From Mycobacterium paraseoulense (lineage in GTDB: Bacteria; Actinomycetota; Actinomycetes; Mycobacteriales; Mycobacteriaceae), in assembly GCF_010731655.1 (NCBI RefSeq), contig NZ_AP022619.1, forward strand, positions 5,704,001-5,768,000: a DNA stretch of 64,000 nucleotides, given 5' to 3'. Below the pieces are notes generated by a model. It was given only the letters and a program-made list of their open reading frames with translations, made no database searches and was not told the DNA's origin. This document shows, one piece after another, positions 1 to 64,000 of this stretch. The first letter of the stretch is position 1. Each line of letters begins with the position of its first letter. The position numbers and the translations under genes were made by a program.

Positions 1-2
1 GG

Positions 3-1052
3 GCGCGCAGCGCGTTGGGAGTCTTGAAGTCGACGATCGACGTGCTCTGCCGGCGGGCGGTGCTCGAAGTCCAGGATCTGCGCCGCGCGGTGGATGCGGT
101 CCGGCCGGACGCGGTCATCGTGGACGCGAACTGCTGGGGCGCGATGTCGACGGCGGAGGCGGGGCATACTCCGTGGCTGGTGTTCTCGCCGTTCACGCCG
201 TACCTGCGGTCCCGCGGGGTGCCGCCCTTCGGCCCGGGGTTACGCCCGCTGCCGGGCATCCTCGGCGACATCCGGGATGCCCAGGTGCGACCGATCGTCC
301 GTCATCTCTTCGACCGGCCAATGCTGCCGCGGCTCAACGCCATTCGCGCGGAGCTGGGGGTGTCGCCGGTCGGTTCGGTCGACGACTTCATGCGGCGCGC
401 GCCGCTGCTGCTGGCCGTCGGCGGGGAGCCCTTCGAGTACCCGCACCCGGGCTGGGCGGGCTTGGTTCACCACATCGGCGCGTGCGCGTTCGAACCCGCA
501 CAGGCGGCCGCGCCCGACTGGATCGATGAGATCGAGCGGCCGGTGGTGCTGGTGAGCACGTCCTCGATCAAGCAGCCCGACGCGGCTCTGGGGCGGACCG
601 CGCTGCGGGCGCTGGCCGACGAGCCCGTGCACGTGGTGGCGACGTTTCCGGCGGGCATACCGCCGGGCCTGCCGCGACCATCCAACGCGACCATATGCCG
701 CTTCGTCCCCCACGCGGCCGTGCTGGAGCGGGCCAGCTGCGCCATCACGCACGGCGGAATGGGAACGACGCTGAAGGCCCTCGACCGAGGTGTACCCGTC
801 TGCGTCGTGCCGTTCGCGCGCGACCAGGCCGAAGTCGCCCGGCGGGTGGAGGTCGCTCGCTGCGGCACCCGCCTGGCTGCCAAGAACCTCACCCCGGCAC
901 GGCTGAGGGCGAAGGTGCGCGCGGCGATGACGATGGCGGACGGCGCGCGTCGGGTGGCTGCCGGCTTCGCCGCGACCGGAGGCGTGCAGCGCGGGGCGGA
1001 CCTGATCGAGCAGCGGGTGCTCGGCTCCGCGGCCAGGCGGCCGGTGCGCTAG
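3..1052 (+). CDS. GT1-family glycosyltransferase, 5' end cut by window
   Basis: Probable nucleotide-sugar-dependent glycosyltransferase of the GT1/MGT (erythromycin-type) family acting on a small lipophilic acceptor. The reading frame is open to the left edge, so most of the N-terminal acceptor domain is outside the window. The C-terminal donor-binding signature is clear: HGGMGTTLKALDRGVP followed by a P-x4-DQ element, as in GT1 enzymes. The gene is convergent with the MarR gene and the two stop codons overlap (1049-1052). Its position beside a carotenoid cluster makes a carotenoid or glycolipid acceptor possible, but nothing in the sequence fixes the substrate. Confidence 0.8.
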   Translation, partial: ARSALGVLKSTIDVLCRRAVLEVQDLRRAVDAVRPDAVIVDANCWGAMSTAEAGHTPWLVFSPFTPYLRSRGVPPFGPGLRPLPGILGDIRDAQVRPIVRHLFDRPMLPRLNAIRAELGVSPVGSVDDFMRRAPLLLAVGGEPFEYPHPGWAGLVHHIGACAFEPAQAAAPDWIDEIERPVVLVSTSSIKQPDAALGRTALRALADEPVHVVATFPAGIPPGLPRPSNATICRFVPHAAVLERASCAITHGGMGTTLKALDRGVPVCVVPFARDQAEVARRVEVARCGTRLAAKNLTPARLRAKVRAAMTMADGARRVAAGFAATGGVQRGADLIEQRVLGSAARRPVR

Positions 1053-1633
1053 GCCGGTTGATCGCCCGCCTTGCTCACCGCGCGAGCCCTGCCCTTCGCA
1101 GGCGCGCGCTTCGCGTTGGTCGCCGGCGGCTTGGCGGCCGCTCCGTCGAGTCGCGATTCAAAGGTCGACATCGCCTCCATCATCGCCAGGAAAACCCGGT
1201 GTGCGGCGGCCAGATCCCGGTCGGACACGCCGGCAAGGGCCGCACGCAATTCAGCACCGAGGGGGGTGAAGAACGAACGGGCCAAAGCCATGCCCGATTC
1301 TTCGTAGCGGAGCAGCGTCTTGCGCCGGTCGCCGGGATCGGGCTCGCGGCGCAGGTGGCCGGAGTCGATCATCCGGTCCACCAGGTAGGTGATCGCGGCC
1401 GGTGACACGTCCAGGCGTTGCCGCAACTGAGCGGGTGTCAACGGCGTCCCGGCCGTTTCGGCAACCATGATGTGCAGCAAGGCGTGCAGGTCCGTGCCGC
1501 CGACCTCGTTTTGACGCGCGAAGTGCCGGCCGATGCGGTCCGATTGCGCTGTGAGCGCGCGCATGTCGGCCGACATCAGCTTCTCGAGTTCGGCTCGGTC
1601 CAGTCGCCGCTCAGCGGCGCCGCGCTTGGTCAC
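1049..1633 (-). CDS. MarR-family transcriptional regulator (paralogue of the one at 13.0 kb)
   Basis: Winged-helix DNA-binding regulator of 194 residues, GTG start at 1633. The central segment (MVAETAG, then AITYLVDRMIDSGHLRR and DDRRK-like wing DPGDRRK) is the MarR fold. It aligns along most of its length with the MarR protein at 13011-13505 (shared MVAETAG, AITYLVDR, IDSGH, DRRK, ARSFF and AAHRV blocks), so the two are paralogues flanking the carotenoid region. It differs by a basic Ala/Lys/Arg-rich tail of about 30 residues. I see no AT-rich operator directly upstream of it. Likely a lipid- or light-related repressor; the ligand is unknown. Confidence 0.85.
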   Translation of the reverse strand: MTKRGAAERRLDRAELEKLMSADMRALTAQSDRIGRHFARQNEVGGTDLHALLHIMVAETAGTPLTPAQLRQRLDVSPAAITYLVDRMIDSGHLRREPDPGDRRKTLLRYEESGMALARSFFTPLGAELRAALAGVSDRDLAAAHRVFLAMMEAMSTFESRLDGAAAKPPATNAKRAPAKGRARAVSKAGDQPA

Positions 1634-1825
1634 TTACCTGAGTCCTTCTGCATGATTCGCCGACCAGCGTATCGGCGACCGCCGTGCGTCGGCCACGAAC
1701 CCCGGCAAGTGTCGCGCATTTGTCTGCGATTGCCTCGCCGAAGCGCCGCCCCGCGTCTGTCTCGTGCTCTTGCGACGCGTCGATCGCAAGCCGCTTCTCT
1801 AGCTCGCTCGTCCGTGTCCGAATCG

Positions 1826-2041
1826 TCAGTCGGCGGGACGAAGCGCGCCCGGCTTGTGTACCGCGTCCGCGTCCGTCTTGTCGCTGCGGACGTGGTACTG
1901 GGGTTCGTCCTTGGACGCCCGCACGGTGCGGCCGGCGGCCTCGGTGTCGGAGGTGACCTCGCGTTCGACCGTTCCGCGGACGGTGCGGCCGTGGCTCTGC
2001 CACTCAACCTTGTCGCCCTTGTGAAACTTCTTGTCACTCAT
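1826..2041 (-). CDS. DUF2945 (HVA-TUDOR) small protein
   Basis: 71-residue cytosolic protein opening with KFHKGDKVEWQSHG and containing the RTVRGTVEREV strand. This matches the small TUDOR-like DUF2945 (hypervirulence-associated) family, whose biochemical role is not established. It lies 13 bp downstream of the SDR gene on the same strand, so it is probably the last gene of that operon. About 190 bp with no convincing gene separate it from the MarR start. Confidence 0.75.
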   Translation of the reverse strand: MSDKKFHKGDKVEWQSHGRTVRGTVEREVTSDTEAAGRTVRASKDEPQYHVRSDKTDADAVHKPGALRPAD

Positions 2042-2054
2042 GCCGGTCGTCCTG

Positions 2055-3536
2055 TCAACAGTGCGACCGGGCCGTCGCCTGCGTCACGCCGCGCGCCTTG
2101 GCCGTGACATCGCGCGCGATGCCGCCGAACACCACATCGCGATAGGGGGCGGCCGCGTTCCAAAAGACTTGGCCCGCAATCCCATACGGCTGAAAGAGCG
2201 CTCGCTGGCGGTAGCGGGAGCCGCCGTCGCCGTCGGGGGCTGTTGACAGCTCCAGCCATAGGCGCCCGGGAAGCGGGATATCGGCACGCAACCGGAGCAG
2301 GCGGGGGGTGTCGATGCGCTCCACCCGCCACCAGTCAAGTGCCTCGCCTTCGTGCAACTCCTGACCGTCGAGCGGCCGGCGCCGCGGCCGGATGGCTGCC
2401 AGTGCGCCGTTGATCCAGCCCCGCAGGGGCCATTCCAACGGCAAGACCGACCAGTTGCGCTCGGCGACGGCGGATTGGATGGCCCGCCAAAGCGTTTCGG
2501 GGTCGGCGCGGCTAGGGCGTTGCCTGACGTCGGCGTACAGCGATCCACCCGCCCACCGCGGGTCGGTGGGCAGGGGCTGGGAAGGCTCGCCGTTCGTGTC
2601 GGCGCGCGACCACCGGGTGCGCAGATCTTTTTCGCGCACGTGCGCCAAGGCGAGTGCGACGGCCTCCTCGTAATGCGTCAGCCCGCCGTCGGGATCGGGT
2701 ATGTAGCGGGCGATGTCGTGGCCGGCGCACACCACGTCGTTCTCCAGCGACTCCATCAGCGAGACGGCGAGTTGGCGGGGAATCGGTGTGAGCAGGTCGA
2801 CCCACGGCGCCGAGAGCCGCGGGGTCAACAACGGCACCGGCACCGCCGGCCGCCTCGGCAGGCCCGCGATCACGGCGTATTTGCGGATCATCTCGGTGTA
2901 GGTGAAGCGGTCGGGCCCACCGATGTCGAATGGGCGGTTGACCTCGGCGGGCAGCTCCGCCGCGTGGAGAAGGTAGTAGAGCACGTCGCGCACCGCGATG
3001 GGTTGGACGCAGGTGCGCAACCAGCGCGGGGCGACGATCAGCGGCAGCCGCTCGGTGAGGTAGCGCAGCATCTCGAAGCTTGCCGAACCCGCCCCGATGA
3101 TGGCGGCCGCGCGCAACTCGACGGCGGGGACGCCCGAGGCCCGGAGCAGTCGCCCCACCTGCGCGCGCGAGGCCAGATGATCGGAGAGCCGCTGTCCGTC
3201 GGGCGTGATGCCCCCGACGTAGACGATGCGGGTCAGGCCCGCTTGCGCCGCGCGCTCGGCGACGTTGCGGGCGGCGCGTTCGTCGAAGTCGACGAAGTCC
3301 GATCGCATCAGCGAATGCACCAGGTAGTACAGGACCTGCTGACCGTCCAGGGCCCGTCGCACCGCGCCCGCGTCGATGACGTCACCCCGCACGACCTCCA
3401 CCCGGCCGCGCCAGGCGACGTCGTCGAGCTTTGCGGGATCGCGCGCCAGCACACGTACGGTGTGACCGTTGTCGAGCAGTTGGGGGATGAGCCGCGTGCC
3501 CAGGTATCCCGTGGCGCCGAACACGACACAATGCAT
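2055..3536 (-). CDS. SDR-family NAD(P)-binding protein with DUF2867 C-terminal domain
   Basis: 493-residue atypical short-chain dehydrogenase/epimerase-like protein. The N-terminus (VVFGATGYLGTRL) carries the GxxGxxG Rossmann motif typical of NmrA/NDUFA9-like members. The last ~150 residues (from about SLYADVRQRPSRADPETLW) resemble DUF2867, an SRPBCC-like ligand cavity, so dinucleotide binding is fused to a lipophilic-pocket domain. The ATG at 3536 shares one base with the stop of the upstream gene (TGATG), implying translational coupling. The operon lies downstream of a palindrome that also occurs before the carotenoid operon, so a role in isoprenoid or membrane-lipid chemistry is inferred, not shown. 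Confidence 0.8.
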   Translation of the reverse strand: MHCVVFGATGYLGTRLIPQLLDNGHTVRVLARDPAKLDDVAWRGRVEVVRGDVIDAGAVRRALDGQQVLYYLVHSLMRSDFVDFDERAARNVAERAAQAGLTRIVYVGGITPDGQRLSDHLASRAQVGRLLRASGVPAVELRAAAIIGAGSASFEMLRYLTERLPLIVAPRWLRTCVQPIAVRDVLYYLLHAAELPAEVNRPFDIGGPDRFTYTEMIRKYAVIAGLPRRPAVPVPLLTPRLSAPWVDLLTPIPRQLAVSLMESLENDVVCAGHDIARYIPDPDGGLTHYEEAVALALAHVREKDLRTRWSRADTNGEPSQPLPTDPRWAGGSLYADVRQRPSRADPETLWRAIQSAVAERNWSVLPLEWPLRGWINGALAAIRPRRRPLDGQELHEGEALDWWRVERIDTPRLLRLRADIPLPGRLWLELSTAPDGDGGSRYRQRALFQPYGIAGQVFWNAAAPYRDVVFGGIARDVTAKARGVTQATARSHC

Positions 3537-3964
3537 CAATTCACTTCCTTCGCCGACTGGTCGTCGGGGGTGACGGTATGGGCCGGATGCGCGGGCGTGC
3601 GCCGGCGTTCCTTCAGCCGCGCCTCGTAGAGGTGACGGCGGCCGCCGGTGAGGCGGGTCCGCACCAGGCGCTCGACTTCCTGGAAGCATCGGTAGTACCC
3701 GTCGTCGTATTCGTCGACGACCTGGAACGTCCACCGTCCCGGTAACACGTTGCGCCCGACCAGTTCGTCGCTGATGTGTTGGGCCAGGTCGGCGTTTCCC
3801 AGTTCGCGCAGCTGGGCGACGGCGGCATCGAGTTGCAGGTCGGCGTGCCCGGTCAGCTGGTGAAACGAGTACAGGTGTCCCCGGGCCCGCTCGACGGTCT
3901 CCAAGGCCTCGGTGACTTTGCCCACCGCCTCCGCGACGGCGTCATTTGTGCCGTCTTGACTCAT
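3536..3964 (-). CDS. Conserved hypothetical protein, first gene of SDR operon
   Basis: 142-residue soluble protein I do not recognise. The ATG at 3964 is chosen because a strong ribosome binding site (GGGGAGGAAAC) sits just upstream; an in-frame ATG at 4030 lacks one. The N-terminal half is probably helical (ALETVERARGHLYSFHQLTGHADLQ), and the middle holds an aromatic/acidic patch (VVDEYDDGYYRCF). There is no signal peptide or membrane segment. Its stop overlaps the SDR start by one base, so both are expressed together from a promoter near the 4047-4065 palindrome. Confidence 0.7.
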   Translation of the reverse strand: MSQDGTNDAVAEAVGKVTEALETVERARGHLYSFHQLTGHADLQLDAAVAQLRELGNADLAQHISDELVGRNVLPGRWTFQVVDEYDDGYYRCFQEVERLVRTRLTGGRRHLYEARLKERRRTPAHPAHTVTPDDQSAKEVN

Positions 3965-4046
3965 GTTTCCTCCCCGGCTGGTCGCTGCGGCATTCCCGGT
4001 GGACCACAGGCCGAATCCCCGGATGCCCACCGGGGAATAAATTAAT

Positions 4047-4065
4047 TAACTTAATATTTAAGTTA
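4047..4065. promoter_or_regulatory. Perfect 8-bp inverted repeat, putative MarR operator (site 1)
   Basis: TAACTTAA, 3-bp spacer TAT, then TTAAGTTA: an exact 8+3+8 palindrome in an otherwise high-GC region, followed by CTG. It lies 83 bp upstream of the SDR-operon start. A near-identical element (one arm mismatch, same spacer length, same trailing CTG) lies before the carotenoid operon. Binding by either MarR paralogue is inferred. Confidence 0.65.
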
Positions 4066-4152
4066 CTGCATGGATGCCAGGCATGGGCAATGCCCCTCAC
4101 CCGTGAACGCTTGCGAATCAACGGGTTTGCGCACCAGCGGTGCCGGGAAGGG

Positions 4153-4446
4153 TCAAAGGGGTCTGAGATCCTTCTTGGCGGAACGACGCAGCTGGATCAT
4201 CCGTGCTGCGCCGACCAGCACGGTCGTGGTCGCGCCGGCCACGGCGGCCAACAGGTAGCCCACTCCCACGGACAGGTTCCAGTGGAAGCCCAAGAAGTGC
4301 GTGGTGACCGATTCGGTGTTCTGCGCGACGAAGATGAGCAGGACGATGAGGATCACCAGGCCGACGACCAGCGCCCACCACGCGGCCGCCAGCCGGGTGA
4401 ATGATCGCGACGACTGCTCGGGGGGAACGTGCGACTCAATGCTCAT
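4153..4446 (-). CDS. LapA-domain (DUF1049) membrane protein
   Basis: 97-residue integral membrane protein with two hydrophobic helices (about residues 20-43 and 58-82) joined by a short segment containing FVAQNTESVTTHFLG, the hallmark of the LapA/DUF1049 family. A short basic cytosolic tail (RRSAKKDLRPL) follows. LapA-domain proteins of Gram-negatives help assemble lipopolysaccharide; the function in mycobacteria is not defined. It is a stand-alone gene with ATG at 4446. Confidence 0.75.
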   Translation of the reverse strand: MSIESHVPPEQSSRSFTRLAAAWWALVVGLVILIVLLIFVAQNTESVTTHFLGFHWNLSVGVGYLLAAVAGATTTVLVGAARMIQLRRSAKKDLRPL

Positions 4447-4548
4447 GCTGGTGACTAGCCCCTCGCGGGGCGAGCCAAACCCTGCGTAGCCCGAAATGTT
4501 TTCGTGCCCTGCGGTTTAAATCAGCGGGTCCGGGGTACTTGCCCCGCG

Positions 4549-4797
4549 ATGACTGTGAAAGAGGTGCCGCAGCGTGTCTGGCGCGGCCGGCGCAGAGCGC
4601 TGCGGCTGCAGCGGGACCTGTGGCTCGCGCAATTGGCCCTCTGGCCGACCTTGATCCTGTCGGCCGTTGTGCTTTCCGTGGCCGCTTGGGCCTTGTGGCA
4701 ACGCAACTCTGGTCGCCGTCACGCCGAAGCAACGCCGCCCGGCACGGATTCGTCGGTAGCCGGCGCGCCAGGGCGGCGGCCGGGTGTGAGCGGCTGA
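4549..4797 (+). CDS. Small single-pass membrane protein, uncertain
   Basis: Possible 82-residue protein starting at ATG 4549 (an in-frame GTG lies at 4504). It has a basic N-terminus (RVWRGRRRALRLQR), one hydrophobic helix (LWPTLILSAVVLSVAAWALW) and a polar tail. The helix and positive-inside pattern support a real gene. However, the last ~79 bp overlap the 3' end of the convergent DUF2784 gene and I recognise no family. Confidence 0.35.
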   Translation: MTVKEVPQRVWRGRRRALRLQRDLWLAQLALWPTLILSAVVLSVAAWALWQRNSGRRHAEATPPGTDSSVAGAPGRRPGVSG

Positions 4798-5144
4798 CGC
4801 CGAGCCAATAGGCCCCAGGAGATGGCGGCCGACACGAACGCGAAGAACTGTGCGACGCCTACGCGGCCCGACGGAACGAGAAGCCCCGCGACATAACGGT
4901 CGACGAATCCCGTGGTGGGTAACGGATTCATCGCCGCGCGGCGGCGGGCCCACGATTCCAGTTCCGTCAATGGGCAGGGCAGCTCGAGCGTGACGACCGC
5001 CGCACCCCAGGCGACGGCGGCCCGGTGCAGCGCGATGGTACGTGGCCAGCGCAGCGCGAGGAAGCCGCCGACCGGTACGTACGCCAGGTAGGCGAGGTGC
5101 ACGCCAACCGTGAGGACGACGGCGGCGACATATCCTTTCCGCAC
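4719..5144 (-). CDS. DUF2784 family membrane protein
   Basis: About 141 residues from the GTG at 5144 (alternative ATG at 5171, which would overlap the Rieske gene). The hydrophobic N-terminal helix (GYVAAVVLTVGVHLAYLAYV), the GGFLALRWP turn and the CPLTELESWAR block are the DUF2784 pattern: a small polytopic membrane protein of unknown function. It is the last gene of the carotenoid operon, about 10 bp after the Rieske oxygenase stop, so it may support that enzyme at the membrane; this is inference. The C-terminal ~25 residues are low-complexity. Confidence 0.75.
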   Translation of the reverse strand: MRKGYVAAVVLTVGVHLAYLAYVPVGGFLALRWPRTIALHRAAVAWGAAVVTLELPCPLTELESWARRRAAMNPLPTTGFVDRYVAGLLVPSGRVGVAQFFAFVSAAISWGLLARRQPLTPGRRPGAPATDESVPGGVASA

Positions 5145-5154
5145 GGCCGGACCG

Positions 5155-6165
5155 TCACGCGAGGCCGGCACGCACGTGGTAACGGCGCTCGGCGTAGGCG
5201 AGATCGTCGCGCCATAGCCGGTTGGCCGCGAACCGCATCAGCGGGGTGATCAGTGGCGCCGCCCGGGACGCTCGCCTGAACCCGGGGCGGTCCGAATGCG
5301 CGATGGTGGCTTCCAGCACCGCGGTGCGCGGAAGCCCGTCGGGGCCCAAACCGATTGGGGTGGCGTGGGTCTCGACGGTACTACCGGTGCCCTCGCCGTC
5401 CACGATGCGCATGACGACGGTCCGTGCCTCGGGGCAGCTGAATTCCGCGACGACGGGGACACCCAGGCGGCCCATCCGGAAGGTCACCGCTACCAAGAAG
5501 CGATCGGCGTGTTCGGTTGGCGTGGTGAGCACTTCGAGCCGGGTGAACGAGTAGGGGTGGAACCACGCGCCGTGCCAGGGATCGAGCCGGTTGGCGATGA
5601 TGTCGGCGGGCTCGCACACGCCCGCCATGCGGGCCACGGCGCCCACGGTATCGCCGGCCGGCCGGGCCGGAATCACCGGCTCGTCCAACGGCTGTTCCCC
5701 ACCCACCTGGTCGAGCCGCACCCACACCAGGGTGCCATCGTCGTGGCCGGGCAAGGGGCTCCACCCGAATTCGCGGGTATGGCCGTCCAGCGCCAGGCCG
5801 TGCCATCGGCAGATCAGCGTGCCGCCGTGCACGGCCCCGGTGGCCAGATCGGCCCCCAGGTGTGGGCAACTGCGAGGCCCCACGCAGAGTCGGTGGTGTT
5901 CGTCGCGCCAGGCGACGACCTCGACCCCGGCCACCCGCGTGCCGAACGGTCGCCCGGGACGCACGTCAGCGCTGCCGGCGAAGGCGTACCAGTTTCCGGT
6001 GGGTTTCTGCCGGGCCCGCTCCAGCGCGGCGTCGATGATGGCGGGTTGTGCCTCCCGGTAGGTCGGTCGCTGGGCGGCCCACGACGCGCGTGGGATCACC
6101 TCCAGGGGCCAGTCTTTGGGCCGGGTGGCCGGCCACCGGTGTTGCAGCTGTTGGGGAATCTTCAT
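5155..6165 (-). CDS. Rieske non-heme iron oxygenase, carotenoid-cluster member
   Basis: 336 residues. The Rieske [2Fe-2S] site is C100-P-H102 and C119-R-W-H122, with normal spacing. Downstream, NRLDPWHGAWFH provides D195, H198 and H203 in the D-x2-H-x4-H arrangement of the mononuclear catalytic iron of Rieske oxygenases. The protein therefore looks like a complete terminal oxygenase, not just an electron carrier. No ferredoxin or reductase gene is adjacent. The ATG at 6165 overlaps the crtU stop (ATGA), so the two are translationally coupled. A plausible role is oxidation of the carotenoid made by CrtU; the exact reaction is unknown. Confidence 0.8.
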   Translation of the reverse strand: MKIPQQLQHRWPATRPKDWPLEVIPRASWAAQRPTYREAQPAIIDAALERARQKPTGNWYAFAGSADVRPGRPFGTRVAGVEVVAWRDEHHRLCVGPRSCPHLGADLATGAVHGGTLICRWHGLALDGHTREFGWSPLPGHDDGTLVWVRLDQVGGEQPLDEPVIPARPAGDTVGAVARMAGVCEPADIIANRLDPWHGAWFHPYSFTRLEVLTTPTEHADRFLVAVTFRMGRLGVPVVAEFSCPEARTVVMRIVDGEGTGSTVETHATPIGLGPDGLPRTAVLEATIAHSDRPGFRRASRAAPLITPLMRFAANRLWRDDLAYAERRYHVRAGLA

Positions 6166-7697
6166 CGTGGGGCACGTCCTTCGCGGCTGGCGAGCCATCG
6201 CAACAGGGGTGACCGGCCTCGGGTGGGTACGGTGACCAACGGGTGCCCGGCCAGTCCCCATCCTCCCAGCAAATGGTTGGCGGCGCACCAACCCGTGGTG
6301 GCGGCGCGCTCCATGAGTGCGACGGGCAGGTCGATGCGGACGGCGTCGCCGGCCAACAGCAGCCCCGGCTGCGGCGTGGCGACCGTGGGACGGTCCGCAT
6401 AGGACCCGGGGGAAAACAGCGGGCAATCGCTGCGGTGCAGCAGTCGCTCGTAGACGATCTGCGCCGCCGCGGTTTCCGGATACACCTTGTGCAGTTGACG
6501 CAGCGCTGCCGCGCGCGACGGTGCGGCATCGAGGGCGTAGGAGTGCAACTCGACGACCGACCCGTGGTGCGCTTGGGACCATTGGGCTGCCTCGCGTTCG
6601 TAGCGCTCCAGCACGCTGATGTTGTCCAGCGGCTCGTGGCCCGCCGTGCCCAAGAACGCCGCCCGCCCGGCGTCGACGCGCCGGTCGAGCCACAACCGAT
6701 GAACGGCGAACGGCGGCGCCGTGCGCATCCGCGCGATCTGTGCGCGCCAGTCTTCCGTGCCCAGGCCGGTCGATGCCCCGACGACGCGCTGCAGACCGGC
6801 CACATCGGTGGCCAGCACCACGGCGTCGGCGTCCAGCTGTTCGCCCGAATCGGTCTGGACCCGGAACGGCTTCGCCTCGCCCGTGTCGACGCGCGTGGCA
6901 CCGGTGCCGAGCCGAAAGTGCACGTTCCGCGCCTCGAGGTGGGAGCGCAGCGGCTGCCAGAGGGCGCTGTCGTAGTTCGATGTGGGGACGTCGAAGATAA
7001 GGCCTTCGGACGACCCGAGGAAGTAGATGTGGAACATGGCGGCCAGCTCGGCCGCGGAGAGCTTGGCGGGGTCGGCGAAGAAACTCCGCGAGAACACCTC
7101 GAACGCGAGATGCCTTGCGGCCTCCGGGAACCGGATGTCCTTGAGGAACGTCGCGGCGTCGAAGTGGTCGAGGCGCTCGTAGATGCCGGGCACCGACACC
7201 GCGGCCAGCGGGGCGGCCGCGCGAGCGTCGATCTCGAGGAAGTCGCGAAGGCGGAACGTCGGGCTGCGCGCGGCGAAGGCCACCGCGTTCCACGGCGGGG
7301 TGCGGGGCAGCCCCCGGAAGGTGTCGCGCCGGCCCGCCCCGTCGATGAGCGGATAGTCGTCGACGGCGGTGAGCATCCGCAGTTGTGGATCGATGCGTCC
7401 GAGCAGGGCCCGCAGGTTGTAGTACTGCCGGAAGAACGCGTGGAAGCCGCGGTTCATCGCGAGGTCGACCCCGTCGTGGCGCTCGGTCCAGCCGCCCACC
7501 CGACCACCGAGGTAGTGCTCGCGCTCGACCACCTCGACGGCGACGCCGCGTTCGGCCAGCCCGGTGGCGGCCGTCAGCCCGGCGATGCCGCCGCCCACGA
7601 CAACCACCCGGGGTCGTGACGGCAGCGTGCTCGCATCCGGCAATCCGGATGTGGCGGGCCGTGTTTCGCGTCGGCGATCGGCGGGGCGGGATGTCAT
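6162..7697 (-). CDS. crtU: CrtU-type carotenoid ring desaturase/methyl-migrase
   Basis: 511-residue FAD-dependent amine-oxidase-fold enzyme. The FAD-binding motif GGGIAG is at residues 35-40, with the second signature GGRVGGW just after the first beta-alpha-beta unit, and NRGFHAFFRQYYNLR, characteristic of the CrtU/CruE branch, follows. Known members turn beta-ionone rings into aromatic phi rings by desaturation and methyl shift (beta-carotene to isorenieratene). Position in the operon between the cyclase genes and a Rieske oxygenase fits this. ATGA overlaps occur at both ends. A polar N-terminal extension of about 30 residues precedes the Rossmann strand. Confidence 0.85.
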   Translation of the reverse strand: MTSRPADRRRETRPATSGLPDASTLPSRPRVVVVGGGIAGLTAATGLAERGVAVEVVEREHYLGGRVGGWTERHDGVDLAMNRGFHAFFRQYYNLRALLGRIDPQLRMLTAVDDYPLIDGAGRRDTFRGLPRTPPWNAVAFAARSPTFRLRDFLEIDARAAAPLAAVSVPGIYERLDHFDAATFLKDIRFPEAARHLAFEVFSRSFFADPAKLSAAELAAMFHIYFLGSSEGLIFDVPTSNYDSALWQPLRSHLEARNVHFRLGTGATRVDTGEAKPFRVQTDSGEQLDADAVVLATDVAGLQRVVGASTGLGTEDWRAQIARMRTAPPFAVHRLWLDRRVDAGRAAFLGTAGHEPLDNISVLERYEREAAQWSQAHHGSVVELHSYALDAAPSRAAALRQLHKVYPETAAAQIVYERLLHRSDCPLFSPGSYADRPTVATPQPGLLLAGDAVRIDLPVALMERAATTGWCAANHLLGGWGLAGHPLVTVPTRGRSPLLRWLASREGRAPR

Positions 7698-8419
7698 GAC
7701 GGCGCGTCCGCCAGGAACGTGTGCACGATGTTGGCCTCCCAGCCGGGCATCGTTTCGCTGTGCACCGCGGTGAAGCCCGCCTCGGCGAGGCGGGCCCTGA
7801 AGCGTGCCGCGCCGTCGAACTCCAGCACGCTGCGCCACAGGTAGCGGTACAGCGCCGCGTCCCGGGTGCGCCACCACCCGGCCGGAATGATGATGCCCCA
7901 ACACACGGCGTGCCAGATCCAGGTGGCGGCGGGGGAGTCGCGCACCGAGTATTCGTGCACGGCCAGGGTGGCGCCGGGGCGCAGCAGCATCCGAAGCTTG
8001 CGCAGTTGGTCGTCGGGGTCGGCCAGGTTGCGGATCAGGTAGGCGGCCAGGATGCCGTCGAACGGTCCGGTGATGCCGTGCTCGGCCAGGTCCTCGACGG
8101 GGGTGTGCACGAATCGCACCGAGGGGGGCCAATTCTTGGCGGCGGCCTCGTCGAGCATGCCCCGCGACGCGTCGACGGCGACGATGTTGGCCTCGGGGGC
8201 CACGGCGAGCAGCGCGGCCGTCGAGGCGCCGGTGCCACATCCCGCGTCGAGCAGCCGTAAGCCCCTGCCGCGTTCGCGGATTCGCATGCGGCGGGCGGAG
8301 AGCAGCAGTTGCTCGTGGTAGCCGGGGCTGGCGCCCACGAGCCGGTCGTATGCCGTCGCTCCCGCGTCGAACGCGGCGGACAACTGACCGGGGGTGGGCC
8401 CGGCCTCACCGACGCGCAC
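7694..8419 (-). CDS. Class I SAM-dependent methyltransferase
   Basis: 241 residues from the GTG at 8419, overlapping crtYd by 14 bp. Motif I (LLDAGCGTGAST), the acidic ribose loop (VAVDASRGML) and post-motif strands (FDGILAAYLIRNLADPD) are typical of UbiE/Coq5-like methyltransferases, as is LRPGATLAVHEYS. Its location between lycopene cyclase and crtU makes a carotenoid or isoprenoid quinone-like substrate likely, but this is context only. The ATGA overlap with crtU shows it is an integral operon member. Confidence 0.8.
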   Translation of the reverse strand: MRVGEAGPTPGQLSAAFDAGATAYDRLVGASPGYHEQLLLSARRMRIRERGRGLRLLDAGCGTGASTAALLAVAPEANIVAVDASRGMLDEAAAKNWPPSVRFVHTPVEDLAEHGITGPFDGILAAYLIRNLADPDDQLRKLRMLLRPGATLAVHEYSVRDSPAATWIWHAVCWGIIIPAGWWRTRDAALYRYLWRSVLEFDGAARFRARLAEAGFTAVHSETMPGWEANIVHTFLADAPS

Positions 8420-8717
8420 GTTGGTGTTCCCATCCCAGCAATACCGCGGTGGCCAGCGCGAAGCCGAACAAGAAATCCTCGACCGGGATGTCGAACGGGA
8501 AGCGCAGGCCGGTGATCTGGCGAGGGGCATAGCTGACGATGGGGGAGCTGAGCTTGGTCAGCCAGCCATCGACCGGAACCTGGAAGCCGAGAATGATCAG
8601 CATCGACAGCCAGTAGCCCGGCCGCCGGAAGAGCCCGGTGCGCAGCACCGCCAATTCCAGTGCGCAAACGGCCAATACGGCCACCACGGCCGGAACCGTG
8701 TAACCCAGGCCGGTCAT
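8406..8717 (-). CDS. crtYd: Lycopene cyclase subunit CrtYd
   Basis: 103-residue polytopic membrane protein, the second half of the heterodimeric actinobacterial/archaeal-type lycopene beta-cyclase. Three hydrophobic helices are visible. The motif PFDIPVEDFLFGF corresponds to the conserved PxE(E/D)xLF element also present in CrtYc. Together with CrtYc it would cyclise the psi-ends of lycopene to beta-ionone rings. ATG at 8717 overlaps the crtYc stop (ATGA). Length is normal for the split subunit. Confidence 0.88.
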   Translation of the reverse strand: MTGLGYTVPAVVAVLAVCALELAVLRTGLFRRPGYWLSMLIILGFQVPVDGWLTKLSSPIVSYAPRQITGLRFPFDIPVEDFLFGFALATAVLLGWEHQRARR

Positions 8718-9037
8718 CGGCGGTTGACCCTGTCCAGGATGGTGCTGACGGCGTTGTAGGTGAGCAGCGCGCATATCGGGATGACGACGAAGAACAGCAC
8801 TTCTTCGACCGGCACCCGGAACGGGATACTCAGGCCGGTGATGTAGGCGCTGTTGTAGGTCCAGACGCGCGCGGCGATGGCGATCTCATCCCAGATCAGG
8901 AACACCACCGCCACGGGGAAGACCGCCTTGGCAAGCCGGCGCCATTGCCGATAGACGCCGGGACCGAACATCTCCAGGGGGGCGGTGATCGCCAGGCACC
9001 CCGCCAGGACCAACAGATATTGCCAGCGATCCGTCAT
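8714..9037 (-). CDS. crtYc: Lycopene cyclase subunit CrtYc
   Basis: 107-residue membrane protein, first half of the heterodimeric lycopene cyclase. Starts MTDRWQYLLVLAGCLAIT and ends shortly after PFRVPVEEVLFFVVIPICALL, where the PVEE-LFF motif is conserved across CrtYc/CrtYd and fused archaeal cyclases. Three predicted helices. Coupled by ATGA overlaps to crtB upstream and crtYd downstream, which should give balanced subunit synthesis. Confidence 0.88.
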   Translation of the reverse strand: MTDRWQYLLVLAGCLAITAPLEMFGPGVYRQWRRLAKAVFPVAVVFLIWDEIAIAARVWTYNSAYITGLSIPFRVPVEEVLFFVVIPICALLTYNAVSTILDRVNRR

Positions 9038-9990
9038 GCGGCCCCCGGAGGATCCGAAACACCGGGCGAACTGATGCGCGCCCGCCACGACCGTATCAGC
9101 CCGATGCCGGCGACCTGCAGTCGTCGAGCCTTGCCGACCGTGGCCCGGTGGTTGAACACCGCAAAGTCGCTTTCCTCGATGCGGTCCAGGATCTCCGAAT
9201 ACAACGCCGCCGCCGTCGCCACGCACGGTTGTGAGCGGGGACTGAGCATCGCGATGCCGGCGTCGGCGAACCGGTAAGTCTCCCGGGTGATTTCGTGTTG
9301 AGCGGCCAGCGCCGTTCGGACCCGCGGGTCGGTGCGGCGGTTCCGGTGACACCAGGTCAACAGCTCGCGATCCACTCCGTGGGCGGCGAGTTCATCGGCC
9401 GGCAGGTAGACCCGGCCGCGCAGCAGGTCTTCGTCGACATCGCGCAGGAAGTTGGTGAGCTGAAACGCCCTGCCCAGCGCAGCGGCGTAGGGCGCGGCCT
9501 CCTCGACCGGCACCGCGGTTCCCAGCACCGGAAGAACCTGCAGCCCAATGGCTTCGGCGGATCCGCGCATGTAGAGGTTGAGCGCCTTGCGGTCGGGATA
9601 GTCGGTGATCGTGAGATCCATCCGCATGGATGCCAGGAAGTCGTCGAACAGCTCGGTGCCGATCCGGTACCGGCGCGCGGTGTGGGAGACCGCCGCGAGC
9701 ACGGGATCGTCGAGATGTTCTCCACCGGCGAAGAACTTGTCGGCCAACTGCTGGAGCCGTTCGGCGCGGATATCGGTGCACAGCTGCGGATCGAGGTCAT
9801 CGAGGATGTCGTCGGCATAGCGCGCGAAACCGTAGAGGGCGTGTATCGCCGGCCGTTGGTCGGGTGCCAGTAGCCGGGTGGCCAAGAAAAAGGTGCGGCC
9901 GTGCGCGGCGTTGAGCTCGCGGCAGCGACGGTATCCCTCGCGCAGCCGCGGATCGTCGATTCCGGCCGCGTCCAACTCGCTGCGGATCAT
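9034..9990 (-). CDS. crtB: Phytoene synthase
   Basis: 318-residue head-to-head prenyl synthase condensing two GGPP to phytoene. First aspartate motif DDILDD at residues 60-65 within GFARYADDILDDLD; second motif in NFLRDVDEDLLRGRVYLP, both needed for Mg-diphosphate binding. Full length for the family. The ATG at 9990 overlaps the crtI stop. First committed enzyme of carotenogenesis. Confidence 0.93.
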   Translation of the reverse strand: MIRSELDAAGIDDPRLREGYRRCRELNAAHGRTFFLATRLLAPDQRPAIHALYGFARYADDILDDLDPQLCTDIRAERLQQLADKFFAGGEHLDDPVLAAVSHTARRYRIGTELFDDFLASMRMDLTITDYPDRKALNLYMRGSAEAIGLQVLPVLGTAVPVEEAAPYAAALGRAFQLTNFLRDVDEDLLRGRVYLPADELAAHGVDRELLTWCHRNRRTDPRVRTALAAQHEITRETYRFADAGIAMLSPRSQPCVATAAALYSEILDRIEESDFAVFNHRATVGKARRLQVAGIGLIRSWRARISSPGVSDPPGAA

Positions 9991-11519
9991 GTCAGCCCGG
10001 CTCCCATGTCGTGATGTGTCGGCATCCGGTTGGCTCGGCCGGCACCGATGCCGGTGATGCGGTCGGCGGCGAGCCGGCCCGAGATCAGCGTGGTGGGGAC
10101 ACCGACGCCGGGCACGGTCGACGATCCGGCGAGGACCGCGTTGTCGATGCCGCGCACCATGTTGGCCGGCCGGAACGGACCCGTCTGCGCGAAGGTGTGG
10201 GCCAGCGCGAATGGGCTGCCGGCGGCCATGCCCTGACGCGCCCAGTCCGCCGGCGTGACCACGTCCAAAACCGTTGCGTTGTCGGGCAACCCGGGAAGCA
10301 TCCGGGCCGCCACGTCGTCGATGAGGTTGTCGACGTACCGGGGCCCGACACTGCCCCAGTCGATGTTCCCGCGATCCAGATTCGGCGCCGGGGCAAGCAC
10401 GTACAGCAGGTCCCGACCGTCCGGGGCGAGGGTCGGGTCGCTCGCCGTGGGGCGGGTGACCAGCAGCGACGGGTCCTGCATCAACCGTCCGTCGCGGATG
10501 ATGTCGGTGAAGGTCCGATCCCAGGAATCACCGAACAAAATGGTGTGGTGCGCCGTGTCGGACGGGACGCGGCGACAGCCGAGATGAGCCACGACCGCCG
10601 ACGGTGCCGGGCGCAGCCGCAGGGGCCGACGCGGCGTGCGGCCCAATAATGCGTAGGACTGCGGCAATTCGGTGGTCAGCACCACAGCGTCGCAGGCGAT
10701 GGGGTCCAGGCGATCCGTTCGCACGGCTTTGACCCGCCCGCCGGAGCGGTCGAGCCCGGTCACCGTGGCGTTGTAACGGAATTGGACCCCCGCCTCGGCG
10801 GCCGCCGAGGCGAGCGCATCGGGAAGCGCGCGAACGCCGCCGCGCGGAAAGAACACTCCCGCGATGGTGTCCATGTAGGCGATGACCGCGTACACGGCAA
10901 GGGCGTCGCGCGGGGCCACGCCGGCGTAGAGCGATTGAAACGTGAAGACGCGCTGTAAGCGAGTGTCGCTGAGGTGGCGTTTGACCATGCGATCCCATTT
11001 GCGGAACCCGCCGATCGCGGCCAGTCGCGCCAGTTGCGGAGTGAGCAACGACAGCGGGGAATCGAAATTGGCGGCGATGAACCCGTCGAACTCGATCCGG
11101 TACAACCGTGTCAGCCACTCGCGTAACCGCCGGTAGCCCGCCGCCTGCCCGAAGCCGGCGAACTCTTCGATGGCGGTGGCCATGCGATCGGGGTCGGTGT
11201 GCACGTCGAGCGCGCTCCCGTCGGCGAACACCGCCCGGTAGGCCGGCTCGAGCGGCAGCAGCTCCAGCCGGCCCGACCGGCTGCGGCCCACCGCCGCGAA
11301 CGTCTCGTCGATGATGTCCGGCATCGTCAGCACCGTCGGCCCGGTGTCGATGCGATAGCCGTCGATGTCGAGCCGACCGGCGCGTCCGCCCGGCCATGGC
11401 TCGCGCTCGACCACGGTCACGGCGCGCCCCCGGCCGGCCAGATGCAACGCGGCGGACAGCCCCGCCAGCCCGGCGCCGATCACCACCACGTGCTCGCTGC
11501 GTCCTTCGATGGTCCGCAT
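9987..11519 (-). CDS. crtI: Phytoene desaturase
   Basis: 510-residue CrtI-type FAD enzyme converting phytoene to lycopene by successive desaturations. FAD-binding GAGLAG at residues 15-20 and the GGRAGRLDIDGYRIDTGPT second motif are textbook. The C-terminal CrtI signature appears as ADWARQGMAAGSPFALAHTF followed by GIDNAVLAGSSTVPGVGVP. ATG at 11519 lies 27 bp after the GGPP synthase stop. Membrane-associated, uses FAD as electron acceptor in the family. Confidence 0.93.
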   Translation of the reverse strand: MRTIEGRSEHVVVIGAGLAGLSAALHLAGRGRAVTVVEREPWPGGRAGRLDIDGYRIDTGPTVLTMPDIIDETFAAVGRSRSGRLELLPLEPAYRAVFADGSALDVHTDPDRMATAIEEFAGFGQAAGYRRLREWLTRLYRIEFDGFIAANFDSPLSLLTPQLARLAAIGGFRKWDRMVKRHLSDTRLQRVFTFQSLYAGVAPRDALAVYAVIAYMDTIAGVFFPRGGVRALPDALASAAAEAGVQFRYNATVTGLDRSGGRVKAVRTDRLDPIACDAVVLTTELPQSYALLGRTPRRPLRLRPAPSAVVAHLGCRRVPSDTAHHTILFGDSWDRTFTDIIRDGRLMQDPSLLVTRPTASDPTLAPDGRDLLYVLAPAPNLDRGNIDWGSVGPRYVDNLIDDVAARMLPGLPDNATVLDVVTPADWARQGMAAGSPFALAHTFAQTGPFRPANMVRGIDNAVLAGSSTVPGVGVPTTLISGRLAADRITGIGAGRANRMPTHHDMGAGLT

Positions 11520-11546
11520 GTCAACATGCTCCCAAACTCGTGGCAC

Positions 11547-12677
11547 TCATTCGGCACGATCCGTGCATGCGGCCGCCATTTCGTCCAGCGCGACACGGAC
11601 GTGGTCCTCGATCGCGGCGTCGCCGAGGTGCTCGCGTGCGGCCGCGACCCGGTCGCTGATCATCTCCTCGATCATGTCGACGGCCCCGGTCTCGAGGATC
11701 AACGCTTTCCACCGGTCGAGGGCGCAGGCATCCATGGCGTCGCCGTTCATCAATTCGGTCATCTCGGCGCGGGTCGGCGGGTCGGCCAGCTGGTGCGCGG
11801 TCACCACGAGGCTCGTTGCCTTGCGTTCCAAAAGATCCCCGGCACAAGGCTTCCCGGTGGTAGCCGGCGAGCCCAAGACACCGAGCACGTCGTCGCGAAG
11901 CTGGAACGCCTCTCCGACGGCGGCGCCGTACCGGCCGAGCTGTGTCAACGTTCGGTCGTCGCAGTCGGCCATCGCCGCGCCGATCTCCAACGGTCGCCGC
12001 ACGGTGTAGTTGCCCGACTTGCGCCGTGCCACGTCCAGCACTTCCTCCAGCGAAGGCATGTGCCGGACATCGTTGGTCAGGTCCGCGAACTGACCGACCG
12101 CGAGCTCGGTGCGCATCGTGTCATAGCGCGGCCACGCCTGCTGCAACCGCCTGGGTTCGATCCCGCTTTCGCGCAGCATCTGCTCGGACCAGATCAGGCA
12201 GAGGTCACCGAGCAGGATGGCGGCCGATTCGCCGAAGCGCCGCGAGGAGCCGGAAAGCCCGCGCTCGCGGTGCCACTGGGCGAATTGCAGGTGCGCCGAC
12301 GGGCGCCCGCGCCGTTCGGTCGAACTGTCCATGACGTCGTCCTGCAGCAGCGCAAACACATGCAGCAACTCGAAACTGGCGGCCGCCCGCAATGCCGCCT
12401 CGTCGGGCGCGGCACCGCAGAGCCACCCCAGGTACACGAAAGTTGACCGCAGGCATTTGCCTCCGGAGACGAACGCCGCCAAGATGTCGCCTGCAGCATC
12501 GATGCGCGTGTCGCCCAACTCGGCGCGGCGCGGCGCGATGAAGCCGGCGAGGTGGGCGAGAACTCCGTGCCTTATGCGCGTGCGCCACTCGGTGGCGTTC
12601 GCTGTGCGGGTCCATTCCGCCGCGATGACGGGCGACTCGGTGGCGGATGTCAACGACAAAGCACCCATCTCGGCCAC
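11547..12677 (-). CDS. crtE: Polyprenyl (geranylgeranyl) diphosphate synthase
   Basis: 376-residue trans-prenyltransferase expected to supply GGPP for CrtB. First aspartate-rich motif DDVMD at residues 113-117. The second motif reads AFQLRDDVLG, where the last Asp of the usual DDxxD is Gly. The upstream GGKCLR block is the IPP-binding GKxxR. The GTG start at 12677 is preferred because a GGAGGGAG ribosome binding site lies 4 bp before it; an ATG three codons later is too far. First gene of the crt operon, divergent from marR. Could equally be called idsB-like; product chain length is not readable. Confidence 0.88.
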   Translation of the reverse strand: MAEMGALSLTSATESPVIAAEWTRTANATEWRTRIRHGVLAHLAGFIAPRRAELGDTRIDAAGDILAAFVSGGKCLRSTFVYLGWLCGAAPDEAALRAAASFELLHVFALLQDDVMDSSTERRGRPSAHLQFAQWHRERGLSGSSRRFGESAAILLGDLCLIWSEQMLRESGIEPRRLQQAWPRYDTMRTELAVGQFADLTNDVRHMPSLEEVLDVARRKSGNYTVRRPLEIGAAMADCDDRTLTQLGRYGAAVGEAFQLRDDVLGVLGSPATTGKPCAGDLLERKATSLVVTAHQLADPPTRAEMTELMNGDAMDACALDRWKALILETGAVDMIEEMISDRVAAAREHLGDAAIEDHVRVALDEMAAACTDRAE

Positions 12678-13010
12678 GCGCTCCCTCCTGGACGGCTTGG
12701 CGTTCCCGGGTTAGAACGGCTCGAACACGCGGGGTCTTGACCGCTGCTCGGACGCGCAAGACCGCGCCGATGGGCGGTAGACCCGCGCCCGCCGAACCCG
12801 CTCCGAGGTTCCACTAGCTTCAATAACTTAAACATTAATTTACTGAAATTCATCGCGTTTGGCCAGTCCTATCGGGTGGATCGGCGATCAACTGCCGCGG
12901 TCCGTCGTCTCCTCACGCCCGTGACAACGACGCAGTCGCGTACGCAGTTCAATCAATTAACCATTAACCAACTGAATGACCGCCCGATTTGGGGATATGC
13001 TCACTTCGTT
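12678..13010. promoter_or_regulatory. Divergent crtE / marR control region
   Basis: 333 bp without a gene. Two AT-rich islands in GC-rich flanks each carry the core TTAA-N3-TTAA. Site 2 (12824-12842) reads TAACTTAA-ACA-TTAATTTA, then CTG: one arm mismatch from the palindrome at 4047. Site 3 (12957-12974) reads TTAA-CCA-TTAA, then CCAACTG, 37 bp before the marR ATG, and is bracketed by CAGTT and AACTG. This is the layout expected of a repressor controlling both itself and the divergent operon. No clear -35 element is visible. Confidence 0.6.
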
Positions 13011-13505
13011 ATGGACGTCGATCAACAGCGCGGGCACCGAGATGCGCTGGAGTCGCTGATCTCGGCCGATCTGCGGGAGATCGCGGCCGAATCCGACCAG
13101 ATCGGCCGCCAGTTCGCGGTGTCACATCGATTGCGGCCCAATGATTTCCGGGCATTGATGTACATCATGGTCGCAGAAACCGCGGGCCGGCCGATGAGCT
13201 CAGGTGACCTCAGTCAGCGGATGGGGCTGTCCGGTTCGGCCATCACCTATCTGGTCGACCGATTGATCGATTCCGGCCACATTCGCCGTGATTCACATCC
13301 CGACGATCGCCGCAAGGTCATCCTGTGTCACGGCGAATCCGGCCTGGCCACCGCCCGGTCGTTCTTCAGCCCGCTGGCCGCCCACACCCGTGTCGCCCTC
13401 GAGGAGCTACCCGACGCCGACCTGGTCGCCGCCCATCGGGTGCTGGCGGCGCAGATCCGCGCGATGCAACGCTTTCAGGGCGACCTGGATGGTCCCGCAC
13501 AGTGA
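13011..13505 (+). CDS. MarR-family regulator divergent from carotenoid operon (CrtR-like)
   Basis: 164-residue winged-helix protein. Recognition-helix region SDLSQRMGLSG-like (GDLSQRMGLSGSAITYLVDR) and wing DSHPDDRRK are clear. The gene is divergent from crtE with an AT-rich operator 37 bp upstream. In Corynebacterium glutamicum a MarR-type repressor, CrtR, is likewise divergent from crtE and responds to GGPP; that precedent supports the same role here. The ATG at 13011 is used; an in-frame upstream start at 12876 would run through the operator. Paralogue of the MarR at 1049-1633, but without its basic tail. Confidence 0.85.
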   Translation: MDVDQQRGHRDALESLISADLREIAAESDQIGRQFAVSHRLRPNDFRALMYIMVAETAGRPMSSGDLSQRMGLSGSAITYLVDRLIDSGHIRRDSHPDDRRKVILCHGESGLATARSFFSPLAAHTRVALEELPDADLVAAHRVLAAQIRAMQRFQGDLDGPAQ

Positions 13506-13645
13506 TCGGCGATCCCGCCATGCGCCGTCGCGCCGACGCCCGACGGGGTCTAAGGCCGGTTTGGCGACGTTGCCGCTGGGTACACCCGGTTCATCAGATT
13601 GTCCGACAAAATCCCTCGGACGGACGTGAGGGGTGGTGCGGCCCA

Positions 13646-14371
13646 ATGGAAGCGGTCAGCTGCCGGCGCGGTCCGGTGGCGCTCGCACTGGCGATCACGG
13701 TGATGGTCGTCGGCACCCCGAGCCCGGCGCAGGCCAGCCCCGGCGTCACGGTGTTTCCCGGTATGGAGATTCGTCAGGGCGCCACGGTGTGCATGGTCGC
13801 TCTGGTGGAGCCCCGGTTGCGGGTGGCGGTGACCAGTGGCCAGTGTGGCAACGGGGAGCCGGACGTCACCGACCATGACGGGAACCTGGTGGGAACGGTG
13901 GTGCTGGCCCGGCGCCAGGCCGCCGACGACGCGGCGGCGAATGGCGCGATGCAGCCCGTCGAATACGAAGTCATCGCGCTCGGCCCCGCCGTCACGGCCT
14001 CGGACGTGCTGCCGACGGGGCGGCAGTTGAGGTCGGCGCCCGGTCTGCAGGCGCAGCCCGGCCTGCCGGTGTGCCAATTCCGCCGAGCGGGCGGCCAGCG
14101 GTGCGGCTCGATCGCCTCGGTCAGCAATGGTCGTTTCACCATGGCCGACCTGGCGGCGGACAGCCGCGACTTCGGCGGCCCCGTTTATGTGCTGACAGAC
14201 GACAACGGGGCGCTGATCGTGGGGCTGTTCGAGGGCATCTGGGGATCTGCACCCGAGATGGAGTCGTGGCAGGCGGTGATGCAGCAGGTCTACATCGACG
14301 GGCGCACGCAGGATCAGCAGCGACAACCGCCCGGCGAAGGACGAATGATCGGCCGGCGGTTGGCCGCGTGA
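13646..14371 (+). CDS. Secreted trypsin-fold-like protein lacking catalytic residues
   Basis: 241 residues with a signal peptide (basic ...CRRGP, hydrophobic VALALAITVMVVG, cleavage after PAQA at about residue 30). Four cysteines in the mature part (49, 67, 143, 153) could form two disulfides. The segment TSGQC (63-67) sits where trypsin-like proteases have TAGHC, and RDFGGPVY (174-181) where they have GDSGGPVY. The catalytic His is therefore Gln and the Ser is Phe. I interpret it as an inactive member of the mycobacterial secreted trypsin-like family (Rv1815 type); the resemblance is by eye. The C-terminus is polar and Gln-rich. Confidence 0.65.
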   Translation: MEAVSCRRGPVALALAITVMVVGTPSPAQASPGVTVFPGMEIRQGATVCMVALVEPRLRVAVTSGQCGNGEPDVTDHDGNLVGTVVLARRQAADDAAANGAMQPVEYEVIALGPAVTASDVLPTGRQLRSAPGLQAQPGLPVCQFRRAGGQRCGSIASVSNGRFTMADLAADSRDFGGPVYVLTDDNGALIVGLFEGIWGSAPEMESWQAVMQQVYIDGRTQDQQRQPPGEGRMIGRRLAA

Positions 14372-14472
14372 ACGCCGGGTCGCGCCACTGCTGCGCGGCT
14401 GACGCAAGGCCTGGAGCGGGCCGCGGGGACTTCGGCGTGTTTCCCTCGTGAGCAAACGGGAATCCGCCGCCG

Positions 14473-15150
14473 GTGAGCGTTTCCGATCTTGTTGCGTTGC
14501 CCTTCCAGTGGGGCGCGGCCATCCGGGGCAAACGGTTGTTTCATCCCATCGGGGTGTTGGCCGAAGGCTTCATCGAACGCACCGCGCCGGCGGGCGAGGG
14601 GCTGCCCATCTCGTCGTCCGAGGTTGTCGCGCGGGTGTCGAAGGCCGGCGGCACCCCGGGGGCCCTGCCCGACTTCGTCGGGCTCGCGTTCCGGGTTACG
14701 CCGCCGCAGGCAGCGGGGCCATGGGACATCCTGGTCGTCTCTTCGGGCTCGGGTGTGTTGTCCCGCGCGCTGGCGCTGCGGCCGGCCATTTCGTGGAGCG
14801 GTCAGACGCTGAACACATTGATGCCGCTGCACTATCGGGGCGCCAATTGGTGGCTCAGAGCCCGAATCGAGAGCGAGCTGGACGGACCGGGCCTCTCGCT
14901 GGACAGCGTCCGCGAGCGGCTCCAGCACGACCCGATCGCCGTGTCGCTCGATCAGGCCTGCGGCAGAGGTGATTTCACTCCGCTGGGCCGGCTCACGTTG
15001 ACCGGCGCCCTCGACCCCGAACGGGCACCGGACGTGTCGTTCGATCCCGTCGTCAACACGGCCCCCGGCGTCAGCCTGCATCCGCGGTGGCTCGCCGATC
15101 TGCGCGCCCGCGCGTATCGGCGCAGCCGTCACGGCAGAGACGCGGACTAG
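14473..15150 (+). CDS. Conserved hypothetical protein (often labelled phosphodiesterase)
   Basis: 225 residues from the GTG at 14473. No signal peptide. The sequence FPQ-like opening (LPFQWGAAIRGKRLFHPIGVLAEGFIER) and the DFVGLAFRV and HPRWLADLRARAYRRSR segments resemble small catalase-fold-related mycobacterial proteins that some annotations call phosphodiesterase, but no haem ligand or metal motif is obvious. It is followed after 8 bp by the start of a broken epimerase gene, so the two were probably an operon before a deletion. Confidence 0.6.
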   Translation: MSVSDLVALPFQWGAAIRGKRLFHPIGVLAEGFIERTAPAGEGLPISSSEVVARVSKAGGTPGALPDFVGLAFRVTPPQAAGPWDILVVSSGSGVLSRALALRPAISWSGQTLNTLMPLHYRGANWWLRARIESELDGPGLSLDSVRERLQHDPIAVSLDQACGRGDFTPLGRLTLTGALDPERAPDVSFDPVVNTAPGVSLHPRWLADLRARAYRRSRHGRDAD

Positions 15151-15158
15151 GAGCCGCC

Positions 15159-15308
15159 GTGCGCAGGCGAACCGTCGTCACCGGGTCCAGCGGCGACGTG
15201 GGAACGACGTTGCTGCGCAAGCTCGCCGAGGACGGCCACCCGTACCACATCGCCGTGATTCGTCAGGGCAGCGTGGTGATGGTGCCGGCGGTCAACAGTT
15301 CGGTGTAA
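15159..15308 (+). pseudogene. Remnant of NAD-dependent epimerase 5' end
   Basis: A GTG at 15159 with a TAGGAG ribosome binding site opens RRRTVVTGSSGDVGTTLLRKL, the first beta strand and GxxGxxG loop of an extended SDR/epimerase. After about 29 codons (near 15245) the homology stops and the frame runs antisense into the 3' end of the hydrolase gene before a stop at 15308. The likely explanation is a deletion that removed the rest of the epimerase. The start site and Rossmann loop are seen; the deletion is inferred. Confidence 0.55.
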
Positions 15309-16198
15309 TAGCCTCCGCCGGGATAGAACTCGGGTGTGGTCGTTCCCGCGAACATGTCGGCGATCCAGCCGCGTGTCAGTCCCCAGACCGCCGCGACGTT
15401 GTCCGGTTTCGGACGGCCGCACACCAGGTTTTCGTACCCAGGTGACGAGGGGCCGAGCGCGTCGCCGTGGGCGCCGGTCGTGATCTTCACCCCGTGAAAC
15501 GGGCGGTCCGACAGGTACCGTTCGATCGCCTTGGTGCCGCGTTGGAAGAAGTTGCACAGCAGGTGTGGCGAGGCCGTCGCGTAGATGGGCAGGGCGGTGC
15601 CTGCCAGGCCCGCCAGCGCGTCGTCGGTGTTGGAACCGATGAACGACTTCACGCCGTCTTCGCTGACGAGGCCGCGCAGTTGGGTGAAGGCCGCCGGGTG
15701 GGCGGTGTGCAGACGCTCGGCGACGTATTCGACGGCTTCGGCACCTGCCGAATGCCCCACGAAGACCATCTTCTCGGGTAGCGGCGTCACCGGTCGGCCG
15801 ACGTCGGCCGCCGCCGTCGCGAAGGACTTCGCCAACGCGCCATCCGGGTCGCCTTTGTGCGCAAAGACATCGGCGATGTTGTCGAGGAAGGCCCTGTTGT
15901 CGATCAGGTGCTCCACGGTGCATCCGAAGGCGCTGAGGGTGGGCAGCGTGGTGGCCATCACGAGATAGCCGCCGGCGGCCACCTCGGCGGCGAAGGTGGA
16001 CCACACCTTCTTGCCTTCGACGAAGCCGTGCTGTAGCCAGACCAGTCCGAGGGGCGGCGTGCTGGGCAGATACCAGGTGGTCGGCACCGCCTGGCTTGCG
16101 GTCGCGCACGCGACATCGGTCGTGCTGTCCGCTTCGGCCGATTCGGCTCGGGCCTGGCGGGGGGCCAGCATGATCGTGGCCACCGCGACGACGCCCAT
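15263..16198 (-). CDS. Secreted alpha/beta hydrolase
   Basis: At least 311 residues. The nucleophile elbow GHSAGAEAVEYVA carries the catalytic Ser, and LVWLQHGFVEGKK gives the oxyanion HG region. The start is uncertain. From ATG 16198 the signal peptide lacks a basic n-region, while the frame stays open to 16265 and includes VGRARQGGAVL just upstream, without an ATG, GTG or TTG. Cleavage is predicted after PRQARA. Substrate unknown (lipid ester or similar). An AT-rich half-palindrome shared with the carotenoid promoters lies about 55 bp upstream, suggesting co-regulation. Confidence 0.75.
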   Translation of the reverse strand: MGVVAVATIMLAPRQARAESAEADSTTDVACATASQAVPTTWYLPSTPPLGLVWLQHGFVEGKKVWSTFAAEVAAGGYLVMATTLPTLSAFGCTVEHLIDNRAFLDNIADVFAHKGDPDGALAKSFATAAADVGRPVTPLPEKMVFVGHSAGAEAVEYVAERLHTAHPAAFTQLRGLVSEDGVKSFIGSNTDDALAGLAGTALPIYATASPHLLCNFFQRGTKAIERYLSDRPFHGVKITTGAHGDALGPSSPGYENLVCGRPKPDNVAAVWGLTRGWIADMFAGTTTPEFYPGGGYYTELLTAGTITTLP

Positions 16199-16253
16199 CA
16201 GGACCGCGCCGCCCTGACGGGCACGCCCGACCAGGGCGCCTGAGATTATTAAC

Positions 16254-16272
16254 GGATTGAACCATTAAGTTA
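16254..16272. promoter_or_regulatory. Putative MarR operator (site 4)
   Basis: The half-site TTAAGTTA (16265-16272) is identical to the right arm of the palindrome at 4047-4065. It is preceded by spacer CCA and a degenerate left arm GGATTGAA. The block is the only AT-rich stretch between the hydrolase and the TIGR01777 gene. It is upstream of the minus-strand hydrolase. Confidence 0.45.
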
Positions 16273-16317
16273 GTTAAATGGGGCCTCATCGGTCCCGAAT
16301 ACCACCAGCGGTGCAGG

Positions 16318-17673
16318 TCAGTGGGCGTGGCCGAGCAGGTGGCGCAGGGCCTGGTCGAGGTCCGGTTGGCGGAACCGGTGCCCGGCCGCGCTCAGCTTGT
16401 CCGGAACGACCCGCTGGCTGGCGCACGCGAGTTCGCGTGCGCCCTGCTCGCCGAGCAAGACGCGGGGCCCCAGCGACGGTACCGGCAACACCGCGGGCCG
16501 GTGCATGACGCGTGCCAGCGTTGCGGTGTACTCGCTGTTGCGAACCGGCTGCGGGGCAACGGCATTGACCGGTCCCGACAGCGCTTGGTCCCACAGCGAG
16601 CGGTGATAGACGTCGACCAGGTCGTCGATGCCGATCCACGAGAGCCATTGCCGGCCGTTGCCCAGCCGGCCGCCCAGCCCGGCGCTGAAGAGCGGGCGCA
16701 TCAGCTTCAATGTGCCGCCCCGAGGGGATTGCACGATCCCGGTGCGCACCCGTACCACGCGCACCCCGGACTGCTCCGCTGGTGCGGTCGCCTCCTCCCA
16801 GTCGGCCACCACCTCCGCGAGGAAACCGTCGCCGCGGTCGCTGTCCTCGGTGAGGATGTCGTCGCCGCGGTCGGATCCGTAATATCCGATCGCCGAAGCC
16901 GAGACGAGTACCGCCGGGCGGTGCGACGTGCGTCCCAGCGCCTCGGCGAGCCGGCGGGTCGGCCCGATCCTGCTCTCCCGGATGGCGTTGCGGTGCTTCT
17001 CGGTGAACCGGCCGGCGATCGAGGCGCCCGCCAGATGGATGACCGCGTCTACCCCGTCGAACAGTCCCGGGGCGGGGTCGTCGGGATTCCACTCTCGCTC
17101 GTCGTCGCCACGCGGGGAGCCGCGGACCAACCGGATGACGCGGTGGCCGCCGGTGCTCAGAAACGCCGTCAACGCCGAGCCCACCAACCCCGACGCCCCG
17201 GTGACGGCGACCGTCGCCGGCGCCAGGCCGTTCGCGGCGGCCAGCCGGTGGGCGGCCAGATCGTCGGCCAGCTGACGGTGCCGGTAGGTGAACATGGGGC
17301 GCAGCAACGACGCGGGCACCGGCGTGTCGACCCGGTCGATGACCCTGGTCCGTCCGCCGCCGGCGTCTTCGAAATCGTGGGTGTGTCGCCAGCGCACCGC
17401 CATTCGCACCGGCAGCGTGGCCAGCCCGTCACCACCGATGGCATCGACGAAGCGGCGCGGCGGGTCGTATCCTCCCGCCTCGTGCACGGCGACCCAGCGC
17501 AGACCGCCCGGCAGCGCGAGCGTCGCCCGCCCGTCCTTCAGGGAGGCCGCCTCGCTGACCAGCCGCATGGGCTGCCACGGCGGCGAGAGCCGGGCGAACG
17601 CGCCCGGTCGGGCGTGCCAGGCAAAGACATCGGCGATCGGCGCGTCGACCACGCTCGAATATTCAAGCCCCAT
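16318..17673 (-). CDS. SRPBCC-TIGR01777 epimerase fusion protein
   Basis: 451 residues in two parts. Residues ~1-150 are an SRPBCC ligand-binding domain (SSVVDAPIADVFAWHARPGA). The remainder is a TIGR01777/SDR39U1 NAD(P)-dependent epimerase (VAVTGASGLVGSALTAFL, HLAGASIAGRFTEKHR, SASAIGYYGSDRG and SWIGIDDLV signatures). The fusion is a known actinobacterial architecture; the substrate is unknown. ATG at 17673 lies 8 bp after the stop of the MGLP glucosyltransferase, so it probably belongs to that operon. Confidence 0.85.
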   Translation of the reverse strand: MGLEYSSVVDAPIADVFAWHARPGAFARLSPPWQPMRLVSEAASLKDGRATLALPGGLRWVAVHEAGGYDPPRRFVDAIGGDGLATLPVRMAVRWRHTHDFEDAGGGRTRVIDRVDTPVPASLLRPMFTYRHRQLADDLAAHRLAAANGLAPATVAVTGASGLVGSALTAFLSTGGHRVIRLVRGSPRGDDEREWNPDDPAPGLFDGVDAVIHLAGASIAGRFTEKHRNAIRESRIGPTRRLAEALGRTSHRPAVLVSASAIGYYGSDRGDDILTEDSDRGDGFLAEVVADWEEATAPAEQSGVRVVRVRTGIVQSPRGGTLKLMRPLFSAGLGGRLGNGRQWLSWIGIDDLVDVYHRSLWDQALSGPVNAVAPQPVRNSEYTATLARVMHRPAVLPVPSLGPRVLLGEQGARELACASQRVVPDKLSAAGHRFRQPDLDQALRHLLGHAH

Positions 17674-17681
17674 ACTGCAGG

Positions 17682-18926
17682 TTAGCGGTTCGGCAAGGCA
17701 TGCTCGACGACGGGCATTCGCGGCTGGGGCTGCCGCTCGCCGCGTTTGGCGGCCAGATACACCTGCGCCGTCTCGCCGGCGACGGTCTTCCAGTCGAAGG
17801 CCGAGGTGAGCCGCTCGCGGGCGGCGCGGGCGCGCCGCTGGGCGGCGCTCGGATCGTCGAGCACACCCCGCACGGCCTCGGCCAGTCCGGCGACGTCGCG
17901 GGGCGCGCACGACACCCCGGTCTGTCCGTTGATCACCGCCTCGCCGAGGCCCCCGATGTTCGATGTCACGAGCGGCGTGCCCGCCGCGGCGGCCTCCAGC
18001 GCGACGATCCCGAACGGCTCGTAGTGGCTGGGCAGCACCGCGGCGTCGGCCCGGTGCAGGACCGCGAGCAGCTCGGCATGGCCCAGGTGCCCCACGAACC
18101 GAGTTGCCTTGAGCACCCTATGCTTTCGGGCCTGCTCAACGAGCCACTCCTGCTGGGTGCCCTCGCCGGCGATGGTCAGCGTGGTCCCCGGGTGGGTGCG
18201 CCTGATCCGCGGCAGGGCGGCGATGACTTCGTGCACGCCCTTCTCGTATTCCAGCCGCCCGAGGTAGAGCAGTTCAGCGGGCCCGGTGCGCGGCCGACGT
18301 TCGGCGAACGGCCAGCGGGCGGCGTCGATTCCGTTGCGAATGACGGTGATTCCGGCCAGCCCGGGACCGAACAGTTCGGTGATCTCGTCGGCCATCGATG
18401 CCGAACACGTGATCAGCGAATCGGATTCGCGTACCAACCACGACTCGACGGCGTGCACCTGACGGCTGATCGCGCCGGATACCCAACCGGAGTGCCGCCC
18501 GGCCTCGGTAGCGTGGATCGTGGAAACCATTGGCACGTCATAGAACTGGGCGAGCGTGATCGCGGGATGGGCCACCAGCCAGTCGTGCGCGTGCACGACG
18601 TCGGGACGCCACGACCGGTTGCTGCCTCGCTTCTTCAGCGCCAGCCCGGCGCGGATCATGGAATGGCCCATCGCCAGCGTCCACGCCATCATGTCGGCGC
18701 CGAAGGAGAATTCATGTGGGTCTTGCGCCGCCGAGATGACCCGGACGCCGTCGACGACCTCGTCGGACGACGGGTGCGTGCTGGGGTCGGTGCCCGAGGG
18801 GCGGCGGGACAGCACCACGACCTCGTGACCGGCCGCCGCCAGCGCGGTGGACAGGTGATGCACGTGCCGGCCGAGCCCGCCGATCACCACCGGTGGGTAC
18901 TCCCACGACACCATCAGGATTTTCAC
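17682..18926 (-). CDS. Alpha-glucosyltransferase of MGLP synthesis (Rv3032 orthologue)
   Basis: GT4-family glycosyltransferase of 414 residues that elongates 6-O-methylglucosyl lipopolysaccharide (MGLP) and related glucans. N-terminal MVSWEYPPVVIGGLGRHV acceptor/donor loop; E-x7-E motif in HYEPFGIVALEAAAAGTP; donor loop GRLEYEKGVHE. I prefer GTG 18926 (VKILMVSWEYPP) over GTG 18938 because it gives exactly the M. tuberculosis Rv3032 length. It follows the branching-enzyme gene by 13 bp on the same strand. Confidence 0.92.
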   Translation of the reverse strand: MKILMVSWEYPPVVIGGLGRHVHHLSTALAAAGHEVVVLSRRPSGTDPSTHPSSDEVVDGVRVISAAQDPHEFSFGADMMAWTLAMGHSMIRAGLALKKRGSNRSWRPDVVHAHDWLVAHPAITLAQFYDVPMVSTIHATEAGRHSGWVSGAISRQVHAVESWLVRESDSLITCSASMADEITELFGPGLAGITVIRNGIDAARWPFAERRPRTGPAELLYLGRLEYEKGVHEVIAALPRIRRTHPGTTLTIAGEGTQQEWLVEQARKHRVLKATRFVGHLGHAELLAVLHRADAAVLPSHYEPFGIVALEAAAAGTPLVTSNIGGLGEAVINGQTGVSCAPRDVAGLAEAVRGVLDDPSAAQRRARAARERLTSAFDWKTVAGETAQVYLAAKRGERQPQPRMPVVEHALPNR

Positions 18927-18939
18927 GCGGCCAGCCACC

Positions 18940-20520
18940 TCATCGGGGGAGCCTGCGCGCGTCCAGCGCGCCGAACAGTCCGTCGGCGCGGTTCCATCCG
19001 TCGGCGAGCCGCCCGGCGGTGTCCCGCCGGCCGGACGCCAGCGCCCCGGCGATCTCGCGGGTGGCGTGGGCGTGCAGATGGGCGCGGTAGCGCGCGTAGT
19101 CGGCGGCCGAGTCCTTGCTCACCATGAACGGCCAGTCGCTGGAGACCGTGAGCAGGGTCTCGCGCAGGATCTGGTCGGCAACGTGGTCGCGGGGGAGCGG
19201 CCCGTCCAGCGACGCCCGCTCCGACAATGCCTTGTCGACGGTGCTCAGCGCCATGTCGACCACTTCCGCGTTGAGCTGGACGAGATCGGCCACCTTGTCG
19301 CCGGCCCACACCTGCCAGTCCTTGCCCGAGCCCCAGGAACTGGGCGGCAACGCCACTGCGTGCCCGACGAAACCGTCGGCGATGGCGTCGCTCAGCGTGC
19401 CCACCCGCACACCCGCGGAGGGCAGGGCGCGCAGCACCCGCTGCAGCCACGTGGGGCCCTCGTACCACCAGTGGCCGAACAGTTCGGTGTCGAAGGCGGC
19501 GACCACGTGGGCGGGCCGACCGATCCGCTCGGATTCGCTCGTCAGCCGGTCGCGGACGACGTCGACGAAGTCGGCGACGTGGATGTCGACCGCATGGTCG
19601 GCGCGCTCGGGGTCGTAGGGCGCCTTGGCCTCCGACGGCACGTTGCGACCGGTCACCCGCGCCGGCTTCAGCCCGGTGAGGTGGTCATAGGTGTGGAAGT
19701 CGCGGTACGCGGCGTGGCCGGGGTAACCGGATTTCGGTGACCAGACCCGGTAGCTGACCTGCAGGTCGCGGCCGAACGCGACCACGTCGGTGTCGCCGAC
19801 GGGGCGACCCAGCGCGGTGTCGCCGTGCAGGGACGGGCCGTCGACCATGAAGTGGGTGACACCCGCGGCGGCGTAGCCGTGCTCCATGCCGGGGGCGTAA
19901 GCGCATTCGGGTGCCCAGATGCCGCTCGGGCGGTGCGCCATCCGCTGCTCGGGGTCGGCCAGCCCCTCGCTCAGGGCGAAGTCGCGGAGCCGCGGCGCGA
20001 GCAGCGGCTGGAACGGGTGGGCCAGCGGGCCGCCGAGCAACTCCACCGTGCCGGCGTCGATCAGGCGCCGCAACAGCGGGCTGCCGCCGTGCCGCCATTG
20101 GGTGGCGAACTCGTCCAGCGCCCGATCTGCCTCGGCGCATTCCCGAATCCCCAAGGCGCGCAAGGCGTCCGGCGTGCATGACGAAAAACTCGCCGACTTC
20201 GAGCGGGGCGCGGACCGCACGCTGGCGGCCTCGGCCGCCCGCAGCCGCCAGTTGGCCAGCCAGTGGTGCATGCCATCGAGGCAGTACGGATCGTCGAGCT
20301 GGGCGTTCACCACCGGGGTGACACCCAGGGTGACCAACCGGTGGCGGTCCTCGTCGGCCAGCGTGGTCAGCACCCGCATCAGCGGCAGGTAGGCCGCCGC
20401 CCAGGATTGGTAGAGCCACTCCTCGCCGACCGGCCACCGGCCGTGATGGGCCAGCCACGGCAGGTGGGTGTGCAGGACCAGGGTGAACATACCGGGCACC
20501 CGGTCGCGTGAATTGCTCAC
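18940..20520 (-). CDS. GH57 1,4-alpha-glucan branching enzyme (Rv3031 orthologue)
   Basis: 526 residues, the same as Rv3031. GH57 features: N-terminal FTLVLHTHLPWLAHHGRWP, catalytic Glu in SGIWAPECAYAPGMEH and catalytic Asp in AAFDTELFGHWWYEG. It introduces branches into the alpha-glucan backbone of MGLP in the cytosol, working with the downstream glucosyltransferase. The GTG start overlaps the stop of the upstream methyltransferase (GTGA), indicating coupling. Confidence 0.92.
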   Translation of the reverse strand: MSNSRDRVPGMFTLVLHTHLPWLAHHGRWPVGEEWLYQSWAAAYLPLMRVLTTLADEDRHRLVTLGVTPVVNAQLDDPYCLDGMHHWLANWRLRAAEAASVRSAPRSKSASFSSCTPDALRALGIRECAEADRALDEFATQWRHGGSPLLRRLIDAGTVELLGGPLAHPFQPLLAPRLRDFALSEGLADPEQRMAHRPSGIWAPECAYAPGMEHGYAAAGVTHFMVDGPSLHGDTALGRPVGDTDVVAFGRDLQVSYRVWSPKSGYPGHAAYRDFHTYDHLTGLKPARVTGRNVPSEAKAPYDPERADHAVDIHVADFVDVVRDRLTSESERIGRPAHVVAAFDTELFGHWWYEGPTWLQRVLRALPSAGVRVGTLSDAIADGFVGHAVALPPSSWGSGKDWQVWAGDKVADLVQLNAEVVDMALSTVDKALSERASLDGPLPRDHVADQILRETLLTVSSDWPFMVSKDSAADYARYRAHLHAHATREIAGALASGRRDTAGRLADGWNRADGLFGALDARRLPR

Positions 20521-21326
20521 GGCGCTACCGCGATTGCGATCAGATCCAGGCTGTCGTCGATGTCACGGCGGCCGCTGTCGACGATGTCGAAGTCGTCGGT
20601 GGTCACCGCGGCGACGTCGGCGGCCAGCTCGGGTGGCCAGGGCGCGCCGGCCATCGCGAGCTCGATCTGCGCGTCGATGATGGAGCCGCCGTGGCGGGCG
20701 TCCAGCTCCCGCAGTCGCGGACCGTGGAACAACCCGCTGACCGAAACCTCGCGGAAGCCGGCGCCGAGCAACAACTCGGTCAGCTCGTCGGCGTTGAGTT
20801 CGCGGGTGTGGAACGGATTGATCGGGGTGTCGCGGCCGGGGGAGAAGGTGATCCGGTTCGGTGTGGACACCATCAGCGACCCGCCGCGGCGCAGCACCCG
20901 CGCGCATTCGGCCACGAATTGTGCCTGATCCCACAGATGCTCGATGACTTGGAAGTTGACCACAATATCGACCGACGCGGCGGGCAGCGGCAGCTCGGCC
21001 AAGTTCGCCCGCATGACCTCCACCCGGGGGTAGCGGGCGCGCACGTGGGCGACGGCGGCCTCGTCGTAATCCACGGCCACGACACGACGGGCGACGCCGG
21101 CGATCAGGTCGGCGCCGTACCCCTCGCCGCAGCCGGCCTCGAGCACCTCGCGGCCCGCGCAGCGCCCGGCGAGTCGCTGGTAAACGACCTGGTGGCGGCG
21201 AAACCAGTAGTTCTCGACGTCCAGATCGGGGATGGTGCGCTCGCCCGTCAGCGTCAGTACGGGATCAGCCGCCGGCGGGGGATCGCCGGGGCTGTGCCGG
21301 GGTACGTCGGGGACGGTTGCGCTCAT
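20517..21326 (-). CDS. SAM methyltransferase of MGLP cluster (Rv3030 orthologue)
   Basis: 269 residues. Motif I VLEAGCGEGYGADLIAG, acidic loop VAVDYDEAAV and VNFQVIEHLWD are classical class I methyltransferase elements. The position ahead of the branching enzyme and glucosyltransferase matches the M. tuberculosis MGLP operon, where Rv3030 is reported to methylate the MGLP precursor. First gene of the operon, divergent from fixA; the 229-bp region between them must hold both promoters, but I see no clear operator there. Confidence 0.9.
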   Translation of the reverse strand: MSATVPDVPRHSPGDPPPAADPVLTLTGERTIPDLDVENYWFRRHQVVYQRLAGRCAGREVLEAGCGEGYGADLIAGVARRVVAVDYDEAAVAHVRARYPRVEVMRANLAELPLPAASVDIVVNFQVIEHLWDQAQFVAECARVLRRGGSLMVSTPNRITFSPGRDTPINPFHTRELNADELTELLLGAGFREVSVSGLFHGPRLRELDARHGGSIIDAQIELAMAGAPWPPELAADVAAVTTDDFDIVDSGRRDIDDSLDLIAIAVAP

Positions 21327-21555
21327 CGCATAGGCAGGCTAACGCGAAGTGTCGAATTCGCGAACCGGGAGCGGGGGCTGCCTCCGCTCACGCAGGGTAG
21401 GCACGCCGCAAGAACGTGCAGTACGACCCGCTATGGTGTGAATGCAGGCTGCACAAAGTTACCCCGTAGTAACACGACCGTGCGCTGCGAAACGCGTATT
21501 GAAAGTCTCGTGGTCGATTGCTGCGAGACTCCGTCGAGGAGGACGAACCACACTC

Positions 21556-22347
21556 ATGACGAACATCGTGGTCCTGATCAAGCAGGTCCCAGACACCTGG
21601 TCGGAACGCAAGCTGAACGACGGCGATTTCACGCTGGACCGCGAGGCCGCCGACGCGGTACTGGACGAGATCAACGAACGCGCCGTCGAAGAGGCCCTGC
21701 AGATCCGCGAGCGGGAGGGGGGCGACGGTTCGGTGACCGTGCTGACCGCGGGCCCCGAGCGTGCCACCGAGGCGATCCGCAAGGCGCTGTCGATGGGCGC
21801 CGACAAGGCCGTTCACCTCAAGGACGACGGTATGCGCGGTTCCTGCGTGGTGCAGACCGCGTGGGCCCTGGCGCGTGCGCTGGGCACCATCGAGGGCACC
21901 GAGCTCGTCATCGCCGGTAACGAATCCACCGACGGCTCCGGCGGCGCGGTGCCGGCCATCATCGCCGAGTACCTGGGCCTTCCGCAGCTGACGCACCTGC
22001 GCAAGCTGTCGATCGAGGGTGGCAAGGTCACCGGCGAGCGCGAGACCGACGACGGCGTGTTCACGCTCGAGGCGTCGTTGCCGGCGGTCGTGAGTGTCAC
22101 CGAGAAGATCAACGAGCCCCGCTTCCCGTCCTTCAAGGGCATCATGGCCGCGAAGAAGAAAGAGGTGACGGTGCTGACCCTCGCCGAGATCGGGGTCGAA
22201 AGCGACGAGGTCGGCCTCGAGAACGCCGGGTCGAAGGTGCTGTCGTCGACGCCGAAGCCGCCGAAGACCGCGGGTGAGAAGGTCACCGACGAGGGCGAGG
22301 GCGGTAACCAGATCTCCCAGTACCTGGTCGCCCAGAAGATCATCTAG
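21556..22347 (+). CDS. fixA: Electron transfer flavoprotein beta subunit
   Basis: 263-residue ETF beta subunit (Rv3029c orthologue). Opening TNIVVLIKQVPDTWSERKL and the LTAGPERATEAIRKALSMGAD nucleotide-binding segment are typical. Forms a heterodimer with FixB that passes electrons from acyl-CoA dehydrogenases towards the respiratory chain. ATG at 21556; fixB follows after 39 bp. Confidence 0.95.
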   Translation: MTNIVVLIKQVPDTWSERKLNDGDFTLDREAADAVLDEINERAVEEALQIREREGGDGSVTVLTAGPERATEAIRKALSMGADKAVHLKDDGMRGSCVVQTAWALARALGTIEGTELVIAGNESTDGSGGAVPAIIAEYLGLPQLTHLRKLSIEGGKVTGERETDDGVFTLEASLPAVVSVTEKINEPRFPSFKGIMAAKKKEVTVLTLAEIGVESDEVGLENAGSKVLSSTPKPPKTAGEKVTDEGEGGNQISQYLVAQKII

Positions 22348-22386
22348 ACGAGCACCCATCCCACAGACGAGAAGAGCGAAGAAACC

Positions 22387-23343
22387 ATGGCTGAAGTTTT
22401 GGTGCTCGTTGAGCACGCCGAAGGCGCACTGAAGAAAGTCACCTCCGAACTGATCACCGCCGCCCGCGCGCTGGGCGAGCCGGCCGCCGTCGTGGTCGGC
22501 AAGCCCGGGACGGCCGCACCCCTGGTCGACGGGTTGAAGGAGGCGGGCGCCGCCAAGATTTACGTCGCCGAGTCCGACGACGCCGAGAACTACCTGATCA
22601 CTCCCGTCGTCGACGTGCTGGCCTCGCTGGCCGAGTCGAACGCGCCCGCCGCGGTGCTGCTGTCGGCCAACGCCGACGGCAAAGAGGTCGCGGGCCGGCT
22701 CGCGGCCCGGATCGGATCCGGCCTGCTGGTCGACGTGGTCGGCGTCCAGGAAGGCAACAAGGCGGTGCACTCCATCTTCGGTGGCGCGTTCACCGTCGAG
22801 TCGCAGGCCAACGGTGACACCCCGGTCATCACCGTCCGGGGTGGCGCCATCGACGCGGAGCCGCAGGCCGGGGCCGGCGAGCAGGTCACCGTCGAGGTGC
22901 CCGCGCCCGCCGAGAACGCCACCAAGATCACCGCCCGCGAGCCGGCGGTCGCCGGCGACCGGCCGGAACTCACCGAGGCCACGATCGTGGTGTCCGGTGG
23001 CCGCGGCGTGGGCAGCGCCGAGAACTTCAGCGTGGTCGAGGCGCTGGCCGACTCGCTCGGCGGCGCCGTCGGGGCGTCGCGCGCGGCGGTCGACTCCGGC
23101 TACTACCCGGGCCAGTTCCAGGTCGGGCAGACCGGCAAGACGGTGTCGCCCCAGCTCTACATCGCGCTGGGCATCTCCGGAGCCATCCAGCACCGCGCCG
23201 GCATGCAGACGTCGAAGACCATCGTCGCGGTGAACAAGGACGAAGAGGCGCCCATCTTCGAGATCGCCGACTACGGCGTGGTGGGCGACCTGTTCAAGGT
23301 CGCTCCGCAGTTGACCGACGCCGTCAAGACACGCAAGGGCTGA
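22387..23343 (+). CDS. fixB: Electron transfer flavoprotein alpha subunit
   Basis: 318 residues, equal to Rv3028c. The C-terminal FAD-binding domain shows [40 protein letters not shown], and [20 protein letters not shown], the conserved ETF-alpha signature. Partner of FixA in the same operon. A strong hairpin follows the stop by 16 bp. Confidence 0.95.
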
Positions 23344-23359
23344 GTCCCCGGGCCTGAGC

Positions 23360-23387
23360 AGCCCCCGGCACCCCGGTGCCGGGGGCT
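23360..23387. terminator. Hairpin terminator between fixB and SRPBCC gene
   Basis: Perfect 12-bp inverted repeat: AGCCCCCGGCAC, 4-nt loop CCCG, GTGCCGGGGGCT, followed by CTCTT. It lies between two convergent genes and could serve both, although the trailing U-tract is short. Confidence 0.7.
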
Positions 23388-23411
23388 CTTGCGCACCACG
23401 GGCCCAACGGC

Positions 23412-23807
23412 CTAGCCGCCCGCGGTCAGCAGCGCGTCGATGCGCCGCAGCGCGATCGCGCACACCGTCACATAGGGCGCGGCCCACCACGGAACGCCCA
23501 TGCCCGCTCGCGCGGCACGCCCCACCGGGTCCACCCAGTGCCGCGTCGCCGGGATGCCGGCGACCTTCCAGGCCCAGACACGGCCCGGCTCGAATTCGGT
23601 GACGACGAACGGGACCGTGACGAGCAGCGACGTCTGAACTGTGCCCGTCGCGTGCAAACCCAATTCGGTGTAAGGGTCGTCGAGCCGGGCCCCCCGGATC
23701 GTGGGACCCCACTTCGGCCAGGCGTCCAGATCGACCAACAACTCCCACACCGCCGACGGCGGCGCCGCGATCGCGCGGTCGGTGGTGAGCATCATGCCGG
23801 TCCGCAT
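23412..23807 (-). CDS. SRPBCC-family protein
   Basis: About 131 residues from ATG 23807. DRAIAAPPSAVWELLVDLDAWPKWGPTIRGARL is the N-terminal helix-grip pattern of SRPBCC/polyketide-cyclase proteins, which bind hydrophobic ligands in a central cavity. VPFVVTEFEPGRVWAWKVAG matches the following strands. No catalytic residues are evident. It is convergent with fixB and not part of the conserved Rv3028c-Rv3027c order as I recall it, so probably an insertion. Confidence 0.8.
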   Translation of the reverse strand: MRTGMMLTTDRAIAAPPSAVWELLVDLDAWPKWGPTIRGARLDDPYTELGLHATGTVQTSLLVTVPFVVTEFEPGRVWAWKVAGIPATRHWVDPVGRAARAGMGVPWWAAPYVTVCAIALRRIDALLTAGG

Positions 23808-23943
23808 ACCCGAAATCGCGCGCCGCGATCGCGAAAAGCCGCGGACCCGGGCCTGGTCGCAACCACATTTCGTCACCTGACGTGCACGAACACGTCACAG
23901 CCACGATGCCGACTCGCTCATCGACTACGCAAGTTTGGTGGAC

Positions 23944-24804
23944 ATGAGCATTGCTTCTGTCCTGATTCCCAGCGACAAGCCCGAAGGTGCGACGACGGCG
24001 TCGCCCGCAGGGCCGCACTACTCACTATTGCTGTCCACCGACGCCGGCATGATCGAGGCGGCGCAGCGGCTCCGGTACGACGTCTTTTCCAGCACGCCCG
24101 GCTTCGCACTGCCGACGAACAACCACGAACGACGCGACGTCGACAGGTTCGACGAGCACTGCGACCATCTCCTGGTCCGCGACGACAGCACCGGCGAACT
24201 GGTGGGTTGCTACCGCATGCTGGCGCCGGCGGGCGCCATCGCGGCCGGGGGCCTCTACACCGCGACGGAGTTCGACATCCGCGCCTTCGACCCGCTCAGG
24301 CCGTCGCTGGTGGAGATGGGACGTGCGGTGGTGCGCGAAGGCCACCGCAACGGCGGCGTCGTGTTGCTGATGTGGGCGGGCATCCTGGCCTACCTGGACC
24401 GCTACGGCTACGACTACGTGACCGGCTGCGTGTCGGTGCCGGTCAGCGGCGATTCCGACGACCCGGAGAATCGGGCCCCGGGCCGTCAACTGCGCGGCGT
24501 CCGCGACTTCATCCTGAGCCGGCATGCCGCGCCACCGGAGTACCGGGTGCGCCCGCACCGTCCGGTGATGGTGGACGGCAAGGGCCTCGACGACATCCCG
24601 CCGCCCGCCCGCCCGTCGGTCCCGGCGCTGATGCGCGGTTACCTGCGGCTGGGCGCCCAGGTGTGCGGCGAGCCCGCGCACGACCCCGACTTCGGGGTCG
24701 GCGACTTCTGCGTCCTGCTCGACAAGGGGCGCGCCGATACCCGATATCTGAAACGCCTTCGGTCCGTATCGGCGGCCTCGCAGATGGCCGGCGGCGACCG
24801 ATGA
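23944..24804 (+). CDS. GNAT/OlsB-like N-acyltransferase (Rv3027c orthologue)
   Basis: About 286 residues from ATG 23944 (GTG 23938 and TTG 23935 are alternatives). AAQRLRYDVFSSTPGF and RDDSTGELVGCYRMLAP match the hemolysin/OlsB subgroup of GNAT acyltransferases, which in other bacteria acylate ornithine. The catalytic detail is not established for the mycobacterial protein. Its stop overlaps the start of a PlsC-type acyltransferase (ATGA), as in an olsB-olsA pair. Confidence 0.8.
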   Translation: MSIASVLIPSDKPEGATTASPAGPHYSLLLSTDAGMIEAAQRLRYDVFSSTPGFALPTNNHERRDVDRFDEHCDHLLVRDDSTGELVGCYRMLAPAGAIAAGGLYTATEFDIRAFDPLRPSLVEMGRAVVREGHRNGGVVLLMWAGILAYLDRYGYDYVTGCVSVPVSGDSDDPENRAPGRQLRGVRDFILSRHAAPPEYRVRPHRPVMVDGKGLDDIPPPARPSVPALMRGYLRLGAQVCGEPAHDPDFGVGDFCVLLDKGRADTRYLKRLRSVSAASQMAGGDR

Positions 24805-25649
24805 ACGCCCCCGCGGCCGGTGCCCACTCCTGGCTGCCGCGCGCAACCTGTGACGCCGGTTGTGTGCGCGTCGGCGACGCGGCAGCTTCGCGGCCGCTGT
24901 TGGTGGCGCTGCGGGTAACGCTTCGCCTCATGCTGGCGCTGCTGCTGGCGCCGGGAGTGGCGCTGCTGGCGGTGCCCCTGCCGGGCCGGACGCGGGTGCA
25001 GCGCATCTACTGCCGAATGGTGTTGCGCTGCCTTGGCATCCGAATCACGGTCACCGGCAGCCCGATTCGCAATCTCCGTGGGGTTTTGGTGGTCAGCCCA
25101 CACATGTCCTGGCTCGACGTCTTCGCCATCGGCTCGGTCTTGCCCGGGTCGTTCGTCGCCCGGGCCGACATGTTCACCGGGCCCGCGACCGGGATCTTGG
25201 CCCGCATCCTGAAGATCATCCCGATCGAGCGGGCCAGTCTGCGCCGGCTGCCCGCGGTGGTGGACACGGTGGCCCGCCGGCTGAGCGGCGGGCAGACTGT
25301 CGTGTGCTTCCCGGAGGGCACCACCTGGTGTGGTCGGGACGGCGGGGCGTTCTATCCCGCGATGTTCCAGGCCGCGATCGACGCCAGCCGACCGGTGCAG
25401 CCCCTTCGGCTCACCTACCACCACGCCGACGGCAGCGTCTCGACCGTTCCGGCCTTCGTCGGTGACGAGACACTCGTGGGATCCATCCGCCGGTTGCTGA
25501 CCGTGCGACGGACGCACGCGCGGGTACACGTCGAATCCCTGCAGCTCCCGGGGACGGATCGGCGAGCGCTGGCGCGTCGCTGCCAGTCGGTGGTGGGCGC
25601 GCGAGCGGCCCGGCCCGCGGGTCACGGCCCCCTGCTGGTGGCCTCCTAG
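24801..25649 (+). CDS. 1-acyl-glycerol-3-phosphate acyltransferase-like (Rv3026c orthologue)
   Basis: 282-residue PlsC-family membrane-associated acyltransferase. Motif I HMSWLD (H-x4-D) follows VVSPH; motif III FPEGTTW is present; hydrophobic segment [21 protein letters not shown] anchors the N-terminus. It transfers an acyl chain to a hydroxyl, either of lysophosphatidic acid or, given the translationally coupled OlsB-like gene upstream, of lyso-ornithine lipid. The latter is inference. Confidence 0.85.
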
Positions 25650-25657
25650 CCGAATTC

Positions 25658-25767
25658 GTGGCGACCCGCTGCGCCCGGCTACGCCGCGCTTGCGATCGCC
25701 ACTGGGCCGAAGGTGGCGACCCGCTGCGCCCGGCTACGCCGCGCTTGCGATCGCCACTGGGCCGAAG
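25658..25767. repeat. Two perfect 55-bp tandem repeats (VNTR-like)
   Basis: A 55-bp unit starting GTGGCGACCCGCTGCG occurs twice with no mismatch (25658-25712 and 25713-25767). It lies between the acyltransferase and iscS. Its core CGCCCGGCTACGCCGCGCT nearly matches the core of the repeats at 54521-54660. Confidence 0.85.
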
Positions 25768-25801
25768 GGCACTTTCACCTGCCGGTATCCTGGGGCGCGT
25801 C

Positions 25802-26980
25802 ATGGTCTACCTCGATCACGCCGCTACCACGCCGATGCACCCCGCCGCCGTCGAGGCGATGACGGGGGTGCTGGGCACCGTCGGCAACGCCTCTTCGCTG
25901 CACACCAGCGGCCGGACGGCCCGGCGGCGCCTCGAGGAATCCCGCGAGCTGATCGCCGACAGGCTGGGCGCCCGCCCGTCCGAGGTCATCTTCACCGGCG
26001 GCGGTACCGAAAGCGACAACCTGGCCGTCAAGGGCATCTATTGGGCCCGCCGCGACGCCCAGCCGCGCCACCGGCGCATCATCACCAGCGAGGTGGAACA
26101 CCACGCCGTCCTGGACTCGATCAACTGGCTCGTCGAACACGAAGGCGCCGAGGTGACCTGGTTGCCGACCGCCGCCGACGGCTCGGTGTCGGCGGCCGCG
26201 CTGCGCGAGGCTTTGCGGCGCCACGACGATGTCGCGCTGGTGTCGGTGATGTGGGCGAACAACGAGGTCGGCACCGTCATGCCGGCAGCCGAGCTCGCCG
26301 ACGTCGCGGCCGAATTCGACGTCCCGATGCACAGCGACGCGGTGCAGGCCGTGGGGCAGTTGCCGGTGGACTTCACCGCCAGCGGGCTCTCGGCGATGAG
26401 CGTGGCCGCCCACAAGTTCGGTGGTCCTCCCGGTGTGGGCGCTTTGCTGGTGCGTCGCGACGTGACGTGTGTGCCGCTGGCACATGGCGGTGGACAAGAG
26501 CGTGACATCCGTTCCGGCACTGCCGACGTCGCCGGCGCGGTCGGAATGGCGGCCGCCGCCCGGATCGCGGTGGACGGGATCGAGGCGAACGGCGCCCGGC
26601 TGCGGGCGCTACGGGACCGGCTGATCGAAGGGGTGCTGGCCGGCATCGAGGACGTCAGCCTCAACGGTTCCCGCGACCCGCTGCGGTTGCCCGGCAACGC
26701 GCACTTCACGTTCCGCGGCTGCGAAGGCGACGCGCTGTTGATGTTGTTGGACGCCAACGGAATCGAATGTTCGACCGGGTCGGCGTGCACCGCGGGCGTC
26801 GCGCAACCGTCGCATGTGTTGCTCGCGATGGGCACCGACCCGACCAGTGCCCGCGGATCACTGCGAATGTCCTTGGGGCACACCAGCGTCGACGAAGACG
26901 TGGACGCGGTGCTGCAGGTGCTGCCCGCCGCGGTGGACCGCGCCCGCCGGGCCGCACTGGCCTCTGCGGGGGCTCCCTAA
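25802..26980 (+). CDS. iscS: Cysteine desulfurase
   Basis: 392-residue PLP-dependent NifS/IscS enzyme (Rv3025c orthologue) that takes sulfur from cysteine for Fe-S clusters and tRNA thiolation. [18 protein letters not shown] start, PLP Lys in [14 protein letters not shown], persulfide Cys in [10 protein letters not shown]. The ATG at 25802 is chosen; the stop is followed directly by the mnmA GTG, so the sulfur donor and the tRNA thiolase are made together. Confidence 0.95.
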
Positions 26981-28057
26981 GTGAAGGTCCTCGCCGCGAT
27001 GAGCGGTGGTGTCGACTCGTCGGTCGCCGCCGCCCGCATGGTCGACGCCGGGCACGACGTCGTGGGCGTGCACCTGGCGTTGTCGACCGCGCCCGGCACG
27101 CTGCGCACCGGCTCGCGGGGGTGCTGCTCGAAAGAAGACGCCTCGGACGCCAGCCGCGTCGCCGATGTGCTCGGAATCCCGTTCTACGTCTGGGATTTCG
27201 CCGAGAGGTTCCAGGCAGACGTGATCGACGATTTCGTGTCGTCGTACGCGCGTGGCGAAACACCCAACCCGTGCGTGCGCTGCAATCAGCGGATCAAGTT
27301 CTCGGCACTGTCGGCGAAAGCCGTTGCGCTGGGCTTCGACACCGTGGCCACCGGCCACTACGCCAGGCTGTCCGGCGGGCGGCTGCGCCGCGCGGTCGAT
27401 CATGACAAGGACCAGTCCTACGTGCTCGCCGTGCTGACCGCCGAGCAGCTGCGTCACGCCACGTTCCCGATCGGGGACGCTCCCAAGGCGCGGATTCGTG
27501 CCGAAGCCGCCCGGCGCGGGCTCGCAGTCGCCGAGAAGCCGGACAGCCACGACATCTGCTTCATCCCGTCGGGCAATACCCGGGCCTTTCTGGGCGAGCG
27601 GATCGCGGTCCGCCGGGGCACCGTCGTCGGCGCCGACGGCGCCGTGCTCGCCGAGCACGACGGGGTGCACGGTTTCACCATCGGCCAACGCAAGGGTCTG
27701 GGCATCGCCGGTCCGGGGCCCGACGGCCGCCCCCGCTACGTGACGGCCATCGACGCCGACACCGCCACGGTTCGGGTGGGGAACGCGGCGGACCTCGAAG
27801 TGCGCGAGTTGCGCGGGCGCGAACCGGTGTTCACCGCCGGGCGGCCGCCGTCCGGCCCCGTCGAGTGCGAGGTCCAGGTGCGCGCGCACGGTGAAACAGC
27901 GGGCGCGGTGGCCGAATTGGTCGGCGACGAGCTGCTCGTGCGGTTGCGCGCCCCGCTGCGCGGCGTCGCGCGCGGCCAGACGCTGGTGCTGTACCGGCCC
28001 GACCCGGATGGTGACGAGGTGCTCGGCAGCGCCACCATCGCGGGCACCGCGCGCTAG
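26981..28057 (+). CDS. mnmA: tRNA 2-thiouridylase MnmA
   Basis: 358 residues. PP-loop [12 protein letters not shown] for ATP binding at the N-terminus. Catalytic Cys candidates are in [12 protein letters not shown] and [19 protein letters not shown] is also conserved. It installs s2U34 on tRNAs for Lys, Glu and Gln using sulfur relayed from IscS, whose gene abuts with zero spacing. The stop codon overlaps that of the convergent lipoprotein gene. Confidence 0.95.
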
Positions 28058-28689
28058 GCCGGTACGTTCGCGACGATATTCGTCATCACGATGTCGGACA
28101 CCGATTGCGCGAAGCCGCAGAAGGTGACCTCCACGATGGCCACCGACCGCAGCCGATAGTCGCGGCCGCAGCCGCCCGGCCGCAGATGCAGCGAGCCGGC
28201 GTCGGCCTTCCAGTCGCCGACGTATTGCTGGCCCCCCGAGCCGTTCGCGCAATCCCCGACCGTGCTGACCAACGCTTCGAACGCCCGGTGTGCGGTGTCG
28301 GTGTCCCGGTACGCCGCGGCGCCCTCGGAGATGAGCGCGCCATCGGGCGGGTCTTGAAAGGTCGTCTTGTGGAACTCTTCGACATCGGGCCCGAACGTCG
28401 CCGTCTCGGCGTAGATGAACCGGCATTCGCGCGGCGTGGTGTCGGCGAGCGCGTCGATGTCCACCGGGCTGGTGCCGTCCATGGAGGGGATGATCGTCAG
28501 GTGCTCGCCGGCGCCGGTGATCGCGCGCATCCGCGCCTGGTCCAACAAGATCGTGTCGACGTTCACGCCCTGCACGGCCCGGCGCGGGGAACCGAATCCG
28601 GCCACCGCCGCACCGTCCACCACCCGGGTGCACGCCGCAGCCAGCACCACTACCGCACACAGCAGCAGCGGCCGCGCTGATCTCGCCAT
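28054..28689 (-). CDS. Lipoprotein with PknH-like extracellular sensor domain
   Basis: 211 residues. Short signal peptide with lipobox-like VLAAACTRV, giving a lipidated Cys at about residue 20. The mature part ([54 protein letters not shown]) follows the PknH-like sensor domain of LppH/LpqQ-type lipoproteins, including paired cysteines. Located on the outer face of the membrane; ligand unknown. It sits where M. tuberculosis has a PPE/Esx/IS1081 block. Confidence 0.8.
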
Positions 28690-28795
28690 CCGCGACACTT
28701 TTCGCACCCTTCTTGCGTTGAACCTACCTGTGCGGTGCCCGGGCAGGCACCCCTGGCCAACGGCGTGCGGGGCGACGTCGAATACGGTTGGGCGG

Positions 28796-29821
28796 GTGAG
28801 TGTTTTCCCGCATTCCTTCGCGACGGCCAGCGGCATAGGGTCGTGGCCGGGGATCAAGGCGCGGGAGGCCGCCGAGGTCGTCGTCGGGGAGTTGGCCGGC
28901 GGGCTGTCCCACATCGTCGAGCTGCCCGCCCGGGGAGTGGGCGCCGACATGCTCGGGCGGGCGGGCGCGCTGCTGATCGACGTGGCCATCGACCTCGTCC
29001 CGCGGGGCTATCGGATCGCCGCTCGGCCCGGCGCGGTCACCCGGCGCGCCGCCAGCCTCCTCGACGAGGACATGGACGCGTTGGAAGAGGCCTGGGAGGT
29101 GGCCGGACTGCGCGGTGGTGACCGCGTGGTCAAGGTGCAGGCTCCCGGACCGATCACGCTGTCCGCCGAGCTCGAACTGGCCAACGGCCACCGGGCGATC
29201 ACCGACTCCGGCGCCGTGCGCGATCTGGCGGCCTCGCTGGCCGAAGGGGTCGCCGCCCACCGCGCGGCCCTGGCCCGCCGGCTCGAGACGCCGGTGGTGG
29301 TGCAGTTCGATGAGCCGTCGCTGCCGAAGGCGTTGGGCGGGCGCCTGGCCGGTGTGACGGCGCTGAGCCCGGTGGCGCCCCTCGACGAAGCGGTGGCCCT
29401 CACCCTGCTCGACACCTGCGTCGCCACGGTGGGGGGCGAGGTGCTGCTACACAGCTGCGCCCCGGATCTGCCATGGAACCTGCTGCAGGACAGCACAATT
29501 AACGCGGTATCGGTGGATGCGAGCACATTGGTCGCGGCGGACCTCGACGGCATCGGCGGGTTCGTCGAATCGGGCCGCACGATCGCGTTGGGGGTGGTGC
29601 CCTGCAGCGCTCCGGAGCGGCGGCCGTCGGCGGAAGAGGTGGCGGCCGCGCTGGTCGCGGTGACGGATCGCCTGGGCTTCGGTCGTTCGGGACTGCGCGA
29701 CCGCGTCGGCGTCACCCCCGCGTGCGGTCTGGCCGGCGCGACGCCCGAATGGGCGCGCCTGGCGATCGGGCTGGCCCGCAAGGCGGCCGAGGCTTTCGCG
29801 GAGGACCCCGGGGCAATCTGA
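28796..29821 (+). CDS. MetE-like cobalamin-independent methionine synthase domain protein (Rv3015c orthologue)
   Basis: 341 residues from the GTG at 28796. VVQFDEPSLPKALGG and LHSCAPDLPWNLL correspond to the substrate/zinc-site half of MetE (UROD/MetE-like barrel), and the protein is much shorter than true MetE. The His-Cys of LHSCAP could be zinc ligands. The substrate is not established; it may be a methyltransferase using a corrinoid or thiol donor. Stand-alone gene. Confidence 0.8.
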   Translation: MSVFPHSFATASGIGSWPGIKAREAAEVVVGELAGGLSHIVELPARGVGADMLGRAGALLIDVAIDLVPRGYRIAARPGAVTRRAASLLDEDMDALEEAWEVAGLRGGDRVVKVQAPGPITLSAELELANGHRAITDSGAVRDLAASLAEGVAAHRAALARRLETPVVVQFDEPSLPKALGGRLAGVTALSPVAPLDEAVALTLLDTCVATVGGEVLLHSCAPDLPWNLLQDSTINAVSVDASTLVAADLDGIGGFVESGRTIALGVVPCSAPERRPSAEEVAAALVAVTDRLGFGRSGLRDRVGVTPACGLAGATPEWARLAIGLARKAAEAFAEDPGAI

Positions 29822-29824
29822 TAG

Positions 29825-29886
29825 GCAACCGAATGGTTGCTTTTCTTCCGGTCACCTGGTGGACTCATAGGCAACCGGGAGGTTGC
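29825..29886. promoter_or_regulatory. Paired palindromes, putative ArsR operators
   Basis: GCAACC-GAAT-GGTTGC (29825-29840) and GCAACC-GGGA-GGTTGC (29871-29886): two identical 6-bp arms with 4-bp spacers, 46 bp apart, each preceded by ATAG. The second contains the ribosome binding site (GGGAGG) of the SRPBCC gene. Autoregulation by the operon's own ArsR protein is inferred. Confidence 0.7.
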
Positions 29887-29888
29887 AT

Positions 29889-30371
29889 ATGAAGGTTGAG
29901 AAGCGCGTGTTGCTCCATGCGCCGCTGGAGCGGGTATGGCGGGCCATCAGCGAGGCCGACGAGTTCGGCCGCTGGTTCGGCGCCCGCTTCGACGGGCCGT
30001 TTGTCGCCGGGACGTCGGTCACCGCGGCGATCAGTCCGACCACGGTCGACGCCGAGGTGGCCAAGCGGCAGGAGCCCCACGCCGGCGTGGAGAGCACCTG
30101 GCAGATCGTCGCCGTCGAGCCGCAGCGGCGGCTCGCCTACCGGTGGCACCCCTTCGGCGTCGACCCCGGTGTCGATTACGACCAGGAACCGACCACGCTG
30201 GTCGAGTTCACCTTGTCGGAAACGCCCGACGGGGTCCTGCTGACCATCACCGAATCCGGATTCGAGGATCTTCCCGAAGCGCGCCGATCCTCCTCATTCG
30301 AGGCAAACGCCGAAGGTTGGGCGATCCAGGCGGGTCTCGTGCGCAGGTACACCGAGGACGCCCTGGTGTGA
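29889..30371 (+). CDS. SRPBCC/AHSA1-family protein
   Basis: 160 residues. KRVLLHAPLERVWRAISEADEFGRWFGARF is the AHSA1 (activator of Hsp90-like) signature; TLVEFTLSETPDGVLLTI and GWAIQAGLVRRYTEDAL complete the fold. Paired AHSA1-ArsR operons are common in actinobacteria; the bound ligand is unknown. The ATG at 29889 follows a GGGAGG site lying inside a palindrome. The stop overlaps the arsR start (GTGA). Confidence 0.88.
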   Translation: MKVEKRVLLHAPLERVWRAISEADEFGRWFGARFDGPFVAGTSVTAAISPTTVDAEVAKRQEPHAGVESTWQIVAVEPQRRLAYRWHPFGVDPGVDYDQEPTTLVEFTLSETPDGVLLTITESGFEDLPEARRSSSFEANAEGWAIQAGLVRRYTEDALV

Positions 30372-30691
30372 GCGCCCCTACAGCTGTGGCCGCCCCCCTC
30401 TTCGACGCGCTTGGAGACCCGAACCGGCTGCGCATCATCGTGCGGCTCTGCGATCGGGGACCCAGTTCGACATCGCAGATCACCAGCGTCATTCCGGTCA
30501 CTCGGCAGGCGGCCAGCAAGCACCTGCAGCTGCTGGAATCGGCCGGACTGGTGACCAGCACCCGGCGGGGCCGCGAGCGTGTCTGGACCATGCGGACAGA
30601 ACCCTTGGCCCGGGCCAGCGACTATCTCACCGCGCTGTCGCACCGGTGGGACGCGGCGGTGGATCGACTGCGGGCATACGTGGAGGACTGA
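30368..30691 (+). CDS. ArsR-family transcriptional regulator
   Basis: 107 residues from a GTG that overlaps the upstream stop. LFDALGDPNRLRIIVRLCD, TRQAASKHLQLLESAGLV and the wing STRRGRERVW form the ArsR winged helix. There is no CxC metal site, so a non-metal signal is likely. Probably represses its own operon through the two GCAACC/GGTTGC palindromes upstream. Confidence 0.9.
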   Translation: MSAPTAVAAPLFDALGDPNRLRIIVRLCDRGPSSTSQITSVIPVTRQAASKHLQLLESAGLVTSTRRGRERVWTMRTEPLARASDYLTALSHRWDAAVDRLRAYVED

Positions 30692-30720
30692 CGGGGCGTG
30701 GTGTCGGCGGCCTCGGATAG

Positions 30721-32811
<2,091 letters not shown>

Positions 32812-32873
32812 GCCCGATAACGGCTTCAGCCGAAATTGGGCCGCACCGCCCGAGCGGCTCTATGGTGGGCGCT

Positions 32874-33470
32874 ATGACCCAGACGGCGGACCGGTGCACG
32901 CAGGCGTCACCGTGGTCACCCCGCGAGGCCGAGATCTTGGCGGTGACCTTGCAGCTGCTGCAACAACACGGCTACGACCAGCTGACCGTTGACGCCGTTG
33001 CCGGCGCCGCCCATGCCAGCAAGGCCACGGTGTATCGGCGCTGGCCCTCCAAGGCCGAATTGGTGCTGGCCGCCTTCATCGAGGGCGTCCGCCAGGTCGC
33101 GGTGGTGCCGAATACGGGCACGCTGCGCGGCGACCTCCTGCGGCTGGGGGAGACGATCTGCCAGGAGGGCGGCCGGCACGCGAGCACGATCCGCGCGGTG
33201 ATGGTCGAGGTGCCGCGGCACTCAGCGCTCAACGACGCCTTACAGGAGCAATTCCTCAAACAACGTAAGGCGTTGATTCAGCATGTGCTTCGGCAGGCCG
33301 TCGACCGCGGTGAGATCAGCGCGGATGCCATCACCGACGAGCTGTGGGATTTGTTGCCCGGGTATCTCATCTTCCGGTCCATCATTCCTGGCCGGCCGCC
33401 CACCCGCCGTACCGTCGAAGCCCTCGTCGACGGGTTCCTGATCCCTGGGTTGACCAGAACCACCGGGTGA
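32874..33470 (+). CDS. TetR-family regulator of adjacent MmpS-MmpL
   Basis: 198 residues. N-terminal helix-turn-helix (YDQLTVDAVAGAAHASKATVYRRWPSKAELVLAAF) is classic TetR/AcrR. The C-terminal ligand domain (SEL-like EGGRHASTIRAVMVEVPRH) is of the TetR_C type. ATG 32874 is used; ATG 32862 is in frame. Same strand as mmpS-mmpL, with a perfect palindrome in the 170-bp gap, so it likely represses the transporter genes. Not present between ligA and Rv3013 in M. tuberculosis. Confidence 0.88.
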   Translation: MTQTADRCTQASPWSPREAEILAVTLQLLQQHGYDQLTVDAVAGAAHASKATVYRRWPSKAELVLAAFIEGVRQVAVVPNTGTLRGDLLRLGETICQEGGRHASTIRAVMVEVPRHSALNDALQEQFLKQRKALIQHVLRQAVDRGEISADAITDELWDLLPGYLIFRSIIPGRPPTRRTVEALVDGFLIPGLTRTTG

Positions 33471-33530
33471 CGGCGAGGCCAGCGGTGGGCAAGCCAACTT
33501 TCGCGGAATGTGTACGCGCGCGTCTCTTGT

Positions 33531-33555
33531 ACAGTACGGTCCCGTACCGTACTGT
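33531..33555. promoter_or_regulatory. Perfect palindrome upstream of mmpS, putative TetR operator
   Basis: ACAGTACGGT and ACCGTACTGT separated by CCCGT: 10-bp arms, no mismatch. It lies 60 bp after the tetR stop and 85 bp before the mmpS start. TACTGT (33550-33555) could act as a -10 hexamer, in which case bound repressor would block the polymerase. Confidence 0.75.
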
Positions 33556-33640
33556 CATACCTGTCGATCGTGCCTAGGCGGGTCGGCAGCGACCCTCGCA
33601 CCGAGGGTGTCGTATCGCCCGATGATCGAAAGGTGAACGG

Positions 33641-34087
33641 GTGAAAGGGATTTCGGTGGGCGCCCTGGTAAGGCGACGGTGGATGGTGCTGGTCGCGGTG
33701 CTGGTTGTCGCGCTCGCCGGATTCGCGATTTACCGCCTGCACGGAATCTTCGGCTCGAACGACAACACGTCGGCCAACGGCGGCCTGGCCAACGAAATCG
33801 TCCCGTTCAACCCCAAACGGGTGGTGCTCGAAGTCTTCGGCGCGCCCGGGGCGACCGCAACCATCAATTACCTTGACGTCAACGCCCAGCCGCAGCAAGT
33901 CAAGGACGCCGCGCTGCCGTGGTCGTTCACCATCACCACGACGGAGCCGGCCGTCCTCGGCAACGTCGTCGCGCAGGGCAACGGGGATACCCTCGGCTGC
34001 CGCATCACCGTCAACGGCGAAGTGAAAGACCAACGCACCGTCAACAAAGTCGACGCCTACACCTTCTGCCTGGACAAGTCGGGATGA
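33641..34087 (+). CDS. MmpS-family accessory protein
   Basis: 148 residues from the GTG at 33641. Short cytosolic N-terminus with RRRW, one membrane helix (MVLVAVLVVALAGFAIYRLHG), then a periplasmic domain with the MmpS beta-sandwich motifs VVLEVFGAPGATATINYLD and GCRITVNGEVKDQRTVNKV. MmpS proteins help MmpL transporters export lipids or siderophores. Its stop overlaps the mmpL ATG (ATGA). Confidence 0.92.
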   Translation: MKGISVGALVRRRWMVLVAVLVVALAGFAIYRLHGIFGSNDNTSANGGLANEIVPFNPKRVVLEVFGAPGATATINYLDVNAQPQQVKDAALPWSFTITTTEPAVLGNVVAQGNGDTLGCRITVNGEVKDQRTVNKVDAYTFCLDKSG

Positions 34088-36981
34088 GCAACCACGAAAA
34101 GCCGCGGGCCGGCGTCCCGCGCACCATCCGCAGGCTGGCACTGCCCATCCTGCTGTTCTGGGTGGCGCTGGCCGCGATCACCAACATCGCGGTGCCGCAG
34201 TTGGAAGAGGTTGGCAAGACGCACAATGTGGCGCTGAACTCGCCCGACGCCCCGTCGCTCAAGGCAATCAAGCGCATCGGTGAGAAGTTCCACGAGTTCG
34301 ACACCGACAGCTCGGCCATGATCGTGCTGGAAGGCGACAAGCCGCTCGGTGCGGACGCGCACCGTTTCTATGACGAGATGGTCCGCAGACTCGAGCAGGA
34401 CAAGAAGCACGTCGAGCATGTCCAGGACTACTGGGGCGACACCCTGACCGCGGCGGGATCGCAGAGCAGCGACGGCAAGGCCGCTTATGTCCAGGTGAAC
34501 CTCGCGGGCAATCAGGGTTCCGCGCTGGCCAACGAGGGCGTCGGCGCGATCCGCGACATTGTCGAGCGGCTGAAGCCGCCGCCCGGCGTCAAGGCCTATG
34601 TGACCGGCGCGGCGCCCCTGATCTCCGATCAGTTCGACGTCGGCAGCAAGGGGACCGCGAAGGTCACCACGATCACCATCGGGGTGATCGCCCTGATGCT
34701 GTTCTTCGTTTACCGGTCGGTGCTGACCACCCTGCTGGTGCTCGCCACGGTCCTGATCGAGATGTCGGCCGCACGGGGCCTGGTCGCGTTTCTCGGTAAC
34801 GCCGGAGTCATCGGGTTGTCGACCTATGCGACGAACCTGTTGACGCTGTTGGTGGTCGCCGCGGGCACCGACTACGCGATCTTCTTCGTGGGCCGCTACC
34901 AGGAAGCGCGCGGGACCGGCGAGGACCGCGAAAAAGCTTTCTACACCATGTATCACGGCACGACGCACATCGTCTTGGGGTCCGGGCTCACCGTGGCCGG
35001 CGCGGTCGCCTGCCTGAGCTTCACCCGGCTGCCGTACTTTCAGAGCCTGGGCATACCAGCGGCGTTGGGCATTCTCGTCGCACTTTTCGCCGCGCTCACC
35101 CTGGGGCCGGCGATCCTCACCTTGGGCTCCAAGGTAGGCGTCTTCGAGCCCAAGCGCGCGATCAGAACCCGCGGATGGCGGCGGATCGGGACGGCCATCG
35201 TCCGCTGGCCGGGTGCGGTTCTCGCCGCGGCCTGCGCGCTGGCACTGGTCGGGCTCATCGCCTTGCCCGGATACAAGACCAGTTACGACACCCGTCCCTA
35301 CATGCCCGCGAGCGCGCCGGCCAACGTCGGGTACACCGCCGCCGAGAAGCATTTCTCGCGGGCCCGGCTGGAGCCCGAATTGCTGATGGTCGAAACCGAC
35401 CACGACATGCGTAACCCGGAAAGCATGCTCATCCTGGACAAGGTGGCCAAGGCGGTGTTTCACGTTCCCGGCGTCGCGCAGGTGCAGACCATCACCCGCC
35501 CCCTGGGCACCCCGCTCGTCCACAGTTCACTCGCGTTCGTGGTCAGCAATTCCAGCGCGGCGCAGCAGGAAAACCTGACGTACCAACGAGATCGGGCCGA
35601 GGATGCCCTCAAGCAGGCCAACGAACTGAACAAAACCATCAACATCCTGAGGCAGCAGTACGTGTTGCAGCAGCAGCTCGCCGGCACCACCCACGACGAG
35701 ACGCAAAGCTTTCATGACACCCTCGGCACGATCCAGGATCTGCGCGACAAGATCGCGAACTTCGACGACTTCTTCCGGCCCGTCCGCAGCTACTTCTATT
35801 GGGAGAGGCACTGTTACGACATTCCCGTCTGCTTCGCGTTCCGATCACTCTTCGACGCGCTCGACGGCATCGACCAACTCACCGAGAAGTTCGAAAGCCT
35901 CACGGCTTCGCTGGACAAGCTCGACGCGCTGCAGCCGAAACTGGTGGCGCTGATACCGCCGCAGATCGACAGTCAGCAGACCAATCGGGATCTGACGCTC
36001 GCCAATTACGCCACGCTGTCCGGCATTTACGCACAGACCGCGGCCGCGATCGACAACGCCACGGCCCTGGGGCGGGCCTTCGACGCCGCGAAGAACGACG
36101 ACACGTTCTACCTGCCGCCCGAGGTCTTCAACAACCCCGACTTCAAGCGTGGGCTCAAACTGTTCCTCTCGCCCGACGGTAAGGCCGCCCGCATGATCGT
36201 CACCCACGAAGGCGATCCCGCGACGCCCGAGGGCATTTCGCACATCGATCCGATGGCCAAGGCTGCGCACGAGGCCCTGAAGGGGACGCCGATGGCGGGC
36301 GCGGGGATCTATCTCGGTGGGACCGCCTCGACGTACAAGGACATCCAGGATGGCGCCAAGTATGACCTGATGATCGTGGCGTTCGCCGCACTGAGTCTCA
36401 TCCTGCTGATCATGATGATCATCACGCGCAGCCTGATCGCCGCGCTTGTCATCGTGGGCACCGTGGCCCTGTCGCTGGGAGCTTCGTTCGGGTTGTCAGT
36501 TCTGGTGTGGCAGTACCTCTTCGGCATCCAGTTGTATTGGGTCGTGCTCGCGCTTGCTGTGATCCTGCTGCTGGCGGTCGGGTCCGACTACAACCTGCTG
36601 TTGATCTCGCGGTTCAAGGAAGAAATCCATGCCGGTGTGAACACCGGCATCATCCGGGCGATGGCGGGCTCCGGATCGGTGGTCACCTCGGCCGGCATCG
36701 TCTTCGCCGTCACCATGTGCGCGTTCGTCTTCAGCGGATTCCAGGTTCTCGGTCAGATCGGCACCACGATCGGCCTCGGCTTGCTGTTCGACACGCTGAT
36801 CGTGCGTTCATTCATGACCCCTTCCGTCGCAAGGATTCTGGGTCGGTGGTTCTGGTGGCCGCAGCACATTCGTCCCCGTCCGGCCAGCACCATGCTGCGG
36901 CCGTATGGGCCGCGCCCCGCGGTCCGCCAGCTCCTGCTGTGGGAAGACGACGACCCCGTGGTGGCGGCGAAAGCGCACTAG
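34084..36981 (+). CDS. MmpL-family RND transporter
   Basis: 965-residue inner-membrane RND transporter. Two repeats, each with a periplasmic loop and five or six membrane helices. The conserved proton-relay Asp-Tyr pairs are in GTDYAIFFVGRYQEAR and GSDYNLLLISRFKEE. A long second periplasmic domain with a coiled-coil-prone stretch (QENLTYQRDRAEDALKQAN onward) is typical of the MmpL4/5-like group. Cargo cannot be read from sequence. Coupled to mmpS; control by the upstream TetR is likely. Confidence 0.93.
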   Translation: MSNHEKPRAGVPRTIRRLALPILLFWVALAAITNIAVPQLEEVGKTHNVALNSPDAPSLKAIKRIGEKFHEFDTDSSAMIVLEGDKPLGADAHRFYDEMVRRLEQDKKHVEHVQDYWGDTLTAAGSQSSDGKAAYVQVNLAGNQGSALANEGVGAIRDIVERLKPPPGVKAYVTGAAPLISDQFDVGSKGTAKVTTITIGVIALMLFFVYRSVLTTLLVLATVLIEMSAARGLVAFLGNAGVIGLSTYATNLLTLLVVAAGTDYAIFFVGRYQEARGTGEDREKAFYTMYHGTTHIVLGSGLTVAGAVACLSFTRLPYFQSLGIPAALGILVALFAALTLGPAILTLGSKVGVFEPKRAIRTRGWRRIGTAIVRWPGAVLAAACALALVGLIALPGYKTSYDTRPYMPASAPANVGYTAAEKHFSRARLEPELLMVETDHDMRNPESMLILDKVAKAVFHVPGVAQVQTITRPLGTPLVHSSLAFVVSNSSAAQQENLTYQRDRAEDALKQANELNKTINILRQQYVLQQQLAGTTHDETQSFHDTLGTIQDLRDKIANFDDFFRPVRSYFYWERHCYDIPVCFAFRSLFDALDGIDQLTEKFESLTASLDKLDALQPKLVALIPPQIDSQQTNRDLTLANYATLSGIYAQTAAAIDNATALGRAFDAAKNDDTFYLPPEVFNNPDFKRGLKLFLSPDGKAARMIVTHEGDPATPEGISHIDPMAKAAHEALKGTPMAGAGIYLGGTASTYKDIQDGAKYDLMIVAFAALSLILLIMMIITRSLIAALVIVGTVALSLGASFGLSVLVWQYLFGIQLYWVVLALAVILLLAVGSDYNLLLISRFKEEIHAGVNTGIIRAMAGSGSVVTSAGIVFAVTMCAFVFSGFQVLGQIGTTIGLGLLFDTLIVRSFMTPSVARILGRWFWWPQHIRPRPASTMLRPYGPRPAVRQLLLWEDDDPVVAAKAH

Positions 36982-37638
36982 CTAGCGCAGCATGGTGGCA
37001 ACGATCCCGGCCAGGTAACCCAGGCGAGCCACCTCCGACGGCCGGAATTCGGGGCCCGGGCGGCCCAGCACCACCGCCGTGTGCGGATCGCCCAGCGGGG
37101 CCGCGACCATCGTGGTGTCCATCTCGCGCCACGCCTGCGGTACCCAGTCGCCGGTGCTGTCCAGCGTCGCGGCGCGGTGGATGGGCAGCCACGGTGCGGA
37201 ATCCGCCCGCGTCTCCGGCGCGCCCGGGCTGGAGGCCAGGCGCTGCAGCTCATCGCCCGAGCCGCGCAGCACGGTGCACCAGCTGACGCGCAGCACCCTG
37301 GGCGCCTCGTTGGCCAAGACCTGTAACCGGGACGCGTTGTCGACGGCCGCGGCGACGTGGTCGAGCAGTTCCAGCTCGCGATGCGCTTCCAGCAACCCGG
37401 TGTGCGGACGCACGCTGTCCACCCGCACACCGGATAGCGCTTCCGCGGCGGTGATCAGCGTGTCCGGCATCGCCCCCGGCGGCAGCTCGATCACGAGGTC
37501 GTCGATCGCGTACCCCGAGCTGCGCTCCACCACGTCGAGGGACAAGATGTCGGCTCCCACCGAACCGAGCGCGACTGCCAGCGAGCCCAGGCTGCCGGGG
37601 CGGTCGGCCAGCTCGATGCGCAACAGATACGACGGCAC
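36982..37638 (-). CDS. ACT-domain protein (Rv3013 orthologue)
   Basis: GTG 37638 gives 218 residues, the Rv3013 length; upstream GTG 37647 and ATG 37674 are alternatives. The N-terminus [29 protein letters not shown] is an ACT domain, which binds small ligands, usually amino acids. A C-terminal GAF-like half ([13 protein letters not shown] to [14 protein letters not shown]) follows. Probably a small-molecule sensor; the partner is unknown. Its stop abuts the convergent mmpL stop. Confidence 0.85.
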
Positions 37639-37755
37639 GGCCAACACTGTTACACAGCGATGTGTCGACGGCATTTCGGCTCGGAATGGCGGGCCACGCT
37701 CGCCGGGCCCGAGCGGCCGGAGGTCGCCCGGACGAGCGCGTTAGGCTTTCCTGTC

Positions 37756-38055
37756 GTGTCTCAAATCTCCCGCGACGAGGTGGCGCACCTGGCCCGGCTG
37801 TCCCGCCTGGCGTTGACCGACGGCGAGCTGGACAGCTTCGCTGGTCAACTCGACGCCATCCTGACCCACGTCAGCCAGGTGCAGGCCGTCGACGTCACCG
37901 GCGTCGAAGCGACCGGCAACCCACTGAAGGACGTGAACGTCACCCGCCCGGACCAGCCGACACCCTGCCTCACCCAGGCCGAGGCGCTGGCCGAGGCGCC
38001 GGAGGCCGCCGACGGCCGCTTCGCGGTGCCCCAGATCCTGGGGGACAGCGAGTGA
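37756..38055 (+). CDS. gatC: Asp/Glu-tRNA amidotransferase subunit C
   Basis: 99 residues, as in Rv3012c. [32 protein letters not shown] is the GatC signature. It stabilises the GatCAB complex, which amidates mischarged Glu-tRNA(Gln) and Asp-tRNA(Asn). GTG start; the stop overlaps the gatA GTG. Confidence 0.95.
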
Positions 38056-39533
38056 ACGAGATCATCCGGTCCGACGCCGCCACCCTGGCCGCCGGGATCG
38101 CCGCCGGGGAGCTGTCGTCGGTCGAGGTCACCCGGGCGTGCCTGGACCAGATCGCGGAGACCGACGACCGGTACCACGCCTTCCTGCACGTCGCCGCCGA
38201 CGAGGCGCTGGCCGCGGCGGCCGTCGTCGACGAGGCGGTGGCCGCGGGGGAACGGCTGCCGTCGCCGCTGGCGGGGGTGCCGCTGGCGCTCAAAGATGTC
38301 TTCACCACCGTCGACATGCCCACCACCTGCGGCTCCAAGATCCTCGAGGGCTGGCGTTCCCCCTACGACGCCACCGTCACCACGCGGTTGCGCGCCGCGG
38401 GCATCCCGATCCTGGGCAAGACCAACATGGACGAGTTCGCGATGGGTTCGTCGACGGAGAACTCCGCCTACGGCCCCACCCGCAACCCGTGGAACCTCGA
38501 CCGCGTGCCCGGCGGTTCCGGGGGAGGCAGCGCGGCGGCGCTGGCCGCGTTCCAGGCGCCGCTGGCCATCGGATCCGACACCGGCGGCTCCATCCGGCAG
38601 CCGGCGGCGCTGACCGCGACTGTCGGTGTCAAACCGACCTACGGCACCGTGTCGCGCTACGGCCTGGTGGCGTGCGCGTCGTCGCTGGACCAGGGCGGCC
38701 CGTGTGCGCGGACCGTGCTGGACACCGCGCTGCTGCACCAGGTCATCGCCGGGCACGATCACCGCGACTCCACCTCCGTCGAAGCGGCCATTCCCGACGT
38801 CGTCGGCGCCGCCAAAGCCGGCGCGGCCGGCGACCTCAACGGCGTGCGCGTCGGAGTCGTCAAGCAGCTGCGCGGCGACGGCTACCAGCCGGGCGTGCTG
38901 GCCTCGTTCGAGGCCGCGGTGAAGCGGCTGACCGAACTGGGCGCCCAGGTGAGCGAAGTCGACTGCCCGCACTTCGAATACGCGCTGGCCGCCTACTACC
39001 TGATCCTGCCGTCGGAGGTGTCGAGCAACCTGGCCCGCTTCGACGCGATGCGCTACGGGCTGCGCGTCGGTGACGACGGGACGCACAGCGCCGAGGAGGT
39101 GATGGCGCTGACCCGCGCCGCCGGTTTCGGGCCGGAAGTCAAGCGGCGCATCATGATCGGCACCTACGCACTGTCGGCGGGTTACTACGACGCCTATTAC
39201 AACCAGGCGCAGAAGGTGCGCACCCTGATCGCCCGCGACCTCGACAGGGCGTACGAGTCCGTCGACGTGGTGGTGTCGCCCGCGACTCCGACCACCGCCT
39301 TCGGCCTGGGTGAGAAGGTGGACGACCCGCTGGCGATGTACCTGTTCGACCTGTGCACGCTGCCGCTGAACCTCGCCGGGCACTGCGGCATGTCGGTGCC
39401 CTCGGGGCTCTCGCCCGATGACGGCCTCCCGGTCGGCCTGCAGATCATGGCGCCCGCGCTGGCCGATGACCGCCTGTACCGGGTGGGCGCCGCCTACGAG
39501 GCCGCGCGCGGACCGCTGCCGAGCGCGATCTAG
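38052..39533 (+). CDS. gatA: Asp/Glu-tRNA amidotransferase subunit A
   Basis: 493-residue amidase-signature glutaminase subunit. Catalytic Ser-cisSer-Lys region: PLALKDVF holds the Lys, and [15 protein letters not shown] and [13 protein letters not shown] hold the Ser residues. Provides ammonia from glutamine to GatB. GTG start overlapping gatC; pfkA follows after 45 bp. Confidence 0.96.
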
Positions 39534-39578
39534 GCGTCTGCGAGGCGCGGCGGGCCTTCCGCAGGGCAAGATAAGGGC

Positions 39579-40610
39579 ATGCGGATCGGAGTTCTCACCG
39601 GAGGTGGCGACTGCCCGGGGCTGAACGCCGTCATCCGGGCGGTGGTGCGCACCTGCGACGCCCGGTACGGCTCGTCGGTGGTCGGCTTCCAGGACGGGTG
39701 GCGCGGATTGCTGGAGAACCGGCGCATTCAACTGCACAATGACGACCGCAACGACCGGCTGCTGGCCAAGGGCGGCACGATGCTGGGCACCGCCCGGGTA
39801 CATCCGGACAAGCTGCGCGCCGGGCTGGACCAGATCAAGCAAACCCTGGACGACAACGGCATCGACGTGCTCATCCCGATCGGCGGGGAAGGCACCCTGA
39901 CCGCCGCGCACTGGCTGTCGGACGAGAACGTTCCCGTCGTCGGGGTGCCGAAGACCATCGATAACGACATCGATTGCACCGATGTGACTTTCGGTCACGA
40001 CACCGCGCTGACGGTGGCCACCGAAGCGATCGACCGGTTGCACAGTACCGCCGAATCACACCAGCGGGTGATGCTCGTGGAAGTGATGGGCCGACACGCC
40101 GGCTGGATCGCGCTGAACTCCGGCCTGGCCTCCGGCGCGCACATGACGCTGATCCCCGAGCAGCCCTTCGACGTCGAGGAGGTGTGCCGGCTGGTCAAAC
40201 GGCGCTTCCAGCGCGGGGATTCGCACTTCATCTGTGTGGTCGCCGAGGGTGCGAAACCCATCCCGGGCTCGATCTCGTTGCGCGAAGGCGGAATTGACGA
40301 GTTCGGTCACGAAAAGTTCACCGGTGTCGCGGCCCAACTGGGTGCCGAGGTGGAGAAGCGGATCAACAAGGACGTCCGGGTGACCGTGCTCGGCCACGTC
40401 CAGCGCGGCGGGACCCCGACGGCCTACGACCGGGTGCTGGCCACCCGGTTCGGTGTCAACGCGGCCGATGCCGCGCACGCGGGGGAATATGGTCAGATGG
40501 TGTCGCTGCGCGGGCAGGACATCGGCCGGGTGGCGCTGGCCGACGCCGTGCGCCAGCTCAAACTGGTGCCCGAAAGCCGCTACGACGACGCCGCCGCCTT
40601 CTTCGGTTAA
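39579..40610 (+). CDS. pfkA: 6-phosphofructokinase
   Basis: 343 residues, matching Rv3010c. [17 protein letters not shown] is the nucleotide loop, [12 protein letters not shown] replaces the usual GGDGS motif, and [21 protein letters not shown] includes the fructose-6-phosphate/catalytic region. The GGEGT variant is common in actinobacterial PfkA. Committed step of glycolysis. Confidence 0.95.
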
Positions 40611-40768
40611 CTCCCGGTGGATTCGGCAAACGACGGGTGACGCCGATCTGGCCCCAATCCGACTCCTGGCCGACCAGGGGCTGAATCTGCGCACCCTTTG
40701 ACCAGCTGCGGACCGGTCGGGGCAGATTCGTGGTTTCCGGACCGGTTCCCAGTGGTTATACCGGGGGG

Positions 40769-41980
40769 GTGAGCAACCGCGATTCGATTCGCGGAGTCGT
40801 TCAGCGCCCCGCGACGTCGGCGCGGCCACCGGGCCCGCCGGTCGTCCCGCCGCGTTCGCCCGGCCGGCGCATCGATGCCGATCCGTCGGCCGCGACGGTG
40901 GCCCGGCCCCAGCGCCAGGACCCGGCTATCCGCCGGCCGCCGTTCCGGCCGCCCCCGCCCTCGAGCCCACCCACGCCCGCGCCGGCGCCGGTGAGGCGAT
41001 CCCCGTCCCCGCCTCGACCGCCGCGACTGCCGGGCGGGATGGCCCTCGACGGGCTTGACCAGCAGGGGCGCGAGAGTTCCTCGGGGTTCAGCTGGCGTGA
41101 CGTGGTCCACCGCGTGACCGGCGTCGATGTGGGCCCCGGCAAGGACGCGCGGTACAAGGAAGAACTGCGCAACCGCATCCGTGCGGCGCTGGGCGGCGCG
41201 TTCCCCGTTGCCGTCCTCAACCTCAAAGGCGGCGTCGGCAAGACCGCGGTGGTGGAGGCGTTGGGGTCGACGTTTGCCGAGGTGCGCCACGACCGGGTCA
41301 TCGCCGTCGACATCGACGCCGGCGACCTCCCCGAGCGGCATGGCCGTCCCAACCCCCTGGGCATGGCCGACCTGCTCTCCGGCAAGGCGATCACCAGTTA
41401 TGAGGATGTCCGCGCGCACACCTACATGAACAATTTCGGTCTGGAAGTGCTCGGACTACCGGATTACGCGCACACCGACTGGCGGCTCGAGCGACACGAC
41501 GTGGTCAAGGCGTTCTCGCTTTTGCGAAACCACTATTCCGTGGTGCTGGTGGACTGCGCCAAGGCGCTGAATTCGGGTGTGATGGAAGCGGTCCTGCCGG
41601 AGTTGCGGGCGCTGGTCGTGGTGACGAGCACCTCGATCGATGCGATACGAAAGACCGCCACCACGCTGGACTGGTTGGGCAACAACGGATATCAAGTGTT
41701 GGTGCGGTCGACGATACTTGCGATCAACCACGTCGAGCCGGCGAAGGTGGAGCTGGTCGCCGCCAAGGAGCTCGAGCGATTGTCGGCGCGCGTCGCCGGC
41801 ACGGTGGTGTTGCCGTTCGACCGGCACATACATAACGGCAAGCAGATCGAGCTGGACCGACTGAGCAAGGAGAGCCGGCGCAGCTACCTCGAGATGGCGG
41901 CCGTACTGGCCGACATGTTCCCCGGCAGAGGCGAGGACCGCGACCGGTTCCCGCGACCGCGCTCGCCGCACTGGCCCTGA
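40769..41980 (+). CDS. EspI/MinD-like ATPase with proline-rich N-terminus
   Basis: 403 residues from GTG 40769 (an in-frame GTG at 40730 is possible). The first ~95 residues are Pro/Arg-rich and disordered. Then comes a ParA/MinD-type NTPase with deviant Walker A KGGVGKT (Lys153-Thr159) and Walker B-like VVLVDCAK. This architecture resembles EspI-type proteins of ESX loci, but no esx, ecc or PE/PPE genes are nearby. A TATACC hexamer 8 bp before the GTG suggests a leaderless message. It lies between pfkA and gatB, which adjoin in M. tuberculosis. Cellular role unknown. Confidence 0.8.
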   Translation: MSNRDSIRGVVQRPATSARPPGPPVVPPRSPGRRIDADPSAATVARPQRQDPAIRRPPFRPPPPSSPPTPAPAPVRRSPSPPRPPRLPGGMALDGLDQQGRESSSGFSWRDVVHRVTGVDVGPGKDARYKEELRNRIRAALGGAFPVAVLNLKGGVGKTAVVEALGSTFAEVRHDRVIAVDIDAGDLPERHGRPNPLGMADLLSGKAITSYEDVRAHTYMNNFGLEVLGLPDYAHTDWRLERHDVVKAFSLLRNHYSVVLVDCAKALNSGVMEAVLPELRALVVVTSTSIDAIRKTATTLDWLGNNGYQVLVRSTILAINHVEPAKVELVAAKELERLSARVAGTVVLPFDRHIHNGKQIELDRLSKESRRSYLEMAAVLADMFPGRGEDRDRFPRPRSPHWP

Positions 41981-42013
41981 TACCGCCCGGCGCCGCCGTC
42001 TACGATCGACGGC

Positions 42014-43525
42014 ATGAGTGTTGCTGCCAGCGCCGATCTCATGGACTACGACGACGTCATCGCGCGCTTCGACCCGGTACTGGGCCTCGAGGTACACGTC
42101 GAACTGTCGACCGTCACCAAGATGTTCTGCGGCTGCTCCACCGCCTTCGGCGCCGAACCCAACACCCAGGTATGCCCCGTGTGCCTCGGGTTGCCCGGTT
42201 CGCTGCCGGTTCTCAACCGCACGGCGGTCGAGTCGGCCATCCGGATCGGGCTGGCGCTGAACTGCGAGATCGTGCCCTGGTGCCGGTTCGCCCGGAAGAA
42301 CTACTTCTACCCGGACATGCCGAAGAACTATCAGATATCCCAGTACGACGAGCCGATCGCCATCAACGGGTACCTGGACGCGCCGCTGGAAGACGGCACC
42401 ACCTGGCGGGTCGAGGTCGAGCGCGCGCACATGGAGGAGGACACCGGCAAGCTGACCCACCTGGGGAGCGAGACCGGCCGCATCCACGGCGCGACGACGT
42501 CGCTGCTCGACTACAACCGCGCCGGCGTGCCGTTGATCGAGATCGTGACCAAGCCGATCGTGGGTGCTGGCGCCCGCGCACCGCAGATCGCTCGCGCCTA
42601 TGTCACGGCATTGCGAGACCTGTTGCGCGCCTTGGGTGTATCCGATGTACGGATGGACCAGGGTTCGATGCGTTGCGATTCCAACGTGTCGCTGATGCCG
42701 ACGGGAACGACCGAGTTCGGGACGCGCACCGAGACCAAGAACGTCAACTCGCTGAAGAGCGTCGAGGTCGCCGTGCGCTACGAAATGCAGCGGCAGGGAG
42801 CGGTCCTGGCGTCCGGTGGACGAATTATCCAGGAGACCAGACACTTTCACGAGGCGGGGTATACGAGCCCGGGTCGGGCCAAGGAGACCGCCCAGGACTA
42901 CCGCTATTTCCCCGAGCCCGACCTGGAACCGGTCGCGCCCAGCCGTGAACTGGTCGAGCAGCTGCGCCAGACCATCCCGGAGCTACCGTGGCTGAGCCGC
43001 AAGCGGATTCAGCAGGAGTGGGGTGTTTCCGACGAGGTGATGCGCGACCTGGTCAACGCCGGCGCGGTGGAACTGGTCATCGAGACCGTCAAGCACGGCG
43101 CGGCCAGCGAGTCGGCGCGCGCCTGGTGGGGCAACTTCTTGGTGCAGAAGGCCAACGAGGCGAACGTCGGACTGGACGAACTGGCCATCAGCCCGGCACA
43201 GGTGGCCGCGGTGATCGCGCTGGTCGACGAGGGGAAGCTCTCCAACAAGCTGGCCCGCCAGGTCGTGGAGGGGGTGCTGGCCGGCGAGGGCGAGCCCGAG
43301 CAGGTGATGGCGTCCCGCGGCCTCGAGCTGGTGCGCGACGATTCGGTGACCCAGGCCGCGGTCGACGAGGCGCTGGCCGCCAATCCCGATGTGGCGGAGA
43401 AGATCCGGGGCGGCAAGGTGGCCGCGGCGGGCGCGATCGTCGGCGCGGTGATGAAGGCGACGCGAGGGCAGGCCGATGCCGCCCGGGTGCGCGAGCTGGT
43501 TTTGGCGGCCTGCGGCCAGAGTTGA
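42014..43525 (+). CDS. gatB: Asp/Glu-tRNA amidotransferase subunit B
   Basis: 503 residues (Rv3009c orthologue). [35 protein letters not shown] (zinc-type Cys set), [18 protein letters not shown] and the C-terminal YqeY-like tail are hallmarks. Binds the mischarged tRNA and phosphorylates the acyl group before amidation. Separated from gatCA by pfkA and the MinD-like gene, the latter an insertion. Confidence 0.96.
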
Positions 43526-43541
43526 CGAAGACCGGCTTCCG

Positions 43542-44663
43542 CTAGGTCTTGTCGTCGTTGTTGCGCGGGAACCCGCCGCCCTGCGGGAAGAGCGGGAACA
43601 CGACGTCGTCCAGCTTCTCGGCGTCCCCGGCGGTCTTGTTGACGGTTGCGCCCCAGACGTTTCCGTCCGGCGACATCCGCAGCGCCCAGGCGTGGGCGTG
43701 CGTGTCCTTGCGGACCACGTCGGGTTCACCGGTGACCGCACCCGTCGCCGGCGCCAGCCGCACGGCGACCGTCAGTTTGGTGTTGATCAGGTTGACCAGG
43801 ACGGTCCCGTCCATTGCGGCACAGCCGGCCACGCCGGGCTTGTCCGGCCAGGTCCACACCGTGGAGACCTCCGAGGTCTTGGTGATGCGCTGCAATCGAT
43901 CCGCGGTCGGCGTGCGGTCGGCGACGTAGAGCGAGCCGTCCACGGGGTCGATGCACAGGCCGCCGCCCGAGCCGACTCCCGACAGCGCCGTCGTCGGCGG
44001 CGCCTGACCGATGGTGGTCGGCTGCTCGATGCGAAGGACCTTGCCCGCCAGCGATTTGGGGTCGGCGGCCGACGCGGGGTTGCCCGCGTCGCCGGTCATC
44101 ACGACCAGCGTGGTGGGGCTGGTGAAGATCAACGCGCCGGTGTTTCCGGTGGCGCCTTTGGGGATGCCGGTGAGGATGTCCTTGGGGATGTCGCCGTCGG
44201 CCACCCGGATCACCCGGTTGTCGGTCGGCGTGCTGATGTAGGCGTACATCAGCCGGTCCTGCGTGTAGGTCGGCGACAGCACGATGTCCATCAAACCGCC
44301 GTCCCCGGACGGGTCGACCGGGATGACCGTCTTCACCTTCGGCTCGGCGCTGACCGAGATCTCCTTGACCGCGCCGGTGGTCCGCTCGGCGACCAGCGCG
44401 GTTTTGCTGTCCGGCCCCATGATCAGTCCGCTGGTGCTCTCGAGGCAGCCCTGCATCACCCCGGGAGCCGGGCACGCCTTGGGGAATGGCGTGGGCGGCA
44501 ACGGCGGCGGCGGGGGAGGCGTCGAGCTGGGCTGGGGCTTGAGTTCCGGATTGGTGGTGAAGGGCTGCGACTGGGCGTCGTTGAACCGCGCGCACCCGCT
44601 CGCGACCAGCACCACCGCGCAAAGCGCGGCGAAGCCGCACCGAACCGAGTGCCGTAGTCGCAT
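43542..44663 (-). CDS. lppZ: Lipoprotein LppZ, glucose/sorbosone dehydrogenase-like
   Basis: 373 residues, the Rv3006 length. Signal peptide with lipobox VASGC (Cys about residue 22), then a Pro-rich linker (PSSTPPPPPPLPPTP) and a beta-propeller domain (LIMGPDSKTALVAERTTGAV, GGGLCIDPVDGSLYVADRTP) as in PQQ-dependent sugar dehydrogenases. Anchored on the outer face of the plasma membrane. Enzymatic activity has not been shown that I know of. Confidence 0.93.
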   Translation of the reverse strand: MRLRHSVRCGFAALCAVVLVASGCARFNDAQSQPFTTNPELKPQPSSTPPPPPPLPPTPFPKACPAPGVMQGCLESTSGLIMGPDSKTALVAERTTGAVKEISVSAEPKVKTVIPVDPSGDGGLMDIVLSPTYTQDRLMYAYISTPTDNRVIRVADGDIPKDILTGIPKGATGNTGALIFTSPTTLVVMTGDAGNPASAADPKSLAGKVLRIEQPTTIGQAPPTTALSGVGSGGGLCIDPVDGSLYVADRTPTADRLQRITKTSEVSTVWTWPDKPGVAGCAAMDGTVLVNLINTKLTVAVRLAPATGAVTGEPDVVRKDTHAHAWALRMSPDGNVWGATVNKTAGDAEKLDDVVFPLFPQGGGFPRNNDDKT

Positions 44664-44924
44664 GACCGACAGGCTACGGACAGAGCGGCCGCCCCCGCCA
44701 CACGCATGCGCCCGCCCGCCGGGTGCGGCACCATCGGAACACCTTTCGCGTCGGCGCGCGCCGCCTCGGGGGGCCGGAATTCCGCCGTTGGGGACTCGCC
44801 GAACCCGCGAGCAAGGTAGTTTCGGGTCAATCTGGGCCCATTTGACGGGCAAACCACCGATTGCCTGGCGAAAAGCGCCGTTCAAATCCCAAATTCAGCG
44901 CGAAATGCCCTTACCCTGACACCC

Positions 44925-45785
44925 GTGACCAGTCAATCGAATGACGGACATTGGCAGCGCCCGGGCGAATCCCCGGAACCGACCCCGGGACGTCCCGCCA
45001 CGGCGCGCGTGGTCGACCCCGAAGATGACTTGACGCCCGTCGGTTACCCCGGCGACTTCAACCCCTCCACCGGAACCACCACCGTCATCCCCTACATGGG
45101 CGACCACGCCGCAGCGGGCGGTGCCAGTGCGACGGGTTACCACGTGCTCGATCAGCAGGAGCCCCTGCCGTATGTGCAGCCGCAGCCCGCGCGGCACGCG
45201 GCCGTCGAGCCCGCCGAGATCGACGCCGACGACCACCACGGCCGGCTGCACGAGGTCGGGCGGCGCGGAACCCAGCATCTGGGTTTGCTGGTTCTGCGCG
45301 TCGGCCTCGGAGTTGTGCTGGCCGCGCACGGACTGCAGAAGCTGTTCGGCTGGTGGGGCGGCTCCGGAGTCGGTGGGTTCAAGAACTCACTGTCCGACGT
45401 CGGCTACCAGCACGCCGACATCCTCGCCTACGTCAGCGCCGGCGGCGAGCTCGTCGCGGGTGTGCTCCTGGTGCTGGGGCTGTTCACCCCGGTGGCCGCG
45501 GCCGGCGCCCTGGCGTTTCTGATCAACGGCATGCTGGCCACCATCACCGCCCGGCCGCATCCCCACACCTTCACGTACTTCCTGCCGGACGGGCACGAAT
45601 ACCAAATCACCCTGATCCTCCTGGCCGTCGCGGTCATCCTCTGTGGGCCCGGCCGCTACGGTCTCGACGCGCGGCGGGGCTGGGCCCATCGGCCCTTCAT
45701 CGGGTCGTTCGTCGCGCTGCTGGCCGGCATCGCCGCGGGGATCGCGGTGTGGGTGCTGCTCAACGGCGTCAACCCGATCGCCTGA
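44925..45785 (+). CDS. DoxX-family membrane protein (Rv3005c orthologue)
   Basis: 286 residues. The first ~115 are polar and disordered; then four helices of the DoxX fold (LLVLRVGLGVVLAAHGLQKLFGWW start). In M. tuberculosis, Rv3005c is part of a membrane oxidoreductase complex with SodA and SseA that counters oxidative stress. GTG start at 44925. Convergent with the cfp6 gene. Confidence 0.9.
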   Translation: MTSQSNDGHWQRPGESPEPTPGRPATARVVDPEDDLTPVGYPGDFNPSTGTTTVIPYMGDHAAAGGASATGYHVLDQQEPLPYVQPQPARHAAVEPAEIDADDHHGRLHEVGRRGTQHLGLLVLRVGLGVVLAAHGLQKLFGWWGGSGVGGFKNSLSDVGYQHADILAYVSAGGELVAGVLLVLGLFTPVAAAGALAFLINGMLATITARPHPHTFTYFLPDGHEYQITLILLAVAVILCGPGRYGLDARRGWAHRPFIGSFVALLAGIAAGIAVWVLLNGVNPIA

Positions 45786-45788
45786 CCC

Positions 45789-46178
45789 TCACTGATAGGG
45801 GTTGGGGACCCGCCCGGAGCTCGCCTCGGTCAGCTGCGGCAGCGTCGCGAACGTCACCGCGGGCAAGCGCAACTCCGCGCCGCTCTTGAGGTGAGCGCGG
45901 GCCCAGGAACCCCGGTGGAAGCGGAGCCCGTCGATGTCGTCCCATTCCACCGTCCGGCTGCCCAGCAGTGTCCGGACGGTCACCCCGCGATCGTCGGCGA
46001 CGGTGCGTAGGCGGACGATCAATGCCGACAGCAGCACGGGAACGACCAGCAGCGGCGCCGACGGCGGCCACAGCATCACCGGTATCAGCAACCCCAGGGT
46101 GAAGAATGCGACGGCCAGGTGAGCGATCGGGGAGACCTTGATCACGACGGGTGTGTCCGAAGACGAACCGGTAGCCAC
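45789..46178 (-). CDS. cfp6: PH-domain membrane protein (Cfp6/Rv3004 orthologue)
   Basis: 129 residues from the GTG at 46178. Two adjacent hydrophobic helices (HLAVAFFTLGLLIPVMLW and LLVVPVLLSALIV), then a small bacterial PH-like domain (RTVADDRGVTVRTLLGSRTVEWDDIDGLRFH). Low-molecular-mass culture-filtrate antigen family; function unknown. Slightly longer at the N-terminus than I recall for Rv3004. Confidence 0.88.
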   Translation of the reverse strand: MATGSSSDTPVVIKVSPIAHLAVAFFTLGLLIPVMLWPPSAPLLVVPVLLSALIVRLRTVADDRGVTVRTLLGSRTVEWDDIDGLRFHRGSWARAHLKSGAELRLPAVTFATLPQLTEASSGRVPNPYQ

Positions 46179-46275
46179 CCGACCATCATTTCACCCGGCC
46201 TGGGCGAGGGGATCCCCGAGACCACGGGGGGCCGGATTTGACTGCTGAGCTGTGCGAAGGCTACCGTCGGACGTT

Positions 46276-46335
46276 ATGGATACCGCCGGACAGCCCGGGA
46301 TGCTCGTAGTAATTAGTCGGCGCGTTGGTGCCTGA
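46276..46335 (+). CDS. ilvB leader peptide with Leu-Val-Val-Ile run
   Basis: A 19-codon ORF, MDTAGQPGMLVVISRRVGA, lies 120 bp before ilvB1. Codons 10-13 read CTC GTA GTA ATT (Leu-Val-Val-Ile), with another Val at 17. This is the signature of a branched-chain amino acid attenuator leader. GTA and ATT are rare in this GC-rich genome, which would sharpen stalling. The last codons (CGCGTTGGT, 46321-46329) are perfectly complementary to ACCAACGCG at 46365-46373, directly before a terminator. The ATG at codon 9 is an alternative start. No strong ribosome binding site precedes it. Confidence 0.75.
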   Translation: MDTAGQPGMLVVISRRVGA

Positions 46336-46374
46336 CTAGCCTCTCGGCATTTGAAGCTATCCAGACCAACGCGC

Positions 46375-46411
46375 AACCCTCGTGCAGCAGATGAGCTGTC
46401 GGGGGTTTTTT
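46375..46411 (+). terminator. ilvB transcription attenuator
   Basis: AACCCTCG (46375-46382) pairs with CGGGGGTT (46400-46407) over 8 bp including one G-U. A second CAGC/GCTG stem forms inside, and a run of six T follows the G-tract. It is an intrinsic terminator 44 bp before the ilvB start. Together with the leader peptide it forms a classical attenuator; the competing antiterminator helix is not obvious by eye. Confidence 0.75.
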
Positions 46412-46454
46412 GTTGCCCCAGCGAGACTCCCAGAGTGAATAAGGAACAAAGACC

Positions 46455-48323
46455 TTGAGCGCACCCACCAGGCAGCACGCCACACAGCCGCAGCGTGCCG
46501 CCGACGTCGCCTCCGACGCGATCAAGCCGGCCGCGAAATCCTCGACCGCCAAGCCGAAACGCGTTGGGCCCGAGAAGCTTACCGGTGCCCAGTCGGTGAT
46601 CCGGTCGCTGGAGGAGCTCGATGTCGAGGTCATCTTCGGTATCCCCGGCGGCGCCGTGTTGCCGGTTTACGACCCGCTGTTCGACTCGAAAAAGCTTCGC
46701 CACGTGCTGGTTCGGCACGAGCAGGGCGCCGGACACGCGGCCAGCGGCTACGCCCACGCCACCGGAAAGGTGGGTGTGTGCATGGCGACGTCGGGTCCCG
46801 GCGCCACCAATCTCGTCACACCGCTGGCCGACGCCCAGATGGACTCGGTGCCCGTCGTCGCCATCACCGGCCAGGTCGGTCGCACGCTGATCGGCACCGA
46901 CGCCTTCCAGGAAGCCGACATCTCGGGCATCACGATGCCGATCACCAAGCACAACTTCCTGGTTCGCTCGGGCGACGAGATCCCGCAGGTGCTTGCCGAG
47001 GCCTTCCACATCGCCGCCTCGGGTCGTCCCGGTGCGGTGCTCGTCGACATCCCCAAAGACGTGTTGCAGGGGCAGTGCACGTTCCACTGGCCGCCGCGAA
47101 TGGACCTGCCCGGTTACAAGCCGAACACCAAACCGCACAACAGGCAGATCCGCGAGGCCGCCAAGCTCATCGCGGACGCCCGCAAACCGGTGCTCTACGT
47201 CGGCGGCGGCGTCATCCGTGGCGAGGCGACCGAGCAGCTGCGCGAGCTGGCCGAGCTGACCGGAATCCCCGTCGTCACCACGCTGATGGCGCGCGGCGCG
47301 TTCCCCGACAGCCATCGCCAGCACCTGGGCATGCCCGGCATGCACGGCACGGTCGCCGCGGTGGCGGCACTGCAACGCAGCGACCTGCTGATTGCGCTGG
47401 GCACCCGCTTCGACGACCGGGTGACCGGGAAACTGGACACCTTCGCGCCGGAGGCCAAGGTCATTCACGCCGACATCGACCCGGCCGAGATCGGCAAGAA
47501 CCGCCACGCCGACGTGCCGATCGTCGGCGACGTCAAGGCCGTCATCACCGACCTGATCGCGATGCTGCGGCACTACGACATTCCGGGCAACGTCGACATG
47601 ACCGAATGGTGGGCCTATCTGGACAGCGTTCAGTCGACCTATCCGCTGAGTTACGACCCGCAGAGCGACGGCAGCCTCGGCCCGGAATACGTCATCGAGA
47701 AGCTCGGCCAGATCGCCGGCCCGGACGCGGTATACGTCGCCGGGGTGGGCCAGCACCAGATGTGGGCGGCGCAATTCATCTCGTATGAGAACCCGCGCAC
47801 CTGGATCAATTCCGGCGGGCTGGGCACCATGGGGTTTGCCATCCCCGCGGCGATGGGGGCCAAGATGGCCCGCCCGGACGCCGAGGTGTGGGCTATCGAC
47901 GGCGACGGCTGCTTTCAGATGACCAACCAGGAGTTGGCCACCTGCGCCATCGAGGGCGTGCCGATCAAGGTTGCGCTGATCAACAACGGCAACCTGGGCA
48001 TGGTGCGCCAGTGGCAGACGCTGTTCTACGAGGAGCGGTACTCGCAGACCGACCTGGCCACGCATTCGCATCGCATCCCGGACTTCGTGAAGCTGGCGGA
48101 GGCGCTGGGGTGCGTCGGAATGCGTTGCGAGCGTGAGGAAGACGTCGAGGACGTGATCAACGCGGCCCGCGCGATCACCGACCGTCCGGTGGTGATCGAC
48201 TTCATCGTCGGCGCGGACGCGCAGGTATGGCCGATGGTGGCCGCCGGCACCAGCAACGACGAGATTCAGGCCGCCCGCGGGATTCGCCCGCTGTTCGACG
48301 ACGAGAGCGAAGGGCACGCCTGA
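46455..48323 (+). CDS. ilvB: Acetolactate synthase large subunit
   Basis: 622 residues (IlvB1/Rv3003c orthologue); first step of valine, leucine and isoleucine synthesis. ThDP motif [19 protein letters not shown] ending in the NN of INNGN; FAD/ThDP pocket residues in [14 protein letters not shown] and [23 protein letters not shown] start at 46455 follows AAGGAAC; the first ~35 residues are a low-complexity extension. ilvN and ilvC follow in the operon, all under the upstream attenuator. Confidence 0.96.
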
Positions 48324-48823
48324 TGCACACGCACACTTTGTCGGTGCTGGTGGAGGACAAACCCGGTGTGCTCGCCCGCGTGGCGGCGCTGTTCTCCCGG
48401 CGCGGTTTCAACATCGAGTCGCTGGCCGTCGGCGCCACCGAGCAAAAGGACATGTCGCGCATGACCATTGTGGTCAGCGCGGAGGAGACCCCGCTCGAGC
48501 AGATCACCAAGCAGCTCAACAAGCTGATCAACGTCATCAAGATCGTCGAGCTGGACGACGGGGCAGCGGTGTCGCGAGAGTTGGCGCTGATCAAGGTGCG
48601 CGCCGACGCGGGCAGCCGCAGCCAGGTGATCGAAGCGGTGAACCTGTTCCGCGCCAAGGTGATCGACGTGTCGCCGGAGGCGCTGACGATCGAAGCGACC
48701 GGCGACCGCGGCAAGATCGAAGCGCTGCTGCGGGTCCTGGAACCGTTCGGCATCCGCGAGATCGTCCAATCGGGAGTGGTGTCGTTGTCCCGCGGTCCGC
48801 GCGGCATCACCACGGCCAAGTAA
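48323..48823 (+). CDS. ilvN: Acetolactate synthase small regulatory subunit
   Basis: 166 residues. N-terminal ACT domain HTLSVLVEDKPGVLARVAAL with GFNIESLAVG, which binds valine for feedback inhibition; C-terminal domain RSQVIEAVNLFRAKVIDVS. The ATG shares one base with the ilvB stop (TGATG), so stoichiometric translation is likely. Confidence 0.96.
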   Translation: MHTHTLSVLVEDKPGVLARVAALFSRRGFNIESLAVGATEQKDMSRMTIVVSAEETPLEQITKQLNKLINVIKIVELDDGAAVSRELALIKVRADAGSRSQVIEAVNLFRAKVIDVSPEALTIEATGDRGKIEALLRVLEPFGIREIVQSGVVSLSRGPRGITTAK

Positions 48824-48850
48824 GTTTCAGCTGCAACACGAAGGAGATGA

Positions 48851-49876
<1,026 letters not shown>

Positions 49877-49888
49877 CTCGCCCTCGAG

Positions 49889-50488
49889 TCAAGAACCCAG
49901 CCGGTCGGCCGTCAGAACCACGCGGCGGGCCAGGTGATCCAAGGCGTTGCCGGTCACCTCGTCGAACTCGTGGATGTTGTCGTGGGTGGAGACCAGGCTC
50001 ACCCCGTACGGATTGCCGTCGACGAACTTGCCCGGGTCGGTGTATCCCGGCGGCACGATGATGCCGCCGAAATGCATCAGCGTGATGTAGAGCGACAGCA
50101 GCGTGGTCTCCTGGCCGCCGTGCAGGGTGTTGGACGACGTGAAGGCCGCGTAGACCCTGTCCGCGAGCTTGCCTTCGGCCCACAGTCCGCCGAGCGAGTC
50201 GAGGAAGGTGCGCAATTGCGCAGCGGGAGAGCCGAAGCGGGTCGGTGAGCCGAAGATCACCGCGTCGGCCCAGACGATGTCCTCGCCCGTCGCCGCCGGA
50301 AGGTCCTTGGTCGCTTCGTAATTCGCGGTCCAGGCCGGGTTCTGGGCGAACGATTCGGGGTCGCGGGTTTCGGCGACGTGCCGCAGGCGGACTTCGGCGC
50401 CCGCGGACTCGGCCGTGGTGGCGACGCGCTGCGCCATCGCGGTGCCATGACCGGTGGCCGAATAGTAGATGATCGCGAGTTTGGTCAC
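49889..50488 (-). CDS. WrbA-like NAD(P)H:quinone oxidoreductase
   Basis: 199 residues from the GTG at 50488. Flavodoxin-like FMN site KLAIIYYSATGHGTAMAQ and the WrbA signature DAVIFGSPTRFGSPAAQLRTFLD, followed by AFTSSNTLHGGQETTLLSL. Two-electron quinone reduction protecting against redox cycling. It occupies the space filled by other genes in M. tuberculosis between ilvC and serA1. The upstream ATG at 50524 is less likely. Confidence 0.88.
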   Translation of the reverse strand: MTKLAIIYYSATGHGTAMAQRVATTAESAGAEVRLRHVAETRDPESFAQNPAWTANYEATKDLPAATGEDIVWADAVIFGSPTRFGSPAAQLRTFLDSLGGLWAEGKLADRVYAAFTSSNTLHGGQETTLLSLYITLMHFGGIIVPPGYTDPGKFVDGNPYGVSLVSTHDNIHEFDEVTGNALDHLARRVVLTADRLGS

Positions 50489-50597
50489 CAGCGCATCGTA
50501 GGACCGCGACGAGCCCCCTCCCAAACCTGCGTCGGCGCAGGTTAGCGCAGTGGTGAGCCCGTCAATGGCCGTAGAAGGCAGCCGTTAGGCTGGCCGG

Positions 50598-52184
50598 GTG
50601 AATCTGCCTGTTGTATTGATCGCCGACAAACTCGCCCAATCGACCGTCGCCGCCCTGGGAGACCAGGTCGAAGTGCGCTGGGTCGACGGGCCGGACCGGG
50701 AGAAGCTGCTGGCCGCGGTGCCGGAAGCCGACGCGCTGCTGGTGCGCTCGGCCACCACGGTCGACGCCGAGGTGCTGGCGGCCGCCCCCAAGCTGAAGAT
50801 CGTCGCCCGGGCCGGGGTGGGCCTGGACAACGTCGACGTGGACGCCGCGACCGAGCGCGGCGTGCTGGTGGTGAACGCGCCCACCTCGAACATCCACAGC
50901 GCCGCCGAGCACGCGTTGGCGCTGCTGCTGGCCGCCGCCCGGCAGATCCCGGCGGCCGATGCCTCGCTGCGCGAGCACGCCTGGAAGCGCTCGTCGTTCA
51001 ACGGCACTGAGATCTTCGGCAAGACGGTCGGCGTGGTGGGGCTGGGCCGGATCGGCCAGCTGGTCGCCCAACGGTTGACGGCCTTCGGCACCCATCTCGT
51101 CGCCTACGACCCGTATGTCTCGCCCGCCCGGGCCGCCCAGTTGGGCATCGAGCTGCTGCCCCTTGACGACCTCCTCGTCCGCGCCGACTTCATCTCGGTG
51201 CACCTGCCCAAGACGCCCGAGACGGCGGGCCTGATCGGCAAGGAGGCGCTGGCCAAGACCAAGCCGGGCGTCATCATCGTCAACGCCGCCCGCGGCGGCC
51301 TGGTCGACGAGGCCGCGTTGGCGGAAGCGGTGAGCAGCGGACACGTCCGCGCGGCGGGTATCGACGTCTTCGCCAAGGAGCCGTGCACCGACAGCCCGCT
51401 GTTCGAGCTGCCGCAAGTGGTGGTCACGCCGCATCTGGGCGCGTCCACCGCCGAGGCGCAGGACCGCGCGGGCACCGACGTGGCCGAAAGCGTGAAGCTC
51501 GCGCTCGCCGGGGAATTCGTTCCCGACGCCGTCAACGTCGGCGGCGGCGTGGTCAACGAAGAGGTGGCGCCCTGGCTGGACCTGGTGCGCAAGCTCGGGG
51601 TGCTGGCCGCCTCGTTGTCCGCCGGGCCGCCGGTGTCTTTGTCGGTGCAGGTGCGCGGCGAACTGGCCTCCGAAGACGTTGAGGTGCTGAAGCTTTCGGC
51701 CCTGCGCGGCCTGTTCTCGGCGGTGGTCGAGGGCCCGGTGACTTTCGTCAACGCGCCGGCGCTGGCCGAGGAGCGCGGCGTCACCGCCGAGCTCATCACG
51801 GCCTCGGAGAGCCCGAACCACCGCAGCGTCGTCGACGTGCGCGCCGTCGCCCCCGACGGCAGCGCCGTGAACGTGGCCGGCACGCTGTCCGGTCCGCAGT
51901 TGGTGGAAAAGATCGTTCAGATCAACGGCCGCAATTTCGATCTGCGGGCCCGGGGCACCAACCTGGTGATCAACTACGTCGATGCGCCCGGGGCGCTGGG
52001 CAAGATCGGCACCCTGCTCGGTTCGGCGGGCGTGAACATCCAGGCGGCTCAACTGTCCGAGGATGCCGAGGGCCCCGGTGCGACGATCCTGCTGCGCCTG
52101 GACCAGGACGTTCCGAGCGAGGTCCGGTCGGCGATCGGTGCCGCGGTAGGCGCCAACAAGCTTGAGGTGGTAGATCTCTCGTGA
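50598..52184 (+). CDS. serA: D-3-phosphoglycerate dehydrogenase
   Basis: 528 residues, identical in length to SerA1 (Rv2996c). NAD site GVVGLGRIGQLVAQRL; catalytic region AARGGLVDEAALAEA and HLGASTAEAQDRAG; an allosteric intervening domain, then a C-terminal ACT domain (VDAPGALGKIGTLLGSAGVNI) for serine inhibition. First step of serine synthesis. GTG start. Confidence 0.96.
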   Translation: MNLPVVLIADKLAQSTVAALGDQVEVRWVDGPDREKLLAAVPEADALLVRSATTVDAEVLAAAPKLKIVARAGVGLDNVDVDAATERGVLVVNAPTSNIHSAAEHALALLLAAARQIPAADASLREHAWKRSSFNGTEIFGKTVGVVGLGRIGQLVAQRLTAFGTHLVAYDPYVSPARAAQLGIELLPLDDLLVRADFISVHLPKTPETAGLIGKEALAKTKPGVIIVNAARGGLVDEAALAEAVSSGHVRAAGIDVFAKEPCTDSPLFELPQVVVTPHLGASTAEAQDRAGTDVAESVKLALAGEFVPDAVNVGGGVVNEEVAPWLDLVRKLGVLAASLSAGPPVSLSVQVRGELASEDVEVLKLSALRGLFSAVVEGPVTFVNAPALAEERGVTAELITASESPNHRSVVDVRAVAPDGSAVNVAGTLSGPQLVEKIVQINGRNFDLRARGTNLVINYVDAPGALGKIGTLLGSAGVNIQAAQLSEDAEGPGATILLRLDQDVPSEVRSAIGAAVGANKLEVVDLS

Positions 52185-52186
52185 AG

Positions 52187-52257
52187 TGCGCCGGCGACGA
52201 TGCAGTGGGGGCACCACCCGCTTGCGCGGGGCGAAGCGATGAGCAGGAGCGACGCTC
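52187..52257. repeat. MIRU-like interspersed element between serA and leuB
   Basis: The 71 bp begin TGCGCCGGCGACGATGCAGT and end GCGATGAGCAGGAGCGACGC plus TC. They match the GCGCCGGCGACGATGCA...GCGATGAG-AGGAGCG pattern I recall for mycobacterial interspersed repetitive units. The element starts 2 bp after the serA stop and supplies the AGGAG ribosome binding site for leuB. Single copy here. Confidence 0.6.
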
Positions 52258-53268
52258 ATGAAGTTGGCGGTTATCGGCGGCGACGGTATCGGGCCGGAAG
52301 TGACGGCCGAGGCGCTCAAAGTCCTTGACGCGGTGTTGCCCGGCGTCGAGAAGACCGATTACGACCTGGGTGCGCGGCGTTTTCACGCCAGCGGTGAGCT
52401 GCTGCCGGAAACGGTGCTGGCCGAGCTGCGCCAGCACGACGCCATTCTGCTCGGGGCGATCGGCGACCCGTCGGTACCCAGCGGCGTGCTGGAGCGGGGC
52501 CTGTTGCTGCGCCTGCGTTTTGAGCTCGATCACCACGTCAACCTGCGACCGGGGCGGCTGTACCCCGGTGTGAGCAGCCCGCTCGCCGGAAACCCCCACA
52601 TCGATTTCCTGGTGGTCCGCGAGGGGACCGAAGGCCCCTACACCGGTACCGGCGGCGCGATCCGCGCCGGGACGCCGCACGAGGTGGCGACCGAGGTGAG
52701 CCTGAACACCGCCTTCGGCGTGCGCCGCGTGGTGGCCGACGCCTTCGAGCGCGCCCAGCGCCGGCGCAAACACCTGACGCTGGTGCACAAGACCAACGTG
52801 CTGACCTTCGCCGGGAAGCTGTGGTCGCGGATCGTGGCCGAAGTCGGGGAGGACTACCCCGACGTCGAGGTCGCGTATCAACACATCGACGCCGCCACCA
52901 TTTTCATGGTCACCGACCCCGGACGCTTCGACGTGATCGTCACCGACAACCTCTTCGGCGACATCATCACCGACTTGGCGGCGGCGGTGTGTGGCGGAAT
53001 TGGCTTGGCGGCCAGCGGAAACATCGACGCCACCCGGACCAACCCGTCGATGTTCGAGCCGGTGCACGGCAGCGCGCCGGACATCGCCGGTCAGGGCATC
53101 GCCGATCCGACCGCGGCGATCATGTCGGTGTCGTTGTTGCTCGCCCATCTCGGCGAGGACGATGCCGCTAGGCGGGTGGATCGGGCTGTCGAGGCCTACC
53201 TGGCAACGCGCGGGAACGAACGGCCCGCCACCAGCGAAGTCGGCGAACGGATTGCCGCCGGGCTGTAG
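52258..53268 (+). CDS. leuB: 3-isopropylmalate dehydrogenase
   Basis: 336 residues, the Rv2995c length. GGDGIGPEV at the N-terminus, substrate-binding Arg set in [18 protein letters not shown], and the metal/NAD site [20 protein letters not shown] followed by [18 protein letters not shown]. Third step of leucine synthesis. The last 101 bp are overlapped antisense by the MFS gene. Confidence 0.96.
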
Positions 53269-54472
53269 GTTCCAACCCGGGTGGGAGCAACCGCGCCGGC
53301 ACCATCGGCACCGCGACCGCCGGGAAGAGTCCACACAATATCCACGCGTTGGGGTATTTCGCGGCGGTGATCAGGGCGCCGAACAGCGGCGGCGCGGCGG
53401 CCGCCAGCACCCGCTGGGTGGTGTTCTGAATGCCCAGGGCACGCCCGCTCCAGAACGGCCCGGCGAATTCGGTGACGGCCGTGGCCTCCAAACCGTTGTC
53501 GAGCATGGCGATCACCGAGATGGCGACCATCAGCGGCGCTTGATACATCGAGTTCAGAAAGTCGGCCCACGACAAGAGGAACAGGGTGACCGCGGCGGCG
53601 GCCGCGATGACGCGGACCGGTCGCATTCGCGAGCCGACGCGGTCAGACCAGCGGCCCACGAGGACCCGGCCGATCGCGCCGAGCACCTGCGAAAGGGTGA
53701 CCAGGCTGCCGGCGGCCGCCACCGACCAGTGCAGATTCCTGATCAGCCACACCAGCATGAACGTGACGGTCACCGTCTGCGGAACCATCATCAGCCCCGC
53801 CACCGTGTGAATTCGCCACAGCACCAACGACCCTCGGTACGGGCTGGCGAGTTCGTTGTCGCTGGCCTTCTCCCGCGGCTTGCGGGGCGGGTCGATGATG
53901 CCGACCGCGCTCGCCACCGCTCCCAACGCGCACGCCAAGGCCGCGAACTTCAGCCCCGCACCCGGCCCGTGCTCGGCCAGCTCGGGAATCACCAGCGCTC
54001 CCACGGCGATTCCGAGGGGCTGCGCGGTTTGCCGGACACCCATGGCCACACCGCGCTGTTGCGGCGGAAACCACGCCGACACCAACCGACCGCTGGCGGT
54101 ATTGCAACTGGCCGCGGCCATGCCCCCGAGAAACAAATAGACGGCCATCAGCACCATCGAATGCGCCGACGCCGCGGCGTACGCCGCCACTGCGGTGAGC
54201 GCCAAACCCGCTGTCATGACCACGCGCTCGCCCACGCGGTCCAGCACGTAACCCCACAGCACCAGCGTGACCACCATGCCCCAGCTGGGCATCGACGACA
54301 ACAGACCGGCTTCGTCGAGTGGGATGCCGCGCGCCGTTTGTAGCGAGGGAATGAGGAACGCGATGCCGTTGATGAACAGGAACGAACTCGCCGTGGCCAC
54401 CAGCGATATGCCCATGACGGACCAGCGGGCGCCCGCGCCCAGCGTGCGCGCGGTGGCCGGCCCCGTTCGCAT
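53168..54472 (-). CDS. MFS transporter (Rv2994 orthologue)
   Basis: 434 residues from ATG 54472. Twelve hydrophobic segments are visible; the loop 2-3 motif appears as [13 protein letters not shown] (G-x3-D-R-x-G-x-R), and the equivalent in the second half is [12 protein letters not shown]. The first helix starts [20 protein letters not shown]. Substrate unknown. The final ~33 codons run antisense through leuB and are Arg/Pro-rich, so the native stop may have been lost or the tail may be non-functional. Confidence 0.85.
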
Positions 54473-54520
54473 CCCCCATGCTTGCACAGGCCGGTGGAGC
54501 CGCTGGTAATACTCGTGCCG

Positions 54521-54660
54521 CCGCGCCCGGCTTCGCCGCGCTCGCGACCGTCGCGGGGGTTTGGGTGACGGCCCGCCGCGCCCGGCTTCGCCGCGCTCGC
54601 GACCGTGAGGGGGTTTGGGTGACGGCCCGCCGCGCCCGGCTTCGCCGCGCTCGCGACCGT
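54521..54660. repeat. Tandem repeat, 54-55 bp period, ~2.6 copies (VNTR-like)
   Basis: The block CCGCGCCCGGCTTCGCCGCG starts at 54521, 54576 and 54630, each time followed by CTCGCGACCGT. The spacers GGGGGTTTGGGTGACGGC are also shared. It sits between the MFS start and the FAH gene. The core is close to that of the 55-bp repeats at 25658. Confidence 0.8.
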
Positions 54661-54676
54661 CACTAGGCTCAATGGA

Positions 54677-55474
54677 ATGCGCCTTGGTCGAATCGCCAGC
54701 CCGGACGGTGTCGCCTTCGTCAGCATCGAGGGCGAACTCGCCGATCCCACCGCGATGGTCGCCCGCGAGATCGCCGAGCATCCCTTCGGCACGCCGAACT
54801 TCACCGGCCGTTCCTGGCCGCTGGCCGATGTGCGGCTACTGGCTCCGATACTGGCCAGCAAGGTGGTGTGCATCGGCAAGAACTACGCCGACCACATCGC
54901 CGAGATGACCGATCTCACCGGCCCGGCGGCGCCGGACCCGATCATCTTCCTCAAACCCAACACCGCCATCGTCGGCCCGAATGTGCCGATCAGATTGCCC
55001 GCCAACGCATCACCCGTGCATTTCGAGGGCGAACTGGCCGCGGTCATCGGCCGGCCCTGCAAGGACGTCTCGGCCGCCCAGGCCGCCGACAGCATCCTCG
55101 GCTACACCATCGGAAACGACGTGTCGGCCCGGGACCAACAGAAGTCGGACGGCCAATGGACTCGGGCGAAAGGGCACGACACCTTCTGCCCGGTGGGGCC
55201 GTGGATCGTCACCGACGTCGACCCGGCGGACCTCGAGATACGAACCGAGGTCAACGGCGAAGTCAAGCAACACAGCCGTACCTCGCTGATGATCCACGAC
55301 GTCGGCGCCATCGTCGAATGGATCTCGGCAGTGATGACCCTGCTGCCAGGCGACCTCATCCTCACCGGAACGCCGGCGGGCGTCGGCCCGATCGAGGACG
55401 GCGACACCGTGTCCATCACCATCGAAGGGATCGGCACGCTCACCAATCCCGTGGTCCGTAAGGGAAAGTCGTGA
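54677..55474 (+). CDS. Fumarylacetoacetate hydrolase-family protein (Rv2993c orthologue)
   Basis: 265 residues. [13 protein letters not shown], metal ligands in [11 protein letters not shown] (Glu-x-Glu) and [10 protein letters not shown], and [15 protein letters not shown] are diagnostic of FAH-type hydrolase/isomerases (hydroxyhepta-diene-dioate isomerase-like). Acts on a 2-oxo-enoic type acid; the substrate is undefined. Its stop overlaps the gltX GTG. Confidence 0.9.
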
Positions 55475-56940
55475 CAGCCGAAACGAAAGTCCGGGTCCGG
55501 TTCTGCCCGTCTCCCACGGGCACCCCGCACGTCGGCATGGTCCGCACCGCGTTGTTCAACTGGGCCTATGCCCGGCACACCGGTGGCACCTTCGTCTTTC
55601 GCATCGAGGACACCGACGCCGAACGCGACAGCGAGGAAAGCTATCTGGCGCTGCTCGACGCGCTGCGCTGGCTTGGCCTCGACTGGGACGAGGGGCCCGA
55701 GGTCGGCGGACCTTACGGCCCCTACCGGCAGTCGCAGCGCAAGGAGATCTACCGCGACGTCGTCGCCAAGCTGCTCGAAGCGGGCGAGGCCTACTACGCC
55801 TTCTCGACCCCGGAAGAGGTTGAGGCGCGCCATATCGCGGCGGGCCGCAACCCCAAACTGGGATACGACAACTTCGACCGGCACCTGACCGACGCCCAGC
55901 GCGCCGCATTCCTCGCGGAGGGCCGCAAGCCGGTGGTGCGGCTGCGGATGCCCGACGAAGACCTCGGCTGGAGCGACCTGGTGCGCGGAGCCACCACCTT
56001 CGTCGCGGGCTCCGTGCCGGACTTCGCGTTGACCCGCGCCAACGGAGACCCGTTGTACACCTTGGTCAACCCGGTCGATGACGCGTTGATGAGAATCACA
56101 CACGTGTTGCGCGGCGAGGACCTGCTGCCGTCAACTCCGCGCCAGCTCGCGCTGTACCAGTCGCTGATCCGGGTCGGCGTCGCCGAGCGGGTCCCGGAGT
56201 TCGCCCACCTGCCAACGGTATTGGGGGAGGGCACCAAGAAACTCTCCAAGCGCGACCCGCAGTCCAACCTGTTCGCCCACCGCGACCGTGGCTTCATCCC
56301 CGAGGGGCTGCTCAATTACCTTGCGCTGCTGGGCTGGGCGATCGCCGACGACCATGACCTGTTCAGTCTCGACGAGATGGTGGCCGCCTTCGACGTGGTC
56401 GACGTCAACTCCAACCCGGCTCGGTTCGATCAGAAGAAGGCCGACGCGCTCAACGCCGAGCACATCCGAATGCTCGAATCGGCGGACTTCGCGGGCCGGC
56501 TGCGCGACTACCTCGACGCCCACGGACATCGGCTCGGGTTGGATGACGCCGCGTTCGCCACCGCGGCCGACTTGGTCCAGACCCGCATCGTCGTGCTCGC
56601 CGACGCGTGGGACCTGCTGAAGTTCCTCAACGACGACGAATACGCGATCGATCCCAAGGCCGCCGCCAAGGAGCTCGGCGCGGACGCGGCCGCGGTGCTG
56701 GACGCCGCGCTGGCCGCGCTCGACGGCGTGACCGGCTGGACCACTGCCGATATCGAGTCCGCCCTCAAGGCCGCGCTCATCGACAACCTGGGCCTCAAAC
56801 CGCGCAAGGCCTTCGGCCCGATCAGGGTTGCCGCCACGGGAACGACGGTCAGCCCGCCGTTGTTCGAATCGCTGGAGCTGTTGGGCCCTGACCGCAGCTT
56901 GCTCCGGCTACGGGCCGCACGAGAAACGGTCGCCGGCTAG
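55471..56940 (+). CDS. gltX: Glutamyl-tRNA synthetase
   Basis: 489 residues. Class I signatures: [17 protein letters not shown] (HIGH variant HVGM) and KKLSKRD (KMSKS variant). Non-discriminating enzyme expected, because GatCAB is present in the window to convert Glu-tRNA(Gln). The GTG overlaps the FAH stop. tRNA-Gln and tRNA-Glu, its likely substrates, follow. Confidence 0.96.
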
Positions 56941-57086
56941 ACCGAGACTCGCGTGCGGATTGTGTGCGCAGTCTTTGGTAGTCTGCACTGCGGCTCACAA
57001 AGGCCGGCAACGGCTGGCGGTGGCGGTCCTCCGGGCGGCGTGATGCGGCTCGGGATGACCGTTGACCAGCGGTTTTAGGCAGCCGA

Positions 57087-57158
57087 TGGGGTATGGTGTA
57101 ATTGGCAACACAGCTGATTCTGGTTCAGCCATTCTAGGTTCGAGTCCTGGTACCCCAG
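57087..57158 (+). tRNA. tRNA-Gln (CTG)
   Basis: 72 nt. Acceptor TGGGGTA pairs with TACCCCA, discriminator G, and CA follows. Anticodon stem GCTGA/TCAGC with loop TTCTGGT places anticodon CTG at 57120-57122. T-loop GTTCGAGTC is present. Confidence 0.95.
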
Positions 57159-57231
57159 CAAAATCTCGCCACCTCAAGCGATTAGGTGGGCTTCTGACGT
57201 GTGAGCTATGCTGACACCTCGGATCGTGTCT

Positions 57232-57304
57232 GGCCCCGTCGTCTAGCGGCCTAGGACGCCGCCCTCTCACGGCGGTAGCGTGGGTTCGAATCCCATCGGG
57301 GCTA
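57232..57304 (+). tRNA. tRNA-Glu (CTC)
   Basis: 73 nt. Acceptor GGCCCCG pairs with CGGGGCT (one G-U), discriminator A, no encoded CCA. Anticodon stem CCGCC/GGCGG, loop CTCTCAC, anticodon CTC at 57266-57268. D-arm GTCTAGCGGCCTAGGAC and T-loop GGTTCGAATCC are typical of bacterial tRNA-Glu. Confidence 0.95.
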
Positions 57305-57312
57305 CAAAACCA

Positions 57313-57825
57313 CTATTGACCGGTTCCCAACGCGGCCGGTGCCGTGGACCCACCCACCGGCATGGCCGGCAAGCCGAGTTTGCGATGGTCCCACGAGCGC
57401 GAGCGCCGGGCGACGATGCGCACGCAGACGCGCTTGTTCATCATCTGCTCGACGAAGGGCTTCATCTCGTCGCTGTAGGGACCGGTGTAGCGCTCGAACA
57501 CGCTGACCCCGACCCGGTGCGAGACGTCGGGATCGTCGACGATCTCCGCGACGCCCTCGAACGACACTCCGCGCAACGTGTCGTAGGTGTCGCCGTCCTC
57601 GATCAGGAAGCTCACCCGCGGATCACGTTTGAGGTTGACCGCCTTCTGCGACTTGGCCTTCGTCTCCAGCCAGATTTCACCGTCCACGACGGCGTACCAC
57701 ATCGCGGTCAGATGCGGCTGCCCGTCGGGGCCGATGGTGGCCAGCGTCCCGGTGCGGCTCTTGACGACGAAGTCGGCGATCTCGTCGGGGGACATGACGA
57801 TGCTCGCGCGCTGATTGGTTCCCAT
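57313..57825 (-). CDS. PPOX-class (F420/FMN) split-barrel protein (Rv2991 orthologue)
   Basis: 170 residues. SPDEIADFVVKSRTGTLATIGPDGQPHLTAMWYAV and SQKAVNLKRDPRVSFLIEDG are the pyridoxamine-phosphate-oxidase-like flavin split barrel, most like F420-dependent mycobacterial members. Substrate unknown. It converges on tRNA-Glu with an 8-bp gap. Confidence 0.88.
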   Translation of the reverse strand: MGTNQRASIVMSPDEIADFVVKSRTGTLATIGPDGQPHLTAMWYAVVDGEIWLETKAKSQKAVNLKRDPRVSFLIEDGDTYDTLRGVSFEGVAEIVDDPDVSHRVGVSVFERYTGPYSDEMKPFVEQMMNKRVCVRIVARRSRSWDHRKLGLPAMPVGGSTAPAALGTGQ

Positions 57826-57895
57826 GGCGGTCAGTCTGTCAGGCCACGCCGGAAAGCCGGTGCGCTGGTGGCCGCGAGCTGTTCGCGCGCGACGT

Positions 57896-58597
57896 TCAGA
57901 GCCGGCGGGTGAGCGCTTCGGCCGCGGAGATCAGGTCCGCGGCCCAGCGCGCTCCCGGGCGCCGACCGATCCGGTCGACGGGACCCGACACCGAGATGGC
58001 GGCGACGACGGCACCGCGACCGTCGCGCACGGGAACCGACACGCTCGCCACCCCGGGCTCGCGCTCGGCGACGCTTTGTGCCCAGCCGCGGCGCCGCACC
58101 TCGGCAAGGGTGCGCTCGGTGAACTTCGCGGTCGGCAACACCGCTTTTTGAGTCGCGGCGTCGCTGTGGGCCAGCAGCACCTTGGCGCCCGAACCCGCCG
58201 TCATCGGCAGCCTGGCCCCGACCGGAACCGTATCGCGAAGGCCCGCAGCCGGTTCCAGGGCGGCCACGCAGACCCGTGTGGTGCCCTCGCGGCGGTAGAG
58301 CTGCACGCTCTCACCGGTGGTCTCGCGCAACAGGGGCAGCACCCCCGCGCTGGCGGTCAGCAGCGGGTCGTTGACATGGGCGGCGAGCTCGGTGACGGCC
58401 GGACCCAGTAGCCAACGCCCCTCGTCGTCGCGGGCCAGCAGGCGATGGACTTCGAGCGCGGCGGCCAGCCGGTAGGCGGTCGCCCTGGGCAATCCGGTTC
58501 GCTCGCACAGTTCGGCCAATCCGCAGGGGGATTGGGCGATCGTCTGCAGGACACCCATGGCTTTGTCGAGGACGCCGATGCCGCTATGCTGTCTCAC
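57896..58597 (-). CDS. IclR-family regulator divergent from leuCD (LtbR/NdgR-like)
   Basis: 233 residues, as in Rv2989. N-terminal winged helix (GVLDKAMGVLQTIAQSPCGL, RTGLPRATAYRLAAALEVH) and C-terminal GAF-like effector domain (ITVM-like AGSGAKVLLAHSD, GWAQSVAEREPGVASVSVPV). The divergent position before leuCD matches the LtbR/NdgR regulators of leucine genes in Corynebacterium and Streptomyces. Expected to respond to an amino acid-related signal; the ligand is inferred. Confidence 0.9.
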   Translation of the reverse strand: MRQHSGIGVLDKAMGVLQTIAQSPCGLAELCERTGLPRATAYRLAAALEVHRLLARDDEGRWLLGPAVTELAAHVNDPLLTASAGVLPLLRETTGESVQLYRREGTTRVCVAALEPAAGLRDTVPVGARLPMTAGSGAKVLLAHSDAATQKAVLPTAKFTERTLAEVRRRGWAQSVAEREPGVASVSVPVRDGRGAVVAAISVSGPVDRIGRRPGARWAADLISAAEALTRRL

Positions 58598-58612
58598 AAG
58601 AAGATACTAGCG

Positions 58613-58627
58613 TCTCGCATTATGAGA
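58613..58627. promoter_or_regulatory. Imperfect palindrome in IclR-leuC intergenic region
   Basis: TCTCGCATTATGAGA: 4-bp perfect outer arms (TCTC/GAGA) and a symmetric A-T pair around the centre. It lies in the 88-bp gap between the divergent IclR and leuC genes, 59 bp before leuC. A TCTCACAA half-like sequence lies 20 bp to its left. Binding by the IclR protein is inferred. Confidence 0.4.
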
Positions 58628-58685
58628 TCACAGCCCATGGTCTGTCGGCGAGCCGCGCACGAGGCGAATCGAGGCGAGGTTTCAG

Positions 58686-60116
58686 ATGGGATCCGGCAAG
58701 CCGCGCACCCTGGCCGAAAAGGTGTGGGACGACCACGTTGTGGATCGCGGGGCGGATGACCCCGAACAAGGCGGGGCGCCCGACCTGATCTACATCGATC
58801 TGCATCTGGTGCACGAGGTCACCAGCCCGCAGGCCTTCGACGGGCTGCGCCTGGCGGGCCGGCCGGTGCGACGGCCCGATCTGACGCTGGCCACCGAAGA
58901 CCACAACGTGCCCACCGTCGACATCGACAAGCCGATCGCCGACCCGGTGTCGCGCATCCAGGTCGAGACGTTGCGCCGGAACTGCGCCGAATTCGGTGTC
59001 CGCCTTTATCCGATGGGCGATATCGAGCAGGGCATCGTGCATGTCGTAGGGCCGCAATTGGGTCTCACCCAACCGGGAATGACGATCGTCTGTGGTGATA
59101 GTCACACGTCGACGCACGGCGCGTTCGGGGCGCTGGCGATGGGCATCGGCACCTCCGAGGTGGAGCACGTGCTGGCCACCCAGACGCTGCCGCTGCGGCC
59201 GTTCAAGACGATGGCGGTCAACGTCGACGGCGAACTGCCCGCCGGCGTGACGGCCAAGGACATCATCCTCGCGTTGATCGCCAAGATCGGCACCGGCGGA
59301 GGGCAGGGGCACGTCATCGAATACCGCGGCAGCGCCATCGAATCGCTGTCGATGGAAGGCCGCATGACGATCTGCAACATGAGCATCGAGGCCGGCGCCC
59401 GGGCGGGCATGGTAGCCCCGGACGCCACCACCTATGAATTCCTGCGTGACAAGCCGCACGCGCCGCAGGGGGCGCAATGGGACGCGGCGATGCACTATTG
59501 GCAGCAGCTGCACACCGACCCCGGCGCCGCCTTCGACACCGAGGTCCACCTCGACGCGACGTCGTTGAGCCCGTTCGTGACGTGGGGAACGAATCCCGGG
59601 CAGGGCGTGCCGCTGGCGGCGGCCGTGCCCGACCCGGAGCTGATGAGCGGCGACGCCGAGCGGCAGGCCGCCGAGAAAGCGTTGGCTTACATGGACCTTC
59701 GGCCGGGGACTCCGATGCGCGACATCGCGGTCGACACCGTTTTTGTGGGCTCTTGTACCAACGGTCGTATCGAAGACCTGCGGGTGGTCGCCGACGTGCT
59801 GCGCGGCCGCAAGCTGGCCCCCGGCATGCGCATGCTCGTGGTCCCCGGGTCCATGCGGGTGCGTGCGCAGGCCGAAGCCGAAGGGCTCGGCGAGGTTTTC
59901 ACCGCAGCGGGTGCCGAATGGCGACAGGCGGGCTGCTCGATGTGCCTGGGCATGAATCCGGACCAGCTGGCGCCGGGGGAACGGTGCGCGGCGACGTCCA
60001 ACCGCAACTTCGAAGGGCGCCAGGGGAAAGGCGGCCGCACGCACTTGGTGTCTCCGGCCGTCGCCGCCGCGACCGCAGTTCGCGGCACATTGTCCGCCCC
60101 GGCCGATTTGAACTGA
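58686..60116 (+). CDS. leuC: 3-isopropylmalate dehydratase large subunit
   Basis: 476 residues. Aconitase-fold [4Fe-4S] enzyme: cluster cysteines in [13 protein letters not shown] and [13 protein letters not shown]; substrate motif [19 protein letters not shown]. Works with LeuD to isomerise 2- to 3-isopropylmalate. ATG at 58686; leuD follows after 24 bp. Confidence 0.96.
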
Positions 60117-60140
60117 CGTAATCGAGAAGAACGGACGACC

Positions 60141-60737
60141 ATGGAAGCATTTCACACGCACACCGGTATCGGCGTGCCGTTGCGGCGGTCCAATGTCGAC
60201 ACCGACCAGATCATTCCGGCGGTGTATTTGAAGCGGGTCACCCGCACCGGTTTCGAGGACGGGTTGTTCGCCAGCTGGCGCTCGGATCCCTCATTCATCC
60301 TCAACCTCAGTCCCTTTGACCGGGGGTCGGTTCTGGTCGCCGGGCCCGATTTCGGCACCGGCTCGTCGCGCGAGCACGCCGTGTGGGCACTCATGGACTA
60401 CGGGTTCCGGGTGGTCATCTCATCTCGATTCGGTGACATCTTCCGGGGCAACGCCGGCAAGGCGGGGCTCCTGGCGGCCGAAGTCTCCCAAGACGGCGTG
60501 GAACTGCTTTGGAAGCTCATCGAGCAGAGTCCGGGACTGGAAATCACTGCCAATCTTCAAGATCGAAATATCACCGCGGGAACGGCGGTGTTGCCGTTCA
60601 AGATTGACGACCACACGGCCTGGCGGCTCCTCGAAGGGCTCGACGATATAGCCCTTACGCTGCGGAAACTCGACAAAATCGAATCATACGAGGCCGCCTA
60701 TCCGCAGTGGAAACCGCGCACTCTGCCCGCCTCCTGA
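60141..60737 (+). CDS. leuD: 3-isopropylmalate dehydratase small subunit
   Basis: 198 residues, equal to Rv2987c. [20 protein letters not shown] and [17 protein letters not shown] are the LeuD swivel-domain signatures. Partner of LeuC. The ~210 bp after it up to hupB contain no gene I can support and should hold the hupB promoter. Confidence 0.95.
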
Positions 60738-60949
60738 ACGGTCGGGAAGGCCGGAATTTCTTCTCGCTCACCTAACTAAACCGGGCCCATTTCCAGGTGG
60801 CGCCACCGGTCAAGGGCGGCAACCGGATTGCGAAACCGCCGAATGTCCGACCCTGAAATTGCGCGTGGCTCTTGGAAATTTGCTGGGTGAGGGTTTACCG
60901 TGTCCACTAGTCGGTTCAAATCGAGGACCACTAGCGTCGGAGGGATTGG

Positions 60950-61591
60950 ATGAATAAGGCAGAGCTCATTGATGTGCTCACACAGAAATTGAACACCGAC
61001 CGACGGCAGGCGACCGCCGCCGTCGAGAACGTCGTCGACACCATTGTGCGTGCGGTGCACAAGGGCGACAGCGTCACCATCACCGGGTTCGGTGTGTTCG
61101 AGCAACGGCGCCGCGCGGCTCGGGTGGCCCGCAACCCGCGTACCGGCGAGACGGTGAAGGTGAAGCCGACCTCCGTCCCGGCGTTCCGTCCCGGTGCTCA
61201 ATTCAAAGCGGTTGTGTCTGGCGCACAGCGTCTCCCGTCGGAAGGACCTGCAGTGAAGCGTGGTGTAGTGGCAACCGGCGCGGCCAAGAAGACCGCCGCC
61301 AAGAAGGCTCCCGCCAAGAAGGCCGCGGCGAAGAAGGCCCCCGCCAAGAAGGCGGCTCCGGCCAAGAAGGCGGCGACCAAGGCTCCGGTGAAGAAGGTCG
61401 CGGCGAAGAAGGCTCCCGCCAAGAAGGCGGCGACCAAGGCTCCGGCGAAGAAGGCCGTGACCAAGGCCCCCGCCAAGAAGGTCGCGGCGAAGAAGGCCGC
61501 TACCAAGGCTCCCGCCAAGAAGGCCGCGGCAAAGAGGCCGGCCAGCAAGGCTCCCGCCAAGAAGGCCACCGCGCGTCGCGGTCGCCGTTAA
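60950..61591 (+). CDS. hupB: Histone-like DNA-binding protein HupB
   Basis: 213 residues. Residues 1-90 are an HU domain ([41 protein letters not shown]). The C-terminal half is a Lys/Ala/Pro tail of repeated KKAPAKKA and KKVAAKKA units, like mycobacterial histone H1-type tails. Nucleoid compaction protein. The repeat-rich tail generates long artefactual antisense frames. Followed by a strong terminator. Confidence 0.96.
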
Positions 61592-61611
61592 CGGCAGCAG
61601 TCGCGCTCTCG

Positions 61612-61660
61612 ACGCGAAAACCCTTCGGGTCGCAGCGATGCACCCGAAGGGTATTCGCGT
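61612..61660. terminator. Bidirectional hairpin between hupB and mutT1
   Basis: ACCCTTCGGGT (61620-61630) and ACCCGAAGGGT (61642-61652) pair perfectly over 11 bp. The outer arms ACGCGAA (61612-61618) and TTCGCGT (61654-61660) extend the stem past a short mismatch. It lies between convergent genes and overlaps nothing coding. Confidence 0.75.
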
Positions 61661-61661
61661 G

Positions 61662-62603
61662 TTATGCCCGCACGTTGGCGGCCAGCGGGCCGCCGATGTG
61701 GTCGGCCGCCACCAGTCGGCCGCCCGACAGTGACAGCACCCAGGCGCTGCCCTTGTGGTTGCGCGACTTGTCGGGACGCACCCCGTCGCGTTCGCACCAC
61801 CAGGCGATCAGGTCCGGGATCACCTTGCCCTGTGTGCAAATGACCGGTGTCCCTTGCTGCTCGGCGATGGCCAGCATCCGGTGCCGGGCGCGTTTCGGGC
61901 TCTTGGCGTAGGCCTCCTCGGTGAGGGCCGGCTCATTGTGTATGGCCACGCCCAATTCGGCGGCCAGCGGTTCGACCGTCTGGTGGCAGCGCAGTCGGTC
62001 GGCCGCGTACACGTCGGTGGCGCCGAAGGCCAGCAGCTGCGGAACCAGCGCCTCGGCTTGCGCACGGCCTCGCTTGTCCAGCGGCCGCTGGGTGTCGTCG
62101 CCTTTGAAGCGGGATTTCCGGCCCGCGGTGCCGTGCCGGACCACCAACACGGTATGCGTGTCAGCGGGATGTTTCATGAAGTGGCGCAACATTTTTCGGT
62201 CATGCGAATAGGTGAGCTTCTTCAGCGCGTCCGGCACCGGCAGCCACACCAATTCGTCGACCTCGTTGCCGGGGGTGAAGTCCCCGCAAGTGCTGCGGGC
62301 CGCCCAGTAGTAGACCTTCTTGACGCCTGCCTCGATCGGGTAGCTCACCATGTCGAGCCGCCTGCCCAGGAGGGAGTGGTGACCCGTCTCCTCGCAGACT
62401 TCCCGCACCGCGGCGACGGGCGCCGTCTCGCCCGGGTCCACTTTTCCCTTCGGCAGTGACCAGTCGTCATAGCGGGGACGGTGGATCACCGCTATCTCGA
62501 GGCCGGGGTTGGACGAATCGGTCGGTCGCCACAGGACCGCACCGGCGGCATACACGATACGGCTTCCCGGACGCCGAGCGGTGGACGAGCTCTTGGTCGG
62601 CAA
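61662..62603 (-). CDS. mutT1: MutT1: Nudix plus histidine phosphatase fusion
   Basis: 313 residues (Rv2985 orthologue). The N-terminal Nudix domain has the box [17 protein letters not shown] ending in CEETGH; the C-terminal histidine-phosphatase domain has [12 protein letters not shown]. Hydrolyses 8-oxo-dGTP/8-oxo-GTP and diadenosine polyphosphates in mycobacteria, limiting oxidative mutagenesis. It is the last gene after ppk on this strand. Confidence 0.95.
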
Positions 62604-62689
62604 GTCAACTCCTGCAGGTCAATTCGGTCTGGCCGCGCGCACGGTTTCGGTGCGGCCGGGAAGACAACCGTAAATCACCACGCAGGGGG

Positions 62690-64000
62690 CTACGGATTGC
62701 GGTGCCGCTCCATCAACGACACCTGGTGATCGCGCACGCTGTGGCCGTCCTGCGGCGAGGCGATCCACTGCCCGTCGGGTCCCAGTTCCCAGCATCGGGT
62801 GGACGGATCCAGCGCGGACTCGAACAAGTCGTCCAGGTATGAGGTCAGCCTCGGATCCTTCACCTGAACCAGCGCCTCGACGCGACGATCGAGGTTGCGG
62901 TGCATCATGTCCGCGCTGCCGATCCAGAATTCGTTGATGCGATTGAAATGCATGATGCGGGAATGTTCCAGGAAGCGGCCGAGGATGGAACGGACCGCGA
63001 TGTTCTCCGAGAACCCTTCCGCGCCGGGGCGCAGCGCACAGATCCCGCGCACCACCACCTCCACCCGCACATCCGCCCGGGACGCGCGATACAGCGCGTC
63101 GATGACCTGTTCGTCGACGAGGGCGTTCATCTTGAGGCGGATCCGGCCGCCGCCGTGTTCGCGGTGCGCGGCGATCTCGCGCTCGACGCGTTCGATGATG
63201 CCGGTGCGAATTGAGTGCGGGGCGACCAGCAGGTTGCGGTAGGAGACCTTGCGCGAGTAGCCGGTCAGCGAATTGAACAGGTCGGTCAGGTCGGCCCCGA
63301 TCTCGGGAGAGGCCGTCAGCAGGCCGACGTCCTCGTACAGTCGTGCCGTCTTCCCGTTGTAGTTCCCGGTCCCGATGTGGCAGTAGCGCCGGATCGTAGA
63401 ACCCTCCCGGCGGACCACCAGGAGGGTCTTGCAGTGGGTCTTGAGTCCGACGTACCCGTACACCACATGCACGCCCGCCTGCTCCAGCGCGCGCGCCCAG
63501 CGAATGTTGGCCTGCTCGTCGAAGCGCGCCTTGATCTCCACCATTGCCACCACCTGTTTGCCGGCTTCGGCGGCGTTGATGAGCGCCCGAACGATCGGCG
63601 AGTCACCGGAGGTGCGGTACAGCGTCTGCTTGATCGCCAGCACGTTGGGATCGGCGGCGGCCTGCTCGATGAATCGCTGCACGCTGGTGGAGAACGACTC
63701 ATACGGATGATGAAGCAGCACATCGCCTTCGCGCAGCGTCGAGAAGATGCTCCTGGGCGTCTCGCGGTCGACGAACGCGGGACTGGTCGCCGGGACGAAC
63801 GCCGGGTCTTTGAGCGCCGGCCGGTCGACGCTGTAGACCTGCCACAATGACGACAGATCGAGCAGGCCGGGCACCTGGATGACATCGCCCGGGTTCACAT
63901 CGAGTTCGCGCAGCAGCAATTCCAGCATGCTCTCGGTCATGTCGTTGGCGACCTCGAGGCGCACCGGCGACCCGAACCGCCTGCGCGCCAATTCCCGTTC
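62690..64000 (-). CDS. ppk: Polyphosphate kinase, 5' end outside window
   Basis: C-terminal ~437 residues of PPK1; the frame stays open past the right edge (the codons before 63991 read EREL-like), so the N-terminal ~300 residues are missing. Phosphohistidine-loop region [19 protein letters not shown], phosphate-binding [18 protein letters not shown] [16 protein letters not shown] and HIGTGNYN are intact. Reversible synthesis of polyphosphate from ATP. mutT1 lies 86 bp downstream, as in M. tuberculosis. Confidence 0.95.

What the first reader, a model, noticed from the sequence alone, without database searches (positions are those of the whole stretch)
46276..46411. Leader-peptide attenuator upstream of ilvBNC
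A 19-codon ORF with consecutive Leu-Val-Val-Ile codons, a perfect 9-bp complement between its last codons (46321-46329) and 46365-46373, and an intrinsic terminator with six T (46375-46411) precede ilvB. Transcription attenuation of ilvBNC is known in Corynebacterium glutamicum; this looks like the mycobacterial counterpart. Rare GTA and ATT codons at the stall site strengthen the case. A stalled ribosome would mask the first pairing segment. The antiterminator could not be resolved by eye.
Basis: partly seen in the sequence, partly recalled or inferred. Interest (0 to 1): 0.75.

Follow-up and report, generated by a model that had tools for sequence, protein, structure and literature searches.

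The report
Known leader-peptide switch before ilvBNC
This is the mycobacterial version of a published RNA switch that turns on the genes for making valine, leucine and isoleucine when those amino acids run short, and comparison across related bacteria shows how tightly its parts are spaced.

Summary
Upstream of ilvB (46455) lie a 19-codon ORF with Leu-Val-Val-Ile codons (46303-46314), a perfect helix (P1; 10 bp, 46320-46329 with 46365-46374) and an intrinsic terminator (46375-46411). It is a ribosome-mediated attenuator. This is published: predicted for Mycobacterium ilvB in 2005 (PMC1262725) and supported by experiment for the M. tuberculosis ilvB1NC leader, same LVVI codons, in 2026 (PMC13236596).

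What I add. All 56 mycobacterial ilvB leaders examined have the ORF, helix and terminator, and a -10 box 7-9 nt before the start codon, so the ORF is probably leaderless. P1 shows compensatory changes. A model of the element hits 185 of 185 near-complete mycobacterial genomes and some in other classes. P1 ends within 2 nt of the terminator, or overlaps it, in 56 of 56 of these leaders and 54 of 60 loci of a phylum-wide set.

One correction: a ribosome stalled on the Leu-Val-Val codons leaves P1 free; one at the stop codon blocks it. P1 is therefore the best antiterminator candidate. In this genome it abuts the terminator without sharing bases, so how it prevents termination is open.

The parts
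46238..46243 (+). -35 hexamer TTGACT, 18 nt before the -10 box
   Evidence: in 56 of 56 mycobacterial leaders the best hexamer (spacers 15-20 tried) matches TTGACA at 5 of 6, always at 18 nt
46262..46267 (+). -10 box TACCGT, 8 nt before the ORF start codon (puts the start of transcription at or within a few bases of the ATG)
   Evidence: TANNNT 8 nt before the start in 53 of 56 leaders, 7 nt in 2 and 9 nt in 1 (the script looked only for spacings of 4-12)
46276..46335 (+). leader peptide ORF, MDTAGQPGMLVVISRRVGA, probably leaderless
46303..46314 (+). regulatory codons CTC GTA GTA ATT (Leu-Val-Val-Ile)
   Evidence: GTA GTA in 56 of 56 leaders
46320..46329 (+). P1 helix, 5' arm GCGCGTTGGT, inside the last codons of the ORF; starts 8 nt after the first base of the last BCAA codon
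46365..46374 (+). P1 helix, 3' arm ACCAACGCGC, directly abutting the terminator
46375..46407 (+). intrinsic terminator stem-loop
   Evidence: -19.7 kcal/mol for 46374-46411, z -4.14
46406..46411 (+). U-tract (T6)
46455..48323 (+). ilvB, acetolactate synthase large subunit (TTG start), regulated gene
   Evidence: NF005860, 1168.5 bits
48323..48823 (+). ilvN, acetolactate synthase small subunit
48854..49876 (+). ilvC, ketol-acid reductoisomerase

Best explanation
A ribosome-mediated transcription attenuator of ilvBNC. RNA polymerase starts at or next to the ATG at 46276 and a ribosome begins on the leaderless ORF at once. With enough charged Leu, Val and Ile tRNA the ribosome runs to the stop codon (46333) and covers the 5' arm of P1 (46320-46329); P1 cannot form, the terminator closes, and transcription ends at the T6 tract. 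When these tRNAs run short the ribosome waits on CTC/GTA/GTA/ATT, P1 pairs with 46365-46374 before the terminator is made, termination fails and ilvBNC is transcribed. Shown here: the parts, their conservation, base pairing by covariation, and geometry. Shown by others in M. tuberculosis: a short leader transcript, induction on IlvB1 inhibition, and loss of induction when LVVI is changed to AAAA. Inferred: the leaderless start in this organism; that P1 is the antiterminator; and that it acts by abutting or overlapping the foot of the terminator so that the hairpin cannot close in time in the RNA exit channel.
For: Anatomy. Genus: 56 of 56 leaders with ORF, P1 and terminator; model R1 hits 194 of 198 mycobacterial genomes, 185 of 185 of those at least 90% complete and at most 5% contaminated. 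P1 by compensatory change: four of eight pairs changed on both sides in 12, 14, 3 and 13 of 46 sequences; 42 such cells against 14.7 in shuffles, 0 of 500 as high; 94.0% of cells paired against at most 56.4% when slid. Adjacency: gap 0 in 33 of 56, -5 to +2 in 56 of 56, while the loop runs from 15 to 43 nt; in shuffled spacers gap 0 falls in 3.5% and -5 to 0 in 21.6%, observed 52 of 56. Geometry: with the A site 14, 11 and 8 nt before the P1 core (the last BCAA codons in most loci) some P1 pair exceeds probability 0.5 in 56, 56 and 55 of 56 loci; at the stop codon in 0 of 56 (pairing across the ribosome was forbidden by assumption, which decides the stop result for the 26 long ORFs). Published function: PMC13236596 (section 10 part 1 and passages).
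Against: At equilibrium the terminator forms whether or not P1 does: mean probability 1.00 in every state, and 0.99-1.00 in four of six states. So in this genome P1 does not exclude the terminator by sharing bases; a kinetic or steric step must be assumed. In the other two states (no ribosome, 0.60; A site on ATT with pairing across the ribosome allowed, 0.31) the terminator falls because the ORF's 5' part pairs with its 3' arm, a possible antiterminator that I cannot exclude in this clade. The minimum-energy fold of the naked 136-nt leader does not contain P1, though the centroid does. The rows behind the covariation counts were taken from loci where a scan had already found such a helix, and odd ones were dropped, which favours P1. 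In-line probing of the Corynebacterium element is reported to conform to P1 and P2 together, its authors propose another antiterminator, and their change of one conserved BCAA codon there had no effect (PMC10272879). Codon changes in the Streptomyces coelicolor ilvB leader are reported without effect (PMC1262725). I have no transcript or start-site data for this organism.
Confidence: 0.92

Rival explanations
1. trp-type or ilvB-II-type logic: P1 belongs to the OFF state together with the terminator, and a separate antiterminator (in the Corynebacterium model, the P1 loop pairing with the right shoulder of the terminator) forms when the ribosome stalls.
For: Proposed for the Corynebacterium ilvB-II motif (PMC10272879). 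P1 and the terminator are compatible in folding. In this clade the ORF's 5' part can pair with the terminator's 3' arm, with a weak excess over shuffles: 12 of 56 loci at p <= 0.05, mean -11.6 against -9.1 kcal/mol; the same test gives 51 of 56 for the P1 arms. A stall on ATT covers the first five bases of the P1 arm.
Against: P1 loop with terminator 3' arm: 0.61 of shuffles at least as good, 1 of 56 loci at p <= 0.05; with 5' arm 0 of 56 (uninterrupted helices only). The 12 of 56 include related sequences and the ORF 5' part varies between species. This logic gives no reason for a P1-terminator gap held near zero, nor for a stop codon placed where a ribosome blocks P1 in both ORF classes.
Confidence: 0.2
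2. An arrest peptide: the conserved C-terminus (RRVGA and relatives) stalls the ribosome by sequence rather than by lack of charged tRNA.
For: Similar C-terminal residues recur in many loci across the phylum.
Against: Pairing can explain the conservation: where the arm departs, the partner follows (pair types; L187 read by eye), and peptides differ (GLRVDA, HCALVVA, CRRVGAA). LVVI to AAAA abolishes induction in M. tuberculosis (PMC13236596).
Confidence: 0.03
3. A constitutive leader with a terminator but no amino-acid response.
For: Seliverstov et al. report that codon changes in S. coelicolor ilvB had no effect (PMC1262725).
Against: GTA GTA in 56 of 56 loci, P1 covariation, and the M. tuberculosis reporter results (PMC13236596).
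Confidence: 0.03

Closest known systems
ilvB1NC attenuator of Mycobacterium tuberculosis (Eckartt et al. 2026, PMC13236596; section 10 part 1 and passages read)
   Same: Same gene, LVVI regulatory codons, GUA and UGA as stall and stop codons, terminator before ilvB1, leader length of the same order (U-tract end +126, gene +168 there; +136 and +180 here, counted from the ATG).
   Different: Figures are not held, so I could not see which bases the paper draws as the antiterminator. The text I read does not mention the abutting geometry.
Candidate ilvB leader peptides with terminators in Corynebacterium, Mycobacterium and Streptomyces (Seliverstov et al. 2005, PMC1262725; part 1 of 3 read)
   Same: Short ORF with Ile, Val and Leu codons and a terminator upstream of ilvB.
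   Different: In the part read no antiterminator is given for ilvB and the mode of regulation is called not clear. P1 and its adjacency are added here.
ilvB-II motif of Corynebacterium (Narunsky et al. 2023, PMC10272879; section 10 part 1, section 14 and passages read)
   Same: uORF rich in BCAA codons, stems P1 and P2, P2 an intrinsic terminator; reporter lower in rich medium.
   Different: Described for Corynebacterium only, with a different antiterminator proposed. Model R1 misses all 7 genomes of unnamed genus g3, perhaps Corynebacterium (inference).
ilvL of Streptomyces lividans, MRTRILVLGKRVG (PMC8079986; passages read)
   Same: Same peptide as several Streptomyces loci here. Reported as transcribed leaderless, with a terminator.
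   Different: Streptomyces ilvBHC operon.
trp attenuator of Escherichia coli (recalled)
   Same: Ribosome position on a leader ORF decides termination.
   Different: There stalling masks segment 1 and a 2:3 antiterminator shares bases with the terminator. Here stalling on most of the codons leaves P1 free, and P1 abuts the terminator.

Membership tests
Ribosome-mediated (leader-peptide) transcription attenuator | Short translated ORF with runs of codons for the pathway's product | tested here: met
   CTC GTA GTA ATT at 46303-46314; GTA GTA in 56 of 56 leaders. Translation itself was not tested here.
Ribosome-mediated (leader-peptide) transcription attenuator | Intrinsic terminator between ORF and structural gene | tested here: met
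   46375-46411
Ribosome-mediated (leader-peptide) transcription attenuator | Alternative structure whose formation depends on ribosome position | tested here: met
   P1 forms with the ribosome on the BCAA codons and not at the stop (computed); covariation
Ribosome-mediated (leader-peptide) transcription attenuator | The alternative structure excludes the terminator | tested here: inconclusive
   P1 shares 1-5 bases with the terminator in 19 of 56 loci and abuts it or is 1-2 nt away in 37; equilibrium folding does not exclude the terminator
Ribosome-mediated (leader-peptide) transcription attenuator | Readthrough rises when the amino acids are limiting | not testable with these tools
   Reporter evidence for M. 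tuberculosis in PMC13236596, none for this organism
Mycobacterial ilvB1NC attenuator (Eckartt 2026) | LVVI codons and terminator before ilvB in an ilvBNC operon | tested here: met
   text of PMC13236596
ilvB-II motif (Corynebacterium) | Antiterminator formed by P1 loop with the terminator's right shoulder | tested here: not met
   Not above shuffles in 56 mycobacterial loci (uninterrupted helices only). The published alignment was not available to build a model.
Classical trp-type four-segment attenuator | Stalled ribosome masks segment 1 and frees a 2:3 antiterminator | tested here: inconclusive
   Stall on CTC, GTA, GTA leaves P1 mostly free, stall on ATT covers half the arm. P1 loop with either terminator arm not above shuffles; ORF 5' part with the 3' arm weakly above.
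Riboswitch, T-box or other Rfam family | Match to a curated covariance model | tested here: not met
   Only two tRNAs in the whole window at gathering threshold; nothing at E <= 1 over 46100-46600

The most novel reading that the evidence does not exclude
The element is an old Actinomycetota-wide ilvB attenuator in which the antiterminator is not a competing pairing but a neighbouring hairpin. P1 is placed at about zero distance from the terminator so that, once folded, it sterically or kinetically keeps the terminator's foot from closing in the RNA exit channel. Translation failure at the start codon would then switch the operon ON, the reverse of trp.
Probability: 0.35. Interest if true: 0.55.

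Novelty: already known. Interest (0 to 1): 0.3.

Why it matters
Acetolactate synthase feeds all three branched-chain amino acids, and the 2026 paper says that attenuation of ilvB1 in M. tuberculosis had been uncertain before. The added value here is structural: a covarying helix with near-fixed distances to the stall codons and to the terminator gives a testable model of how the ribosome's position is read out, and a covariance model finds the element in nearly every mycobacterium sampled. If the no-shared-base antiterminator is right, searches for attenuators that demand overlapping pairings will miss others like it.

Tried and rejected
Rfam gave no family. The simple promoter/terminator scan found nothing at the site and was not relied on. 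A first orientation error in my script made 17 minus-strand loci look like misses, among them L110; corrected. L110 and L131 miss the strict anchor but carry the element with Ala in place of the last BCAA codon. Alternative antiterminators tested and not supported genus-wide: P1 loop with terminator 3' or 5' arm, BCAA codons with either arm. ORF 5' part with terminator 3' arm is weakly supported and kept as a rival.

Rows and drops; 60 of 78 loci with upstream DNA (2 of the 80 have too little) gave an element under lenient cut-offs, with no shuffled control for this set; the 8-nt spacing was tried first, which favours it. Six of the 60 lie outside gap -5 to +2: L008 (92) and L015 (53), for which the scan had picked a helix at gap 1; L042 (-8, likely spurious); L047 (+3); L048 and L081 (+4). 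Eighteen of 78 gave none; by record title 12 of these are Microbacteriaceae (genus-to-family assignment recalled). One search, the earlier scan, gave 60 of 79 sequences including the window. Alignment A1 has 46 rows: the window plus 45 of the 60. Left out: L008, L015, L042, L047, L048, L055, L060, L065, L081 as odd, and L016, L020, L037, L040, L044, L058 as near-duplicates or very short loops. In one search I looked by eye at the 11 family genomes without a model hit, all of which have IlvB: seven (L187, L188, L193-L197) seem to have BCAA codons, a P1-like helix and a terminator; four (L189-L192) show none to me. This was not scored.

Full report
Observation. The window holds, in order, a promoter-like pair TTGACT/TACCGT (46238-46243, 46262-46267), an ORF 46276-46335 coding MDTAGQPGMLVVISRRVGA, a helix P1 (46320-46329 with 46365-46374), a terminator 46375-46407 with T6 to 46411, and ilvB from 46455. 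ilvB, ilvN and ilvC are named by NCBIfam. The leader DNA has one match in its genome. P1 and the terminator taken alone are each more stable than shuffles (z -3.96 and -4.14); longer stretches less so (z -1.61 to -2.67), and the minimum-energy fold of the naked leader lacks P1 although its centroid has it.

Genus. Of 60 mycobacterial genomes searched for IlvB, 60 have a match at E <= 0.001 and 58 one over the family cut-off. I took upstream DNA for 56 of these 58, including the window's own genome as L090. The other two, G005 and G032, have ilvB 186 and 160 bases from a contig start and were not fetched; model R1 hits both. All 56 have an ORF with GTA GTA, a P1 helix of 8-17 bp and a terminator. 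The start codon stands 8 nt after a TANNNT box in 53, 7 nt in 2 and 9 nt in 1. A -35 hexamer matching TTGACA at 5 of 6 lies 18 nt further up in 56 of 56. With such spacing the transcript would begin at or within a few bases of the start codon, so the ORF is probably leaderless. Streptomyces lividans ilvL is reported as leaderless (PMC8079986, passages), and the title of a cited C. glutamicum paper speaks of leader peptide formation without a ribosome binding site (seen in a reference list).

Distribution. A covariance model (R1), built from the window and 45 named actinobacterial loci (A1), hits 194 of 198 mycobacterial genomes and 185 of 185 of those at least 90% complete and at most 5% contaminated. 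The four misses are G003, G070 and G126 (63-73% complete) and G059 (7% contamination, no IlvB over cut-off). In the family it hits 110 of 121 genomes and 29 of 31 genera. In a thin sample of the phylum it hits 52 of 246. Of these 52, 34 are labelled 'same phylum' only, so presumably of other classes, with best E values from 1.8e-7 to 0.009; by E value two or three chance hits are expected among 246 genomes. The other 194 have none, so the element is far from universal in the phylum as this model sees it. Of the 12 'same phylum' loci fetched, 9 have an IlvB relative in the stretch held; of all 49 loci L138-L186, 46 have one. Seliverstov et al. already listed Corynebacterium, Mycobacterium and Streptomyces (PMC1262725, part 1 of 3 read).

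P1 is real RNA structure. RNAalifold, not told the answer, predicts it on the 46-sequence alignment. Four of its eight pairs have compensatory changes, in 12, 14, 3 and 13 sequences. Against controls: 94.0% of cells paired (shuffled 87.1, 0 of 500 as high), 42 cells changed on both sides (14.7, 0 of 500), 17 further pair types (13.8, 12 of 500), covariation score 0.305 (0.177, 0 of 500), at most 56.4% paired when slid. The number of pairs with a change on both sides is not above shuffles (4 against 3.4; 216 of 500 reach it), and the terminator helix shows one-sided changes only. The controls do not remove shared ancestry, and the rows were chosen after a scan for such a helix with nine odd loci dropped, which favours P1. 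In the 56 unselected mycobacterial leaders, 95% of P1 cells pair over 31 distinct arm pairs, against 18-44% when slid by 1-3, and one column alternates between G-C and A-U.

Spacing. In 45 of 60 phylum loci the core of the 5' arm starts 8 nt after the first base of a BCAA codon (8 was tried first). The 3' arm ends at the terminator: gap 0 in 33, -1 in 11, -4 or -5 in 8, +1 in 3 and +2 in 1 of 56 mycobacterial loci; gap -5 to +2 in 54 of 60 loci of the phylum set, 7 of which are mycobacterial by title. In shuffled spacers of the 56 the best helix ends at gap 0 in 3.5% and at -5 to 0 in 21.6%; observed 33 and 52 of 56. The P1 loop varies more: sd 6.8 nt in the genus against 1.7 for the gap, and 11.7 against 1.5 in 57 of the 60 phylum loci, L008, L015 and L042 left out. 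Selection therefore seems to hold the 3' arm at the foot of the terminator.

Ribosome geometry. With 15 nt before and 12 nt after the first A-site base masked, P1 forms in the full-length leader at mean pair probability 0.99, 0.99, 0.79 and 0.40 for A site on CTC, GTA, GTA and ATT, and 0.00 for the stop codon. Over 56 loci some P1 pair exceeds 0.5 in 56, 56 and 55 with the A site 14, 11 and 8 nt before the P1 core (the last BCAA codons in most loci), and in 0 at the stop. There are two ORF classes: 30 short ones whose stop lies in or just after the 5' arm, and 26 long ones whose stop lies just before the 3' arm. In the long class the result at the stop rests on my assumption that RNA cannot pair across a ribosome. 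In both classes a ribosome at the stop is placed to prevent P1. This agrees with the text of PMC13236596 (section 10 part 1 and passages; figures not held): a ribosome reaching the stop masks the antiterminator, one stalled at LVVI lets it form.

Open point. In the window P1 shares no base with the terminator, and folding predicts the terminator in every masked state. So either P1 acts by timing and space, being made first and sitting at the hairpin's foot, or another pairing is the antiterminator. In 8 of 56 loci P1 overlaps the terminator by 4-5 bases and in 11 by one, which fits the first. The Corynebacterium proposal (P1 loop with the terminator's right shoulder, PMC10272879) is not above shuffles in mycobacteria. 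A pairing of the ORF's 5' part with the terminator's 3' arm appears in this clade with a weak excess over the 56 (12 at p <= 0.05; 51 for the P1 arms by the same test). The exit-channel idea rests on general knowledge; one literature search on it was seen as a listing only.

Known or new. The finding as given is known: predicted in 2005, supported by experiment in M. tuberculosis in 2026. Searches listed PMC13236596 or PMC1262725; PMC10272879 came from a reference list and PMC8079986. The text that I read of these does not describe the abutting arrangement, though Seliverstov et al. say that the ORFs overlap the candidate terminator hairpins. I saw no figures or supplements and no subscription papers, so I do not claim that the arrangement is unpublished. 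Interest 0.3.

Noticed in passing
46282-46294 with 46395-46406: The ORF's 5' codons can pair with the terminator's 3' arm; with no ribosome, or with one at ATT, this lowers terminator probability to 0.60 or 0.31. A test over 56 leaders gives 12 at p <= 0.05.
   Followed up: partly
L082-L137: Mycobacterial leader ORFs fall into two length classes: 30 short, and 26 with about seven more codons (such as ..AALALTRA) whose stop lies just before the P1 3' arm.
   Followed up: partly
46412-46417 and relatives: The bases just after the U-tract (GTTGCC or CTTGCC) look alike in many mycobacterial leaders (by eye); no reason found.
   Followed up: no
L187: A relative lacking the GCGCG core seems to keep P1 with both sides changed (by eye).
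   Followed up: no
L177, L180, L183: Model matches labelled 'same phylum' without an IlvB relative in the stretch held; the downstream gene was not identified.
   Followed up: no
42909-42982 (-): ARAGORN calls a tRNA-Val inside the long ORF 42014-43525 on the other strand; Rfam's tRNA model does not list it. Probably a false positive.
   Followed up: no
49889-50524 (-): A flavodoxin-like FMN reductase gene lies on the opposite strand between ilvC and serA.
   Followed up: no
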